The notes under the pieces are model-generated. The model was not told the origin of the DNA. It saw nothing but the letters and a program-made list of their open reading frames with translations, and searched no databases. The translations under genes were made by a program, and so were the position numbers. This document shows positions 1 through 64,000 of a stretch of DNA of 64,000 nucleotides, in pieces. Origin of the DNA: Verrucomicrobiota bacterium (GTDB lineage Bacteria > Verrucomicrobiota > Verrucomicrobiia > Verrucomicrobiales > DEV007); contig PKCI01000098.1 in NCBI GenBank assembly GCA_002862135.1, positions 1-64,000 on the forward strand, in the 5' to 3' direction. Within the stretch, counting starts at the first letter, position 1. Each line of letters starts with the position of its first letter.

Positions 1-2
1 AC

Positions 3-224
3 AAAGCCGGGCTACCCATCCTGCTTTGGTGCGGCACGGCAGGATTTAATTATGAGTTCAACCTGAAGTTCTCTGATTATCTCAAGGAGCTCGGCATTCC
101 TCACGAAACCCTGATGGCCAAAGGCGTGGATCACTCCGCCACACGGAACTATGATCAAACCGGCACCGAACTGATGCAGTTTCATCAGAAATATTTCGCG
201 CAGCCCGTAAAGGCGAAGAAATAA
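3..224 (+). CDS. alpha/beta hydrolase (esterase-like), C-terminal part, truncated by window start
   Basis: Open frame from base 3 reads KAGLPILLWCGTAGFNYEFNLKFSDYLKELGIPHETLMAKGVDHSATRNYDQTGTELMQFHQKYFAQPVKAKK*; the GVDHS His context is typical of a hydrolase C-terminus. Confidence 0.6.
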   Translation, partial: KAGLPILLWCGTAGFNYEFNLKFSDYLKELGIPHETLMAKGVDHSATRNYDQTGTELMQFHQKYFAQPVKAKK

Positions 225-340
225 AAGCAGCCAGCCCGGCCCCTGCATCGGCGGAGGCAATGGCGCAGCTCGCAACCCGTTCAGGAGACATGGAGGCGCG
301 AGCGACTGCTTACCTGCGAAAGAATGCTCACTTTCCAAAC

Positions 341-1744
341 CTAGAGAAGCTGCCGCTTCTTCACATTGAGGTATTGCGTCACCGTATCGGTGCAAAGCTC
401 CTCGTGTTCGGAAATTCCGAGTTCAACCCCGAGGTGATGCAGTCGATTGCCGGTTTCCCGAAGTTCCTGCCACTGGAGGTGTCCGGCAACATTATCGTAG
501 ACCACGGATAATTCGTCCGGCTCAGTCCCCGGGGCAAACATTGGGTAGGCTCGCTCCGGCCGTACCATATTGACAAGGACCAAGTGCTGCTTGTTGATCA
601 GCGGCAGGGCTTCAAAAAAGTGTTCCGCCGTCAGCGGGTCACTTAGATCCACCAGCATCACGATTAAGGCCCTTCGAGTGAGACGTTGCCGCAGGTCGAT
701 CATGAGTTGCTCAAAATCCGGCGCCACCTGCCTCGACTCGAGAGTGTAGAGAGAATCCCTGACCAGATTGTAGTGCTCTTTGCCGTTCCGACCTCGGATG
801 AACTGCGTCACCTTATCGGAAAAACTAACAAAGCCAAAAAGATCACCCTGTTTTTCGGCGACCGAGGCAAGGATGAGGGAGCAATGGAGGAACTTCTCAA
901 GCTGAGAGGTAATCAGATAATCGCCTCCTGCAGCGCTTTCCCGGTAAAGCCAGTCGCCTTCCGTGGCCTCATCCACCGGAACGCGAATCTCACGGCCGCT
1001 GAGACGTGAATGGTCGACAATCACATAGACCTCCTGGGTTCGCTCAATCTGGTAGGTCCGCGTCACCGGCATCTGGCGGCGCGCTGTAGCCTTCCAGTCG
1101 ATATCCACATAGTCATCGCCGGGCTGATACTCCCGAAGCTGCTCGAAATCCCTGCCCTTTCCGACCTGGCGGACGATATGCGAGCCCTCATTCCCCCGCA
1201 TCAGGAAGATACTGGAGAGCCGTTTCCGTTCCACCGTAAGGTCGGGGTAAATCCGAACCTCAGTTTCGAATTTGTGCCCTTGGCGAACCAACCAAAACCC
1301 CATTATCGATCTTGTCTCAAGATGCAGTGTATCGAGGACGTATTGCCCCCGCTTTAATGGAATCATGGCGTAATTCACCGAGGCCAGTTTCTGCTCTCCC
1401 AAAGGCTTCACTGATCCCACCACTTCGCCTTCAATTCTGAAATACTGGGAAATGCTGATCCCGTAACGGACTTCGCTCAGCTCTGGCCCCACGTTTTTGA
1501 GTGTAATCGGCACAACCAGTTCACGCCCTTTGCTGCCGCGAATCAATTCGGGAACTTCAATGGAAACGGGATCGAGACGTTTCCTCGAGAAAAGTGCATC
1601 CAGTGAGGTCAGCAAAACGACCACCACAAGGACGACAGCACCAGCCCACCCGAGAAATCCATCGTCATAGACGATCAGCGTCACTGCCGGAACCACGGCC
1701 AGCAGAGCTACCCAAAGAAGAATGATGTTGGGCACGAGACGCAT
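341..1744 (-). CDS. DUF58 domain protein
   Basis: 467 aa; two N-terminal TM segments and the DUF58 signature GRDFEQLREYQPGDDYVDIDWKATARRQMPVTRTYQ; directly downstream of moxR. Confidence 0.93.
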   Translation of the reverse strand: MRLVPNIILLWVALLAVVPAVTLIVYDDGFLGWAGAVVLVVVVLLTSLDALFSRKRLDPVSIEVPELIRGSKGRELVVPITLKNVGPELSEVRYGISISQYFRIEGEVVGSVKPLGEQKLASVNYAMIPLKRGQYVLDTLHLETRSIMGFWLVRQGHKFETEVRIYPDLTVERKRLSSIFLMRGNEGSHIVRQVGKGRDFEQLREYQPGDDYVDIDWKATARRQMPVTRTYQIERTQEVYVIVDHSRLSGREIRVPVDEATEGDWLYRESAAGGDYLITSQLEKFLHCSLILASVAEKQGDLFGFVSFSDKVTQFIRGRNGKEHYNLVRDSLYTLESRQVAPDFEQLMIDLRQRLTRRALIVMLVDLSDPLTAEHFFEALPLINKQHLVLVNMVRPERAYPMFAPGTEPDELSVVYDNVAGHLQWQELRETGNRLHHLGVELGISEHEELCTDTVTQYLNVKKRQLL

Positions 1745-1749
1745 GACGT

Positions 1750-2742
1750 CTACCGGGGAACCGCAACCGACTCAAGCAGCTTGTTCACCGCCTCCCGAAC
1801 CGTCATGCCCTCGATCTCATACTCAGGCCGAAGGATGATGCGGTGGGACAAGACCGGATAAGCCATCAGCCGAATATCGTCCGGAGTGACATAGTCGCGC
1901 CCCTCAATTGCCGCGAGGGCGCGGCTGGAAAGCAACAGAGCCTTGGTCGCTCGCGGTCCAGCCCCTATCTGGATGCTGTCCGTCTCGCGGGAAACACGGA
2001 TCAATTCGACGACGTAAGAGACAAGCTCTCCCTTCATCGTGATCCCTTCCAGCGCCGCTTGCATCGTTGCAATTCCCTCGGTTGTCAGAACCGGTTGAAT
2101 CGCGTCGCTTTCGAGAATCCTTTCAGGAGTTTCCTGGCCAAGGCTTTGCAGGGCGAGTTGCTTTTCCTCTTCCTCACCCGGGTAATCGATTTCGACTCGA
2201 AGAAGAAAGCGGTCCTTCTGGGCTTCAGGCAAGGGATAGGTCCCTTCGTATTCGATCGGGTTCTGGGTGGCGAAAACGGTAAAGTTGTTCGGCAACTCAT
2301 GTGTTACCCCATCAATTGTAACAAGCCGCTCCTGCATTGCCTGCAAGAGCGCAGACTGGGTCTTGGCAGGTGCCCGGTTGATTTCGTCAGCAAGCAGGAA
2401 GGAAGTGAAGATAGGCCCTTTGACGAGGTGGAATTCGCCTTCCTGCAGGTTAAAAACGTTGGTTCCGGTAATGTCAGAAGGCATCAAATCCGGCGTAAAC
2501 TGAATCCGCGAAAAGTCTGTTCCCAAGACCTTGGCAAGAGTCCTGACGAGCAACGTCTTGGCCACTCCCGGCACACCTTCGAGTAGAATGTGATTTCCCG
2601 TGAAGATGGCAATGAGGGAGAAATCAACCACTTCCTGCTGCCCGATGATGACCTTCGCCACTTCGGCACGGGCCCTGGCGAGGATCTCTTTAACTTCATT
2701 AGCGGATCCGCTTCCGGATGTTTCGTCCATGCTGCGGTTCAT
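1750..2742 (-). CDS. MoxR-family AAA+ ATPase
   Basis: 330 aa; Walker A EGVPGVAKT, LLADEINRAPAKTQSALLQAMQE, FATQNPIEYEGTYPLPEAQKDRF. Confidence 0.97.
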   Translation of the reverse strand: MNRSMDETSGSGSANEVKEILARARAEVAKVIIGQQEVVDFSLIAIFTGNHILLEGVPGVAKTLLVRTLAKVLGTDFSRIQFTPDLMPSDITGTNVFNLQEGEFHLVKGPIFTSFLLADEINRAPAKTQSALLQAMQERLVTIDGVTHELPNNFTVFATQNPIEYEGTYPLPEAQKDRFLLRVEIDYPGEEEEKQLALQSLGQETPERILESDAIQPVLTTEGIATMQAALEGITMKGELVSYVVELIRVSRETDSIQIGAGPRATKALLLSSRALAAIEGRDYVTPDDIRLMAYPVLSHRIILRPEYEIEGMTVREAVNKLLESVAVPR

Positions 2743-2971
2743 CGCACAATTCCGCCCCCGAAAGCAAGCGGATAGTAGTCACAGTTACAGGATCACCCTC
2801 GAAGTGCGCTTCTACCCTGTTGATGCGGTGACCCAACCCTCCCGAATCAGGCACTTTCCATTCACCAGGTTTTAAAGAAAAAACGTTGAGATCGGCTGGC
2901 TTTACAGCGAAATGATTCCTCGAAACAGCCCCTACCTTCAACTACACTGAGGACCTCGGCCGATCTGTTTC

Positions 2972-3712
2972 ATGACTTGCAACCGCCAGCGCCACTTTGG
3001 ACTTGTTGTCCTTTTCCTGACCGCTTGTCTCTTGACTGGCTGCCAAAGCAGTTCTGCCTGGCTGGAGAAGCTCGAGGCAACAGATACCCTTCCGTTGTGG
3101 CAGAAGGTCACCGCTATCGCAGTCGGCACGCTAATCAGCGAAGACCTTGCCTGTATTGCAGCCGGAATGCTCGCGAGTCGCGCTACTCTTACCATCAGCT
3201 GGGCGATCATTGCCGCTTTCCTTGGAATCTTTCTCGGTGACGTCGCACTGTATATTCTCGGAAGAATTGGTGGAATTGCCCTGCTGCGGCGGCGTCCGTT
3301 CCGGTGGTTCCTCAAGGAGCACCAGATTCACCAGGCTGAGGACCTCTTTCGCCAGCATGGGGCAAATTTGATTTTTTCCTCCCGCCTCCTCCCCGGATCC
3401 CGCCTCCCGATTTACGCAGCAGCTGGAGTGCTGAACTACCCGTTCCTCCGTTTCATCGTCTTCATGGCCATCGCAGGAACGCTGTCCGCCGTAATCCTCG
3501 TGACTCTATCCTTCATGGTGGGCGAGGTCGTCTTCGAATGGTTGCGGCTCTATGAAGCCTATGCGTTCCCCGTCTTTGTCGGAGTTCTCGTGATTGCCTG
3601 GCTCACGGTGAAGCTGTTTGAAATCTTTGCCACCAAGCGAAGTCGACTCGTTTTCCTTGCCCGTTGCCGACGGACCTATCAGAAGTTCGCATCACTCTTA
3701 CCCGAATCGTGA
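2972..3712 (+). CDS. DedA/VTT (SNARE-associated) family membrane protein
   Basis: 246 aa; multi-TM; FLGDVALYILGRIGG ... FSSRLLPGSRLPIYAAAGVLNYPFLRF typical of DedA. Confidence 0.88.
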   Translation: MTCNRQRHFGLVVLFLTACLLTGCQSSSAWLEKLEATDTLPLWQKVTAIAVGTLISEDLACIAAGMLASRATLTISWAIIAAFLGIFLGDVALYILGRIGGIALLRRRPFRWFLKEHQIHQAEDLFRQHGANLIFSSRLLPGSRLPIYAAAGVLNYPFLRFIVFMAIAGTLSAVILVTLSFMVGEVVFEWLRLYEAYAFPVFVGVLVIAWLTVKLFEIFATKRSRLVFLARCRRTYQKFASLLPES

Positions 3713-4068
3713 ATTCCAGGCCCAACACCATCCTCTGGTTTCGAGCTTTCTGCGGACTGCTCTCCCTGCTCTATCTCGCGGTAGCCGGCCTCGGGATCGG
3801 CATTCTCGTCACGCCACCCGAGGAACTGGGAATGGAGCCAATCCAGTCCACCGTGTTTGGATCCATGGTCCTCGTCTTCGGAATCCTCTTTTTTCTTCCC
3901 ACCCTCCTGGGCCAGTCTCTACCGCCTCGTCCCGGCGCCTGGGTCATCGGATTCGCCCTGATTCTGATGGGCGTCACTACTGTAATCCTCGTTCCGCTAA
4001 GTCTTCCCCTCCTTCATTTCTGGAAGAAACCGGCTTTGCAGGCATGGTTCGGGCGAAATGTCTCTTGA
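3709..4068 (+). CDS. small hypothetical membrane protein
   Basis: GTG at 3709 overlaps the upstream TGA stop (GTGA); about 4 hydrophobic segments; cosmopolitan ORF begins at 3664 in the track. Confidence 0.6.
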   Translation: MNSRPNTILWFRAFCGLLSLLYLAVAGLGIGILVTPPEELGMEPIQSTVFGSMVLVFGILFFLPTLLGQSLPPRPGAWVIGFALILMGVTTVILVPLSLPLLHFWKKPALQAWFGRNVS

Positions 4069-4117
4069 GCCGCCCCGTTTCCGCTCGTAAAGATAGCCCC
4101 ACCCCATTTCCTGACCT

Positions 4118-5362
4118 GTGAACTGGATCTCCCTGGCGCTCAGAAATCTGCTACGAAACGCCCGTCGTTCGATCACGACGATTGCTGCGGTGGCCCTTGG
4201 CTACGCCGCAACCAACATTTTTGCGGGATTCGCCGGCTACATGTTTGCCAGCATCCAGGAAGCCCACATTTACGAGCAGGTCAACGGGCACATCCAGATC
4301 TGGAAGAAGGGAGCCCGCGACTACGGAGGTTCCGATCCGGGGGCCTATCTCATCTCAGCTGAGGAGTTCGAAAACATCAAAACCATCGCGTCGAAAGACG
4401 AGCGCGTCGATCTCGCAGCCGGAATGCTCGAAGTCACCGGCAATCTCGATTACGACGGCAATCCAGGCTATTTTTTTGGCCAGGCCATGGTCCCCTCGGA
4501 GCGCGAAACGATCTTCTCACGCTCCACAGCGTTGAAGAGCGCCGACGGCCCGAACCAGACTGGCACTGCCATCACCGATGACAATCCTTTCGCTATCTCG
4601 GTGGCGCCGGGTATGGCGGAAAACCTCAAACTCGAACTGGGGGCAAACGTCATCCTGATGGCTCCGACCATTCACGGTCAAATGAACGCGATGGATGCCG
4701 AGATCGTGCAAATCAAGGACGTCGCTGCCGAAGCGCTGAATAACCACTACACTTTCATGCCACTTGAGCTCGGACAGATTCTCTACGACACTCGGAGTGT
4801 CAGTTCTGTCCGGGTCCTTTTGAAGAACGACGACGACACCGACGCGGTCGTCGCCTCAATCCAGGCAGTGCTTCCCAAAAGTGAGTGGGAAGTCATTCCG
4901 TGGTACAAGGTTTCCCGCCTCTACCTCAAAACGAAACGTATGTTCGACATTATCTTCGGGCTCGTTTTCGTTATCATCGCCGTGATCGTCATCATGTCGG
5001 TGCTGAATACTATCGGAATGGCCGTGGTCGAGCGAACCCGCGAAATTGGAACGCTTCGCGCCATCGGATTGAAACGTCCCGGCGTGGTTCGTCTCTTTGG
5101 AATCGAGAGTGCTTTTCTTGGTGTGATCGGAGCCATGACCGGTCTTGTCGTCACCGTGGGATTCTCATTCCTGATCGCGACAATTAAGCCGACCTGGGCT
5201 CCACCTGTCACCGCCCGCGAGATTGTCTGGGAAATTCAGATTCGCCCAGAATACCTTCTTCTCACGTTCGTCCTACTCGTGATCTTCACTTCACTGGCTG
5301 CGATTGCCCCGGCAACCCGGGCCGCCAAGCAAAGTATTGTGAATTCACTCGGCCACGTTTAA
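4118..5362 (+). CDS. ABC transporter permease, FtsX/MacB/LolCE-like
   Basis: 414 aa; N-terminal TM, periplasmic domain, then FIIAVIVIMSVLNTIGMAVVERTREIGTLRAIGLKRPGVVRLFGIESAFLG. GTG start. Confidence 0.92.
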   Translation: MNWISLALRNLLRNARRSITTIAAVALGYAATNIFAGFAGYMFASIQEAHIYEQVNGHIQIWKKGARDYGGSDPGAYLISAEEFENIKTIASKDERVDLAAGMLEVTGNLDYDGNPGYFFGQAMVPSERETIFSRSTALKSADGPNQTGTAITDDNPFAISVAPGMAENLKLELGANVILMAPTIHGQMNAMDAEIVQIKDVAAEALNNHYTFMPLELGQILYDTRSVSSVRVLLKNDDDTDAVVASIQAVLPKSEWEVIPWYKVSRLYLKTKRMFDIIFGLVFVIIAVIVIMSVLNTIGMAVVERTREIGTLRAIGLKRPGVVRLFGIESAFLGVIGAMTGLVVTVGFSFLIATIKPTWAPPVTAREIVWEIQIRPEYLLLTFVLLVIFTSLAAIAPATRAAKQSIVNSLGHV

Positions 5363-5376
5363 TCTTTCCAAGTCAC

Positions 5377-6102
5377 ATGAAGCACCTCCCTCTCGCGATC
5401 TGCTGCCTCGCGCTGCATGCCATACCAGCCCCGGCAAACGAGGCTGCCCTCAAGGAGGCAGAGCAGGCTCGTGGTATCATGACAGGTGACACCGGCGTCC
5501 AGTGGACAGTAAGTGTCTCCGGCACTAACAACGCTCGTTTCGTTTCCACTTCTCAGAACGGAAAAATCTATGCTGAAGTGATCGAACCGGAGGAGGCCAA
5601 GGGACGCAAATACCTAGCTGAAGCCAAGGGCAACATGTGGTTCTGGAAGCCGGGCCTGAGCCGTCCGGTTTCCGTCTCCAAACGCCAGCGACTTTCGGGC
5701 GACGCTGCCATCGGTGATATCGCCTCCACCAGTTTCGTCGAAGGCTACAAAGTTGTCAGTGCTGAACCCGGCGATCTGAATGGCGAGGCAGCGACCGTCT
5801 ACACGATGAAGTCAAATTCACTGACTGATACTTACGCCCAGATCAAATACTGGGTCATCCAAGGTAAGAACCTGGGTAAAAAGGCGGAGTTTTACGCTAA
5901 GTCAGGCACTCTACTGCGCACCTCCACCATGGTCTACAACAACACCGCCAACGGCCGGCCTTTTCTGTCCAAGATGGTTATCAGCGATTCTTCCCGGACC
6001 ATCACACTGAGCTTCAGCAATGTGAAACTCGGCAACTACCCCGCCCGGATGTTCGAACGGGATTACCTCGGCGGGTCCAAATCCACAAGGTTCAAAAAAT
6101 AA
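5377..6102 (+). CDS. outer membrane lipoprotein-sorting protein (LolA-like)
   Basis: 241 aa; signal peptide; NMWFWKPGLSRPVSVSKRQRLSGDAAIGDIA is typical of the LolA-like family. Confidence 0.85.
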   Translation: MKHLPLAICCLALHAIPAPANEAALKEAEQARGIMTGDTGVQWTVSVSGTNNARFVSTSQNGKIYAEVIEPEEAKGRKYLAEAKGNMWFWKPGLSRPVSVSKRQRLSGDAAIGDIASTSFVEGYKVVSAEPGDLNGEAATVYTMKSNSLTDTYAQIKYWVIQGKNLGKKAEFYAKSGTLLRTSTMVYNNTANGRPFLSKMVISDSSRTITLSFSNVKLGNYPARMFERDYLGGSKSTRFKK

Positions 6103-7511
6103 TGCGCGGCCCTCCCGCAGGTTCCGCTTCTGATATGGCTGCGCCAGATTTTCCCGCAGAGGAACTCGAAGCGGCCACACAGCTGCTCCAAGACCTGCTC
6201 CGCGTCGATACGACCAACCCTCCCGGGAATGAACGGGAGGCCTCCGATATCGTGGCCCGCCATTGCCGCTCACTGGGGTTGCACCCCGAAGTTGTCGGTC
6301 CTCATCCCGAACGCCCCAACCTTGTTGCCAAATGGTCTGCTGATCCCGCCAAGCGGACTGAGCGCCCCCTGATCCTGAGCTGCCACCTCGACGTCGTTCC
6401 CGCTGATCCTGCTCGTTGGACTCACCCGCCTTTTTCCGGACATCACGATGGCGAATACATCTGGGGACGCGGTGCCATCGATATGAAGGGTTTTGCCGTT
6501 ATGGGACTGGCCGCGCTCACACGGCTGGTGAGAGAAGAACTCCCCATCAATCGCGACGTGATCTTTGTTGCTGTTTGCGATGAAGAAGCCGGCACCCGAA
6601 ACGGTTCAGAATGGCTTGTCGATAAGCGGCCCGATCTGCTCGGCGGCAATCCCGAATACGTCATTAACGAAGTCGGTGGTTTCACCATTTACCAGCACGG
6701 GCAGCGCTTCTACTCCATCCAGATCGCTGAGAAAGGCGTCGCCTGGCTCCGGCTCACCGTGGAGGGGCAGCCCGGCCACAGCTCGCTCCCCCTCGAAGAC
6801 AATGCCATCGTGTCGCTGGCCAAAGCTATTGAAGCGATTGGCTCCACCAAATTGCCCTGGCACCCCAGCCCGGAGGCAGACCGCTACGTCCGCGGCTTCA
6901 CCAAACCGGAGGGTGGAATTGCCCACAAACTCTCCCCCCTCCTGCTACATCCTTTCTGGGGGCCTCGTTTACTCCCCTACGCTGTCGTCAGCCCGAATAA
7001 ACGGGCCACGGTCGAAGGCGTGCTCCGCAACACGGCCAATCCAACCTGCCTCGCGGGAAGCCCTGTCATTAACACCATACCAGGCAGCGCTTCAGTCGAC
7101 ATCGACGGCCGTCTGGCGCCAGGCCAGACCGCGGAATCTCTCATCAAAGAACTCACTGCGATTATTCGCCCGGTTCTCGGAGACAATTACAAGTTCACGG
7201 TATTGCAGGAGTCACCTCCCGTAACATCCACTTCTGAAACGCCACTCTACCGCGAGATCGTCGAGACGTTAAAGCAGGCCGATCCCGGTAGTCACGTCAT
7301 GCCTTCGATTATCCCCGGTTTTACCGACAGCCGAAACTACGCGAAACTCGGTGCCCACTGCTACGGGTTCTATCCGCTCCGGTTGCCCGAAGAAATCGAT
7401 TTCGCCACCCTGTTCCACGGTGACGACGAGCGCATCCCGGAGGCCGGATTCCACTGGGGAATCACAACTCTCACCGGGATGCTGCGAAAGTTCCTGACCA
7501 AGGATCAGTAA
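6102..7511 (+). CDS. M20 family metallopeptidase (ArgE/DapE/CPG2-like)
   Basis: 469 aa; LSCHLDVVPADPARWTHPPFSG, GRGAIDMKG, CDEEAGTRNGSEWLV, GQPGHSSLP. Confidence 0.95.
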   Translation: MRGPPAGSASDMAAPDFPAEELEAATQLLQDLLRVDTTNPPGNEREASDIVARHCRSLGLHPEVVGPHPERPNLVAKWSADPAKRTERPLILSCHLDVVPADPARWTHPPFSGHHDGEYIWGRGAIDMKGFAVMGLAALTRLVREELPINRDVIFVAVCDEEAGTRNGSEWLVDKRPDLLGGNPEYVINEVGGFTIYQHGQRFYSIQIAEKGVAWLRLTVEGQPGHSSLPLEDNAIVSLAKAIEAIGSTKLPWHPSPEADRYVRGFTKPEGGIAHKLSPLLLHPFWGPRLLPYAVVSPNKRATVEGVLRNTANPTCLAGSPVINTIPGSASVDIDGRLAPGQTAESLIKELTAIIRPVLGDNYKFTVLQESPPVTSTSETPLYREIVETLKQADPGSHVMPSIIPGFTDSRNYAKLGAHCYGFYPLRLPEEIDFATLFHGDDERIPEAGFHWGITTLTGMLRKFLTKDQ

Positions 7512-7520
7512 TCACCGCAA

Positions 7521-10500
7521 CTACCGCTGCGGCGGGGACACTTCGCGGACCAGCGAACCGTGCTCATCGCTCATCACTAGAAGACTTAACTCATCCACGT
7601 GATCCAGCTCATTGGTATTGAGGCTGACATAGTCAAACTCACCCCTGAAATCAGTGTAGCCATCCTTGAAAAAGCGGACATTCCCATCCTTCATCCGCGC
7701 GTAAACTTTGACGTAGGTTTTCGAAACAGGTTTCCCGTCATCTTCGTGTGTCACCGCGAGTCGACCGTATCGCTCTGAAAACTGCACCTTCAGGGCATTC
7801 GAGTAAATCGCGACCGAACTCGTGTTGCCGGCACCAACCACTTCGACCAGCACATTCTTTTTGGCGAACGCCTCCGGCATCTCGATCTTCACACTCCCGT
7901 CTTTACCAGGCAGTTCCATCGTCACCGAAGCATTCGGCTTGATGTAACTGAACTGCCCTTCACCACCGGACACGAAGGGCTGACTCGAAAACAAAAACTC
8001 GAGATCCATCTCGTAGAAATTCACCGTGACTTCATCAAGATTTCGGTAGCCAACCTTGGCTTCACGCCCCTCCGAAGTCAGTTCAAAGTAAGAATCAGAA
8101 GCAGAAAGGCGGTCCATTTTCTGTTCGCGCGTTTCGTCTTCTTCCTCAGCTTCTTCCACTTCGTTCAAACGCTTCGCCATGCTCCCGAACATCGCTCTCC
8201 AACGATCCACAGGATGATCCGCATACTGGTTCGAAATCCGGCGGGCCACTCCCAGCCTCTCCTCAAAGAGAGCCGCGTAGGCAACAAGGTAGTCATATTG
8301 AAGCCGTTCCTCAACTTCGCCTGGCTCAACCGACTCCAGCCAGCTCAAGCCCTCGGCAATGCGATCCTGGAGAAAGAGATAAACAGCTACTGACAAGCGA
8401 TCCTCGGACGAAAACTCAGGCAGGTAAGACAATCCTTTGAGAAAAGCGTTGTACTGCTCCCGGAACCGATCGTTCAGGATTTTTCGTTCCCTTCCCAGCT
8501 GATGAGCCCGGGCATTCACCACAGGCGAGTATTCGAGGTGCTGATACCAGTGACGCTGGACGGGATCAAGACTCACCAGCTCACTATCAATCGCGCCGCC
8601 ACATTGACGAAGGAACCCGTCTCGATGTTTCAGAAACTCCTGAGCCTGCTTCGGCAGGTTGTGGTAGATACCGTAACTCCAGAGAATCTGGTTATAAGCG
8701 TGGCGCTCGGAAATTACCTTGGTGGCCTGCTTGAAAAAGTCGACATTCTCTTTCGCGCGCCAAGCGATTCGGCTCAAGTCGAGGCGTTGAAGATTGTTCT
8801 TTGCCAGGTAGTTGAGGACTTCCTTTTCCGTCCCGAATTGTGACAGGTATTCCCAGGAGGCTTCATCGAACTGCGTCAGCTGATCCACCACTTTGAACAT
8901 TGCCTCTTTGCCGGACGCGATGATCTCCTCGTTCTTCGCAACTTGAACCGGGTAAACATCATACATCGCGTCTCCGGAGTCGTGGGGAAAGTAAAAGAAA
9001 ACCTCGTGGCGCTCGGTTGAAAATGGCCCCAGGTTCAGCGGAAATGATCGGGTATAGTCACTTCCGCTCACAGGGATCGCCCCAGCTGGAATTTGCACGA
9101 GGAGATCGAGCAGATGCGCCGATGAGGTCGGGTTGGTCACGACGACCTGGCCGCCATAGACCACACCAGTGAGAAATTCACTGTTCACAAATTTGTCCAA
9201 CTGCTGACCATTCACGTAGTGATGGCGGTCATCGTGGCGGAAGAAATTCTGGCTCACGAGAATTGGCGTTTCCTCCTCCGAAACCTTTGTCTCCTCAATC
9301 TCTTCATGGAAGATCACCACTGGTGATGCAGCAGTGAGTTTCAAGACTGACTCCTCAACGGTTACTTCATGCTCTTCAGCCTCGAAAGGAAGATCAAGAA
9401 CGCTGAGCGCAAACATGATCTCAGTGAAGTTACTGCTGGCGATAGGAAACTCTCTGGAGTAGAAGCCGCCCTGCCCGTTCCATTCTGCGTAGTCTCTCCA
9501 AAATTCATTCACTTCCACGAGCTCGGCATTCTGCTGATGAATGGGCAGATTATAATAATTGTTTTCGGCCCACTCCTTGGTCGACTCCAGCTTCTCATAC
9601 AAGGCCTGTTGCTGCCCCTGCTGCCGCAGGTTCGCTACGTCCGCTGAATTCGCCAGCGCAGCTGGCGCGGATGAATACGGCGGTATCACACTGAGCGAAC
9701 TCGCCCTTCCTCCAAACCTTTGCCGAGTTGCCACTTCAGCGCTTGATTCAGCTGCGAGCCCCTCTGCCCGATCCAACAATGATTTTGTTCGCACAGCATT
9801 CACTCCCGCAGTGGCAACAACAGTTTCACCTCCCCCAAAAGGGGCCGAAGCAAAAGCATCCACCATGCCCAAATTCAATGATCCCCCGGAACCAGAACTG
9901 GCACTCAATCCTCTCAAAGCGTGACGGAATACCTCGGCACGGCCCACCGGATTCGGAGGAATTAATTCGTGCAAACTCACGACATGATCCGCGGTCCTGC
10001 GCCATTCTTCTTCGCCGGTCCGACGTGCAAGCAGGATGCGCTCGACGATATTGAGGCGACTGTATTCCCAAGGAGCGAGATACGAATTGAGGTCGTCATC
10101 CAGCAAATACCTGTCGATGAAGTTCTTATCCCTCTTGTTAGCCGTGTAGGGCTTCACCACCGCCTCGAAATACCCGGGATCTTTTCGTGATAAAAAGAAA
10201 TTCAATTCGTGGCTGGCATATTCAGAGTAAAGCCCCCGACGGGTCTCCTCGTTTAATTCCGGCCAATCCATCAAGAGCCGAAGACCGTGCAGGTCCTTGT
10301 TGGGATTGATCGCCACAAGAGCATCATAAACTTGACCAATGGTGTCGAAGGTCTGCAACTCGGCAGAGCGAAGATCGTTAATGGTCAGGGTTTCCTCCTC
10401 TTGAAGGAGCGTCACATTGCGACGCTGGGTGAATGACTTCTCCAGATCAAGGGTATTGCGAAGACGCAGGTCGCGGAACTCGGTGCCCCCGTCCGGTTCG

Positions 10501-13500
10501 CCAAGCGGGAGCTGAGCATACGCTGTGTTGTAAGCATCTACTGCAAGCACATGAACATGCTGACGATCACCGAGGTCCTTACTGTCGATTTCAATTCGAC
10601 CGCCTTCCCCTACCTCAAGGTTGGTGATCACAATACCCTGCTGACGCAGGAAGTTGAGGTTGCGCGAGAGATTCGGCACACCACTACCGCCAGAATCCGC
10701 GAGAGGATCTGCTTCGCCTTCACGGCGTTTCGCCTCCTTCATTTCTCCGGAGCGCTCATAGTCTCCGCCTTTCCTGGCTGTCTTAATTTCGGTATCCGTG
10801 TCATTGAGTTCCCACGGATTAAGCAACAGCCCCGGACGAGTCATCAGATTCCCGGGGAACTTTGTCGCCCCACGGCGTTCCAAGATGTAGCGATATTCCT
10901 CACCAATATCGCGACCGGAAACATAACGAGACTCATTAGATCCGCGCGACACGACGAAGGAACCCACCCGGTGCCCCCCGCCTATCTCACGAAACAAATT
11001 CTTTTCAGGAAGGAACCGCGTCGCGACGACATGAACCCTTGTCATCTCGCCCGCATTTACGAGCTCGATTTCAACCTTGCCGTCTTTTTCTGCCAGTCCA
11101 GCAATATACAACGGGGCCACATTGGAAAGACTTAGATGGCGTGAGTCAGAAAGGGCATACCCAGCGCCCTTCTTACTACCGGCCGTGACACGGACATCTA
11201 TTTTCTTGCGGTCTGACCGCAGGACAGCGCGATAGTCGCCGGGCTCAAGATCAGAAATCTTCACGGCTCTTCTTTCATATTTTACATGATCAAAAACATC
11301 CCTGACAATCACCCCATCCCGGACCTCAAACAGAGCCAGATCGCTACGATCCAGCACTGGCCCAACTCGTGGAGCCGGAATCGTTATTACATCTCCGGCT
11401 ACAGCATGAACCACCGAGCCAAGCCACTGGTCATCCCCGGTTAGTCCCCAGGTGCGCGCAACCGAACCGCCACCATCCGCAGTGACCTTTACAATCCCAT
11501 CCAATTCACCTAGGGATATTCTGCCGACAGCATCAGTCTTGAGGGAAAAGTGCCTTGGCAGTTCGAAATCACGGTGATTCAATTTGACCGTCACCGCACG
11601 GTCAGGAAGGACTTCTCCACTCTTACCCAGAACCTCAAGCACGTAGTTCGCCCCCACGCGGCTCAGGTAGGCATCCGACACCGAGACGGTCAGGTCGACC
11701 CCGTTGAGCTCAACTTCCTTGTAAGCTGACAACTGAATCGGTGCGCCCGATGAGCTGACGCTGGGAATCTCTCCTCTAAGTTCGAAACCGATCAAGGAGA
11801 CCCGGTTCGGAACGCGGAAGCGATGGATCGATTCACGATCATCAAAAAGCTCAAAGTCGGAAGCAGAACTCTTTGACTCAATGCCGTCATGATCCAGGGT
11901 CGAAACAATTAGCTGAACGTTTTCGAGAACACTTGCGGGAACGGGAGCCCCGTTCACGCTCAGAACAGGCCTCACCGAAAGCTCCGCTTCCATTCCCGGT
12001 AGGAGAGTCTCCTGCTCAAGAATCCCCCCCATTTCAAAGTGATACCCCTCCTCTGGAAGATCAATCCGGTCAAAGCTGGACATCTCTCCGTCACTCAGGA
12101 CAATATCTACCTCACCCTTGGTGGAAAATGGCAACAGGATCTGTCCGTCCGCGTTAGCAGTATACTCTTTACCGCCGAACCAGATGGAAGCTTTCTCCAC
12201 AAGCGCATTCGCTTCATCGAACACAGACACCAGCTCACCGCCCGGTGTCGATTCAGAGAGGTATTGGAGTTTGCCTTTGCGAACGAGGGCACGTGAGCTG
12301 ATTCCATTTCCGATGAACTCGATTACCCAGACACCTCGGCGATTCTTCAATGTATCAAAGGAGAAGGCCTCCCGATGCCGCAGAATCGGAGCCTGATCAT
12401 AACGGTAGGTCAGCTCCTCATTGGCGATAAGGCCATCAAGCTTTAGATCAGTGTTAATCTCCCGCTCTTGGTCGAGGTAATAGTTGAGAGAGTTGATTTC
12501 GTAGACTTTGACGATCAATTCACTAACATTCTTTAAATCGAGAGCCAGATTAACGTCATCTTTCACCGCGAACTCGGCGGCATTGACCGGAGCAAATGAA
12601 ATTTCGATTCGATCCTTGATCGCCTGGACCCGTCCCGGAGACAGCATGGAAAACCAGCGCTGCGCATCTCCAATCCCATGGAGCAATTTCGCCTCAGCAA
12701 ATACACTCTTGAGATAGCTCTCCCTGACAAAGGGAGAGAAGCGGTTGTAGTTTTCATCCTCCTTAAGAAAGTGTTCAAGATATGCCCTCACGAGAGGCTC
12801 ATCATTCCGAATCGGTCCGAAGCCAATTTGTTTCGAAAAGTTTTCACCTATGTTTGCCGTGAATCCTTTCAGTTCCCGCCGCTGCAGATATCTCGGCTCC
12901 ACGTAGTGCACTGCCCTGGGCAGAGCCAGGTAATCCATGAACAGTTCAGACGGATACTCACCCCGTTTGTGGGCGAGTTCCAGCTTCTGGTAAAGCACGT
13001 TGGCTTTCAATGAGCTAAATACCGGATCGAGTCCTCTCACGTAGCTCCACAATCTGTCGATGTAGGCGCTTTTTGTCTCAAGACTTAGCTCGATTGATTC
13101 GTCCTCACCCGGTCGCAGCTTTGACAACTTGATGTCAACAAAGCGCGGGTCGTTGGCCAGCTGAGGGCGCAGTTCCACCAACTCGTCCAATTGCGCAGTC
13201 GTAAGTTCCCGATGAATCGGAAGAGAACCGAATGCCTGGGGCGATGGACTGCGCAGGTCTGCAGCAATCAACCCTACCAGTCGCTCATAGTCGGGATGCT
13301 TGAGCCGACGAAGAAGATCTTTTTGCTGAGCGTCCGTAATTTTCACTTCCTCCCGTAGGATCCGGTCGAGACCGCTATCGAGGACGCCCTGCAGGTTTTT
13401 ATACCTGCGTTTGGTGTCATCGAAATACGCGTTCCAGGTAATCTTGTCAGGATCGATCGTAGAGGGCAGATCCGGCTTACGATCAAGTCGTTCCTGCTGG

Positions 13501-13880
13501 TGGTTAAATCTCAGCCCCAGGATTTGCTTCAAATAGTTGAGAGACTTGTCCGGCGACTCACGATACTCAAGGAGAGTTTGGCGATTGAGAATTTCCCGAT
13601 ACCGTGGTGTTTCCCCATGTTTATTGTTCCACGGTTCGAGAAAGGTTGCCACATCGTCGAGCCGCCCCTCCTGCTGGGCGACTAGCGCCGAATAGTAATA
13701 GAAATCTTCGGTCCCCGGGATCAGTTCTTGCAGGGCATCCGCGCGGTCTTCAGCAAGGGCAAAGGTTTCCAGAAAACCAATCGTGTCGATTGCGCTGGCA
13801 CTTCGTGCACCAATAGCAGCAGCAGATATGACCAAAACGGTCCCAGTGAGCCGTGAAACGGAACGGAGCGGAATATTCAT
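7521..13880 (-). CDS. very large secreted protein with alpha-2-macroglobulin/MG-like beta-sandwich segments
   Basis: 2119 aa; N-terminal signal peptide; helical-repeat-like N-terminus; repeated beta-sandwich regions (e.g. LLPGMEAELSVRPVLSVNGAPVPASVLENVQLIVSTLDHDG). No CxEQ thioester motif seen. Confidence 0.6.
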   Translation of the reverse strand: MNIPLRSVSRLTGTVLVISAAAIGARSASAIDTIGFLETFALAEDRADALQELIPGTEDFYYYSALVAQQEGRLDDVATFLEPWNNKHGETPRYREILNRQTLLEYRESPDKSLNYLKQILGLRFNHQQERLDRKPDLPSTIDPDKITWNAYFDDTKRRYKNLQGVLDSGLDRILREEVKITDAQQKDLLRRLKHPDYERLVGLIAADLRSPSPQAFGSLPIHRELTTAQLDELVELRPQLANDPRFVDIKLSKLRPGEDESIELSLETKSAYIDRLWSYVRGLDPVFSSLKANVLYQKLELAHKRGEYPSELFMDYLALPRAVHYVEPRYLQRRELKGFTANIGENFSKQIGFGPIRNDEPLVRAYLEHFLKEDENYNRFSPFVRESYLKSVFAEAKLLHGIGDAQRWFSMLSPGRVQAIKDRIEISFAPVNAAEFAVKDDVNLALDLKNVSELIVKVYEINSLNYYLDQEREINTDLKLDGLIANEELTYRYDQAPILRHREAFSFDTLKNRRGVWVIEFIGNGISSRALVRKGKLQYLSESTPGGELVSVFDEANALVEKASIWFGGKEYTANADGQILLPFSTKGEVDIVLSDGEMSSFDRIDLPEEGYHFEMGGILEQETLLPGMEAELSVRPVLSVNGAPVPASVLENVQLIVSTLDHDGIESKSSASDFELFDDRESIHRFRVPNRVSLIGFELRGEIPSVSSSGAPIQLSAYKEVELNGVDLTVSVSDAYLSRVGANYVLEVLGKSGEVLPDRAVTVKLNHRDFELPRHFSLKTDAVGRISLGELDGIVKVTADGGGSVARTWGLTGDDQWLGSVVHAVAGDVITIPAPRVGPVLDRSDLALFEVRDGVIVRDVFDHVKYERRAVKISDLEPGDYRAVLRSDRKKIDVRVTAGSKKGAGYALSDSRHLSLSNVAPLYIAGLAEKDGKVEIELVNAGEMTRVHVVATRFLPEKNLFREIGGGHRVGSFVVSRGSNESRYVSGRDIGEEYRYILERRGATKFPGNLMTRPGLLLNPWELNDTDTEIKTARKGGDYERSGEMKEAKRREGEADPLADSGGSGVPNLSRNLNFLRQQGIVITNLEVGEGGRIEIDSKDLGDRQHVHVLAVDAYNTAYAQLPLGEPDGGTEFRDLRLRNTLDLEKSFTQRRNVTLLQEEETLTINDLRSAELQTFDTIGQVYDALVAINPNKDLHGLRLLMDWPELNEETRRGLYSEYASHELNFFLSRKDPGYFEAVVKPYTANKRDKNFIDRYLLDDDLNSYLAPWEYSRLNIVERILLARRTGEEEWRRTADHVVSLHELIPPNPVGRAEVFRHALRGLSASSGSGGSLNLGMVDAFASAPFGGGETVVATAGVNAVRTKSLLDRAEGLAAESSAEVATRQRFGGRASSLSVIPPYSSAPAALANSADVANLRQQGQQQALYEKLESTKEWAENNYYNLPIHQQNAELVEVNEFWRDYAEWNGQGGFYSREFPIASSNFTEIMFALSVLDLPFEAEEHEVTVEESVLKLTAASPVVIFHEEIEETKVSEEETPILVSQNFFRHDDRHHYVNGQQLDKFVNSEFLTGVVYGGQVVVTNPTSSAHLLDLLVQIPAGAIPVSGSDYTRSFPLNLGPFSTERHEVFFYFPHDSGDAMYDVYPVQVAKNEEIIASGKEAMFKVVDQLTQFDEASWEYLSQFGTEKEVLNYLAKNNLQRLDLSRIAWRAKENVDFFKQATKVISERHAYNQILWSYGIYHNLPKQAQEFLKHRDGFLRQCGGAIDSELVSLDPVQRHWYQHLEYSPVVNARAHQLGRERKILNDRFREQYNAFLKGLSYLPEFSSEDRLSVAVYLFLQDRIAEGLSWLESVEPGEVEERLQYDYLVAYAALFEERLGVARRISNQYADHPVDRWRAMFGSMAKRLNEVEEAEEEDETREQKMDRLSASDSYFELTSEGREAKVGYRNLDEVTVNFYEMDLEFLFSSQPFVSGGEGQFSYIKPNASVTMELPGKDGSVKIEMPEAFAKKNVLVEVVGAGNTSSVAIYSNALKVQFSERYGRLAVTHEDDGKPVSKTYVKVYARMKDGNVRFFKDGYTDFRGEFDYVSLNTNELDHVDELSLLVMSDEHGSLVREVSPPQR

Positions 13881-13987
13881 AGCGTGACAGGTTAGGATTG
13901 ATCGATGGTGACTACCTTAACCACAAAGGGGAAGATTGAATAAGCACGAAGTTGTAAAGAAAATGCAAGGGCTCCAGCACAACAAGA

Positions 13988-14017
13988 AAGGGGCGGCCCG
14001 TTACCAGACCGCCCCTT
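13988..14017 (-). terminator. intrinsic terminator for the DUF1549/DUF1501 operon
   Basis: 9-bp stem aaggggcgg / ccgcccctt, just downstream (minus strand) of the 14041 stop, followed on that strand by TTTCTTGTTG. Confidence 0.7.
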
Positions 14018-14040
14018 AAAAGCTAACTAGCGCGTTGAGC

Positions 14041-16863
14041 TTAGTGGTTGAACATGAACTCCTTGGAGTTCAGCACGGCCCAGAACACATCATTGAGGAC
14101 CATCTGGCTCTGAGCGGCATCATCATTAACAGAGTTTACCTGCGCCAGGAACTGCTTCATTTCTTCGGCAGTCGGTTTCCGAGTAAGCGCTCGAACATAA
14201 ATCTCTTCGATGATCTGATCGGGTGTCTTACCTTTCTCAGCCATCTCTTTCACAACACCACCCTGTTCAATCTTGTTGGTCACTGTGGGACCATTCATGA
14301 GGTGAAGTGCCTGGGAGAGGCTCGGGTCCATCTTAACCTCACAGGAACAAACCGTCGTACGGGTGGCGCGGCCGAAGGTCGTCAGGAAGTAGTCGCTTGT
14401 ATTACCGTCTGCAATCTGAACCGCCCGGGCGCCCAGTGGAAGCCCTTTGAATTTATTTTGTGTATCAGTCACCTGGGTGATGGTATCGAGCATCACCTCA
14501 GCGCGTTGACGACGAATTCGGGCCTTCGCAAAATTGTTCAGGTCATCTTTATTTGAGGGAGTTGCCTGAGTCGTTCGCTGATAGGTGGCCGAATTACAGA
14601 TATCGCGAACCAGTTGCCGGAAGTCGTAATTATACTCGCTCTCGAATCGGCGTGCGAGCTCGGTAAGAAGCTCTGGGTTGGTAGCCGGGTTGCTCACACG
14701 CACATCATCAACCGGGTCGATGATTCCCACTCCGAAAAAGTGAGACCAGACCATGTTCACGATATTTCGGGAAAAGTAGGGGTTCTCGGGTGACGCAAGC
14801 CAGTCGGCCAAAACCTCACGACGGTCTTTGCCCTTGACGTCAGGCGCCTCACCGCCAAGGAACTTCGGTTCCATGGTGCGCCCTCCCACAATGTGCTTGG
14901 TCTCACCACTGCCGCGGTTGTAAATGAGTTGCTCACGTTGGTCCACGCCTTGTTTGCGACCAATCTGGGCGAAGAAAGCCGCCCAACCGTAGTAGTCGTC
15001 CATCGTCCACCTGTCGAAGGGATGGTTGTGACACTGAGCGCACTGCAAACGCATTCCCATGAAAACCTGGGCTACGTTCTCCGACAGCTTGAGCGCATCA
15101 CGCTCGACCTGATAGAAATTCGTCGCCGGATTGGCGAAAGTCCCCCCTTTCGACGCGATCAGGTCTACCACGATCTCGTTGAACGGATCGTTCGCGGCGA
15201 TGCGGTCACGCAGCCAGCCGTTGTAAAGCAACGCCGACTTATACGAAATACCAAGATTGATATTGTTGTTAGAGCGGATCTGAAGCAATTCAGACCACTT
15301 CATCACCCACATCTCGGTGAACTCTTTTCGCTCCAGTAACTCATCGATCTTCGTGGCACGCTTATCGGCGCTCTGATCAGCAACGAAAGCATTGTATTCC
15401 TCCACCGTGGGAAGCTGCCCCACAATGTCTAGATAGGTGCGCCGCAAGAACTGCTCGTCACTGCAATCTCCAGACGGAATCACACGCAATTTGTGCAGCT
15501 TGTCGTGCACGAGGCCGTCGATGTAATTGTTCTCCGTCATCTCGGGGCGGGTGTATTCAAGACCTTCCGGGATCACGATTGTCTGAATCCCCACCGTTTT
15601 AGTCTCGAAACGGGCCATGATGAAGGCCTCACCACGCTTGCCGGCAGTTACCAAACCGCTCTCATCAATAGCCGCGGTCGGTTCGTTATTGGTAATGAAC
15701 ACCGCTAGGTGAGTCACATCCCGGTCGTGACCGTCAGAATACTTGGCCCGAACCGTCATCTGCTGCTGAGCGCCAGCACCTTCGAGAACCAGTTTGGGCG
15801 GATAGATTTCCAACTCAGTCACGTAAGGAACTTCCTCTTTCTTCTCGTTCTTGGCACCGGTTGCGATCCATTCAACGAGAGTGTTGTAGGCGTGCCCTCC
15901 TTTTTCCATCAGCTTACCACCTGTGTGAGGCACTGATGCAATGGACTTTTCTACAAGGAGCGACTCTTCAGGAATCGCGAGGTTCACGCGATAGCCGGCC
16001 ATCTCACGCGTGAGGCGAAAGTGGTCACCTTCAGGATCATATCCGAAGAGAGACAGCATGAAACCATCCTGGCCACGGGCTGAACCGTGGCAGGCACCAA
16101 CATTACAACCGTTGCGCATGAAGACCGGCATCACGTCGAGGTTGAAGCTGACAGGGCGATCCATAGCGGCATCTTTCACTGTCACCGGAATCTCGACGGA
16201 CTTGTCAGCCACTTTAACGGCAAGCTTAGTCTCCCCATCCCTAACCGGAATGAAGTGACTGCGAGTCTTGAGGTCAACAAGGGACGGATCCGCAAAGGTA
16301 AAAGTCGCGTTCGACGTCACGTCCTGGGTCGTGTCGTCTTCATAAGTCGCCATGACGACGACAGACTGGCTGTCACGCTTGGTCTCGAGCAATATGTCTT
16401 CAGGGAAAATCTCCACCTTAACAATAGCCTTTCCTTTGTCTTCGAGGGGCTCAGCTCCCTTGAAATCCTCCTCTTTCTTAGCTACTAGTCTGAGCTCTTC
16501 CGGCCAGACCGCACCCTCTTTGATCCACTGGCCAAGTTTTGCGATTTCTTTTTCGTTGAGTACGCGCCCCTTGGGAGGCATCACGTCGATATCATCTTCA
16601 GGAAGAGTCACCAACTCCATCATTAGAGACTCCTCCGGCTTGCCCTTAATCAGAGCATGGCCTCCATCGCCACCTTCGAAGAACAACTTAGCTTCGTCGA
16701 AGCGAAGACCACCCTTAGTTTCGTTGGAGTCATGACAACTGACACAGTGGAATTCAAGGATGGGCTGGATTTCTTTCACAAAATCGATCTTGGCATCCTC
16801 CGCAGCCACGGGCATGGCTGCGATACCAAGAAGTGAAAGTGTGGCTGTGATCTCTTTTTTCAT
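14041..16863 (-). CDS. PSCyt1 / DUF1549 (PSCyt2) / DUF1553 (PSD1) protein with Ig-like (BIG2) segments
   Basis: 940 aa; heme motifs CVSCH and CAQCH, noncanonical CNVGACH; DUF1553 signature ENPYFSRNIVNMVWSHFFGVGIIDPVDDVR. Confidence 0.93.
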   Translation of the reverse strand: MKKEITATLSLLGIAAMPVAAEDAKIDFVKEIQPILEFHCVSCHDSNETKGGLRFDEAKLFFEGGDGGHALIKGKPEESLMMELVTLPEDDIDVMPPKGRVLNEKEIAKLGQWIKEGAVWPEELRLVAKKEEDFKGAEPLEDKGKAIVKVEIFPEDILLETKRDSQSVVVMATYEDDTTQDVTSNATFTFADPSLVDLKTRSHFIPVRDGETKLAVKVADKSVEIPVTVKDAAMDRPVSFNLDVMPVFMRNGCNVGACHGSARGQDGFMLSLFGYDPEGDHFRLTREMAGYRVNLAIPEESLLVEKSIASVPHTGGKLMEKGGHAYNTLVEWIATGAKNEKKEEVPYVTELEIYPPKLVLEGAGAQQQMTVRAKYSDGHDRDVTHLAVFITNNEPTAAIDESGLVTAGKRGEAFIMARFETKTVGIQTIVIPEGLEYTRPEMTENNYIDGLVHDKLHKLRVIPSGDCSDEQFLRRTYLDIVGQLPTVEEYNAFVADQSADKRATKIDELLERKEFTEMWVMKWSELLQIRSNNNINLGISYKSALLYNGWLRDRIAANDPFNEIVVDLIASKGGTFANPATNFYQVERDALKLSENVAQVFMGMRLQCAQCHNHPFDRWTMDDYYGWAAFFAQIGRKQGVDQREQLIYNRGSGETKHIVGGRTMEPKFLGGEAPDVKGKDRREVLADWLASPENPYFSRNIVNMVWSHFFGVGIIDPVDDVRVSNPATNPELLTELARRFESEYNYDFRQLVRDICNSATYQRTTQATPSNKDDLNNFAKARIRRQRAEVMLDTITQVTDTQNKFKGLPLGARAVQIADGNTSDYFLTTFGRATRTTVCSCEVKMDPSLSQALHLMNGPTVTNKIEQGGVVKEMAEKGKTPDQIIEEIYVRALTRKPTAEEMKQFLAQVNSVNDDAAQSQMVLNDVFWAVLNSKEFMFNH

Positions 16864-16906
16864 GCAGTTGAACGAAATGGTTTCGTCTGTCGTGATTCGT
16901 TAATAA

Positions 16907-19402
16907 TTACTTGGCCTCTGATTGAGCCTTTGCTTCGAGACGAAGCTGCTCAAGTCGTGACAGGGGTTTCTCCGTCGCCGGTTTGTTGTTGCTGGCTACT
17001 ACCTTAGTTTCGGCCGGTTTAGCCGCAGGAGCCTCTTTGGGTTTCGGATCGACACGGAGCGTTCCACCCATGCCAACGCGATGAACGATGGGCTGCCCCT
17101 CCTTCATGATTGTTACGGAGCAAAAGAGGTTCTTGTGCTGGCCGACCGGTGTTTTTTCCGAAGTCTGAATCGGAATATTCACCTCAGTGGTCGCCTGATC
17201 GATTTTCACGACCGGAACCGTCGAGTGCGCCGGGTTGGCATAGAGCTGGACGTCCGCCTCTCCACCGAAGTCACGAAGTTTGGTCACCGCCGCAACCATA
17301 TTTGCCTGCTCACCCTGGCGAGCTGTGGTGAGGTTGAGTTTCATGCTCACGAACGGCTCCTCGACTGAGAGTTTCACGAAAGGAGTTGCCGTGACCATGA
17401 GTCCCTTGCCATCGTCAGACTCAGCGAGAACAGTCAGGTTCCAGGTATTCAACTCAGCCGTCGCGCTGGCATTCAATTCGTATTCGATGGTAGTATCCTT
17501 TTCATTGAACACAACCGTCGCCGGACTGGTGACACCCGGAGGCTTCCAGAGAAGGCGCGCAGTGATCTTCTTGTCGTAGCCATCTTTTCGATGGGCATGA
17601 ACTTTCAGTTTCATCGATCCGTTGCGGACGAGTGGTACCTTGGGCTGCTCAATGGTGACGCTGAACGGAATCTCATCCACCACAGCCACAGGCACGCGGT
17701 CGTGCAGACGAGTGTAGTATTCGACGCCGTTCTGTGGCCCTCGCACTAGGTCGAGTGACTGCTTGAACTCTCCCACGACGGGACCGTCCGGATCCGTGCT
17801 CTTGGCAAGGAGCTTGTACATGCCGCCTGCTACCGGGGCATCGGGAGCTGCTTTCAAGAGAATCGGAAACTGGCTCACCGTCTTAGGAATCGGTGCTGAC
17901 TCCCAGTTCACACCCCCGGGCAACTCAGGCATATCGAATACCAGTTCGCCAGACATATTCTGTCGGGAAGTGTTAACCACCATAGCGTAGTAGTTGCCGC
18001 GAGGAACATTGAACTGCTTGCGATACTGCAGCTGGCGACGAAGCATTTCAGGCATCGTTACATTAATCGCAGGGCTGCGCGGCTGAGCTTCAATCCGGTA
18101 AACGAAATTCGGGCCACCGTTGTTGAGCATGTCACGCATCCTGACAAAATACTCACCGTCGGCCGGCGCCTTGAAATCAACGCGGCTGTCTTTAGTCCCG
18201 TCAGCATCATCGCTACCGGCGATCGACTTCATGTCAGCGTCGTAGATACTCAGCACAGGATCGACCGGCGAACCGATCGTGTTGGCATACGCGCGAAAGC
18301 GGAAACTTTGGCTCTTCTTGGCAGTGAACTTGAAGTAGTCAATGTCCCCCGGTTGCTCGAGGATACCGTTGAAAGCGACCGGTAAGGTGCCCTCATAAAG
18401 ATTTGGCTCTCTACTGGAATTATTAGGCTCAGTCTCGAGGAAGTTGTCGAACTCACTCACGCGAACCGGATTCGGTGAAGGCGGCCTCATTCCTCCCTGA
18501 GCACCGAAAACGCCGTAAGAGCCTTCCACTGTTTTTGACGGCAACTTAGCCTTGGTGGAATAATCCCCTTTAACGTCGCCGATTAGTTTGAACTCAGCTT
18601 CCGAACCCGCCCTGGCTCCGGCCGGGTAAATGGCCAACGGACGCGGGAAATTACCAATATGAGCACGATAGCGTCCGCGCCCCTGGTAGGCACTGTCGCG
18701 AACCTCAACGATATATTCGCCGTCTTCGGGAATTACCACGGAGAGAATAGACTCCTGCTTCAGCAGGGCGGAACCGTCAGCGGAAGCGATCTCAAAACGA
18801 TCCTTGTTCAAAATAGAAACAAATGGGTCGATTGCGATGTTGTTGGTAATGTTATTGATCCGGAGACCTTCGATCTCAACCGAAAGGCGGTCGCCTTTCT
18901 TGGCGGTCACTTGGTAATAGTCCGTTTCCTCGGACTTAGCTTCAGCTTCAATAGTGACATTGAGATCGATTTTCTGAGGGTTTTCGAAGTCATCATTGGG
19001 CTCGACCTCAGCCACGTTAGGAAACTGCGAAACCCAGAAGTTGCGGGCGTAACTCACGCCAGTGCGACAGCGGAGGCGCAGGTGATGCTCGCCAAGTCGG
19101 CAATCGGGAGCAATCACAAGAGTGGTCTCGACTTTCTTATCATCGATGACCTTCAACTCCTTCACGGAGATACCAGGGTGATGGAACATGATCTCCTCGG
19201 CATCACTGAGACGTGAACCATAAAAAATTACCTTCTGTTCCGTTCCAGCCTGGGCCCCTCGCGGAATTGTGGTGGTGAACGAGGGATTGGCGGCCTCAAC
19301 GCTGCTAACTGCCAGCATACCGGTAAGCAGCACAAGTGCTGCCACCAACTTACCGGCATTTGCCGCAAAAGCCGCACTCTGAGAATTCAGAATACGATTC
19401 AT
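16907..19402 (-). CDS. pre-peptidase C-terminal (PPC) domain protein
   Basis: 831 aa; PPC-like VEPNDDFENPQKIDLNVTIEAEAKSEETDYYQVTAKKGDRLSVEIEG and ETEPNNSSREPNLYEGTLPVAFNGILEQPGDIDYFKFTAKK. Confidence 0.88.
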   Translation of the reverse strand: MNRILNSQSAAFAANAGKLVAALVLLTGMLAVSSVEAANPSFTTTIPRGAQAGTEQKVIFYGSRLSDAEEIMFHHPGISVKELKVIDDKKVETTLVIAPDCRLGEHHLRLRCRTGVSYARNFWVSQFPNVAEVEPNDDFENPQKIDLNVTIEAEAKSEETDYYQVTAKKGDRLSVEIEGLRINNITNNIAIDPFVSILNKDRFEIASADGSALLKQESILSVVIPEDGEYIVEVRDSAYQGRGRYRAHIGNFPRPLAIYPAGARAGSEAEFKLIGDVKGDYSTKAKLPSKTVEGSYGVFGAQGGMRPPSPNPVRVSEFDNFLETEPNNSSREPNLYEGTLPVAFNGILEQPGDIDYFKFTAKKSQSFRFRAYANTIGSPVDPVLSIYDADMKSIAGSDDADGTKDSRVDFKAPADGEYFVRMRDMLNNGGPNFVYRIEAQPRSPAINVTMPEMLRRQLQYRKQFNVPRGNYYAMVVNTSRQNMSGELVFDMPELPGGVNWESAPIPKTVSQFPILLKAAPDAPVAGGMYKLLAKSTDPDGPVVGEFKQSLDLVRGPQNGVEYYTRLHDRVPVAVVDEIPFSVTIEQPKVPLVRNGSMKLKVHAHRKDGYDKKITARLLWKPPGVTSPATVVFNEKDTTIEYELNASATAELNTWNLTVLAESDDGKGLMVTATPFVKLSVEEPFVSMKLNLTTARQGEQANMVAAVTKLRDFGGEADVQLYANPAHSTVPVVKIDQATTEVNIPIQTSEKTPVGQHKNLFCSVTIMKEGQPIVHRVGMGGTLRVDPKPKEAPAAKPAETKVVASNNKPATEKPLSRLEQLRLEAKAQSEAK

Positions 19403-19425
19403 ATCGGTGCTAAGTGGGAAAAGGA

Positions 19426-20760
19426 TTAGACGGCCGAACGCTTCTCAATCAGCTCTTCGATCACATCTCCGCCATCGACGATTTCCATCGGGCGAGGTCC
19501 GGGTGCGATGAGCTCCTTGTCGGCATTGATGCCGAGTTGGGCGTAAACAGTCTTGGCAAACGATTGCACGTCCACCGGGTTAGTGTCAGGCTCGGAAGCA
19601 AGTGCGTCAGAAGATCCGTAGACAAATCCTCGCTTGATACCTCCACCGGCAAGCATCGTGGAGAACACGCGGGGCCAGTGATCGCGACCGTCGGTCTTAT
19701 TGATCTTCGGCGTGCGTCCGAATTCGGAAGAAACCATCACGAGTGTGGAGTCAAGGAGTCCACGCTCATCAAGATCGGTGAGGAGAGTCGCGAGCGCCTT
19801 GTCGAACGATGGCACCTGGCGGGCAATGTTGTCTTTGATGCGATCGTGGTGGTCCCAGCTACCGTAAGTCATCGTCACGAGGCGAACCCCGGATTCGACA
19901 AGACGACGGGAGAGAAGCATGCGCATTCCGGCCTGACTCTTGCCATACCGCTCCTTCGTCTTTTCGTCCTCCTTGGTGAGATCGAAAGCATCGCGTGCTT
20001 CGGGAGAGCCAATCAAGCTGTAGGCGCGCTGGTAAAATGAATCCATCGCATCAATCTGATCCGCCTGTTCCATGCCCCGAAAATGGCTGTCAACCGCCTC
20101 AAGCAGCGTGCGGCGGCGCTCGAAACGTGCTGGGTCCACGCCGCTCGGCAGAGTCAGGTCACGCACTCGAAAACTGTCGCTCGCAGGATCGCTGCCGACA
20201 GAGAATGGGCCATACATTGAACTGAGATAGCCGGTTCCGGCAAATTCATTTGGCTGGTTTGGCACGCAGACGTAGGGAGGAAGGCTCTTGCGGGGACCAA
20301 ACTCATGAGAAATCACGGAACCGAAGCTCGGGAATTTGATCGCCGGGCTCGGGCGATAGCCGGTGAACATGTTGTGAGTGCCCCGCTCGTGAGCCGCCTC
20401 ACCGTGTGTCATGGACCGAATCACTGTCATCTTGTCAGCCACCTTGGCCAGGTTTTTGAAATTCTCGCTGAACTGGAGACCAGCCACGTTGGTGTCAATC
20501 GCCTTATAGGGTCCTCGATACTCGGACGGCGCAAAGGGCTTCGGGTCCCACGTTTCCTGGTGAGCCATTCCACCGGGGAGGTAAATGTGAATCAGTGATT
20601 TGGCGACACCCTCCCTCGACTCGTAGAATTTGGCTTGAGCTCTGCTTTCGACCTTAAGTAGTTCAGGCAATGAGAGTCCTAAACCCGCAGCGAAACCGAC
20701 CTGGAGCATCTCCCGTCGGTTTGCAATGCCTGATTGGTTGAATCCTGAGCAGCCTTTCAT
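19426..20760 (-). CDS. DUF1501 domain protein (Tat-type signal)
   Basis: 444 aa; NRREMLQVGFAAGLGLSLPELL; KSLIHIYLPGGMAHQETWDPKP; SSEFGRTPKINKTDGRDHWPRVFSTMLAGGGIKRG. Confidence 0.96.
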   Translation of the reverse strand: MKGCSGFNQSGIANRREMLQVGFAAGLGLSLPELLKVESRAQAKFYESREGVAKSLIHIYLPGGMAHQETWDPKPFAPSEYRGPYKAIDTNVAGLQFSENFKNLAKVADKMTVIRSMTHGEAAHERGTHNMFTGYRPSPAIKFPSFGSVISHEFGPRKSLPPYVCVPNQPNEFAGTGYLSSMYGPFSVGSDPASDSFRVRDLTLPSGVDPARFERRRTLLEAVDSHFRGMEQADQIDAMDSFYQRAYSLIGSPEARDAFDLTKEDEKTKERYGKSQAGMRMLLSRRLVESGVRLVTMTYGSWDHHDRIKDNIARQVPSFDKALATLLTDLDERGLLDSTLVMVSSEFGRTPKINKTDGRDHWPRVFSTMLAGGGIKRGFVYGSSDALASEPDTNPVDVQSFAKTVYAQLGINADKELIAPGPRPMEIVDGGDVIEELIEKRSAV

Positions 20761-21088
20761 GATGAATGTTTGTTTTGGTGTTGTAGGAACAGATTAAACG
20801 AAGGAACAGATTAGAAGCAATGCTTAACCTATCCTAATTTTAACTTACCCCCAATCGGCACATTACGAAAAGGCGTGTGTGAGACAGTTCATATGCCCCT
20901 TTTGAGCTATATAGAGCCTGCCTTTCCGCGATGATATTTCAGCAGGACGAGTGCCTCCAGAGACGTATAATTTAAGAATAGTTCAACATTTTGCAGCAAC
21001 TGCTCAGAAACCGTCTCCAAATCCGTCTCTGAGCGGGCTCGTGCTGAAGCATTCTCTCTCAAACGATTATTGAACGCGGCATTCCTCC

Positions 21089-24000
21089 ATGAAAGCGAAA
21101 TACCTTGTTGTAATGACCCTTGTGTTACACCTTCCGAGCCTCCTGCTGCCCTCCGATGGGCCTAAATCGGGTGAAAAGGTGACCTTTGTCGATCACGTTC
21201 TGCCGATCCTCGAAGACAAGTGCGTCAATTGCCACAATCCTGACGAATCCAAGGGTGGTTTGGACCTCTCCACCTACTCAGGCACTCTCACTGGAGGATC
21301 TGGGGGCGAAATCGTGATTGCCGAAGATCCCGGCAATTCCCGCCTTTTTTCTCTTTCCGCTCATCTTGAGGAGCCTGTCATGCCTCCGAGAGGCACCAAG
21401 GCCTCCGAGAAAGAGCTCAAAATTCTTTCTGACTGGATTTCAGGTGGGATTCTTGAAACTTCCAGCAGCACCGCCAGGAAGTCGGACAAGCCCAAAATTG
21501 ACTTCGACTCCATCACTTCTACCGGCAAGCCCGAAGGGCCTCCCGCAATGCCCGAGCACCTTCTGCTCGAACCGGCTGTAGTCACGGAGCGCCCCAATTC
21601 TATCCTCGCCATGGCCCATAGCCCGTGGGCCCCGATCCTTGCGGTGGCCGGTCAGAAGCAGGTGCTGCTGTACCACTCCGAGGATTTCGATCTTCTCGGT
21701 GTTCTTACCTATCCCGAGGGTTTTCCCCAAACCCTCTCCTTCAGCCCCAACGGCGCCTACCTCTTTTGTGGCGGCGGCCGCGCGGGAAAATCCGGGAATG
21801 TCGTGGCATGGGACATCAAGACCGGGGAGCGCATCATTGAAGTCGGCAAAGAATACGACTGCGTTCTTGGAGCTGACGTGTCCCCTGACCTCAAGCGCGC
21901 TGTCATGGGCGGCCCCGGCCGTAATATCAAAATCTGGGACACCGTCGCCGGCGAGCAGATCGCCAGCATTAAAAAGCACACTGATTGGATGCTATCCGCA
22001 GCCTACAGCCCGGATGGTGTAATTTTCGCGACTGGCGGACGGGGCGGCGACCTCTACACCTGGGAGGCCGCGACCGGATACGAATTCTTCACTCTCAAGG
22101 GTCACACGAAGGGAGTCACCGCTCTTTCCTGGCGCTCCGATGGCAACGTTCTGGCTTCCAGCAGTGAGGACGGACAGATTATCCTCTGGGAAATGAATGA
22201 GGGCAGCCAGGTCAAGAAATGGAACGCCCACCCGGGCGGCGCTCTCTCTGTCGCTTTCGCTCCAAACGGCAACCTTGTCTCGGTCGGCCGCGACAAGACT
22301 CTAAAGATCTGGCAGGGGGACGGCAAACAGCTCAAATCCATCGCTGCCTCCAGTGATGTCGTTCTCAGCGTCGCTATCAGCCACGACACCGCCCGCGTTT
22401 TCAGTGGGGACATCTTCGGCAACATTAAGGTCTGGAACGTTGAGTCGGGAGCCGAGCTTGCCAGCATCGACCCAAATCCGCCGACGATCGACGATCAGCT
22501 CGCCTATTCCGAACAGCGCATTCGCGAACTTACCGGCGAACTGCCCAAGCTCAAAGCCGAGGTCGAGACCGTTTCAAGGGAACTCGCCGGTGCCCGCGCC
22601 GCACTTGCCGAGATTGACAAAAATACCAACACCGCTCACCAAGCGCTGAAGACGAAACAGGCCACCGTCGCCAAAATGAGTCAGCAAATCGAAGTCCTGA
22701 CAGCCCAAGTGACGCAGGAGCAGGAGGCTGCCAATGCGAAAGACGCCCTAGTCGCCAAAACGACTGAGTCGCTCACTCAGGTAAGCGCCAAATTAAAGGC
22801 AAGCCAGGACAGAGCCGCTGCACTCAACGCCACGATTGCCGAGAACGAGGCGGCCCTTAAAGCAGCCACTGACTCACTCAATGCGGCAAAAGCTGAGGCA
22901 GTTAAACTGGGCCTTCCCGCTGATCAAACGCAAAGGTATGATCAGCTCGCCGCCTCCTTCGCTCAGGCCAACAAGGCCAGTAAGGACATTAGGGCAGCTC
23001 TCGATGCCAAGGCCCGTGTCACCCAGCAGGTAATCTCAAAGGTTAGCGAAGCGAAAAAGGCATCTGCTGTGACGGCAGAGCAACTTGAGAAGCGTCAGAC
23101 CGCTCTAGCCAGCGCTGAAATAGAGTTGACCGATGCCACCAGCGCACGCACCAAGGCAGGTGCAGCCATGAAGAACGCTTCAAAGGATGGACAACCCGCT
23201 CCCCAAAACATTGTCAACGCGCAAAAAGCTGCCCTTGATGCCGAGCAGCAGGCCCGCGCGGCAGCTGAAGCCGCCCGCAAAGCAGTTGCCGCCGCTGACG
23301 CTGTCCATCAGAAAAACGAGGGAGCACGCATACAGATTGAAACTCAACTCGCAGCCGCCAATGCTGAACTCAAGAAGGCTCAGGATGCCTACGCAGCAGC
23401 TCAGGCTAAGCGCAACCAGGCAGACGCCGCCTTGAAACCCTTTCGCGATGCCCTTGCCAGCGGTAACGCTCGCGTTCAGAAAGCGCAGCAGAGTCTCACC
23501 GCAAAAACAACGGCACACCAAGCTGCTAACAAAACCTATCAAGCCAATAAAGCTCAGGCCGGTGCTGCCAGAAAAACGCTGGCTGATGTCACCGCAACCA
23601 TTAATCAATACAGGGTCGTCCTGACGAAAGAGCAGGAAGAAGCCAAGGCCGCCACCGATGCTGTCAACGCAAAGCGCGTCCAGCTCGATGCAGCGCACAA
23701 GCAATACGCCGCTCAGCAGGAAGCAATAAAGAAAGCCGAAGCTACTGTCGCCAACGCCACCAAGGCCAAAGAGGCTGCTCAAGCCAAGTTGACTGCAATT
23801 GCGAAGAAAGAGGCCGACACTAAGTCGTCGATCGCTTCCGCCGAGGCAGAACTCGTGTCCAGCCAGTTCCTGGTCAAAAAGTGGGAGGCCGCGGCCATCA
23901 ACCTAACTGCCCACGAAGAGTCTAAGGAACTCGTTGAAATGACAGAGGAGCTCGCTGAGCTCAAGGAAGAGGAAACCGAAGCCAAAGCCCAAGTCGCGGA

Positions 24001-24592
24001 AGCCACTCAATCACGCGTCGATGCCGAAAAGACACTCGCCAATGCGAAAAGCACTGTTGCCGCTGGCAATCAGACGCTTCGCGAACAATCCGCCAATGTC
24101 CTTGAGCATGCGCTCGAACTTGTCGCGAACCGTGCTGTTGCCGATCTTCGTGAAGATGTTGAGGAATCGATAACCCCCGCTACCAATAACATCGACCAGG
24201 CAACTGGGGTCGCATCGGACGAAAAGCCCGTGAAAGGATCGGAAGAAATGATCGAAATGGTCGCTGCTGAAACGCTTGCTTACAAGACCCGGGATCAACT
24301 CAGCTTTGAAGTCAAAATGCTTCGTGGCCGTCTCGGTGAACTGGAAAGTCTTCTTGAACACTCGTTTAGCGAGGCAGGTAAGACGAAGGCCACTGTAGAC
24401 CGGGCTGCTAAAGTCGCTCGCGAAACACCGCAAGTGATTGCCGAGCGCACTCGATCAGAACAGGTCGCTGCCAGGGAATTTGCCGAAGCGGGAGCTGAGC
24501 GTGCCGAGCAGGAGCAACAACTGAACGAACAGCACAAGCTTGTCGAAGGGTTAAGGGCCCAGTACTTCGCGACTGTTCCAAAACGGAATTAA
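21089..24592 (+). CDS. PSCyt1 (c-type cytochrome) - WD40 propeller - long coiled-coil protein
   Basis: 1167 aa; signal peptide; ILEDKCVNCHNPDESKGGLDLSTYSGTLTGG; about 7 WD-like repeats (IKIWDTVAGEQIASI, IILWEMNEGSQVKKW, LKIWQGDGKQLKSI); then about 670 residues of Ala/Lys/Glu-rich heptad-like sequence. Confidence 0.9.
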   Translation: MKAKYLVVMTLVLHLPSLLLPSDGPKSGEKVTFVDHVLPILEDKCVNCHNPDESKGGLDLSTYSGTLTGGSGGEIVIAEDPGNSRLFSLSAHLEEPVMPPRGTKASEKELKILSDWISGGILETSSSTARKSDKPKIDFDSITSTGKPEGPPAMPEHLLLEPAVVTERPNSILAMAHSPWAPILAVAGQKQVLLYHSEDFDLLGVLTYPEGFPQTLSFSPNGAYLFCGGGRAGKSGNVVAWDIKTGERIIEVGKEYDCVLGADVSPDLKRAVMGGPGRNIKIWDTVAGEQIASIKKHTDWMLSAAYSPDGVIFATGGRGGDLYTWEAATGYEFFTLKGHTKGVTALSWRSDGNVLASSSEDGQIILWEMNEGSQVKKWNAHPGGALSVAFAPNGNLVSVGRDKTLKIWQGDGKQLKSIAASSDVVLSVAISHDTARVFSGDIFGNIKVWNVESGAELASIDPNPPTIDDQLAYSEQRIRELTGELPKLKAEVETVSRELAGARAALAEIDKNTNTAHQALKTKQATVAKMSQQIEVLTAQVTQEQEAANAKDALVAKTTESLTQVSAKLKASQDRAAALNATIAENEAALKAATDSLNAAKAEAVKLGLPADQTQRYDQLAASFAQANKASKDIRAALDAKARVTQQVISKVSEAKKASAVTAEQLEKRQTALASAEIELTDATSARTKAGAAMKNASKDGQPAPQNIVNAQKAALDAEQQARAAAEAARKAVAAADAVHQKNEGARIQIETQLAAANAELKKAQDAYAAAQAKRNQADAALKPFRDALASGNARVQKAQQSLTAKTTAHQAANKTYQANKAQAGAARKTLADVTATINQYRVVLTKEQEEAKAATDAVNAKRVQLDAAHKQYAAQQEAIKKAEATVANATKAKEAAQAKLTAIAKKEADTKSSIASAEAELVSSQFLVKKWEAAAINLTAHEESKELVEMTEELAELKEEETEAKAQVAEATQSRVDAEKTLANAKSTVAAGNQTLREQSANVLEHALELVANRAVADLREDVEESITPATNNIDQATGVASDEKPVKGSEEMIEMVAAETLAYKTRDQLSFEVKMLRGRLGELESLLEHSFSEAGKTKATVDRAAKVARETPQVIAERTRSEQVAAREFAEAGAERAEQEQQLNEQHKLVEGLRAQYFATVPKRN

Positions 24593-24594
24593 TT

Positions 24595-26046
24595 CTAATT
24601 CCTGCCCTTGTATTCGGGATTAGGAATCGGTAACTTGGCGCCGTCGAAGGTAAGTTGTTCGACAAGCGCCTTCTCCATGGCTTCGGCCCGCTCGGGGCTC
24701 GATTCGACCAAATTTTGCTCTTCTGAAAGATCGTCTCTCAAATTGTAGAGCTCCATGGGACCTTCCCAGAATTTAATTAGCTTCCAGTCACCTTCACGAA
24801 TAATGGAGTAGGGCCCTGGGTCGTGGCGGTAGTGGGGAAAGTGCCAAAACAGAGTATCGCGGTCACCCCCGACTATCTCCCCGCTTTGGAGATGAGACAC
24901 CAATGAAACCCCGTCGACCTCACGATCCTCGGGAAGCGCCACACCGGCCATATCGAGAAAGGTCGGAAAAATATCTACCGAAGTTACCGGAAAGTCGCTG
25001 ACCGTTCCAGCCGGAATCTGCCCCGGCCACCTAACAAGAAACGGCACGCGAATCCCTCCCTCATACGCGTAGCCCTTCCCGCTTCGGAGCGGTGCATTGT
25101 CTGTAGGACTGCCGTTGCGATCGAGCCCACCATTGTCGCTGGTGAAAAGAATCACGGTACGATCATCAATTTTGAGTTCTTCCAATTCTTCCATGACCAT
25201 TCTCATGGAATCATCAACGGACTCGACCATCGCGGCATACTTCGCATTGGCCTGGGTAACTCCGGGAGTATCCTCGTATTTCGCAGCCACTTCCGGAATG
25301 GCCTGGATTGGGGTGTGAACCGCGTAGTGGGAAATCTGGATGAAGAAAGGCTCGTCCTTCCAATTGCGAATCAATTCAACGGCTTCAGCCCCTTCCCGGT
25401 GGGTCAGATATTCTCCTTCCTTTCGGCCAGGAAGTTTGTAGATCCCCTCACGCAGAGACTCATGCTTGCCTTTTGGCTGATTGTAAGGATCGAAGAATGA
25501 AGGAGGCTGACCGTAGTCGCAACCGCCCCGATTTTCAGCAAAGCCCTGGTATTCCGGATACCATTCCGGATCGCCCAAGTGCCACTTCCCAATGTAGGCC
25601 GTCTGGTAGCCTTCTTCGTTCAACACTTCTGCGATCGTGATTTCCTCATGCTCCATCCAAAACGGATTTGGCGGGCAAAGCAGCTTACGATTGTTGTTAC
25701 CGACATACTCCATAGGATTTGCCTCCGGTGTCCCCTTGCCACCTCGCTGGAAACGGGAGCGAATCCAGTCTGTCACCCCGAGACGATGCGGGTGCCGCCC
25801 CGTCTGCACGGCTGCGCGCGATGGAGAACAAACGGCACACCCGGCGTAGCCGTTGGTAAAGCGCATCCCCTCTTCAGCGAGCCGATCAATACTCGGGGTG
25901 CGATAGAAGTCACTTCCCTGACAGGATAGGTCCATCCAGCCCATGTCGTCGACAAGGACAAGAATGAAGTTCAGCGGCTTTTCTTCAGCCCATCCCCATG
26001 ATGAGAGGGCCAGAAGGCACAGTGGCAGGATTTGGATTCTCATCAA
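24595..26046 (-). CDS. sulfatase (arylsulfatase family, Cys-type)
   Basis: 483 aa; LNFILVLVDDMGWMDLSCQGSDFYRTPSIDRLAEEG; CSPSR formylglycine motif; GKWHLGD. Confidence 0.96.
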   Translation of the reverse strand: MMRIQILPLCLLALSSWGWAEEKPLNFILVLVDDMGWMDLSCQGSDFYRTPSIDRLAEEGMRFTNGYAGCAVCSPSRAAVQTGRHPHRLGVTDWIRSRFQRGGKGTPEANPMEYVGNNNRKLLCPPNPFWMEHEEITIAEVLNEEGYQTAYIGKWHLGDPEWYPEYQGFAENRGGCDYGQPPSFFDPYNQPKGKHESLREGIYKLPGRKEGEYLTHREGAEAVELIRNWKDEPFFIQISHYAVHTPIQAIPEVAAKYEDTPGVTQANAKYAAMVESVDDSMRMVMEELEELKIDDRTVILFTSDNGGLDRNGSPTDNAPLRSGKGYAYEGGIRVPFLVRWPGQIPAGTVSDFPVTSVDIFPTFLDMAGVALPEDREVDGVSLVSHLQSGEIVGGDRDTLFWHFPHYRHDPGPYSIIREGDWKLIKFWEGPMELYNLRDDLSEEQNLVESSPERAEAMEKALVEQLTFDGAKLPIPNPEYKGRN

Positions 26047-27384
26047 TTAAACGGTAGGGTATTCCCATGGACCGCGGTAGTCGCGAGTCAGCAGGCCAGC
26101 CGCTTCAGAATCACCCGGAATAGTCTCCTTTAGGCCATCCCATTCAATGCTTCGGCCCACCTTGTAGCTGATCATACCAAGCAAACTCAGGTTGGTCGCC
26201 TGGTGCCCGATTTCAACATCCGCCACCGGCGTGCGGCTTCGATCTTCAATGCACTCGATAAAATCCCGCCAGAGCGGCGGAACATTGTGCCCGTCCTTAT
26301 CGTGGTCAAACTTCGGATCTTCATGAATCACCTGCCCTCCCTTGGCAGGATAGAACGTCCAGCCGTCCCGCCAACCCATGTGAAAAGTTCCCTTAGAGCC
26401 GTAAAAATAACAGCCAACTCTCGACTTCTCGGCTTCGTTGCCCCCGAAGCGACGATGCTCCCAAACGGCGGTAAAGTTTTCGAATTCATAGGTTGCCACC
26501 TGGTGATCCGGAGCATCGGTCGTCTGCTCCCGGTCATTCAGAATGGCGGGCCCTTTGACCGCCCGGCCACCGGTGGAATAGACCGACTTGGGATATTTCT
26601 CATCTGACCACCAGAGAATCTGGTCAAGCCAGTGAACACCCCAGTCTCCCAGTGTGCCGTTGGCAAAGTCGAGGAAATTGCGGAAACCACCGGGATGAAT
26701 ACGTCTATTGAAAGGGCGCATCGGAGCCGGACCGCAGTAAAGGTCCCAATCGAGATTTTTTGGCACGTCACTGTTGGGAGTGGGGGGCTCAGCCCCGCCC
26801 CCGCCGTGGGCAAAGGCGCGAATCATGCCGATTTCTCCGGCCCCGCCTTCCTTGAGGAATTTCATCCCGCTGACATGGTGAGGACCGATACGCCGGTGCA
26901 TTCCCACCTGGACGACACAGTCGGCGGCGCGCGCCGCTTCGACCATGGCCCGACTTTCGCCGATAGTATGACCAGTAGGTTTCTCGACAAAGACATGAGC
27001 TCCTGCCTCCACACAGGCAATGCTCTGCAACGCATGCCAGTGATCCGGAGTCGAAATGATAGCAATCTCGACATCTTCTTTCTCGAGCATCTCGCGATAG
27101 TCGCGATACATATTAGGAAACTTTCCAGTGAGACCATTCACCTCGTCAGCTGAAACCTCCAGTTCATCAGAATCGACATCACACAGGGCCACGACATCGC
27201 AGCTACCGTCCTTGATGGCCACGCGCAGGATGTTCATCCCCCACCAGCCTGAACCGATCAGAGCCGTCTTGTATTTCTTGCCGGACTTGGATTGAGCTTT
27301 TACCCACGGAGCAACAAGTGGGCTTGCGAGCATGGTGGCTCCTGCCGTGGTCTGGATGAATTTGCGTCGATTGAAAGCAGTCAT
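26047..27384 (-). CDS. Gfo/Idh/MocA family oxidoreductase (Tat signal)
   Basis: 445 aa; NRRKFIQTTAGATMLASPLVAP; ALIGSGWWGMNILRVAI; STPDHWHALQSIACVEAGAHVFVEKPTGHTI. Confidence 0.96.
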   Translation of the reverse strand: MTAFNRRKFIQTTAGATMLASPLVAPWVKAQSKSGKKYKTALIGSGWWGMNILRVAIKDGSCDVVALCDVDSDELEVSADEVNGLTGKFPNMYRDYREMLEKEDVEIAIISTPDHWHALQSIACVEAGAHVFVEKPTGHTIGESRAMVEAARAADCVVQVGMHRRIGPHHVSGMKFLKEGGAGEIGMIRAFAHGGGGAEPPTPNSDVPKNLDWDLYCGPAPMRPFNRRIHPGGFRNFLDFANGTLGDWGVHWLDQILWWSDEKYPKSVYSTGGRAVKGPAILNDREQTTDAPDHQVATYEFENFTAVWEHRRFGGNEAEKSRVGCYFYGSKGTFHMGWRDGWTFYPAKGGQVIHEDPKFDHDKDGHNVPPLWRDFIECIEDRSRTPVADVEIGHQATNLSLLGMISYKVGRSIEWDGLKETIPGDSEAAGLLTRDYRGPWEYPTV

Positions 27385-27461
27385 TGGGGATATTCTTGGG
27401 TGTAAGAACTCCGAAATATTTGCATACCCGGAGTCAAGATGCGACCTACGTGAATGCGATC

Positions 27462-28466
27462 ATGAAGGTAGCGTTCTATGATGCCAAGCCTTACGACCGG
27501 GAGTTTTTCGAAGAGCAAAATTCGAACAATTCTCTCGAAATAAACTATCATTCATTTCGCCTTTCTATAAAGACAGCGTCTACCTCGAGAGGATGTGAGG
27601 CTGTATGCGTCTTCGTTAATGACGCTCTCGATCTTTCCTGCCTCGAGGAACTGGCAAAGCTCGGGGTGAAAGTGGTCGCCCTTCGCTGTGCTGGTTTCAA
27701 CAACGTTGACCTTACCGCGGCAAGTTCACTAAAAATCCATGTCGTTCGGGTCCCAGCCTACTCACCACACGCCGTGGCAGAGCACGCCATAGCCCTAGTT
27801 CATTCCCTCAACCGCCGAATTCATCGAGCCTACAATCGCGTCCGCGAACACAACTTTTCCCTGAATGGACTCGTCGGCCACGACATGCACGGAAAGACCG
27901 CCGGTATAGTCGGGACCGGCAGGATTGGCAAACTGACCGCACAGATCCTCAAAGGCTATGGAATGCGTATCATCGCCTGCGATCCCTATCCGGATGCACA
28001 CTGGGCCGATCAAAATGAGATCGATTACTTACCTCTTGAAGATCTCCTGCCCCAAAGCCACCTTGTTTCGCTTCACACACCGTTGACGCCAGATACGCAT
28101 CACCTCATTGACGATGAAGCCCTCGATCTGATGATGACGGGAGCCTATCTCGTAAACACGAGTCGCGGCAAACTGATCAACACCCGGGCCCTGATTGGCG
28201 CACTGAAACGAAAGAAACTCGGTGGCGTTGCTCTCGACGTTTACGAAATCGAGGAAGGTATCTTCTTCGAAGACTTGTCTCAAGATGGCATCAATGATGA
28301 TGAGCTCGCGCGTCTTATCTCATTTCCCAACGTCCTTGTCACATCACACCAAGGTTTTCTCACAGTGGAAGCGCTCTCCGAGATTTCGCGCGTGACCTGC
28401 ACCAACCTTACTCGTTTCGAGAACGGAGAGCCCTTTCTTGAGGGAACGGTAGTGACTGCCGATTGA
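27462..28466 (+). CDS. D-isomer-specific 2-hydroxyacid dehydrogenase (D-lactate dehydrogenase-like)
   Basis: MKVAFYDAKPYDREFFEEQN start; GKTAGIVGTGRIGKLTAQILKGYGMRIIACDPYP; VALRCAGFNNVDL; LVNTSRGKLINT. Track ORF begins at 27384. Confidence 0.93.
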   Translation: MKVAFYDAKPYDREFFEEQNSNNSLEINYHSFRLSIKTASTSRGCEAVCVFVNDALDLSCLEELAKLGVKVVALRCAGFNNVDLTAASSLKIHVVRVPAYSPHAVAEHAIALVHSLNRRIHRAYNRVREHNFSLNGLVGHDMHGKTAGIVGTGRIGKLTAQILKGYGMRIIACDPYPDAHWADQNEIDYLPLEDLLPQSHLVSLHTPLTPDTHHLIDDEALDLMMTGAYLVNTSRGKLINTRALIGALKRKKLGGVALDVYEIEEGIFFEDLSQDGINDDELARLISFPNVLVTSHQGFLTVEALSEISRVTCTNLTRFENGEPFLEGTVVTAD

Positions 28467-28501
28467 CAATTCAGCGCATCGCATCTGAGATTGACAGCAA
28501 C

Positions 28502-28990
28502 ATGCCGGATCCAACACGCCTGCTCTTTGTCTGCCTCGGGAATATTTGTCGGTCCCCTTCGGGTGAAAATGTCATGCGTCACATCGTGGACGCGGAGGGT
28601 CTTTCCGACTCGTTTGAGATTGATTCAGCCGGCACGGCCGACTGGCACACCGGAAACCCGCCCGACTCCCGCATGAACGCTGCCGCGAATTCCCGGGGCA
28701 TCACAATGATAGGAAGCGCACGGCAGGTAGAGCCGGATGACTTCGCAACCTTCGACTGGATTTTCGCGATGGACCGCAGCAACCACGACGACTTGCTCGA
28801 TGTGCGGGATCAATGCCCCAACCCAACCGCTCGGCTGATCCTCTTCTGCGAATTTTGCGAAGAGCATGAGGAGGACGAAGTTCCCGATCCCTACTATGGC
28901 GGCCCGGAAGGATTCGAAAAAGTCCTCGATCTGCTCGAGGACGGTTGTGCCTCATTCCTGAAGCGCTGGAAAGACCACGTCCTGCCATGA
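28502..28990 (+). CDS. low molecular weight protein-tyrosine phosphatase family
   Basis: MPDPTRLLFVCLGNICRSPSGENVM (CX5R) and VPDPYYGGPEGFEKVLDLLEDGC. Confidence 0.95.
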   Translation: MPDPTRLLFVCLGNICRSPSGENVMRHIVDAEGLSDSFEIDSAGTADWHTGNPPDSRMNAAANSRGITMIGSARQVEPDDFATFDWIFAMDRSNHDDLLDVRDQCPNPTARLILFCEFCEEHEEDEVPDPYYGGPEGFEKVLDLLEDGCASFLKRWKDHVLP

Positions 28991-29862
28991 TCCCGCAAAC
29001 GGTGACTGAATGGCTCGAGGAGGAAACGGGGATTCAACTCCGCCCCTCCACGGCCCGTTCTGTTTCTGGAGGCTGTATCAATGAAGCCAAGCTCGCCGAA
29101 GCTGAAGATGGCTCGCTTGTTTTCCTCAAATTCAATCAACGCCATCAGCTCCCGCTGTTCGAAGCAGAGAAGCAGTCGCTGGACTTGCTCAAGGCGACGG
29201 GTGCCATCCGTGTTCCAACTCCCTACTGCCATGCTGTCATCGGAGATCAAGCCGTCTTTGCGATGGAGGGCATTCACATGGCAAACCGTTCAGACCCGGA
29301 TTCCCAGGAAGCACTGGCTGCAGCCCTGGCGAATCTACATCAGTCAATTTCTCCATCGGGAGAGTTCGGGGCCGATTTTGACAACTATATCGGAGCTACG
29401 CCACAGCCCAACCCATGGACAGGATCGTGGGCCAACTTCTTTACGGAACATCGTCTCGAATACCAGTTTCAGTTAGCCGAATCGAGATGCCACAAATTCA
29501 GCGATGCCCGCACACTGCTCGATGCCGTTCACTCCCACCTTTCGTCCCTCGATATTGCTCCATCACTGCTTCACGGGGATCTCTGGGGCGGCAACGCCAG
29601 CTTCGACGACGGCGGAGTTCCCATTTTTTATGATCCTGCCGCCTACTTCGGTGATCGCGAAGCTGACGTGGCATTCACTCATCTCTTCGGGGGTTTCGGC
29701 ACCGGCTTCTACGAAGCCTATCGCAGTAAATTTCCAGAGGTGGAACCAGTTCGTAAAACCATATACAACCTCTACCACCTACTGAATCACTTCAATCTCT
29801 TCGGCGGTAGCTACGCTTCGCAGGCCGAATCCTCGATTCAGCAGATTCTGGCGACCCTCTGA
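28987..29862 (+). CDS. fructosamine/ketosamine-3-kinase family protein
   Basis: Start overlaps the upstream stop (ATGA); SLLHGDLWGGNASFDDGGVPIFYDPAAYFGDREADVAFTHLFGGF. Confidence 0.94.
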   Translation: MIPQTVTEWLEEETGIQLRPSTARSVSGGCINEAKLAEAEDGSLVFLKFNQRHQLPLFEAEKQSLDLLKATGAIRVPTPYCHAVIGDQAVFAMEGIHMANRSDPDSQEALAAALANLHQSISPSGEFGADFDNYIGATPQPNPWTGSWANFFTEHRLEYQFQLAESRCHKFSDARTLLDAVHSHLSSLDIAPSLLHGDLWGGNASFDDGGVPIFYDPAAYFGDREADVAFTHLFGGFGTGFYEAYRSKFPEVEPVRKTIYNLYHLLNHFNLFGGSYASQAESSIQQILATL

Positions 29863-29883
29863 AGCACCGCCCCTGCAAACGAA

Positions 29884-29914
29884 AACCCGCCATCGTGAAG
29901 CACGTCGACGGGTT
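29884..29914 (-). terminator. possible bidirectional terminator between convergent genes
   Basis: Imperfect inverted repeat aacccg(cc)...(ga)cgggtt, with GGGTTTT on the minus strand, in an 80-bp convergent gap. Confidence 0.45.
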
Positions 29915-29941
29915 CATTTCAAAACCTGCGTTTAGGCAGAA

Positions 29942-30337
29942 TCAGGAGTCAGCTTCCTTCTTCTTTTTGCCTTCAGGCTTACCCTCGGGCTTCTTGACGG
30001 ACGGGCCGCCCTTACCACCGCGAACAGGAGCAGCGAGTTCCTTCTTGCTGAGTTCTCCATCACCGTCCTTGTCACGAACAGCGAATATCTTTCCGATAGC
30101 GCCCTCGCCACCCTTTTTCTTCATCTTGGCTGCCATCGGGGACGCCTCGAACTCTTCCATCGAAATCGTTCCGCTTTTATCGGTATCGAGCTTCTCGAGC
30201 ATCATCTCGGCGCGCTTGGCAGGATCACCCTTGCCTTTGCCTTCGCCGCCTTTGCCCTTCTTGTCGCCTTCTGCGGCCTCAAGGCCGAATGTTATTCCGG
30301 CAACCAGAGCGGCCGCCACTGTGAGGATTTTTTTCAT
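29942..30337 (-). CDS. secreted EF-hand domain protein
   Basis: 131 aa; signal peptide; two loops DTDKSGTISMEEF and DKDGDGELSKKE; Lys/Gly-rich flanks. Confidence 0.88.
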   Translation of the reverse strand: MKKILTVAAALVAGITFGLEAAEGDKKGKGGEGKGKGDPAKRAEMMLEKLDTDKSGTISMEEFEASPMAAKMKKKGGEGAIGKIFAVRDKDGDGELSKKELAAPVRGGKGGPSVKKPEGKPEGKKKKEADS

Positions 30338-30421
30338 GTCTTAGGTAGGTTTAGGATTCAATCAGGAACACTGTCCTGCATGGGAGTGAACGTCGCCCCT
30401 ACCGATGGGTTTCGAAAAAAA

Positions 30422-32287
30422 TCATTTTTTCATCGCTTCTTCCATCAACTGGAAGCCGCGCGACACGAGATCGTTCCGGTTTTCAAGCAGACCAGCAGCC
30501 AAAAGCGCGTTGTCGAGCAACTGAACGGAAACCAGCTTGGCCAGTTCCGGATTGTTCTCGCGGGCATCCGATAGCTGATGAATCAGGGCATGACGAGGGT
30601 TGATTTCCAAATCGACCTTCAGAGGTGGAAGTGGCTCGTCCGGGTTCATCGCCTGCATCATGGCGCGCATCTGCGCAGTCATGCCGTCCTGAGGCGTCAT
30701 CACCGCCGCCGGGCTGCTCACGAGTCGCTTACCGGCAGAAACGTTTTCGATCTTTTCACCCAGTTCACCGGTGAGAAATTCGGTCAGCAGAGACATGTCG
30801 TCTTCGGACAGAGCGTCACCCTCGGTTTCGATATTATCATCGTCCTCCAGTTCGAGGCCGGAACTTGCGGCAGAAACAAGCTGCTTGCCGTCAAACTCCC
30901 GCAGGTGCTGCAACAGGTATTCGTCGATTGTATCGAAAAAGAAAATCACTTCTAGTCCCCGCGACTTAAGAGCTTCCAGGTAGGGCCCTCCTTCGATGGC
31001 AGCGCGGTCAGCACCGGTGAGGTAATAAATCTTGTCCTGCCCGTCTTTGGCACGAGTCAGGTAGTCTTCGAATCCGGTCAACTCCCCTACCTCAGTCATC
31101 GAGCTTTCGAATCGAAGTAGCTTGGAGAGAGACTCACGATGATCAAAATCAACCGCGGCTCCTTCCTTGAGGAACCGGCTGAACTTACCGTAGAACTCCT
31201 TGTACTTGTCGACATCGTCTTTCGCCTCACTGGCGAGGAACTTGAGGAAACGCTTGGTCACAACCTTATTCAACTTGCGAACGAGCGAGCTGTCCTGCAT
31301 CGATTCGCGGCTGATATTCAACGGAATATCAGCGCTGTCGATCACTCCGCGAAGGAAGCGAAGCCACTCGGGCAAGAGACCATCCGCCTTATCGTCGATA
31401 AGCACGTTTTTGCAGTAGAGTGAAACGCCGGGGTCCATCTGCCCCATGCCCCACAACTCGAGGTTCTCTGCCGGCACAAAGAGCAATGCGTTGATCTCGA
31501 TCGGCATCTCTGAGCTGAAGTGCATCCGGTAACGCGGCTCGTCAAATGCCTTGGCCGAGAACTTGTAGAACTCGTTATATTCTTCGTCTGAAACCTCGGT
31601 CTTCTTCTTTCGCCAGATCGCCTCAATCTTATTCACCCGGTCTTCACCGATCATGATCGGGAAAGAGACAAAACTGGAGTAGTTCTCAAGGATCTGCTTG
31701 ATACGAGCGTCGCTGGCAAACTCTTCACAATCCTCTCGGAGCTTCATCTCGATGCGGCAACCGCGATCGACTTCGCCTTCAGCCGGTTCGATTTCGTAGC
31801 CGGTCTTGCCGTCACTGATCCAGACAAGATTTTCTCCTTCGGGGCGCCATGAACGGGTCGTCACACGAACCTCTTCGGCCACCATGAAGGCCGAGTAAAA
31901 GCCGACACCGAACTGTCCAATCAGTGGGCTCTCTTTTTGCTGAGACTCCTCGAGAGCTTTAATAAATGCCTTCGACCCGGAGTGGGCTATCGTGCCAAGA
32001 TTCTCGTGAAGTTCTTCGCGAGTCATTCCTAGGCCGTGATCGATAATTGTCACCGTCTTGTTTTCCTCGTCCACCTCGATCTTGATCTCCATATCGAGAT
32101 TTGACTGATAAACTTCTCCCTCCGTCAATTGCGTGTGACGAAGCTTTTCGAGAGCATCAGAGGCGTTGGAGACCAGCTCACGGACGAATATTTCTTTATC
32201 CGTGTAGAGCGAATTGATCACGATATCGAGCACCTGGCTGACTTCAGCCTGGAACTCACGTTTTTCGGGTGTGTTGGTTGACGACAT
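30422..32287 (-). CDS. htpG: molecular chaperone HtpG (Hsp90)
   Basis: 621 aa; FQAEVSQVLDIVINSLYTDKEIFVRELVSNASDALEKLR; GTIAHSGSKAF; GQFGVGFYSAFMVA; PLNISRESMQ. Confidence 0.98.
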   Translation of the reverse strand: MSSTNTPEKREFQAEVSQVLDIVINSLYTDKEIFVRELVSNASDALEKLRHTQLTEGEVYQSNLDMEIKIEVDEENKTVTIIDHGLGMTREELHENLGTIAHSGSKAFIKALEESQQKESPLIGQFGVGFYSAFMVAEEVRVTTRSWRPEGENLVWISDGKTGYEIEPAEGEVDRGCRIEMKLREDCEEFASDARIKQILENYSSFVSFPIMIGEDRVNKIEAIWRKKKTEVSDEEYNEFYKFSAKAFDEPRYRMHFSSEMPIEINALLFVPAENLELWGMGQMDPGVSLYCKNVLIDDKADGLLPEWLRFLRGVIDSADIPLNISRESMQDSSLVRKLNKVVTKRFLKFLASEAKDDVDKYKEFYGKFSRFLKEGAAVDFDHRESLSKLLRFESSMTEVGELTGFEDYLTRAKDGQDKIYYLTGADRAAIEGGPYLEALKSRGLEVIFFFDTIDEYLLQHLREFDGKQLVSAASSGLELEDDDNIETEGDALSEDDMSLLTEFLTGELGEKIENVSAGKRLVSSPAAVMTPQDGMTAQMRAMMQAMNPDEPLPPLKVDLEINPRHALIHQLSDARENNPELAKLVSVQLLDNALLAAGLLENRNDLVSRGFQLMEEAMKK

Positions 32288-32504
32288 CTGGCAATAGGAC
32301 GGTTTGAAACTTCTGGATGGCGGGAAAATGGCGATCCGCGGGCCATTGTCAAGCAGACGACGACATCACCTCAGCTCTGAGGAGCCTGAAACAGTTATGG
32401 CGAAGGAGTGTCTCTAACCTGTTGGGGACGGCTGTTTTCCGCCGCTTCCAACGCATCTAGCGGTTGGCGCGCAGGTGGACTCCTCATGCCAAGGAAACTT
32501 TCTG

Positions 32505-35255
32505 TCAATCTTGATCTCCCTGAGGCTTTCTCCCGGGAAGAAGCGGCAGGATGCGCTGTTTCTCTTTCTCCTGCCCGTTGGCTCCATCATTGCTACGTTG
32601 TTCTTTTGACCCGAATATGCCCTGACCGAATACCCTCAACTCTTCACCGGGTTTCAATTCAGGCGGAACCATGTTTACTTCCTCCCGTTCAGCACCACCA
32701 CCACTGCCCTCGCTGGACTGGCCGAGGATTCCTTCGCCAATCGCCTTCAAGCCCTCAAATGGGATCTGGGTCATTTCGATAATAACCTGAGCCGGGAGCT
32801 TGCCGATATTTGAGATGTGCTTGGCCTTCCAAACCGGTTCCTGAACTGTTCCTTCACATGAGAAGGTGAGCAATTCACTCACCGGGGTAAGCAAAGTTCT
32901 CGAAATCGTCCCCTTAGTATTCACTACAGCTTCAAAGTCCACAGACTGGTCGATCAGCGAAACTGTTCCAGCACTTCTGACAAGCATAGTATCGGCAAGC
33001 GCCACGAGGTCATCAGTCTTCAGAACACCACTGGAAATTTTAAATGTCGCCTGGGCTTCCTTCGCAATTCCCCCATCGGAATCGGACACCTGCATCACGC
33101 CCGCCAACGCGCCCAGCAGCGGCAGGGTAAATAATTCACCTTCTTCAATCGACGCCGCACCGTGCCCGTTCAATCGGCTGACATCCTCCCCAAATCCGGA
33201 AAGATGAAATACCGCATCAATCAGGCCGGTAGCTACTTCAAGATCTCCATATGTCCTCGTCAAAGCCTCAAGAGGAACGCGACTCACCTTCACCGACGCA
33301 TGATATGGTTTCTCCTCCGAACGAACATTGAGAGCGTCATATTCAACTTCAACCTTGCCGCCAAACAGACCTGCTGAAAATTCCGTCAAGTGCATACGAC
33401 TCCCTGAAATCTCAAGCACTCCCGAGGGTTCAATTAAAGTCAAAGCCCCCCCGAGAAAGTCATAATCAGCCTGCCCACCACTCGCAAACGAGATCGTAAG
33501 CTCGTTATTTCGGGGCTCGTCTCCAACCTCCTCTATCCTTCGCGAATCGAGGAAGCCCGCAAGTTTAACAGTTGGCGGAAACTCAAACCGGTATTTCTCA
33601 ATTTGCTTTGAAAGCTTGGGACTAAAAGCCCGGGTCCCCATGATGAGATCAAGGGTTGATACGACGCCTTTTACCTCCCACAGGCTCTTCGCAGGCATGT
33701 AGTGAGCCATTTCAGCCACAATTTCACCTTCATAACGCCCTAACACAATATCCTCGAACCAAAGCTGGCCGTCCTTTGCCTCGAATTCAGCTTCCATTTC
33801 CCTGAACTCAACGCCCTTGAGATAGAAATTTCTCAAGTCCAAAACCCCCTTGTTGATCCAGGTGTTAAGATCCCAGTTCTCGCCTTCTCCAACAGCCGCG
33901 AGATAGACTGCTGAGTTTTCGGTGAACTCCCATGAATCGAGAAACTTGCGGCCGCCATCATCGAAGAACGGCCGGAACACGTGGGGATCCAGCTTGATCT
34001 CCGTGTGATACTGAATGCTCTGCCCTCCCGAACCGGGCTCATACTTAAAATTCGCAAAGGCGAAACCACTCTTGTGGTCCAGGCGCAAGTTCCTAACATA
34101 CACCTTTTCGCCCTCAGCACTGAACCCAAAATCCAAACCAGCAAAGACCATACCACGCGTAACGAAACGATCAGATTTGAACTGCCCCATTACAGTCCCG
34201 GGGAATTTCCAGGTGGCACGCCCCAACTCGTCGAGGTTCAGCTCACCCTTCATTTCGATCTCAGGAGGTTTAAAGAAGACGACCTCACCCAGCTTTCGAT
34301 CCTTCCAGAAAAAACCAAGCAGACTTGAGATATCGGCGTTGGATCTCAAATCAAATTCAAAGCGACCGTCATCCAGGAACCACGTGCCGGTAAGATCGAT
34401 ATCACCCTTTTGATCCCGGATATTGATATTCTCGATCTCCGCCTGATTTGAAATGCCATCAAAACGAAACACAGCACTCAACCCGTCTACATGGTAGTCG
34501 CTGCCGACCCGGCTTAGCCTACTCGATTCCACCCAGGCCCGGGCAGTGATGGTCGAGAGATCATCTAGGTCTCCCCGGAACTCGATCCCAACCTGGGGTG
34601 AGCCGTCGAGAAACTCAAGGCGCTCAAGTTCATCGATCACCTTGCTGATTTGAAAGTTTGTCGCGGCCAGCTGCTCCACATTATTTTCAATTCGTTCCTC
34701 ACCGGGCGCGTCCTCGTCTCGCGAAGCCCTAACGAGCGTACCAGCGATGTTAAGATCCACATTCGCCACAGTCGCAGCAACAGATACAATCTCGATCATG
34801 CTTTCGGTGACGACGATCCGACCGGAAAGATTTTCTATTTTCAGCTTTTTGCCGCCCGGATCTGCCAAGTCCAGCGGAAGTGAAAGACTGGCGTCTGCCA
34901 CATCGAGAGTATTTATTGATATCTCTTTGTTCAGGATCTTGCTCAGATCGACATCGAGATACACATCATCAACGATCGCAATTTCGAAGTTCTTTTCAGG
35001 ATCCTGGAAAAACTGGATATCTTCCGCGACCAGGCCCCGGAATGCTCCCAGCGTGATTTTTCCTATCTCAACATAGTAGCCCCGCTGCTCGAATTCAGCT
35101 TCTATAGCATTGCGCCAACTTTCGGTAAACCCGTTCTTCCTAGCATAGATCCCTGCCCAGATAACAACCCCTGTGAGAATCAGGCAGAGAAACAGGAACA
35201 ATCTTCGAATCCAACGCATCATTTGTTGATATAGGGACCAATCACGAAATTTCAT
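32505..35255 (-). CDS. large AsmA/DUF3971-like membrane-anchored protein
   Basis: N-terminal TM (RLFLFLCLILTGVVIWAGIY), long beta-rich body, DLEVATGLIDAVFHLSGFGEDVSRLNGHGAASIEEGELFTLPLLGALAGVM. Likely start ATG 35255; track ORF starts 35330. Confidence 0.8.
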   Translation of the reverse strand: MKFRDWSLYQQMMRWIRRLFLFLCLILTGVVIWAGIYARKNGFTESWRNAIEAEFEQRGYYVEIGKITLGAFRGLVAEDIQFFQDPEKNFEIAIVDDVYLDVDLSKILNKEISINTLDVADASLSLPLDLADPGGKKLKIENLSGRIVVTESMIEIVSVAATVANVDLNIAGTLVRASRDEDAPGEERIENNVEQLAATNFQISKVIDELERLEFLDGSPQVGIEFRGDLDDLSTITARAWVESSRLSRVGSDYHVDGLSAVFRFDGISNQAEIENINIRDQKGDIDLTGTWFLDDGRFEFDLRSNADISSLLGFFWKDRKLGEVVFFKPPEIEMKGELNLDELGRATWKFPGTVMGQFKSDRFVTRGMVFAGLDFGFSAEGEKVYVRNLRLDHKSGFAFANFKYEPGSGGQSIQYHTEIKLDPHVFRPFFDDGGRKFLDSWEFTENSAVYLAAVGEGENWDLNTWINKGVLDLRNFYLKGVEFREMEAEFEAKDGQLWFEDIVLGRYEGEIVAEMAHYMPAKSLWEVKGVVSTLDLIMGTRAFSPKLSKQIEKYRFEFPPTVKLAGFLDSRRIEEVGDEPRNNELTISFASGGQADYDFLGGALTLIEPSGVLEISGSRMHLTEFSAGLFGGKVEVEYDALNVRSEEKPYHASVKVSRVPLEALTRTYGDLEVATGLIDAVFHLSGFGEDVSRLNGHGAASIEEGELFTLPLLGALAGVMQVSDSDGGIAKEAQATFKISSGVLKTDDLVALADTMLVRSAGTVSLIDQSVDFEAVVNTKGTISRTLLTPVSELLTFSCEGTVQEPVWKAKHISNIGKLPAQVIIEMTQIPFEGLKAIGEGILGQSSEGSGGGAEREEVNMVPPELKPGEELRVFGQGIFGSKEQRSNDGANGQEKEKQRILPLLPGRKPQGDQD

Positions 35256-35393
35256 GACCTCCCCAGGTAGAAACCATCCCTGCATTCTGCCGCCTTCTCC
35301 AGTAAAAAAGGAGGCTGCAAGAGCCCTCAACCGTTGAATTAACGATTGGAGAGGCTCGTTCCTTGGGATAATCTTTCACCTCTCATTCAGCCC

Positions 35394-35951
35394 ATGCGAA
35401 TCATCGCCGGAACAGCCGGAAGCCAGCCTATCAAAGTCCCTCGCAATCTGACCCGCCCTACCACGGATAGGGTGAGGGAAGCCTTGTTCTCATCACTGGG
35501 TGAAAAGGTAATCGAAGCGAGAGTCCTCGATCTTTTTGCCGGTTCCGGCTCTCTAGGTATAGAAGCACTCAGCCGGGGCGCTGCATCAGCGATTTTTGTC
35601 GATTCAAGCGAAGAGGCTTGCCGCATCATTTCGGAGAATCTCAGGAAGACTTGCCTTAATGGCGGAAAGGTACAGAAAAGAAATATCTCTGCCTTTCTCT
35701 CGTTCAGCACGACCCAAAAGAGCTTTGATCTCGTCTTCGCTGACCCTCCCTACGCCCGCGATGAAGAGACAGCTGCACAATTAGAAGACCTGCTCAAAAA
35801 TGCTGCCCTCCAGCGCGCCATATCACCTCAGGGCATTCTCGTTATGGAGAGCTTTGCCAAAACCCCGCTACCGGACTCTCCTTTATGGGAGGTTGCAAAA
35901 GAGAAGACCTACGGCAAAACGCGGGTAAGCTTTCTCACTCCGCAAAGCTGA
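35394..35951 (+). CDS. rsmD: 16S rRNA (guanine966-N2)-methyltransferase RsmD
   Basis: MRIIAGTAGSQPIKVPRNLTRPTTDRVREALFSSLG; VLDLFAGSGSLGIEALSRGA; FADPPYA. Confidence 0.95.
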   Translation: MRIIAGTAGSQPIKVPRNLTRPTTDRVREALFSSLGEKVIEARVLDLFAGSGSLGIEALSRGAASAIFVDSSEEACRIISENLRKTCLNGGKVQKRNISAFLSFSTTQKSFDLVFADPPYARDEETAAQLEDLLKNAALQRAISPQGILVMESFAKTPLPDSPLWEVAKEKTYGKTRVSFLTPQS

Positions 35952-35967
35952 CTCAGTCTTTATCACT

Positions 35968-37296
35968 ATGCCAAGATTCCTAGTCTACCTTATCTATAAC
36001 CTGCTGCTTCCGGCCGTCCTGCTTTTAGGATTTCCAGCTTTCCTCATCAAGGGGATCAAGCGAGGTGGACTGGCGCGCAATTTTCGCCAGCGTTTCGGTT
36101 GGTTCCGGGAAAGAACACTTTGCCGCTTTGAAGGAGAACGTCCGATTTGGGTCCATGCGGTGAGTGTCGGCGAAGTCCTGCTGGCCCTCAAGGTCATCGA
36201 AGCGCTCCACTCAGCGGCACCCGGTAAAAAAATCGTCCTGAGCACCACAACAACCACAGCGTTCGGAGTCGCCGATCAGCATGCCCACGAATTCCTAACT
36301 GTGATCCACAATCCTGTCGACCTGCCTTTCGTCACAACCAGGGTCATTCGACTAATTCGACCGGAACAATTTATTTTGATCGAAGCCGAAATCTGGCCCA
36401 ACCTCATTGGCCAACTTAAGCGCAAAGGCATTCCAGTAAAGCTGATCAACGCCCGCCTGTCTCCTCGCTCACAACGCCGCTATCGGAAAGTCCGCCCCTT
36501 AATCAAACCTGTATTTTCATTAGTGGATCAAGTCACCGTTCCGTTTGCAACCGACATCGAACGCTGGGTTTCTATTGGAATCGCCCGGGAGAAAATCCAG
36601 GTTCTCGGAAGTGTAAAGTTTGACAACACGCTAGCAGCCTCGGACCACCTCAAGATCGGCGAATTGAAACAATGGCTCTCTGACACCGGCCTTCCTCGCA
36701 ACAGCAAGATCCTTATGGGCGGCTCAACTCACGATGGCGAAGAATCTCTCCTCGCACATACCGTCTCCGTGCTCAAGAATGACTACCCCAACCTTGAGCT
36801 GGTCATCATTCCCCGCCATGCGGAAAGAGGTCCAGATATCGCGAATCAACTGGAAATCTCCGGCTTCGAGCCGGTTCTAAAAAAGTCGGGTTCTGCAAAA
36901 CAGAACACATCAAGTGACAGACCCAAGGCCTGGATAGCCAACACAACTGGGGAGCTTCGTGCCTGGTATCACCTTGCCGACATCGTCGTAGTAGGAAAGA
37001 GCCTCTGCGGCGAAGGTGGTCAAAATCCTGTGGAGCCAATCCTGACGGGCAAACCTACGATTGTCGGCCCGAACATGCAAAACTTCTCCGACGTCATAAC
37101 CGACCTCGTAAATGCTGAAGGAATCGTCCAGGTAACCGGAACCGAGGAACTTGAGCCCGCCATACGCGATCTGCTCTCGAGTCCTCAAAGAACCGAGGCC
37201 CTCGCACGAAACGGCGCCGCAACCATGGAGCGACACCGGGGTGCTTCAACCCGCACCGCAGCTTTAATACTCAGTCCGCGAGCTTCCCATTCATAG
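35968..37296 (+). CDS. waaA: 3-deoxy-D-manno-octulosonic acid transferase
   Basis: 442 aa; GERPIWVHAVSVGEVLLALKVIEAL; IEAEIWPNLIGQLKRKGIPVKLINARLSPRS; GGQNPVEPILTGKPTIVGP. Confidence 0.95.
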   Translation: MPRFLVYLIYNLLLPAVLLLGFPAFLIKGIKRGGLARNFRQRFGWFRERTLCRFEGERPIWVHAVSVGEVLLALKVIEALHSAAPGKKIVLSTTTTTAFGVADQHAHEFLTVIHNPVDLPFVTTRVIRLIRPEQFILIEAEIWPNLIGQLKRKGIPVKLINARLSPRSQRRYRKVRPLIKPVFSLVDQVTVPFATDIERWVSIGIAREKIQVLGSVKFDNTLAASDHLKIGELKQWLSDTGLPRNSKILMGGSTHDGEESLLAHTVSVLKNDYPNLELVIIPRHAERGPDIANQLEISGFEPVLKKSGSAKQNTSSDRPKAWIANTTGELRAWYHLADIVVVGKSLCGEGGQNPVEPILTGKPTIVGPNMQNFSDVITDLVNAEGIVQVTGTEELEPAIRDLLSSPQRTEALARNGAATMERHRGASTRTAALILSPRASHS

Positions 37297-37355
37297 ATAA
37301 ATCCGTTGCTGGACATCGAGACATCCGGCCTTCAAGTTACCCATTCTCACCCCTT

Positions 37356-37997
37356 ATGCCCTCCTTCTTCGAGACTATTCAAACTTGTTGGCCAGTCCCC
37401 TTGGCCTATGTCATTGGGGCGACACCGTTTGGGTTTCTCGCAGGTAAAGTGAAGGGGATCGATATCCGCGACCACGGAAGTGGAAACATCGGGGCCACCA
37501 ACGTGATGCGCACCCTTGGAAAGCCTGTCGGAATCACCGTATTAATCCTCGATATTCTTAAGGGAATGTTCCCGGTCGTTGTTGCCCTTTGCGTCTCGGA
37601 TTTCTCTCTCGTTGCGATTGCCGCGTCGCTCGCTGCTATTATGGGGCACAACTACACTTTCTGGCTGGGTTTCAAGGGGGGGAAAGGAATTGCAACCACT
37701 GCCGGGTCCGTTGTTCCCATCATGCCGTTCGCTATTCTTTTCGCTGTAGCCACATGGCTGGTCATGCTGAAAATATCCCGTTACGTCTCGGTGGCTTCAA
37801 TTACCGCGGCCCTCGCAATCCCACTTGAAGTCCTCGTCGAAAACTCGATCCGTGATCGTTTTGATGTTCCCACCTTCAGCTTCGCCATGTTTGTTTGCGC
37901 GCTTGCGGTTTGGAAGCATCGCAGCAATATCAGCAGGCTGAAGAGAGGAGAGGAACCGAAAGCAGGCTCCAAAAAATTACCCCCACCGTCTCAATAA
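37356..37997 (+). CDS. plsY: glycerol-3-phosphate acyltransferase PlsY
   Basis: 213 aa; DIRDHGSGNIGATNVMRTLGK; IMGHNYTFWLGFKGGKGIATTAG. Confidence 0.96.
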   Translation: MPSFFETIQTCWPVPLAYVIGATPFGFLAGKVKGIDIRDHGSGNIGATNVMRTLGKPVGITVLILDILKGMFPVVVALCVSDFSLVAIAASLAAIMGHNYTFWLGFKGGKGIATTAGSVVPIMPFAILFAVATWLVMLKISRYVSVASITAALAIPLEVLVENSIRDRFDVPTFSFAMFVCALAVWKHRSNISRLKRGEEPKAGSKKLPPPSQ

Positions 37998-38001
37998 CAC
38001 T

Positions 38002-39000
38002 ATGATCGAAAACGCTGCCGTCCTTGGCGCTGGAAGCTGGGGCACCGCCCTCGCTATCGCTCTGGCTGACCGAAAGCTCAAAGTCGTTCTTTACGGAAAC
38101 GACGAAGAAGTTCGCGACGAGATCGAAATCTCACATTCCAACGAGCGATACTTGCCGGGCGTTGAGCTACCCGGAAATATTATCGGCTCAACAGATATCA
38201 ACGAGGCTGCCTGCTGCGAATTAATTCTCCTTGTCGTTCCCTCCCAGGTTGCCCGCATTGTGCTGAAACAACTGGCGAAAGCTCAGCCATCGAAGCATAC
38301 CATTATTGTCAGCTGCACCAAGGGTCTGGATCCTGAGACCGGGGAATTGATGCATGAACTGATTCACGAATTCTTCCCCGACAATCCCGTCGCAGTATTG
38401 TCAGGCCCGAGCCACGCTGAAGAAGTCGCTTCGCGCATGGCCACACTGGCCACGATTGGCTCCGATGATCTCGAAATCGCATCGCGAGTGCAGCAAATCT
38501 TCACCCTCCCCTGGTTCCGTTCCTATACCAGTAATGACGTGGTTGGCATCGAGCTGGGCAGCGTTGTGAAAAACATCTTTGCGATCGCTGCCGGAGCAGC
38601 CGACGGACTGGGTCTCGGAGACAACGCCAAGGCGGCTCTCGTTACCCGAGGGCTGGCTGAGATGACCCGCCTCGGAGTGGCCGTAGGAGGTAAGGAGGAA
38701 ACTTTTCGCGGGCTCAGTGGCATCGGCGACTTGATCGTAACCTGCTATTCCGTCCACAGCCGAAACAATCGTGTTGGTCGGATGCTTGGATCGGGAATGA
38801 CGCTTAAGGAGGCAATCGCAGAAATGGACCAGGTGGCGGAGGGCGTTCCCAATTCGAAGAATGCCTATGAACTCTCCAGGAACATGGGGGTTCGTACACC
38901 GATTATCGATCAGGCCTATGCTGTTATTCACGAAAACAAGCCTCCCGGCCAGGCGCTCCGTGAACTGCTTGAACGTCATCCTCGCTCAGAACAGGAATAA
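38002..39000 (+). CDS. gpsA: NAD(P)-dependent glycerol-3-phosphate dehydrogenase
   Basis: 332 aa; AAVLGAGSWGTALAIALA; VSCTKGLDPETGELM; VLSGPSHAEEV; LGSVVKNIFAIAAGAADGLGLGDNAKAALVTRGLAEM. Confidence 0.98.
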   Translation: MIENAAVLGAGSWGTALAIALADRKLKVVLYGNDEEVRDEIEISHSNERYLPGVELPGNIIGSTDINEAACCELILLVVPSQVARIVLKQLAKAQPSKHTIIVSCTKGLDPETGELMHELIHEFFPDNPVAVLSGPSHAEEVASRMATLATIGSDDLEIASRVQQIFTLPWFRSYTSNDVVGIELGSVVKNIFAIAAGAADGLGLGDNAKAALVTRGLAEMTRLGVAVGGKEETFRGLSGIGDLIVTCYSVHSRNNRVGRMLGSGMTLKEAIAEMDQVAEGVPNSKNAYELSRNMGVRTPIIDQAYAVIHENKPPGQALRELLERHPRSEQE

Positions 39001-39008
39001 CCCTGCTA

Positions 39009-39704
39009 ATGCGCTGGCTGAGAATCATACTGCCACTGCTCCTCCTGACTGCGCCAGCACTGGCCTGGGAGAAGCGAGATGGTTCGGAGATTGGCGGAAA
39101 GCTTGATTCCTTTGATTTCGAGTCCAAGGAACTGGTCTTCGACGATGCGGCTCAGCCTGAAAGCACTCGGGTTGCCTTTAATGACCTCTCGATGAAGTCG
39201 AGGCAGTATTTCCTGTTTTCCCCTATCTATCACCGCAGCTTCCCTGCGGATTCACTCTGGCCTACCGAGAAAAAGAAGTTGCTTCTGATCTCAGTGGCAT
39301 CTGTCGTTTTACCTCTCTTCCTCGGATTCTGGATCTCGGGAGCACTCATCGCACGGAAGTTGAATCCCGTTCGTGCTCTCTTCGGTTTTGCCGGAAGCTG
39401 GATCATTGGTTCTGTCCTTGTCACGATCTACTTGATCCTTTCGGTTCGATTTGACGGTAACACCTCGCTGCTTTGGGCCGGGTTTATCGTCGCTCCCATC
39501 TTCCTCTCTATTCTGATCTCCGCCGTCTACAGCTGCTCGACGATAAAGGGATTCGTGATCTTCTTCTCCCACCTTTTCGTAGGTGTCTGCGTTTCGCTCA
39601 TCCTCCTTGCCGCCACTAACTTGCTACTGCCCGAAGTTTCTCAAGACGAACTGTGGAACAAGCTGGTCTTCCGACCGGTTGGGCTCTCTCCTCCTCGGAC
39701 CTGA
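39009..39704 (+). CDS. hypothetical membrane protein with N-terminal SHD1-like beta domain
   Basis: 231 aa; signal peptide, WEKRDGSEIGGKLDSFDFESKELVFDD, then about 4-5 TM segments. Confidence 0.65.
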   Translation: MRWLRIILPLLLLTAPALAWEKRDGSEIGGKLDSFDFESKELVFDDAAQPESTRVAFNDLSMKSRQYFLFSPIYHRSFPADSLWPTEKKKLLLISVASVVLPLFLGFWISGALIARKLNPVRALFGFAGSWIIGSVLVTIYLILSVRFDGNTSLLWAGFIVAPIFLSILISAVYSCSTIKGFVIFFSHLFVGVCVSLILLAATNLLLPEVSQDELWNKLVFRPVGLSPPRT

Positions 39705-39709
39705 TCGGG

Positions 39710-40198
39710 TCAAGCAAACAGCGCTTCTAATCCTTCGAGGTAGGAAGCTGCACCGTTCTCACTTTCAGCCGGTGCCCAGTCAGCAAACTCCTTATCGGTG
39801 ACATCGTAAGGTCCCCGCTTCACCTCAAGAATGATCGTGTCTGGCTTCAAGGCCAGCACTCCATGCCAGATACGCTCCTCGATATCGACGAACCCTCCGG
39901 CAGGTATGCGATGCACCGTTCTCACGTCGCCGGATTCGCTGAAAGTGACAAATCCCAGCTCCCCCTCAATCACCTGTAGAGTCTCCACGGCCCAGTCGCG
40001 AGGATGCCGATGCGGTTGGATGTAGGTACCGACTTGGAGGATGTTTACCATCCTTTGTACTAAGTCCTGCTGATTTCGGTGGATCGGAATCAACATTCGC
40101 AGTCGCGGACTTTCCTGCGACGCTTTCAAACCCGCTTCCCGGAGGACAGTATTCCACTCAAAGACTGGTCCCTCCGGATTTGGAAAGGCAAGTTTCAT
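39710..40198 (-). CDS. WbuC-like cupin-fold protein
   Basis: 162 aa; QVGTYIQPHRHPRDWAVETLQVIEGELGFVTFSESGDV...VDIEERIWHGVLALKPDTIILEVKRGPY. Confidence 0.85.
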   Translation of the reverse strand: MKLAFPNPEGPVFEWNTVLREAGLKASQESPRLRMLIPIHRNQQDLVQRMVNILQVGTYIQPHRHPRDWAVETLQVIEGELGFVTFSESGDVRTVHRIPAGGFVDIEERIWHGVLALKPDTIILEVKRGPYDVTDKEFADWAPAESENGAASYLEGLEALFA

Positions 40199-40267
40199 GG
40201 CTAAAATAAAGGAGGGGGAACGCGCTTACTCCTTACCCTTTTTACAGCCCGAGTCCGTCGTCTTTTT

Positions 40268-41290
40268 CTACTCTTCGCCACTTTCTGCTGGGGCCTCGGC
40301 AGCGGGGGCATCATCGGCAGGAATTTCAGCATCCTCCGGAACGACGGGGCGGGCCACCTCGGGGCGAACCGCGAACTTTTTGATCGCATCCGGCATGCCA
40401 TCACTGCCGAATCGCTTACTGAACAAGTAAGCGACGCTCTGCATCTCAGCCATCGCGGCTCGGTCTTCAGCTTTGAGCAGCGGATCTTCGTTCAACTTCA
40501 ACATCACGGCACCCATCGCAAGCTTGGCCATGAGCTCCTTGTTGCCGTTAGCAAGAGTGAAGGCACGATAGTAGTCGTCCTTGGCGTTGTCGATCTCACC
40601 ATCCGCTTCATAAACCTTACCCCTGAGAAAAGCCAGCTGAGCAACCTCGGCGGCTGGCAGGTCGTTGAAATTCGGAGCCGGCAGCAACTTGGCGTCTCCA
40701 ATCACCGGCTTCTGGTAGGCCGCCAGGGCAGCACGAAGACCTTCGACGTCATTCTTTCCGAGGAACGCCCAGAGTTTCTGATACTCGTGCGACTTCTTGT
40801 AGTATTCGCCAAGCTTGGAATCGATCGTGGCCGCAGGAGGAGACTCCAAAACCTTGGCCAGCTGAGCGTAATTGCCCACGCGCAGCAGACTCTCAGCCTG
40901 GAAGAAGAGCGCTTCGGAAGCGAAGTTCTGGGGCAGGCCCAGAATAATGGCGTAATTGCGAGCAACCGCACCAAAGGCTTCAGCAGCTTCAGCATAGCTC
41001 CCGCTGTCGAACAGCACTCGAGGCTCTGCAAGTGCTTCGGGACGGGCGTCGAGGCGAACCAACTTGTTCAAGCCCTCGCCACGAATCTGGGCATAAGGTA
41101 TCAAACTGCCACGGGAACCGGCAGAAGTTGAAAAAATCACTCCCTGATCGTTAGCACCCTGAACATATCCTCGGGGATTACCTCCCTCCATCAGGCCCAC
41201 TGTTGCGGGGGTCTCCTTTACCTGGGCCATGCCTTGGACTGCCATGCTAAGCACGGTGACTCCCAGCATCAAAAAACGTGTCGTCTTCAT
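40268..41290 (-). CDS. TPR-like secreted hypothetical protein
   Basis: 340 aa; signal peptide; alpha-helical repeats (AYAEAAEAFGAVARNYA-like); acidic/Ala-Pro-rich tail. Confidence 0.65.
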   Translation of the reverse strand: MKTTRFLMLGVTVLSMAVQGMAQVKETPATVGLMEGGNPRGYVQGANDQGVIFSTSAGSRGSLIPYAQIRGEGLNKLVRLDARPEALAEPRVLFDSGSYAEAAEAFGAVARNYAIILGLPQNFASEALFFQAESLLRVGNYAQLAKVLESPPAATIDSKLGEYYKKSHEYQKLWAFLGKNDVEGLRAALAAYQKPVIGDAKLLPAPNFNDLPAAEVAQLAFLRGKVYEADGEIDNAKDDYYRAFTLANGNKELMAKLAMGAVMLKLNEDPLLKAEDRAAMAEMQSVAYLFSKRFGSDGMPDAIKKFAVRPEVARPVVPEDAEIPADDAPAAEAPAESGEE

Positions 41291-41329
41291 CTCTAAATCG
41301 TTTCCAAAGTTTTACTCCTTAACCGGCTG

Positions 41330-44300
41330 CTATTCCCGGGCCAGTCCGAGGTCGCTCATCACCTGTGCCTCCTCTTCAGGCGTGATCCCCATATCATTCT
41401 TCATGTCCTCAATCTGGCGGCGGAGCCTGCGAAGGGCACCGGTCGGAGCATCTTCATCAGTCCAGTTCTGCCACTGGTAGAGGAACTTGCGAGTGAGGCG
41501 GTAAAGCGCAATCTCACGCTGACGCTTAGCCAGTCGAGCCTCCTCGGTATCAGCTGGCATCTTCTCGAAATCAGCAAGGCTGTTCGGGATGTAGCGCTCC
41601 CAGGCTTGAGTGACCCAATCAGCAAATTTTCCATAGGTGGAAACTACCGCAAGGTAGGCCTGGTTCGCTGCCACCGGGTCGTCCAGTTCGTCATAAACCG
41701 TTCCCAGCAGGAAACCGGCTTCAGCACGCTTCTCCTTTTCGTCCTGGAACCATTTCTTCTCTTTGTTGATCGTATCAAGCGCTTCGCGCGCATCGCTCCA
41801 CTCCTTGTTCTTAATGTGGAGCGTGGAAAGATTCAGCCAAGCCTGTGGAATCAGCGCCTTGTCTTTGCCACTGCCGATGATTCGGCGAAAACGCTCGCGA
41901 GCTGATTGCAGCTTGCCCGGATCGGCCGCACGCATCTCGATGATACCGAGCTCCATTTCGGCGAGCAGCTTGAACTCCTCTGCCTCGGGATTGGTGCGAG
42001 CAAGTAGCTCCTCAAAGTAAGGAACTGCCCGGAACGGGTTGTCCGTGCCGGCAAAGTAGCGACCGATTTCGCGCAAAACGAACTCGGAGAGGTCGCGCTT
42101 CTCGAAGAGTTTTAGTTCTTCGAAAATTGCATCGATCTGGCTTTCTACAGAGGCATATTCGGGAGAATCCTTCTCCATGCTCTTCCGGGATCCCTGGAGC
42201 ACAATGACTTGCTGGATCTTGAGCCATGTCAACAAACCCTGATTAGCGGGATCAGAACCGGGGAAATTCCCCAGAGTAGCCACGGTTGGCTCGACGCCTC
42301 GAATGCGGGTCGAAGCTTCAGCGTAGGAGCCGATCGCCTTGCGCAGCATAGTGATATCCTGAGACTGTGGTGGCTGATTGCCGAGCAGGAGGATCATTTT
42401 CTCCACCTGGGTGAGCCCTTCCTCTCCTCTTTCGGCCCCTTCGAGATGCTCGAGTGAAAAGATGGAAATCTGGGGTTCCCAGGTCGTTCCGGCATAGTCC
42501 GGGAAGAAGGTGTCATACATCGCGATACCCTTCTCGATCTCTCCATCAGTGTAGTAAATATCAGCAGCTTTCCAGATGCTCTCAGAGGCCATCTGCTTGT
42601 GGTATTCACCTTGCCCCTCGTCGGAGGCCTGCTTGGCCTTGGAAGCTTCCATACCACGCAGGTAACAATCAAGTGCCTTGACTCGGAGCCCGGGTTCCAG
42701 ATCTTCCTGATCTTTTCCGAGACTTCCTGCCTGAACGAGGTAAGCGTCACCGGTGATGTTCAGAGAACGTCCCAGCTGTGAGGAATCGGGACGCTCTTTC
42801 TGGAGACGCTCCGAAGCTGCAATGGCTGCCGGGTAATCTTCGAGGTTAAATCGGGCAATGGTCAGGTCCGCCAAAGCGGTATCGAGATAACTCTCGGACT
42901 CGGGGAACTTGGCGAGAAACTCTTCATATTTCTCAGCAGCCTCGCGGGTTTTTCCAATCACGAGCAGGTTGCTGCCGCGGTGGAACATGACTCCCTCGAG
43001 ATATTCACCCTCGGGATAGGCCCTCACATATTCAGCAAAGGGTTCAACGGCTTCGTCGAAACGCTTCATGATGTAGAGCGACATCGGGTAGAAGAAGTCG
43101 GCCAATTCGCGCTGCTTCACACCGGCCTCATAGCGACCACGAACCGTCTCCGAAATGTCGATGACCATGTCATACTGCTTCGCCGTGAAAAGCGATTGCA
43201 GCATGAAGCTGGAAACATTATTGCGGAGCTCGTGATCCTCCGGCATTTCGGCCATGAACTTCTCCCCGAAGTATTGCGCGGCCGGATAGTCAGCCAGCAT
43301 GGAAGAGAGACGAGCCGCTTCGTGGAGGATCTCGGCACGAGCCTGCTGCGGAGCGCCGGGAAACTGTTCTACGAGGAACCAGTAGACTCCGCGAGCCGCA
43401 CGGAAGTTCTCAAGAGCGGAGTAACAATTCGCAATAACACGCAGTGACTCAGCATCTGGATGAAGTTCGGCGGCTTCCATCTGCGTCATCCTGTCGAGAA
43501 GCTGCTGGAACTGAGACGGCACTTCCAGACCAACGGGCTGACGGGCCAGGTTCAGGTCGATATCCACCCGGACATCTTCGAAGGTCGGTGCAAGAGCAAA
43601 GAATCGCAGCGCAGCGTTATACATGCCAGACTTGGTGCACTCGAAACCAAGCATGCGTAGTCGCTCGAGAAAGCCGAAGCGGAATTGATCCATCGGGGAA
43701 ATCTTGATGACCGACTCGTTTGTATCGAGGAACTCATGAATCTGGTTTTCGATCCTTTCCACCTCAGCGGCATCTGCGCCGGCCTGGTTCGCCATTTCCA
43801 CCCAGGCCAGACCAAGATCGAGGATGCCTTGCATGAGAAACTGCGGAGAAATACGTCGCTCCTCACGGTTGTCGAATAGTTCCTGGATCGAAGCAATACC
43901 CTCCGGACCGCGACCAACTTTCATCAGCGCACCACCATAGCGAAGCTTGAAGCTGGCGTAGACCTGGCCAAGTTCTTCCGTCGTCGGATCGCTGGCGACG
44001 TAATCGTCGTAAAGCTTGATTGCTTCTTCATAATTGCCGAACTGAGCTTCACAGAAACCGAGCTGGAACTTTGCGAGGTTCTTTCGGGGGTTCTGAGAAT
44101 TGATGGGTGACTCGACTTGCTCAGCAATTTCATCGGAACGAACGCAGATGTCGAAGGCAACCTTGGCGTCCTCCCAGCGTTTCTGCGGGAGAAGGGTCAT
44201 ACCGTAATCAAAAAAGATACCGCCAGCTTGGGACCCGAAGTCCTCAAAGAGGGTCTCCTGGCCTCCAGACTTTTCGATCATGAGCTCGTAATGCTTCGAA

Positions 44301-44467
44301 GCCTCGGCGTGATTGCCAAACATAAACAGTTGGCCTGCCTTCTCGTAGAGCTCCTCCACACTGAGGTCCTCCGGATTCTCCTGAGCCAGCGCCACTGCGG
44401 GCGCCATTGAAAGAGCTGCCACCAGCGCCACGCGCCCGGTCACCTTCTTAATCCATTCCATATTCAT
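41330..44467 (-). CDS. large TPR-repeat secreted protein
   Basis: About 1045 aa; signal peptide MNMEWIKKVTGRVALVAALSMAPAVALAQ; multiple TPR-like repeats (e.g. LLVIGKTREAAEKYEEFLAKFPESESYLDTALADLTIARF). Confidence 0.85.
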   Translation of the reverse strand: MNMEWIKKVTGRVALVAALSMAPAVALAQENPEDLSVEELYEKAGQLFMFGNHAEASKHYELMIEKSGGQETLFEDFGSQAGGIFFDYGMTLLPQKRWEDAKVAFDICVRSDEIAEQVESPINSQNPRKNLAKFQLGFCEAQFGNYEEAIKLYDDYVASDPTTEELGQVYASFKLRYGGALMKVGRGPEGIASIQELFDNREERRISPQFLMQGILDLGLAWVEMANQAGADAAEVERIENQIHEFLDTNESVIKISPMDQFRFGFLERLRMLGFECTKSGMYNAALRFFALAPTFEDVRVDIDLNLARQPVGLEVPSQFQQLLDRMTQMEAAELHPDAESLRVIANCYSALENFRAARGVYWFLVEQFPGAPQQARAEILHEAARLSSMLADYPAAQYFGEKFMAEMPEDHELRNNVSSFMLQSLFTAKQYDMVIDISETVRGRYEAGVKQRELADFFYPMSLYIMKRFDEAVEPFAEYVRAYPEGEYLEGVMFHRGSNLLVIGKTREAAEKYEEFLAKFPESESYLDTALADLTIARFNLEDYPAAIAASERLQKERPDSSQLGRSLNITGDAYLVQAGSLGKDQEDLEPGLRVKALDCYLRGMEASKAKQASDEGQGEYHKQMASESIWKAADIYYTDGEIEKGIAMYDTFFPDYAGTTWEPQISIFSLEHLEGAERGEEGLTQVEKMILLLGNQPPQSQDITMLRKAIGSYAEASTRIRGVEPTVATLGNFPGSDPANQGLLTWLKIQQVIVLQGSRKSMEKDSPEYASVESQIDAIFEELKLFEKRDLSEFVLREIGRYFAGTDNPFRAVPYFEELLARTNPEAEEFKLLAEMELGIIEMRAADPGKLQSARERFRRIIGSGKDKALIPQAWLNLSTLHIKNKEWSDAREALDTINKEKKWFQDEKEKRAEAGFLLGTVYDELDDPVAANQAYLAVVSTYGKFADWVTQAWERYIPNSLADFEKMPADTEEARLAKRQREIALYRLTRKFLYQWQNWTDEDAPTGALRRLRRQIEDMKNDMGITPEEEAQVMSDLGLARE

Positions 44468-44484
44468 TCTGAAAAAATCTTGGG

Positions 44485-44946
44485 TCACTTAGAGGCAAAA
44501 CCAACGAGCCTGACATCTTCTGTGCCGACACCGGCAAAACAGTTGATCACGTCAATAAAGCGCTTTCCACCTGCTGAACCATCCCCTTCGAGTTTCGCCG
44601 CAGGGCTGCTCTCTTTGCCGCAGGGCTGTCGAGATTCCAAGCATGTGACAACTTGGTCCTCCAACCTGACCAGTTCGCTATTATCTGTCTTTTTCTCGAT
44701 CAGCTCTTTCTGCATCGTCACCACTCCGCCAGCAGCGAAAGCAAGCCACGGCATATCAAAATCGAAACCCTTCTGGTTCGAGTAACCACCAGTAGGCGAC
44801 ATTGTCAGTTGGAGATTTCCTTCGTTAGCATCCAGCGTCGAGGTTAGAAAAAAATAGATAAAAATAAGAAATTTTACATCGATCAGGGAAGAAATATTCA
44901 GTCCGCCTTGATCCGTCTGTTCCTGTTCCCTTCGTCTCCTCATCAT
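44485..44946 (-). CDS. divergent ExbD/TolR-like biopolymer transporter
   Basis: 153 aa; LNISSLIDVKFLIFIYFFLTSTLDANEGNLQLTM keeps the single TM and the Asp. Confidence 0.8.
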   Translation of the reverse strand: MMRRRREQEQTDQGGLNISSLIDVKFLIFIYFFLTSTLDANEGNLQLTMSPTGGYSNQKGFDFDMPWLAFAAGGVVTMQKELIEKKTDNSELVRLEDQVVTCLESRQPCGKESSPAAKLEGDGSAGGKRFIDVINCFAGVGTEDVRLVGFASK

Positions 44947-44970
44947 TCTACGTCGAAAGAACTCCGCCGT

Positions 44971-45000
44971 GTTTTGACACGTTTTGACGCGTTTTGACGC
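44971..45000. repeat. 10-bp tandem repeat x3 (gttttgacac gttttgacgc gttttgacgc)
   Basis: Three adjacent copies between two ExbD genes; one mismatch in copy 1. Confidence 0.9.
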
Positions 45001-45009
45001 ATACCCGGT

Positions 45010-45456
45010 TTACTCTTGGAATCCGGATATCGTCACCTTATCAATTCCGACCTCAGGATCGGACAAAGCGTTCAAAACATCGATAAAACGCTGCCCTTTC
45101 GCTGCATCGTCCGCAGCGATAATCACCATCGGTTCGGAGTCAGTCAGGCGAGCACTTTCCGAATAAGTCTTGAGTCGATCCAACAACTGAGGGACGTCGC
45201 GGTTAGCCGCGTCGGTATCGAGTACTTCGTCGTTGAGAACAATGTGTCCCTGGCTGTTGACCTCGACCGTCATCTGGTCAATCTCAACGTCGGAACCCTG
45301 TCCTGTGCTGGTCGGCATGGTCATCCCCAGATCCGCCTCTTTCGGATCGAGAGTTGATGTCACGAGGAAGTAGATGAGGAGAAGGAAACTGACGTCAATC
45401 AACGATGACATATCCAACGCGGGATTCTCCTCCTTCGGTGCTTTTCTACGAGCCAT
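45010..45456 (-). CDS. ExbD/TolR family biopolymer transporter
   Basis: 148 aa; LDMSSLIDVSFLLLIYFLVTSTLDPKEADLGMTMP. Confidence 0.93.
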   Translation of the reverse strand: MARRKAPKEENPALDMSSLIDVSFLLLIYFLVTSTLDPKEADLGMTMPTSTGQGSDVEIDQMTVEVNSQGHIVLNDEVLDTDAANRDVPQLLDRLKTYSESARLTDSEPMVIIAADDAAKGQRFIDVLNALSDPEVGIDKVTISGFQE

Positions 45457-45482
45457 AAGTTCGTTCGAATCTAAAAATCTTA

Positions 45483-45938
45483 TTAGTTTTTCTCGACGAC
45501 GTAGCTTCCGAAGATCACGTCGCTGACTCCAGCATCCCCGGCTGCTTGGACCACTTTCTTAATCACCCGGGTGTCCACCCCCTTGTCTGCCCGCAAATTG
45601 AGTCGAGTGGGAAGTCCGGATTCATCATGGCGCTCACGGGCTGCCTGAACGTATTCGGTGATTGCGTCAGTGGAGCCGAGTTCAATCTCATCCTGCGCCC
45701 AGATCGTTCCATCAGCGAGCACGTTGACCACGACACGGCCGGTCGCATTCTTAGCCACCTGCGCGTTTTTCGCAGTCGGTGGCTTCACCCGCTTATCGAT
45801 CTGAACAATGATCAGGTGAGAACTGACCATAAAAAAAATGAGCAGCAGAAACACCAGATCGATCATCGATGACATATCCATCTGGAGCTCCTCGCCTTCG
45901 ATGCTTTCAGTTACTGCTCTGAGTTTCTCTGACGCCAT
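45483..45938 (-). CDS. ExbD/TolR family biopolymer transporter
   Basis: MDMSSMIDLVFLLLIFFMVSSHLIIVQIDKRVKPP; likely start 45938 (MASEKLRAVTES); track ORF starts 46007. Confidence 0.93.
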   Translation of the reverse strand: MASEKLRAVTESIEGEELQMDMSSMIDLVFLLLIFFMVSSHLIIVQIDKRVKPPTAKNAQVAKNATGRVVVNVLADGTIWAQDEIELGSTDAITEYVQAARERHDESGLPTRLNLRADKGVDTRVIKKVVQAAGDAGVSDVIFGSYVVEKN

Positions 45939-46003
45939 ATCTGCTGTTGCCAGTCGTAGAGTTTTTTCGCATTGAGGTCGGTAGTTAAGACCTCGGAGCA
46001 GGA

Positions 46004-46810
46004 TCAACCCTCGGAAATACCTTCCGGCACCTTAGCAAGCTGCTGGTCGGCATTCACCGTGGCTACAGCGTAATCGAGACCTTCAATGGCCACTTCCTGT
46101 GCTTCGCCAACAAGCTTATTGAAACGATTCTTGAAGATGTAAAAGCAGAAGATACTCGGAATCGCGACAACAAGACCTCCAGCAGTCGTCATCAGGGCGA
46201 GTGAGATATTTCCGGCAAGGGCACCGGGGTCAGAACCACCGCTGAGCCCCATGGTGTCGAACGCCATGATCATACCGGCGACCGTTCCAAAAAGTCCGAT
46301 CATCGGAGCAGCCTGGGCGATTACAGAGAAGTAACCGATCCAGGACATGTAGCGGGAATTCTCGCGTACCGCGAAATCTGCGAGAGCATCTTCCACTTTC
46401 TGGCGACCAAGCGTTTCGGGATCAGTGGCGTCCACCAGTGGGAAAGCGGTGGCGACCATGCGGCCGAGGTAGGAAGGGTCCTGCGCAGCTGAGTCAATGG
46501 AACTGCGAACTTTCACATCAGACATATTTGCAACGATGAGATTCTTCAATTCATCGGGAGCAAATTTCTTCTTACTGAGTTGGAGGAAGTTAAAAACAGC
46601 CAAGGTAATCATCAGGACTGAGAGAATTCCGATGGGTGCCATGAAGGGACCAGCATCAAGAATCTTAGTCATCAAAGTCTTGGTCTCTTCAACGGGAACC
46701 TCGCCACCATCCTGAGCCCAAAGTTCGGGAGCGGCAAAGGTGAAAAAGAGGACAGTACCGAAAACAATAAGATGACGCTTGGTTCGGAGGAATGACATCG
46801 TTTCTGACAT
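46004..46810 (-). CDS. MotA/TolQ/ExbB proton channel family protein
   Basis: Signal-like N-terminus and ENSRYMSWIGYFSVIAQAAPMIGLFGTVAGMIMAFDTMGLSGGSDPGALAGNISLALMTTAGGLVVAIPSI. Likely start 46810. Confidence 0.95.
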   Translation of the reverse strand: MSETMSFLRTKRHLIVFGTVLFFTFAAPELWAQDGGEVPVEETKTLMTKILDAGPFMAPIGILSVLMITLAVFNFLQLSKKKFAPDELKNLIVANMSDVKVRSSIDSAAQDPSYLGRMVATAFPLVDATDPETLGRQKVEDALADFAVRENSRYMSWIGYFSVIAQAAPMIGLFGTVAGMIMAFDTMGLSGGSDPGALAGNISLALMTTAGGLVVAIPSIFCFYIFKNRFNKLVGEAQEVAIEGLDYAVATVNADQQLAKVPEGISEG

Positions 46811-46893
46811 GGGTGTTTTGGTTTTGCTTTTAGCTAATTTGGAGGAGTCGTTCTTGGGGTATTTCATGAAACCTGTAAAGAAAAAAATTAAAT

Positions 46894-47643
46894 TCATTTC
46901 AGATCTTTGAAATCTTCTCCAGAGCCCGTAATCTCAAGGAATGCCTCCTCCAAATCACGTCCTTCATTCCCCTCTTTTTCTGACAAAATTTCATCGACTC
47001 TTCCCAGCGCAACGAGGCGCCCCTCGTTGATGATCCCTATGCGGTCGGCGAGCTCCTGGGCCACGTTCAAAAGATGAGTCGAGAGGAACACCGTGGTGCC
47101 GGCTTTGCTGCGAGCTTTCAACTCCTCTTTTACGATCCTGACATTCTTTGGGTCAAGGCCAACCATCGGCTCATCGATGATGATAACTTCTGGATCGTGA
47201 AGCAGTGCTGACGCAATGGCGAGACGCTGCCTGGTGCCGTGGCTAAGATTCTCAATTCGTTGAGCGCTGTAGCTAACCAGAGAGAATTGCTCCATCAGCT
47301 CGGGGGCCCGCTGCTTGGCGCGCCCGGGATCCATTTCAAATAGGTCAGCGATAAAAGCCATGAACTCCATCGGAGTCAGCTTATCGTAAAATTCAGCCAC
47401 GTCCGGTATGTAACCTATGCGCCGTTTCGCCTCGATCGGCTGCTTCGCGATATTAAATCCGCAGATCTCAGCTGAGCCACCGGTCGGGGAGATCAGACCC
47501 GTCAGCAGCTTGATAGTTGTGGTTTTCCCCGCCGCATTAGGACCGAGGAAAGCAAAGAACTCGCCCGGCTCGACCGTCAAGTTCAACCGATCCAGCGCAA
47601 GCAGGTCGCCATAACGCATCGACAAATCTCTAATCTCAATCAT
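46894..47643 (-). CDS. ABC transporter ATP-binding protein
   Basis: 249 aa; GPNAAGKTTTIKLL, LSHGTRQRLAIASALLHDPEVIIIDEPMVGLD. Confidence 0.96.
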   Translation of the reverse strand: MIEIRDLSMRYGDLLALDRLNLTVEPGEFFAFLGPNAAGKTTTIKLLTGLISPTGGSAEICGFNIAKQPIEAKRRIGYIPDVAEFYDKLTPMEFMAFIADLFEMDPGRAKQRAPELMEQFSLVSYSAQRIENLSHGTRQRLAIASALLHDPEVIIIDEPMVGLDPKNVRIVKEELKARSKAGTTVFLSTHLLNVAQELADRIGIINEGRLVALGRVDEILSEKEGNEGRDLEEAFLEITGSGEDFKDLK

Positions 47644-48439
47644 CCACTTGCTCCTGTGATTTCCGGTAGGCTTCCAGCGGAACGAGGATTTCCGATATGG
47701 CCTCGAAACCGAAATTCGTCTCTACCTTGAAAGGCTCACCCAGCTCACTGAAATAAACTCGAAAGATCACATCCTGCTCCACCGTTCGCAGAATCAGCAG
47801 GTAGGCTCGCATATCACGCCCTCCGAAGGAATACTCCCCCACTCTCGCCTCGCTCATCCAGCGAATCGATGAGAGATCCATTTGGCCTAGACTGAGTCCG
47901 GCGCCCATCGGCAGCATGTTTAACGGCAGAGTTGTCAGCGCGTTCTCATCCCCCCCGAACTCAAAAAGATCCTTTCCGGCTACCTGAGCCGATACGCTGA
48001 CCTTGGGAGGATCTTTTTCAAATGACAGAAAGGCCGTCATCGAACTGCGTGGGATTCGGACCGAGAAATCGCCAGCATCGAGGTTAACCTTCTCGTCAAA
48101 GATTAAGTTCCCCTTCCAGTAGGTATCCACTACGCTGGATTCATACTTTTCCTCGTAATTCTGGAGGCTGCCTGACAGGGAAAGAATCTTATTGATCTCA
48201 CCGGTCTGTGTATCCGGGCCGGAGCTTCCCGCGATCCGCAGCTCACCCCGACGCACCCCGCTTTCCAGCAGCGTCATCGTAGTAGCTTCATTCCAGTTGA
48301 AGAAGACGTCGTAGACTTCACGTATATCCACCTCCGTCATCCGCGACTCGGGTGGCGCAAAGACGACAGTAAAAAGCCATCCAACTGTTCCCAGCCAGAA
48401 GAGCATGATCAGGGTTGAGAGGAGGCGGACGAGCATCAA
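47636..48439 (-). CDS. hypothetical membrane-anchored protein
   Basis: 267 aa; N-terminal TM; overlaps the ABC ATPase start by 8 bp. Confidence 0.6.
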   Translation of the reverse strand: MMLVRLLSTLIMLFWLGTVGWLFTVVFAPPESRMTEVDIREVYDVFFNWNEATTMTLLESGVRRGELRIAGSSGPDTQTGEINKILSLSGSLQNYEEKYESSVVDTYWKGNLIFDEKVNLDAGDFSVRIPRSSMTAFLSFEKDPPKVSVSAQVAGKDLFEFGGDENALTTLPLNMLPMGAGLSLGQMDLSSIRWMSEARVGEYSFGGRDMRAYLLILRTVEQDVIFRVYFSELGEPFKVETNFGFEAISEILVPLEAYRKSQEQVDD

Positions 48440-48515
48440 CAGCGCAAACTAACACAACCAGCTTGGCGCCGACAACCTTGATCAACCACTAGCAGCGGGG
48501 ATCCCTCTAAAATGA

Positions 48516-49430
48516 TCACCCTCGAAAATAGCCCCTTCTGAGGGCCAACAGGACCGCCTTCTGTGCATGGAGTCGATTTTCAGACTGCTGAAAGATCTCA
48601 TCCGCCCTGTCCTCAAGAACCTCTTCAGTGATTTCCTTGCCTCGATAGGCCGGCAGACAATGCTGAACAATCGCACCCGGATTAGCTTTCTTTAAGAGGT
48701 CGGCGTGAATCTGAAACGGAGCCAGAGACCTGAGTCGCCCCTCGGCTTCGGCTTCCTTGCCCATACTGACCCAAGTGTCAGTGTAGATCACATCGGCATG
48801 CTCGACGGCAAACTCCATGTCTTCTGTCAAAATCACCGGAGCCTCGCCGAGTCGCTCTATGAATGCCGCGTCTGGCTGAAACATAAGGGGAGCTGCGATC
48901 ACGAGTTCAAAGCCAAGGTGTTTTGCCGCCCAGGCCCAAGAACGTCCCATGTTACAGTCTCCATCACCAGCAAAGACAACCTTCTTGTCCTCCCAACCGC
49001 CAAGGAGCTCCTTGATCGTGAGAAGATCCGCCAGGATCTGGCAGGGATGCTCTTCATCCGTGAGGGCGTTGATCGTCGGGATATCACCGTACTCAGCAAA
49101 ATCGACAACGTCCTGTTGATCGAAGGTACGAATGATGGCGCCATGCACCATGCGTCCGAGAACTCGAGCCGTATCCTTGATGGGCTCGCCCCGCCCGAGC
49201 TGGACGTCATTAGCGTTGAGAAACATAGGGCGGGCACCGAGCTCATTCAGCCCCACTTCAAAACTTACCCGGGTACGGGTGGACGATTTGGTGAAGATCA
49301 TCGCCCACGTTTCGCCGAGGAGCGGTTTAGGGCCATCGAGGGAACGATCCGCCTTAAGTCTCACGGCATCATCGACGATCCGCTCGAGCTCTTCCTTGCT
49401 CAATTGTTCAATACCTAACAGATGTTTCAT
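48516..49430 (-). CDS. argF: ornithine carbamoyltransferase
   Basis: 304 aa; FTKSSTRTRVSFEVG, FLNANDVQLGRGEPIKDTARVL, EEHPCQILADLLT, QHCLPAYRGKEI. Confidence 0.96.
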   Translation of the reverse strand: MKHLLGIEQLSKEELERIVDDAVRLKADRSLDGPKPLLGETWAMIFTKSSTRTRVSFEVGLNELGARPMFLNANDVQLGRGEPIKDTARVLGRMVHGAIIRTFDQQDVVDFAEYGDIPTINALTDEEHPCQILADLLTIKELLGGWEDKKVVFAGDGDCNMGRSWAWAAKHLGFELVIAAPLMFQPDAAFIERLGEAPVILTEDMEFAVEHADVIYTDTWVSMGKEAEAEGRLRSLAPFQIHADLLKKANPGAIVQHCLPAYRGKEITEEVLEDRADEIFQQSENRLHAQKAVLLALRRGYFRG

Positions 49431-49456
49431 CGGTTTGGGGAATCAGTTTGGGGGAT

Positions 49457-50719
49457 TTAGAGACTGGAAAGCACCTCACTGAAGGTCGCGAGTGCCTCAT
49501 CGACTTCAGCGTCGGAAACATTGAGAGGTGGCAGCCAGCGGACCACATCATCACCTGCGGGTACGGTCAAGAACCCTTCGTCCATGGCTTTGTTGACGAC
49601 ATAAAGAGAAGGTGTCTGACCTGAATCAACAAGGGCAGGGATTTCCGAGAACACATCACTGTTGAGAACAAAGCCCAGCATCAGGCCAACACCTCTCAGG
49701 GAATCGAGCACCGGCAGATCCCACTTAGCAACTGCCTCGCGAATCCGAGTCTCCTGGCGCTTCACATTTCCGAGTGCGCCCGACTCATCAAGTTCCTCGA
49801 GCACAGCAAGCGAAGCCGCTGAAGCGAGCGGTGTTCCGCCAAAGGTGGAACCATGAGTTCCCGGCCCAAGCGCACCCTCACATTCATCGCTCGCCCAGAG
49901 TGCGCCAATTGGAAACCCGCCACCGAAGCCCTTGGCCCAGCTTACTGCATCCGGTTCCACATCGACGCCGGATCCTTCCAATATGGTCCGCCACCCACAC
50001 CAGTCACCGGTTCGACCAGCACCACACTGAACTTCGTCGAACATGAGCAACAGGTCGAACTTTTCGCGAAGCTCCGCCGCGATTTCTACAAACTCGGGAG
50101 TCACCGGATTTATTCCTCCTTCGCCCTGCAGAGGCTCAAAAAGGATCGCGGCTGCTTTCTCATTAACGACCTCTCGCAACGTGTCGCAGTCGTTGAAAGG
50201 GACGTGGAGAAAACCTGGAAGAAGTGGATCAAAACCCACCTTCACTTTATCCTGTGCAGTAGCAGCGATACCCCCCAACGTCCGGCCATGGAATGACTGC
50301 GTCACCGTGATGACTTCGTGCTTTCCGGCTTCCTTGCCATATTTGTCGAAAGCACGCTTTCTCGCGAGCTTGATCAGTCCGTCGTTTGCTTCTGCTCCGC
50401 TATTGCAGAAAAAGACCTTACCGGGGCGCTCCATGATTTTCTCAACTACGAACCGGGCAAGTTCCGCCTGCTCCCGGATCTGATAGAGATTGGAACAGTG
50501 AATCAGTTTCGCAGACTGATCCGAAAGAGCTTTCGCCATCACCTCGGGGCAGTGTCCTAACGAACACACCGCAATTCCAGTGGCAAAATCGAGATATTTC
50601 TTCCCGGACTCGTCCCAGAGATAGCTGCCTTCACCGTGCGAAAAAGCGACCTGGAAACGACCGTAGTTCCCAAGCACGAACTGATTCATCAATTCTTCGG
50701 TTGATGCTTCGCTGCTCAT
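49457..50719 (-). CDS. argD: acetylornithine aminotransferase
   Basis: 420 aa; class III aminotransferase; FCNSGAEANDGLIKLAR, LLMFDEVQCGAGRTG, WAKGFGGGFPIGAL. Confidence 0.95.
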   Translation of the reverse strand: MSSEASTEELMNQFVLGNYGRFQVAFSHGEGSYLWDESGKKYLDFATGIAVCSLGHCPEVMAKALSDQSAKLIHCSNLYQIREQAELARFVVEKIMERPGKVFFCNSGAEANDGLIKLARKRAFDKYGKEAGKHEVITVTQSFHGRTLGGIAATAQDKVKVGFDPLLPGFLHVPFNDCDTLREVVNEKAAAILFEPLQGEGGINPVTPEFVEIAAELREKFDLLLMFDEVQCGAGRTGDWCGWRTILEGSGVDVEPDAVSWAKGFGGGFPIGALWASDECEGALGPGTHGSTFGGTPLASAASLAVLEELDESGALGNVKRQETRIREAVAKWDLPVLDSLRGVGLMLGFVLNSDVFSEIPALVDSGQTPSLYVVNKAMDEGFLTVPAGDDVVRWLPPLNVSDAEVDEALATFSEVLSSL

Positions 50720-51603
50720 TTTATGATCTCGGTTCCGATGCCTCTCTCGGTAAAAATTTCGAGTAAAAGAGAGTGGGAAATGCGCCCGTCGATCATATGG
50801 ACTTTTCCAACACCCGCGTCCAACGCTTCGACTGAGGAACGAACCTTCGGGAGCATACCACCGCCGATGACTCCATCCTCGATCAGCCCCTCAACCTCCC
50901 CCGCTTTCAGCGAGTGAATCAGCGTGCTTTCGTCAGATGCATCCTCCATCAGACCTAACACATCACTTAAGTAGACGAGCTTGGTCGCTTTCAACTCAGC
51001 AGCCAGCGCACTGGCTGCGAGATCGGCATTCACATTCAGGCTGAGCTTGGTTCCCTCCTCCGAAGCAACCGGTGAGACTACCGGGACAATTTCAGATACC
51101 AGTGCGGCATGAACCTTGGAAAGGTCAAAACCGGTCACCCGGCCAACCCGGCCCAGTTCAACTTCGCGATTTTCCTCATCAGACCATCCCGTCAGTCGCC
51201 GCCCGATAAACGCTTCGTTGCCTCGCACACCGATGGCCCGTCCACCGAAACTCTCAATTCCCTCAACAAGGCCGGGATTGATTGTTCCGCTGAGTGTCTT
51301 CTCAACGATGTCCATCGCCTCGTCGGTAGTAACCCGCTGGCCGCCGACAAATTTCGCTTCCAGCCCGGATTCCTGCATCGCTGCAGAAATGGCTTTTCCA
51401 CCTCCGTGAACAATAACCGGATTAATACCCGCCACCTCCATGAAGACCACATCACGAAGCAAGCGCCGAACCAGGGCAGGATCGTCCATCGCACTCCCGC
51501 CAACTTTAATCAGGAAGGTCTTTCCGCGAAACTCCTGCAAGTACGGTAAGGCCTCCAGCAGGACGGCGGCTTTCTCAATATGGTTCTGGAAATTCGATTC
51601 CAT
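50716..51603 (-). CDS. argB: acetylglutamate kinase
   Basis: FLIKVGGSAMDD, NPVIVHGGGKAIS, GGQRVTTDEAMDIVEKTLSG. Likely start 51603; track ORF starts 51666. Confidence 0.96.
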   Translation of the reverse strand: MESNFQNHIEKAAVLLEALPYLQEFRGKTFLIKVGGSAMDDPALVRRLLRDVVFMEVAGINPVIVHGGGKAISAAMQESGLEAKFVGGQRVTTDEAMDIVEKTLSGTINPGLVEGIESFGGRAIGVRGNEAFIGRRLTGWSDEENREVELGRVGRVTGFDLSKVHAALVSEIVPVVSPVASEEGTKLSLNVNADLAASALAAELKATKLVYLSDVLGLMEDASDESTLIHSLKAGEVEGLIEDGVIGGGMLPKVRSSVEALDAGVGKVHMIDGRISHSLLLEIFTERGIGTEIIK

Positions 51604-51687
51604 CAAAAATGGGGAAGCACGGAACATGCCGGAATTACCTGCGTGAGCAAGAAAAGAATCCGCCACCCTGACCTTCCACGGGTTAGG

Positions 51688-52929
51688 TTAGCGCTTGGTT
51701 GTTTTTCGGTTCAACGCGTATTCGTCGCGGTTGAACTCGACGTATTCGGGAGACAGGTCGGAGGTCCAGACATTGAACTCTCCTTTCCCGAGGTTGAGAT
51801 CGATTCCGACAGTAAACTCAGTTTCTTTCACTGCAGCAGAGAGCTTATCGATGTCCGTTTTTGCCGCGACACCGTTCTGGGTCGCGAGCACACCGTTGAA
51901 ATAAATATCGACGAGTTCCTCTTTGACGCGCGCCCCGGAATAGCCCACCGCGTGGATGACCCGTCCCCAATTGGGATCGTTACCGTTCCAGGAACACTTC
52001 ACCAGCTTGGAGTTGGCGACCGCGCGGGCCACTCGCTCGGCATCGAGGTGAGAAGCGGCACCCCTCACTTGAACTTCGACCAACTTGGTCACGCGTTCAC
52101 CGTCGGAAACAATCTTGCGGGCGAGACACTGCATCACTTCGGTGAGCGCTTCGCGGAATTCCAAGCTGCCGGTTCCACTTCTTGTGATGGTCTTGTTGCC
52201 GGCCTGGTGATTGGCCATGACCACCACAGTGTCGTTGGTGCTCATGTCACCGTCGACAGAAATTCGATTGAAAGACTGGTCGACCGCCTCACGAGTCGCT
52301 GCCGTAAGTTCAGCTTTGGTCACGGCCGCATCCGTCGTGATGAAACAAAGCATCGTGGCCATGTGAGGGTTGATCATCCCGGCACCCTTCGCGATCGCTC
52401 CAATTTTAACCTTTTTGTTACCGATCTTAACGGTAACCGCCACACTCTTCGGCCTCGTGTCACTCGTCATTATCGCCTGGGCCGCCGGATCGCAGTCACA
52501 ATCCAGGGACTCCGCCAATTCGCCAATCTTCGGTTCAATCCGCTCGATCGGAAGTGGCACTCCAATAATACCCGTGGAACAAATCTGCACCTCCTGCTGC
52601 TTCAGGCCCAAAGACTTCGCCGTAGCAATGGCCATAGTCCTGGCATGCAGCATACCGGCGTGTCCGGTGCAGGCATTCGCATTACCACTGTTCACTATGA
52701 TGGCACGGGGTTCCGCGGATTTGAGGTAACTGGAAGAGAGTCTCACCGGTGCGGCACACACCTCATTCTGGGTGAAAACTGCAGCGCCCACCGTGGGGTG
52801 CTCTGAGTATATCAATGCCAGATCAAGGCGATAGATGTCAGGATTCTTGATGCCGCAGGAGGTCGCAGCGGCAACAAATCCTTCGGGAGCACAAACACCT
52901 CCTTCGATCTCTTTAACCTTGCTACCCAT
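51688..52929 (-). CDS. argJ: bifunctional glutamate N-acetyltransferase/ornithine acetyltransferase
   Basis: 413 aa; AIIVNSGNANACTG; IGAIAKGAGMINPHMATMLCFITTDA. Confidence 0.97.
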   Translation of the reverse strand: MGSKVKEIEGGVCAPEGFVAAATSCGIKNPDIYRLDLALIYSEHPTVGAAVFTQNEVCAAPVRLSSSYLKSAEPRAIIVNSGNANACTGHAGMLHARTMAIATAKSLGLKQQEVQICSTGIIGVPLPIERIEPKIGELAESLDCDCDPAAQAIMTSDTRPKSVAVTVKIGNKKVKIGAIAKGAGMINPHMATMLCFITTDAAVTKAELTAATREAVDQSFNRISVDGDMSTNDTVVVMANHQAGNKTITRSGTGSLEFREALTEVMQCLARKIVSDGERVTKLVEVQVRGAASHLDAERVARAVANSKLVKCSWNGNDPNWGRVIHAVGYSGARVKEELVDIYFNGVLATQNGVAAKTDIDKLSAAVKETEFTVGIDLNLGKGEFNVWTSDLSPEYVEFNRDEYALNRKTTKR

Positions 52930-52950
52930 GAACAGAATGGAATGACTGCA

Positions 52951-54009
52951 CTAAAAATTCATCAACCCGCTTTCTTCAGGCAGGCCACACATAATATTGA
53001 AACTCTGAATCGCCTGACTCCCGGCACCCTTGCCCAGGTTGTCTTCGGCACTTGATAGAATCAAACGTCCTGTCCTGCTGTCAACTACCCAACCAACATC
53101 CACGAAGTTTGTCCGGACGACATACTTCGTATCTGCAAATTTTCCTTCACCAAGAATCCTGACAAACGCAGATTCGGAATAAGCCTTGTTGAGGGAATCG
53201 GCCACTTTCGATGAAATATTTTCACCGTGACCCGAGGGCGCACAAAAGATCGTCGTAGCAATACCCGCCGTGATCGGCATGAGGTGCGGCACGAAGCTGA
53301 TGAGGACCTGTTCGCTTGCTGCGATGGACAGCTCCTGCTCGATCTCGCTCAAGTGACGATGCTTCGGTGCTCCGTAGGCACGAAGGCTTTCATTAACTTC
53401 AGCAAATATCAGGGACGTGTCCGCCTTTTTTCCGGCCCCACTGGCGCCGGAAAGACTGGAGACCACAATGCTGCCCGGCTTGACCAATCTATCACGCAAC
53501 AGGGGTAAAAGAGGTGTCAGTATACTCGTTGGATAACATCCTGGAGAAGCGACGAGATCAGCAGCGGCGATATCATCCCGATAGGTTTCCGGTAAACCGT
53601 AGACCGCCTTTTCGAGCAGCTCAGGTGCCGGATGAGCTTCTCCGTAGAACTCTTCATAAGCCGCTGCACTCCGCAGCCGGAAATCAGCACTCAGATCAAT
53701 CACCCGGATCCCTTTGCCGAGCAGCGCCTTCGCAAACTCCGATGCCACCCCGTGAGGAAGGGCGAGAAATGCAACTGATGCGCCGGTTGAGGCAACGGCG
53801 TCGATATCCGGGTGCATGAAGGTGAGCTCGTCAGCCACCCTGGCGCCCCTGAGCCGGGGGAAAACCTGGGAGAGCGAATTGCCGGCTTCCTGGCGGGAAG
53901 TCACGCCGACAATTTCGACGTTTGGGTGCATGATAAGAAGACGGATCAGTTCCTGACCTGTGTAGCCACTCGCACCAATAACTGCAACTTTGAAGACCTC
54001 ATCACTCAT
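52951..54009 (-). CDS. argC: N-acetyl-gamma-glutamyl-phosphate reductase
   Basis: VAVIGASGYTGQELIRLLIMHPNVEI; ASPGCYPTSILTPLLPLL; FVPHLMPITAGIATT. Likely start 54009. Confidence 0.97.
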   Translation of the reverse strand: MSDEVFKVAVIGASGYTGQELIRLLIMHPNVEIVGVTSRQEAGNSLSQVFPRLRGARVADELTFMHPDIDAVASTGASVAFLALPHGVASEFAKALLGKGIRVIDLSADFRLRSAAAYEEFYGEAHPAPELLEKAVYGLPETYRDDIAAADLVASPGCYPTSILTPLLPLLRDRLVKPGSIVVSSLSGASGAGKKADTSLIFAEVNESLRAYGAPKHRHLSEIEQELSIAASEQVLISFVPHLMPITAGIATTIFCAPSGHGENISSKVADSLNKAYSESAFVRILGEGKFADTKYVVRTNFVDVGWVVDSRTGRLILSSAEDNLGKGAGSQAIQSFNIMCGLPEESGLMNF

Positions 54010-54154
54010 CAGCTGTGCAGCATGACACAAAAATAGAACGAGTCGAAAAAACTTCTGCCCAATAAATCCATTTTTTTGGCGGATTACCGGGTTGCGGAAT
54101 GTGAAAAACCGTTCACACTAGGCGCTCGCGATCTATCATCGCGGATTTGGTCGA

Positions 54155-54231
54155 CGGGACGTGGCGCAGTCTGGTAGCGCACCACAATGGGGTTGTGGGG
54201 GTCGCTGGTTCGAATCCAGTCGTCCCGACCA
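54155..54231 (+). tRNA. tRNA-Pro (anticodon GGG), CCA encoded
   Basis: CGGGACG...CGTCCCG acceptor stem, D arm GCGC...GCGC, anticodon stem CCACA/TGTGG with loop ATGGGGT, T arm GCTGGTTCGAATCCAGT(C), ACCA. Confidence 0.96.
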
Positions 54232-54284
54232 TTTTTCAACACCGCTACTGGCAGAGCGCGATAAGAACTGTTTGAAAAGCCTTT

Positions 54285-55448
54285 TTGCAATGGCTCAGTG
54301 AGATGACAGCGAAACATGTTTTAATTAAACTCGCCCAGCCATCGCTGCGAAATGTTGTATTCCAGCGACTTTCAGAAAACTTAGGAAGGGCACTAAGGCT
54401 CCCTTCCAAGCAAACGATTCGGAGCGAAATCCCTCCTACGAGGAAACTCGCTGAGTCGGCCGAAAGTATCCCCAACCTCCAACCGCTCACCATTCACCTT
54501 AGCCCAAAATTCTCAGGTGAAAGCAAGCAATTGAACCGCCTAGGTGAAATCAATTTATACACCGTAAAGAACGCTCGCCTCTACACCGATCTCCGCAACA
54601 GACGGCTGATCTGGAATAAGGAGACCTCCACTCTGCTCACCCCAATCTCTTACCACTATTTTGAGGACTCTGCACCAAATCCCCGGCCACTTCGTCCCGT
54701 CCACCGGGTCAAGGGAAGGTCTATCTGCCTTTGGAACGGCGGCGCAGCAGAAAACTACTTTCATTGGATGCATGATGTCATCGCTCCGATAGCGCTAGCA
54801 TCTGACCAGGGTGTTGCGATAAATTTCGATGATTACTTGCTGCCGTGGAGCTCATCGCAATTTCAAACTGAAACCTTGCAGCAGCTAGGAATTAAGCTGA
54901 GGGACTGCCTTAGCTATCTAAAATTCAACTGGATAGATGCTGAGGAGGTTTCTTTTATCTCTTCGACCCGCTTCGGAGCTTTGGGATGTCATTTTTCAAA
55001 ACCCGCCATTGAATCTCTCCGAGCACTCTGGATTCCTGAATCCAAACAATCAGGAGAGCGATTGATCTACATTACGCGACGGGATGCAAAGACCAGAAAA
55101 GTTGAAAACGAGGAGGAAATCCTGTCGTTTCTTGAACCCCTAGGCTTTGAGGCAATGGAACTGGCTAGCATGTCGGTTGCGGAACAAGCATCTTTGTTCC
55201 AATCCTGCAAAGTTGTAGTTGCTCCCCACGGAGCTGCCCTGGCAAATCTCGCCTTCGCCTCTCCCCACTGTCACATAATTGAACTCTTCCCCCCAAATTG
55301 GGTGACATCGCTGTACGCCAACCTCGCACGCACAGTGGGCTGCTATTACCATTTTGTGATTGGAGAACAACTAGGCCGGAATCAAAGCGCATACCACGTT
55401 CCGCTGGATCGACTAAAGCCCCTCGCACGCGACAGTCTTGGAATGTAA
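54285..55448 (+). CDS. glycosyltransferase family 61 (DUF563)
   Basis: 387 aa; NYFHWMHDVIAPIALA; YITRRDAKTRKVENEEEILSFLEPLGFEAMELASMSVAEQASLFQSCKVVVAPHGAALANLAF. Confidence 0.9.
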   Translation: MQWLSEMTAKHVLIKLAQPSLRNVVFQRLSENLGRALRLPSKQTIRSEIPPTRKLAESAESIPNLQPLTIHLSPKFSGESKQLNRLGEINLYTVKNARLYTDLRNRRLIWNKETSTLLTPISYHYFEDSAPNPRPLRPVHRVKGRSICLWNGGAAENYFHWMHDVIAPIALASDQGVAINFDDYLLPWSSSQFQTETLQQLGIKLRDCLSYLKFNWIDAEEVSFISSTRFGALGCHFSKPAIESLRALWIPESKQSGERLIYITRRDAKTRKVENEEEILSFLEPLGFEAMELASMSVAEQASLFQSCKVVVAPHGAALANLAFASPHCHIIELFPPNWVTSLYANLARTVGCYYHFVIGEQLGRNQSAYHVPLDRLKPLARDSLGM

Positions 55449-55631
55449 CCGAGTGCACCCTCATTCGGAATCCTTTTTGGTGCCTCCCCTAACCCAAAAC
55501 TTCTAACCTCTCCGAATCATCTTTCCCGGAATCGTCTTTCCCGGTCCCCCCCTTGACGCTCCATCTCAGGCTCAGCTTGGATTCACGCCCTGAATTTTGG
55601 AAATCATGAAATAGAGATTACAGACAGGTTT

Positions 55632-56056
55632 TTGTCGGTTCATACCATAAAAAGCATTTCGATACCTGAAACACACCCAGACCCTGCTTCGGCAAACTTG
55701 CCATCCACCAGTTCCCACTGGCCGGAAACCGAGAAAAAGATCCAGATAAAATGCATAGCAGCCATTTTTAACGGCATCGACACTCACATCTTCAAGCCCC
55801 GCCGCGAGCCAGTTAGAACCGGCTTTGCCGTCAGTCCCAGGGGCTACCTCGTAACCTGCTACCACGTCATCCACGAAGCCGAACGCATTGTTGTATGCTC
55901 GCTGAACGCAGCCTTGCCGCTCAGGTTGCCGCCCTCGACCCTCGCAACAATCTCGCTATCATAAAAGGGGGCTGGAACGGCTCTTTATCCCTCCAGTCGC
56001 ATTCTCGCGACCTCGCGCTATATTCGAGACGCGGTGGCAAAGCGAAAACAGCCTGA
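55632..56056 (+). pseudogene. trypsin-like (S1/HtrA-like) serine protease remnant, frameshifted and truncated
   Basis: Frame 1 reads RTGFAVSPRGYLVTCYHVIHEAERIVVCSL; after a -1 shift near 55900 it continues ERSLAAQVAALDPRNNLAIIKGGWNGSLSLQ, stop at 56054-56056. No GNSGGP segment. Confidence 0.7.
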
Positions 56057-59000
56057 AGGCGAACCCGGGCGCCGACCTTCCCCCGAGAGCATCCTGCGCT
56101 GGCTGATCAGATTCCTGATCAGATCAGTCAGTTTCGGTGTGATCACGCTGATCCTCGCCTGTCTCATTGCCTGGATTAGTTACGTCAATCGAACCCGCAT
56201 CGTAAACGAAGTCCTCGACCGTTACGTCGAGCCATTTGAAGCATCGATGGAGTCCATCGACCTCTGGCCACTTGGCGAGGTCAAAATCAAGAATCTGACC
56301 CTCTCCCCGAAGGGCACCGCTTCCGATTCTTTGCTGGCATCCGTTCCAGACCTCCACCTCACCTACGACTTTCAACAGCTGCGCGACCAGCAACGGTTGC
56401 AATCCGTCCGAATTCACCAACCGGACATCAACATCAACCAGGATCACATCGATGCACTGACCCGGGCCCAGCCTTCCGAGCCGTCAGGAAAAATCGATCT
56501 CGGCGCGTTTGATCTCTTCACCGAAGCTCTCGAAATCATGGGAGGCAATGTCATTGTTAAACTCCCCACCTTTGCGACCGTTCAAACCGAACTCGACTTT
56601 CAAAGCGAGCGGCTTACCTTCACCGAAGACGGACTCACCGAATCGCCCCTCTCCATCAATCTTAAGAATCTGCGCGTCGCCGAACGAGGGACCCTTGGCA
56701 ACGTTTCGGTCACGTTTCACCTCGGACGCGATCTGAAGACTTTCGACGTCACCGAGATCTCCCTCGATTCCCTTACCACTGAAATCACACCAGACTGGAT
56801 CGAGGCTCAGGAAGCTCGCGAACAGGTGGCAGCTGCCAGCAATGATTCGAGAGAGTTCAGTGAAGCACCCGCCCCTGTTGAATTGATCATCCGGAATGTC
56901 CACGTGGGCGACTCCTCGATTTCCGTCACCGGATTTGATGGAACGGACGGTCTACCCTCATTTCCTGACATCGCCTTCGACACTCATTTTGAAGGAAAGA
57001 ACTTTTGCTTCTCCAACGGCCGGTGGACGAGTAATGAGCCCGTAAACCTTACTCTCTCCAACGTGACTCTGGGAACCGGGCACACCCAGTTGCTCACCGT
57101 TGATCAACTGGAGCTCTCAGCCAACTCGCTCGAGTCACTAGTCCACGACCAAACCGTGGACACAGCGACCATCGAAGGAATCGACGTCTTCATCTCCGAC
57201 GCCTCCCTGGATCGGCTCAGGACAGAACGGGAAACAACTGAAGCGGAAGAAACGAGTGACCAGTCCGCCTCCCCTTCCCCCTGGACGCTGGGGAGCCTGA
57301 CCCTCTCCGAAGGCAACTTTATCCTCCGCGACGCAAGCTTTGCCAACCAGCCGGCTGCGGAAATGGAAGCCCGCTTCAACGCCACCCTGTCGGCTCTGAA
57401 TTTCAGCAGTGAAGGTTTCACCTCTGAAGGAAACCAAATTCTTGAGCTGAATCAGGCCCGAGTCAGAGCTCCCGGATCCGATCCTTCAGAGACTCCGCTT
57501 CTGTCTTTCAAACTCGGCACGCTTTCCGGCAAATGGTCCGAATTCGACTTCGACAATACGATTCAGTCCGTCACCCTGTTTGAACCTTCCATTAATTTGA
57601 CCAATGCATCGCTGGGAAACTGGCTTCAGCCCGGGCCTTCCTCAAGAGAGTCCGGCCCGATTAACTGGCCGGTTTACAGGATTGTCGATCTACAGGTCGA
57701 CCGTGGCAACCTTGTGGCGGACTCAAGCTTCGCCGAAGGGATAGTGCCCAAGATCCATTCCGACTTCTCCATCAAAACTCAAGACGACGCCGACAATCCA
57801 TTCTCATACCTACTCAAGCTGAGCGACTTTAATCTCCGCAACCACCCGGTCTATTACGAGCCGGCAGGACCTCCAGATCCGTCGACCTTCGGCCCGAACG
57901 GTAAACCGGTCGTCAACTTCACCCCGGTAGCAGAGGAGGAGGTCATTAAGATCCGAGAAATCGAAGTTCACGCGAATGCAAGCGGCGTCCAGCGCGACCG
58001 GAAGGTCGATAAGGTAAAAGTCAGTGGCGCCCTGCTTCGCGTCGGCGAAGGACTCAAATCTATCGCAGAGACTTCCTCCAAATCTGAAGATAAAAAAGAA
58101 GAACAGCCTCGGGCAGCCGTCGAAGAGAAACTTCCCGAGTGGCTCCTCAGCGAAGTTGAGATCACGCAAAGCCAGGTCGAGTTCGACGCGCTCATTCCGC
58201 AGATCAACGGCCTCCAGTTTGCCATCGAAACAAACCTGTCAGATGTGCCACTTTCGATCGACGGCCTCATCACCCAGGACAAGCTTCAGAAAGTCGAGCT
58301 TGCCGGCATCGAGATCAAAGATCCTTATAATTCCTTCATTACCGTCGCCTTTCTCCCGACCATCTTTGTTGAGTTTTCTCTCGCAGGCCTCGCCAACCAG
58401 GAGATTGAAAAGATCGACTTGATCAATCCGGCCCTGCATGTTGGTCAGGGTCTCTTCTGGTGGGTCGACTACCAGCGCAACTTCCGCTCCCAGAATGAAG
58501 GTGTCAGTGTCGGCATCGAAGAAGGTAGCAGATTCACTTCCGATCCGCCGCTGCCGGTTCCAGAGCTGGACCAAACACGTCGAAGCACCCCCGACTGGGT
58601 CATCAAGACCATCAATGCGACCGCTGGAAAGATCGTCATTGCTCCTACTGGTGTCCCCATTGGCATAGTCCCCTTTCCCTTCAACGCGACGACAAACATG
58701 AGGGGCGGGAATATCGATCTAAAGCTCACCATCCCCGGGGAAGACTACGTCTACGAGTTTCCCGAATACAAAGTGAACCTCTACGGTCTTACCGGTGACG
58801 TGCAGTTCAATGTGCCGGTAAAGAAAGTCGACAACAATCTGGTCCAGACGTTCACCCTGCGACGTGCCTTATGGAGGCAATATGAGGCTGAAGATCTCTA
58901 CCTGTCCGTCACCTTTGACTCCGAGGGTATCTATGGCAGCCTCGGCGGCAACGCCTACGACGGATACGTCGAGGGTCAGTTCAATTTCTACCTCAACGAT

Positions 59001-59498
59001 CCCGGCAAGTGGGACGCCTGGATCGCCGGTTCAAATTTCAATACCGGTCCGCTGACACGGGTGATTGTTCCCGACAATTTCCTCATGGAAGGCAACGTCT
59101 CCATGAAACTTATCTCTGAAGGGCGCGACAAGACACTCGGCAAAACGTCCGGTGAATTCTCCTCCACCTCTGCGGGATGGTTCGACATCACCAAGTTTGA
59201 TCAAATCCTCGAAGAAATGCCGCCAGAGTGGAGCAACCTCCAGCGCGAATTGACCAAGCTTGGTCTCATTGCCCTGAAACGATTTGATTATGAGCAGGGC
59301 GCCGGTAGTCTCTACCTGAATGGACGTGAGGGCGATCTTCAGCTCCGCTTCGCAGGCGAATACGGCACCCGCGAACTGAAGTTGCACCTTCACGACCAGC
59401 GCAATCCGGAGGCCAAAGCCGATGGACCCGGCGACGAACCTAACGAATCTCCTCCTGTGCCCGCGGCCGTGGCAAAACCTGTCGCAGCCAGCCGCTAA
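56034..59498 (+). CDS. giant AsmA/YdbH-like protein (predicted inter-membrane bridge)
   Basis: 1154 aa; N-terminal TM VSFGVITLILACLIAWISYV; AsmA-like beta-rich body; C-terminal ...LIALKRFDYEQGAGSLYLNGREGDLQLRFAGEYGTRELKLHLHDQRNPE. GTG start. Confidence 0.8.
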   Translation: MAKRKQPEGEPGRRPSPESILRWLIRFLIRSVSFGVITLILACLIAWISYVNRTRIVNEVLDRYVEPFEASMESIDLWPLGEVKIKNLTLSPKGTASDSLLASVPDLHLTYDFQQLRDQQRLQSVRIHQPDININQDHIDALTRAQPSEPSGKIDLGAFDLFTEALEIMGGNVIVKLPTFATVQTELDFQSERLTFTEDGLTESPLSINLKNLRVAERGTLGNVSVTFHLGRDLKTFDVTEISLDSLTTEITPDWIEAQEAREQVAAASNDSREFSEAPAPVELIIRNVHVGDSSISVTGFDGTDGLPSFPDIAFDTHFEGKNFCFSNGRWTSNEPVNLTLSNVTLGTGHTQLLTVDQLELSANSLESLVHDQTVDTATIEGIDVFISDASLDRLRTERETTEAEETSDQSASPSPWTLGSLTLSEGNFILRDASFANQPAAEMEARFNATLSALNFSSEGFTSEGNQILELNQARVRAPGSDPSETPLLSFKLGTLSGKWSEFDFDNTIQSVTLFEPSINLTNASLGNWLQPGPSSRESGPINWPVYRIVDLQVDRGNLVADSSFAEGIVPKIHSDFSIKTQDDADNPFSYLLKLSDFNLRNHPVYYEPAGPPDPSTFGPNGKPVVNFTPVAEEEVIKIREIEVHANASGVQRDRKVDKVKVSGALLRVGEGLKSIAETSSKSEDKKEEQPRAAVEEKLPEWLLSEVEITQSQVEFDALIPQINGLQFAIETNLSDVPLSIDGLITQDKLQKVELAGIEIKDPYNSFITVAFLPTIFVEFSLAGLANQEIEKIDLINPALHVGQGLFWWVDYQRNFRSQNEGVSVGIEEGSRFTSDPPLPVPELDQTRRSTPDWVIKTINATAGKIVIAPTGVPIGIVPFPFNATTNMRGGNIDLKLTIPGEDYVYEFPEYKVNLYGLTGDVQFNVPVKKVDNNLVQTFTLRRALWRQYEAEDLYLSVTFDSEGIYGSLGGNAYDGYVEGQFNFYLNDPGKWDAWIAGSNFNTGPLTRVIVPDNFLMEGNVSMKLISEGRDKTLGKTSGEFSSTSAGWFDITKFDQILEEMPPEWSNLQRELTKLGLIALKRFDYEQGAGSLYLNGREGDLQLRFAGEYGTRELKLHLHDQRNPEAKADGPGDEPNESPPVPAAVAKPVAASR

Positions 59499-59506
59499 AG
59501 ATCGAA

Positions 59507-60049
59507 ATGACAGCCCTACGAACACGGAACCGAAACATCTCCGCCCTCGCCGTCGCGATGGCAGGAGCTCCCGTGCTCACTTCCTGCGTACCGACCTTCG
59601 ACGTCGACGTCAACACGCCTGAACCAATAAAGGTCGACCTGTCCATGGACGTCCACGTTTACCAGCACGGCGGTTCTGACAAGGAGAATACCGAGAAGCA
59701 GGCCTCCTACCGAGCCACCATGGATTCACGCCGCGACCGCATGGCCGAGATCCAGGAGCTCAAAAACAACCGCTTAGTCGGGGAAAATCACCTCGGAAAA
59801 CTTACCCTGCGCAACCGGCCGGCCGGCGAATATGGCGACTACGTCGAGGACACCGTCGAAGACGAAAATCGCGACCGTGAATTCCTGATGCGTCACGAAG
59901 CTGAAGACAAAGGCGTCGCTCTCGCTAGCATTCGTGAGGAGCAATGGCATCACTGGCAACGCAAATCGTTCCCCGGTGAATGGATCGAAGTCGATGCCAC
60001 GGACGGCAATGGATACGAATGGCAGCAGAAGCAGGCCGCTGACCAGTAA
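59507..60049 (+). CDS. lipoprotein fusing YnbE-like and YdbL/DUF1318-like modules
   Basis: 180 aa; lipobox LTSC then CVPTFDVDVNTPEPIKVDLSMDVHVYQ (YnbE-like), then IQELKNNRLVGENHLGKLTL...NRDREFLMRHEAEDKGV...SFPGEWIEVDATDGNGYEWQQK (DUF1318-like). Confidence 0.75.
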   Translation: MTALRTRNRNISALAVAMAGAPVLTSCVPTFDVDVNTPEPIKVDLSMDVHVYQHGGSDKENTEKQASYRATMDSRRDRMAEIQELKNNRLVGENHLGKLTLRNRPAGEYGDYVEDTVEDENRDREFLMRHEAEDKGVALASIREEQWHHWQRKSFPGEWIEVDATDGNGYEWQQKQAADQ

Positions 60050-60394
60050 CAACTGGCCGCACTTGGCTCGAATAATCCCCTGGCAGATTACTGGTTCGCT
60101 ATTAAACAGGACTGTCTGGCAAAAGTTGGTTCGCGAACAAGTTGAGCCAAGATTTTGTGGGTAGGCGGGCGACTGGGAGCGAAGCCGGCTTCGTGGCTCG
60201 ACACGCAACACCGCCACGGGGAATTGTGGTCAACTTGAGAAATCAATACGGGCGAAGCGAGCAAATTAGAAAACCAAAACTAGCAAAGTTGTTTGCGAAC
60301 ACAGGTTTGGCAGATAGTCTAGCTGCTGCAAATAGCATCTAGAAGAACACCCTCTGTCCCTGCTGATAAAAGCACACTGCTAACGCAACATTCC

Positions 60395-62431
60395 ATGCGA
60401 CAAATCTTGGTCACATCTGCTCTGCCCTACGCCAATGGCCCGATCCACATCGGCCACTTGGTCGAGTATTTGCAAACTGATATCTGGGTGCGTTTTCAGA
60501 AGATGATGGGCAACCGTTGCATCTACATCTGTGCCGACGACACCCACGGCACAGCTATTTCCCTCCGCGCTCAAAAAGAAGGACGCAGCGAAGAGGATCT
60601 CATCGCTGAAATGAGCGAAGCTCACCAGCGTGACTTTGCCGGCTTCAACATCAAGTTTGATAATTATGGCTCCACCAACAGCGAAGAAAGTCGCAAATTC
60701 TGTCACGAAATCTGGCAGTCCCTGCGCGAGGCCGACATGGTCGTGGAACAAGACATCGACCAACTCTTCGACGTCGAGAGAGGCGTCTTCCTGGCCGACC
60801 GTTTTGTCCGCGGGACCTGCCCGGTTTGCGGCTCAGAAGACCAGCCCGGTGACAACTGCGACAAGTGCAACGCCACCTACTCTCCAGCGGAACTGATCGA
60901 TCCGGTCAGTAGCTTGTCAGGATCAACCCCCGAGATTCGCTCCGCGAAACATCTCTTCGTGCAGATTGAAAAGCTGCATGACTTTCTCGCTGAATGGACC
61001 CAGTCCGGCACCCTGCCACCTGAAAGCGCCAACTACCTCAAAAATTTCTTTCTCAACGAACCACTCCGCGACTGGGATATTTCCCGCCCTGGCCCCTATT
61101 TCGGTTTCGAGATTCCGGATTCTCCCGGCAACTACTGGTATGTATGGTTCGATGCCCCGATTGGTTACATCGGCTCCACCCAGCAGTGGTGCGATACCAA
61201 TGGCGAGAAGATCGAAGACTGGTGGAAAAGCGACCAGACCGAAATTCACCATTTCATTGGTAAGGATATTCAGTATTTCCACACCCTCTTCTGGCCGGCC
61301 ATGCTCAAGACGGCAGGATTCTCTTTGCCGACAAAAGTGCACATCCATGGCTTTCTCACCGTCGATGGCGAAAAGATGTCCAAGTCCCGCGGGACCTTTG
61401 TCGAAGCGTCCAAGTATCTCGAGCACCTCGACCCTAGCTACCTGCGCTATTACTACGCGACGAGGCTGTCCTCCAAGGTCGAAGATCTCGACCTCAATCC
61501 CAATGAGTTCGTTTCCAAGATCAACAGCGACCTCGTCGGCAAGGTGGTTAACCTAGCCAGTCGCACGGCGAAGTTCATCAAGGATACCGGGCTCTCCGCC
61601 GAATACCCTGACGATGGCGGGCTCTTCGAAAATTTTGCCGGACTCGGCAGCGAAATTGCCGAAGCCTACGAGGCCGGCGACTTCAGCAAGGCGATGCGCA
61701 TGATCATGGAACTGGCAGATCAGGCCAATCCCTTCGTCGAGAACAACGCTCCCTGGGAGCTCCGCAAAGATCCTGACAAAGCACAAGAGCTGCAGGATGT
61801 CTGCACTGTGGCCCTCAATCTTTTCCGAACACTCGTTATCTACCTCTCTCCGGTCCTTCCCAACCTTGCAGAGAAAGCCGGCGAACTGCTCGGTGAAGAC
61901 CTGAACTCATGGGAACTCGCCCAGAACCCGGTCACCAGACGCTCGATTGCGAAGTTCAAGCACATGATGCAACGCGTCGACCCGAAAAAAATCGAAGCCA
62001 TGATCGAAGAATCCAAGGAAGAGAACGAAGCCGAAATCAACAGCCTGCCGGCTGGCAACTGGGACGATTCCGATGAAGCCATCAAGGCTGACCCGATCGC
62101 CGACGAGATCTCCATCGACGATTTCTTCAAGTCCGACCTGCGCGTTGCCCGCATCGTGGCCGCCAACGAAGTGCCCGAAGCCCGCAAGCTGGTTCAGCTC
62201 ACCCTGAACCTTGGCGGAGACGAAACCCGCAACGTGTTTGCCGGGATCAAATCCGCCTACCAGCCCGAGGAACTCGTCGGACGCCTCGTTGTCATGGTCG
62301 CCAACCTCGCGCCGCGCAAGATGAAGTTCGGTGTCAGCGAAGGCATGATCGTTGCCAGTGGTCCCGGCGGGAAAGACATCTTCCTGCTCTCACCGGATGA
62401 TGGTGCCGTGCCCGGTCAGCGCGTGGGATAA
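60395..62431 (+). CDS. metG: methionine--tRNA ligase with C-terminal tRNA-binding (Trbp111-like) domain
   Basis: 678 aa; [56 protein letters not shown]-terminal [33 protein letters not shown]. Confidence 0.98.
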
Positions 62432-62677
62432 GACGCTTCTCAATCATCTTCATTGTTCGCTTTCTGGAACGATCTGGGGTGGGATTTCATCTTCGCTTAC
62501 GATCGCTTGGTCCACTGCCCGCGCTCTCAGACGATGATTTCCGTCTTCTGGTGAATCCGAGTATCGCCCGCTGACTTTCCACCCGCCCCTCCTCCCTTCG
62601 CAAATCTCGTCGCACAATCTGTGTCAAATAACGGTTTGGGGTTTTCCTCCCGCAATTCAGGGCGATAATGCGCCATC

Positions 62678-63706
62678 GTGAGTTTTCAGCTAAAGAAGAA
62701 AAAGTTCTACCCCGTGACCTCAGGGCTATCGAGCTACCTCGACCACTTCCAGCGGTCGTTTGACATTCCCGTGGTCTACGAAGACCTGCACCGCTTCTCC
62801 CAGCTTTTCCCACTCTACGACCGCGATGGTAAAGACACTCTCTGGAAGACTGTTCACTATGAGCCCTCCATTCGCGAGGAACTCAGCCAGAAACTGATCC
62901 GTATCTACTCGCTGATCAAAACTAACGATATCCGCGCGGGCGATCACCTCGTCATGGAGCGAGTTGACTTCTGCGACTTCGGCAACTCACGGCCCTTCCG
63001 CGTCCGTATCGTGAATCAATACAACGATAACTACGATCACTTTTACGTGAAGATTGCGGATGCCTCGCGAATCTATGGCCTCGAGCTCGAACACATTCTC
63101 TCCCCGAATCGAATCAACTACCTCGTCAATGGAGACACGCTGATCGAGGAACACATTGCCGGTGTTCCTGGGGATGTCTTCATTCGAGATTACTTCGAGC
63201 GCGACGAGACCAACCTCACACGCGTGGCTAAGGAGTTCATCAAGTTCAACGAGCGCTCCTTCACCCGCCTCCTCGGCGACATGCGAAGCTACAACTACGT
63301 GGTCGACATCACGCCCGACTTCGAGGACGCCCAATACCGTGTCAGGGCTATCGACTTTGACCAGCAGAGCTACGAGGGTTACAAGGAGATGTATCTCCCC
63401 CAGTTCTTTTTCGAGAACGCCCTTGTGGTCGAGCTTTGCACCAAGCGGATCAACTTCCAGACTCGCAAGCAATACCAAGATGAGGAACGCACTCTCATCC
63501 GGCGCCGCTGCCGACTCGCCCGTGGTCGTCTCGCTGCTTTCTGGGAAGCCATGTGCGACGTGGAAATCGCGCCCGAGGAGCATGTCCTGCAATTGCGAGA
63601 ACAGCTGAACCAATACCACAGTTCGGAGGCTTTCTCAGAATGCGAAACCATGGGCCAACTTGTCCGCCAAAATGTCGAGGTAACGCTCGTCAAGGCGGAC
63701 CTCTGA
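62678..63706 (+). CDS. hypothetical protein with degenerate APH/protein-kinase-like motifs
   Basis: 342 aa; LIEEHIAGVPGDVFIRDYF (hinge-like), LLGDMRSYNYVVD (catalytic-loop-like), YRVRAIDFDQQS (DFG-like). GTG start. Confidence 0.6.
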   Translation: MSFQLKKKKFYPVTSGLSSYLDHFQRSFDIPVVYEDLHRFSQLFPLYDRDGKDTLWKTVHYEPSIREELSQKLIRIYSLIKTNDIRAGDHLVMERVDFCDFGNSRPFRVRIVNQYNDNYDHFYVKIADASRIYGLELEHILSPNRINYLVNGDTLIEEHIAGVPGDVFIRDYFERDETNLTRVAKEFIKFNERSFTRLLGDMRSYNYVVDITPDFEDAQYRVRAIDFDQQSYEGYKEMYLPQFFFENALVVELCTKRINFQTRKQYQDEERTLIRRRCRLARGRLAAFWEAMCDVEIAPEEHVLQLREQLNQYHSSEAFSECETMGQLVRQNVEVTLVKADL

Positions 63707-63730
63707 GCATTAATCTCGCGGCTTTTTTTG

Positions 63731-64000
63731 ATGTCTGGACAGGCTGATTTCTTCAAGGCTTTCCTCCGCAGTAGAGGAAAAGTCGGCGCCGTTGCCCCGA
63801 GCTCGATGGGGCTTGCCTAAATCATGGCGGAGGTGCTCGCTTGGGAAAACCTCAACTCGGTGGTCGAATACGGTCCGGGCACCGGCGTATTCACCGAGGC
63901 AATTTCCATTGCCGACACCAACCCGGTGCTGAATTCTTCGCAATCGAACGCGACTCTCACTTCGCCTCCGTCACCCGCGAGTGCTGTCCTGATGTCAGGA
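63731..64000 (+). pseudogene. SAM-dependent (phospholipid-type) methyltransferase remnant, continues beyond window
   Basis: MSGQADFFKAFLRSRGKVGAVAPSSMGLA*IMAEVLAWENLNSVVEYGPGTGVFTEAIS; in-frame TAA at 63818-63820, then a -1 shift before 63931 to EFFAIERDSHFASVTRECCPDV. Confidence 0.75.

Follow-up and report, generated by a model that had tools for sequence, protein, structure and literature searches.

A lipoprotein joining YnbE-like and YdbL domains, encoded next to a diverged YdbH-like giant in Verrucomicrobiota

It has long been asked how phospholipids are delivered to the outer membrane; the YdbH-YnbE bridge is among the few answers, and the role of YdbL is the least clear part of that bridge. 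Kumar, Davis and Ruiz (PNAS 2024) are said to have suggested that YdbL keeps YnbE from multimerising in an uncontrolled way. The locus described here lies in a 64,000-nt stretch of DNA (hereafter the window) from a Verrucomicrobiales (Verrucomicrobiota) MAG of 3.48 Mb and 92% completeness, where a giant AsmA-like ORF is followed by a lipoprotein ORF that a preliminary description had read as YnbE and YdbL in one polypeptide. Phospholipid homeostasis depends on YdbH, TamB and YhdP, which are essential for it yet redundant with one another (PMC8593681). The outer-membrane lipoprotein YnbE is an interaction partner of YdbH (PMC12977461), and the contact between them is proposed to be β-strand augmentation (PMC12045153).

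The layout given in the preliminary description, a 1154-aa ORF separated by 8 bp from a 180-aa ORF with the lipobox LTSC, is correct by coordinates (Table 1), and the two frames differ. An ORF reading as methionyl-tRNA synthetase (metG) lies downstream of the lipoprotein gene, at 60395. The two-part lipoprotein ORF is unbroken in dozens of independent genomes (53/96) and is therefore not a sequencing artefact. Elsewhere, the window carries a putative secreted protein of 2119 aa (7521-13880, minus strand) and, 3′ of metG, a 342-aa ORF (62678-63706, plus strand), both without a Pfam match, as well as the sole tRNA detected in it, a tRNA-Pro (ggg) at 54155-54231 on the plus strand.

Table 1. Coordinates of the giant, the lipoprotein and their parts in the window.
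Feature	Position	Strand	Basis
YdbH-like AsmA/repeating-β-groove giant	56034..59498	+	ORF, GTG start, 1154 aa
N-terminal transmembrane anchor of giant, residues ~27-52	56112..56189	+	hydrophobic stretch inside predicted helix 17-51
Giant C-terminal region, residues ~888-1108, aligning with YdbH C-terminal domain	58695..59357	+	hhalign
Last high-confidence predicted β-strand of giant, residues 1111-1119	59364..59390	+	AF2 secondary structure
Fused YnbE-YdbL lipoprotein	59507..60049	+	ORF, ATG start, 180 aa; relatives in 53/96 genomes
Lipoprotein signal peptide ending LTS/C	59507..59584	+	sequence; Cys27 unchanged in all 28 aligned fused proteins
YnbE-like segment, residues 27-56: lipidated Cys and predicted augmentation strand	59585..59674	+	profile E 3.9e-4
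Linking helix, residues 57-87	59675..59767	+	AF2 helix, pLDDT mostly >90
YdbL/DUF1318 domain	59738..59992	+	PF07027 match over residues 78-162; core folded over 57-175

The C-terminal half of the lipoprotein is firmly assigned to YdbL/DUF1318 by sequence and predicted fold. PF07027 (DUF1318) matches it with an E value of 2.4e-7 and 31.6 bits, above its cut-off of 27 bits, and likewise matches all 28 fused relatives in the family alignment (A2). An AF2 model of the 180-aa protein, built from a 28-sequence alignment, has a mean pLDDT of 85, with values above 95 across most of residues 71-170, and its YdbL part is rigid. The single significant PDB match found for this model with Foldseek was 28OJ (TM 0.84 by target, E 1.5e-4, 20% identity), the crystal structure of E. 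coli YdbL deposited under the title 'Probable chaperone-like protein YdbL'. Moreover, the A2 family profile finds the 28OJ sequence (E 2.7e-11). The DUF1318/YdbL-like segment anticipated in the preliminary description is thus confirmed. No second signal peptide precedes the YdbL part, which is joined to the lipoprotein and is not a separate soluble periplasmic protein.

Profile chains, position across the phylum and the lipobox-strand pattern support the N-terminal half as YnbE-like. Cys27 of the lipobox (codon 59585-59587) is followed by CVPTFDVDVNTPEPIKVDLSMDVHVYQH, and the YnbE pattern, a lipobox Cys and then a P-I-x-[IV]-x-[ML]-x-[VM] strand, is present as Cys27 plus PIKVDLSMDVHV. Residues 29-54 are nearly invariant across the window's genus. 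The Pfam scan gave no match to PF13617 (YnbE, Lipoprotein_19) in the window lipoprotein, and this model was above its cut-off in 0/195 genomes of the phylum. In these 195 genomes, 15 of 43 sub-threshold PF13617 matches sit 37-238 bp upstream of a same-strand DUF1318 match, against about 0.004 expected by chance from a simple calculation; four of the 15 share one open frame with DUF1318. Because PF13617 misses the window protein, the YnbE assignment rests on intermediate relatives. A profile made from split YnbE genes alone recovered YnbE of E. coli (E 8e-5) together with the best fused proteins of the order (E 1e-4 to 2e-3); its match to the window protein was weak (E 0.6), yet ranked above all 1,202 decoy ORFs. 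When fused proteins of other lineages were added, with the window's own clade excluded, the window protein reached 0.049, and after further extension with the rest of the fused relatives from outside the order it reached 3.9e-4, with every one of the 1,202 decoys above 6. Direct similarity between the window segment and E. coli YnbE was marginal (p 0.02), and hhalign against short single-sequence YnbE targets returned weak values with an erratic permutation null and was given no weight. In the AF2 model, where the protein is modelled alone, the segment is disordered (pLDDT ~65), which fits a strand that becomes ordered only upon docking to its partner. Both halves of the lipoprotein thus match profiles, and the resemblance to YnbE after the Cys holds, since profiles from relatives rank the segment with E. 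coli YnbE above the decoys.

The giant's sole notable Pfam match is DUF748, in its central part and below the cut-off (E 6.4e-9). PF11739 (YdbH) matched neither the window giant nor any of the 13 giants scanned from the order. This model does match 19 of the 20 giants found upstream of YnbE-YdbL in the phylum's other families (best 4e-31), and by this profile criterion those proteins are bona fide YdbH. When the window-type C-terminus was compared with these PF11739-positive relatives by hhalign, a match of 96.1% was obtained (E 3.5e-9, 211 collinear columns) with a score of 75.1, the maximum over 100 column permutations being 30.3. The controls taken from related genomes, TamB (0.6%) and AsmA/YhdP-like proteins (1.9%), gave no match in the profile comparison, and the ORF thus does not group with TamB or YhdP. 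Since PF11739 misses the window giant, its YdbH assignment rests on intermediate relatives, and on these profile comparisons it is a diverged YdbH-like protein unrecognised by the Pfam YdbH model. Its description as a YdbH-like AsmA protein therefore stands for the C-terminus, but is not borne out by the Pfam model. The C-terminus is devoid of the helix-like tail (PLNxLL) typical of other YdbH relatives. In the AF2 model (mean pLDDT 75.6), the N-terminal helix 17-51 is followed by a long, continuous series of β-strands. Foldseek ranked LPD-3, a bridge-like lipid-transfer protein, first for this model (E 1.4e-18, prob 1.00); TamB and Atg2 were matched as well, with prob about 1. The last high-confidence strand is presumed to be the edge where the YnbE strand would dock. 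We also considered, and rejected, the idea that the YnbE strand mimics this last strand: the overall signal was weak, with a median z of 0.8 versus 0.15 for a control region, and it was absent in the window.

A second AsmA-like protein of 941 aa, with similarity to AsmA (6e-8) and to the YhdP C-terminal domain (1.4e-6), is encoded at 32505-35330 on the minus strand and is a candidate redundant bridge. Most members of the genus have TamB (PF04357), but searches of the window's genome and of two relatives (G011 and G021) did not find it; with the window's genome 92% complete, its absence there is not certain.

Of 96 genomes surveyed from the order, 53 encode the fused lipoprotein and 55 the giant, and the lipoprotein is always accompanied by the giant (53/53; Fisher p 4e-25, kinship ignored). 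Both genes lie on one contig in 43 of these 53 genomes and on different contigs in the other 10. In several of the unlinked cases both genes are well inside their respective contigs, so the two stay paired even without the operon. At loci L075, L085, L086, L087 and L088 the fused lipoprotein gene stands apart, the giant of that genome being encoded on a different contig. Neither gene was found in the Akkermansia-like genomes among the 96.

The survey of fused versus split genes proposed in the preliminary description was run within Verrucomicrobiota and covered 79 DUF1318 loci, of which 19 come from the window's order and 60 from across the phylum. A YnbE-like lipoprotein was found at all 79, fused in 37 and encoded by a separate gene just upstream in 42; in the 42 split loci, YdbL keeps its own signal peptide. 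All DUF1318 loci examined from the window's order are fused, and three families (f18, f23 and f34) hold both states. A search of named genomes with the window protein returned 25 loci, all from Verrucomicrobiota MAGs or isolates. The joining of the two small partners into one polypeptide, a single intact ORF in the window, thus recurs in related bacteria. The architecture is distinct in that it differs from the split E. coli genes, but it is not unique to this genome, being found at all loci examined from the order and in several other lineages.

The fused state requires four changes on the DUF1318 tree and four on the tree of the giant's C-terminus. The AU test rejected a single fused clade on the latter (p 0.015), but gave no rejection when only the DUF1318 domain was used (p 0.14 and 0.30). 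It is likely, though not proven, from these trees that the fusion arose at least twice. The trees are unrooted and the direction of change between split and fused cannot be read from them; by analogy with E. coli, the split state would be ancestral. An acidic motif, FF[GDSA][DEG][LI]D, follows the YnbE strand in 29 of 42 split YnbE and in 0 of 37 fused proteins (raw counts, kinship ignored); it may mark a binding site for free YdbL or simply the site of linker insertion. In one small-genome family of the class, genomes carry two DUF1318 copies (G157; also G131, G142 and G235). Both copies of G157 (L130 and L144) are fused YnbE-YdbL, and L144 has no YdbH-like gene upstream.

The locus probably encodes an inter-membrane phospholipid bridge of the YdbH-YnbE-YdbL type, with YnbE and YdbL as one polypeptide. 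The giant would be anchored in the inner membrane and span the periplasm with a hydrophobic β-groove, a fold taken from the model, its role in transport being that expected of the family. The lipoprotein would be held by its lipidated Cys27 in what is presumably the outer membrane, and its YnbE strand (about residues 31-52) would, as proposed for E. coli, join the giant's last strand by β-augmentation and lengthen the groove. The YdbL domain, carried at the end of a 31-residue helix, would act in cis at 1:1 stoichiometry, and could stop the aggregation-prone YnbE strand from stacking on more copies before docking. The lipoprotein would then carry its own modulator through a cis-chaperone step, much as the preliminary description had supposed. 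Somewhat short of an even chance, in our judgement, is the fuller proposal of a self-chaperoning bridge anchor, in which each YdbL domain would cover, in cis, the YnbE strand of its own chain, so that no more than one or a few strands would build the outer-membrane end of the groove, and in which fusion each time made dispensable the acidic FFxDLD motif of free YnbE, the proposed docking site of free YdbL.

Other readings of the same data have to be weighed. The fusion may merely secure equal amounts and outer-membrane placement of YdbL, and the mechanism would be the old one, YdbL working in trans on adjacent YnbE strands like the free protein of E. coli. Related lineages hold both split and fused forms beside the same neighbours, so their function is probably the same, as this account requires; however, the distribution of the acidic motif, with the same disregard of kinship, hints that the engagement between YdbL and YnbE has changed, and we consider the account rather unlikely. 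More doubtful still is a giant that is a generic AsmA/DUF748 protein rather than a YdbH orthologue, the lipoprotein pair having been recruited to a different bridge. The collinear C-terminal match to PF11739-positive giants, the same operon position and the complete co-occurrence with YnbE-YdbL all speak for YdbH, against DUF748 as the sole significant Pfam match, the failure of PF11739 on the order's giants (0/13) and their long branch in the giant tree. It is very improbable that the N-terminal segment is a mere lipid tether which does not dock on the giant, leaving the work to the YdbL domain. Such a tether could well be short, disordered in the model and missed by PF13617, but the near invariance of residues 29-54, the profiles that tie the segment to split and E. 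coli YnbE, and the presence of either the segment or a separate YnbE with every DUF1318 gene examined argue against it. A bridge of the YdbH-YnbE-YdbL type thus remains our preferred reading.

This finding extends the YdbH-YnbE-YdbL system to Verrucomicrobiota, where none was described in the literature searched. Nor was a YnbE-YdbL fusion described in that literature, which did not cover the PNAS 2024 YdbH-YnbE paper. The recurrent joining suggests that the second helper, YdbL, acts directly on the first, YnbE, and provides Rosetta-stone evidence of direct mutual action from outside Proteobacteria. Moreover, the fused protein offers a single-chain construct for structural studies, and with the fusion one can probe both stoichiometry and whether free YnbE has a docking motif for YdbL.

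Among known systems, the eukaryotic bridge-like lipid-transfer proteins LPD-3/BLTP1 and Atg2 share the repeating β-groove fold, but have no lipoprotein partners and serve other membranes. DUF748 and other AsmA-like proteins resemble the giant through the weak match of its central part to DUF748; to our knowledge, they do not pair with YnbE-YdbL. TamAB and the Bacteroidota TamL-TamB also combine an AsmA-like groove with an outer-membrane partner, and TamL is likewise lipid-anchored (PMC12045153). However, that partner is a β-barrel, and the window giant has no profile similarity to TamB. E. coli ydbH-ynbE-ydbL differs in that YnbE and YdbL are separate proteins, YdbL having its own signal peptide, and in that YdbH, the namesake of PF11739, is 879 aa long whereas the window giant, missed by that model, has 1154 aa. 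The two loci nevertheless share the order of AsmA-like bridge, YnbE lipoprotein and YdbL with very short intergenic gaps, the lipobox followed by a short strand, and the YdbL fold.
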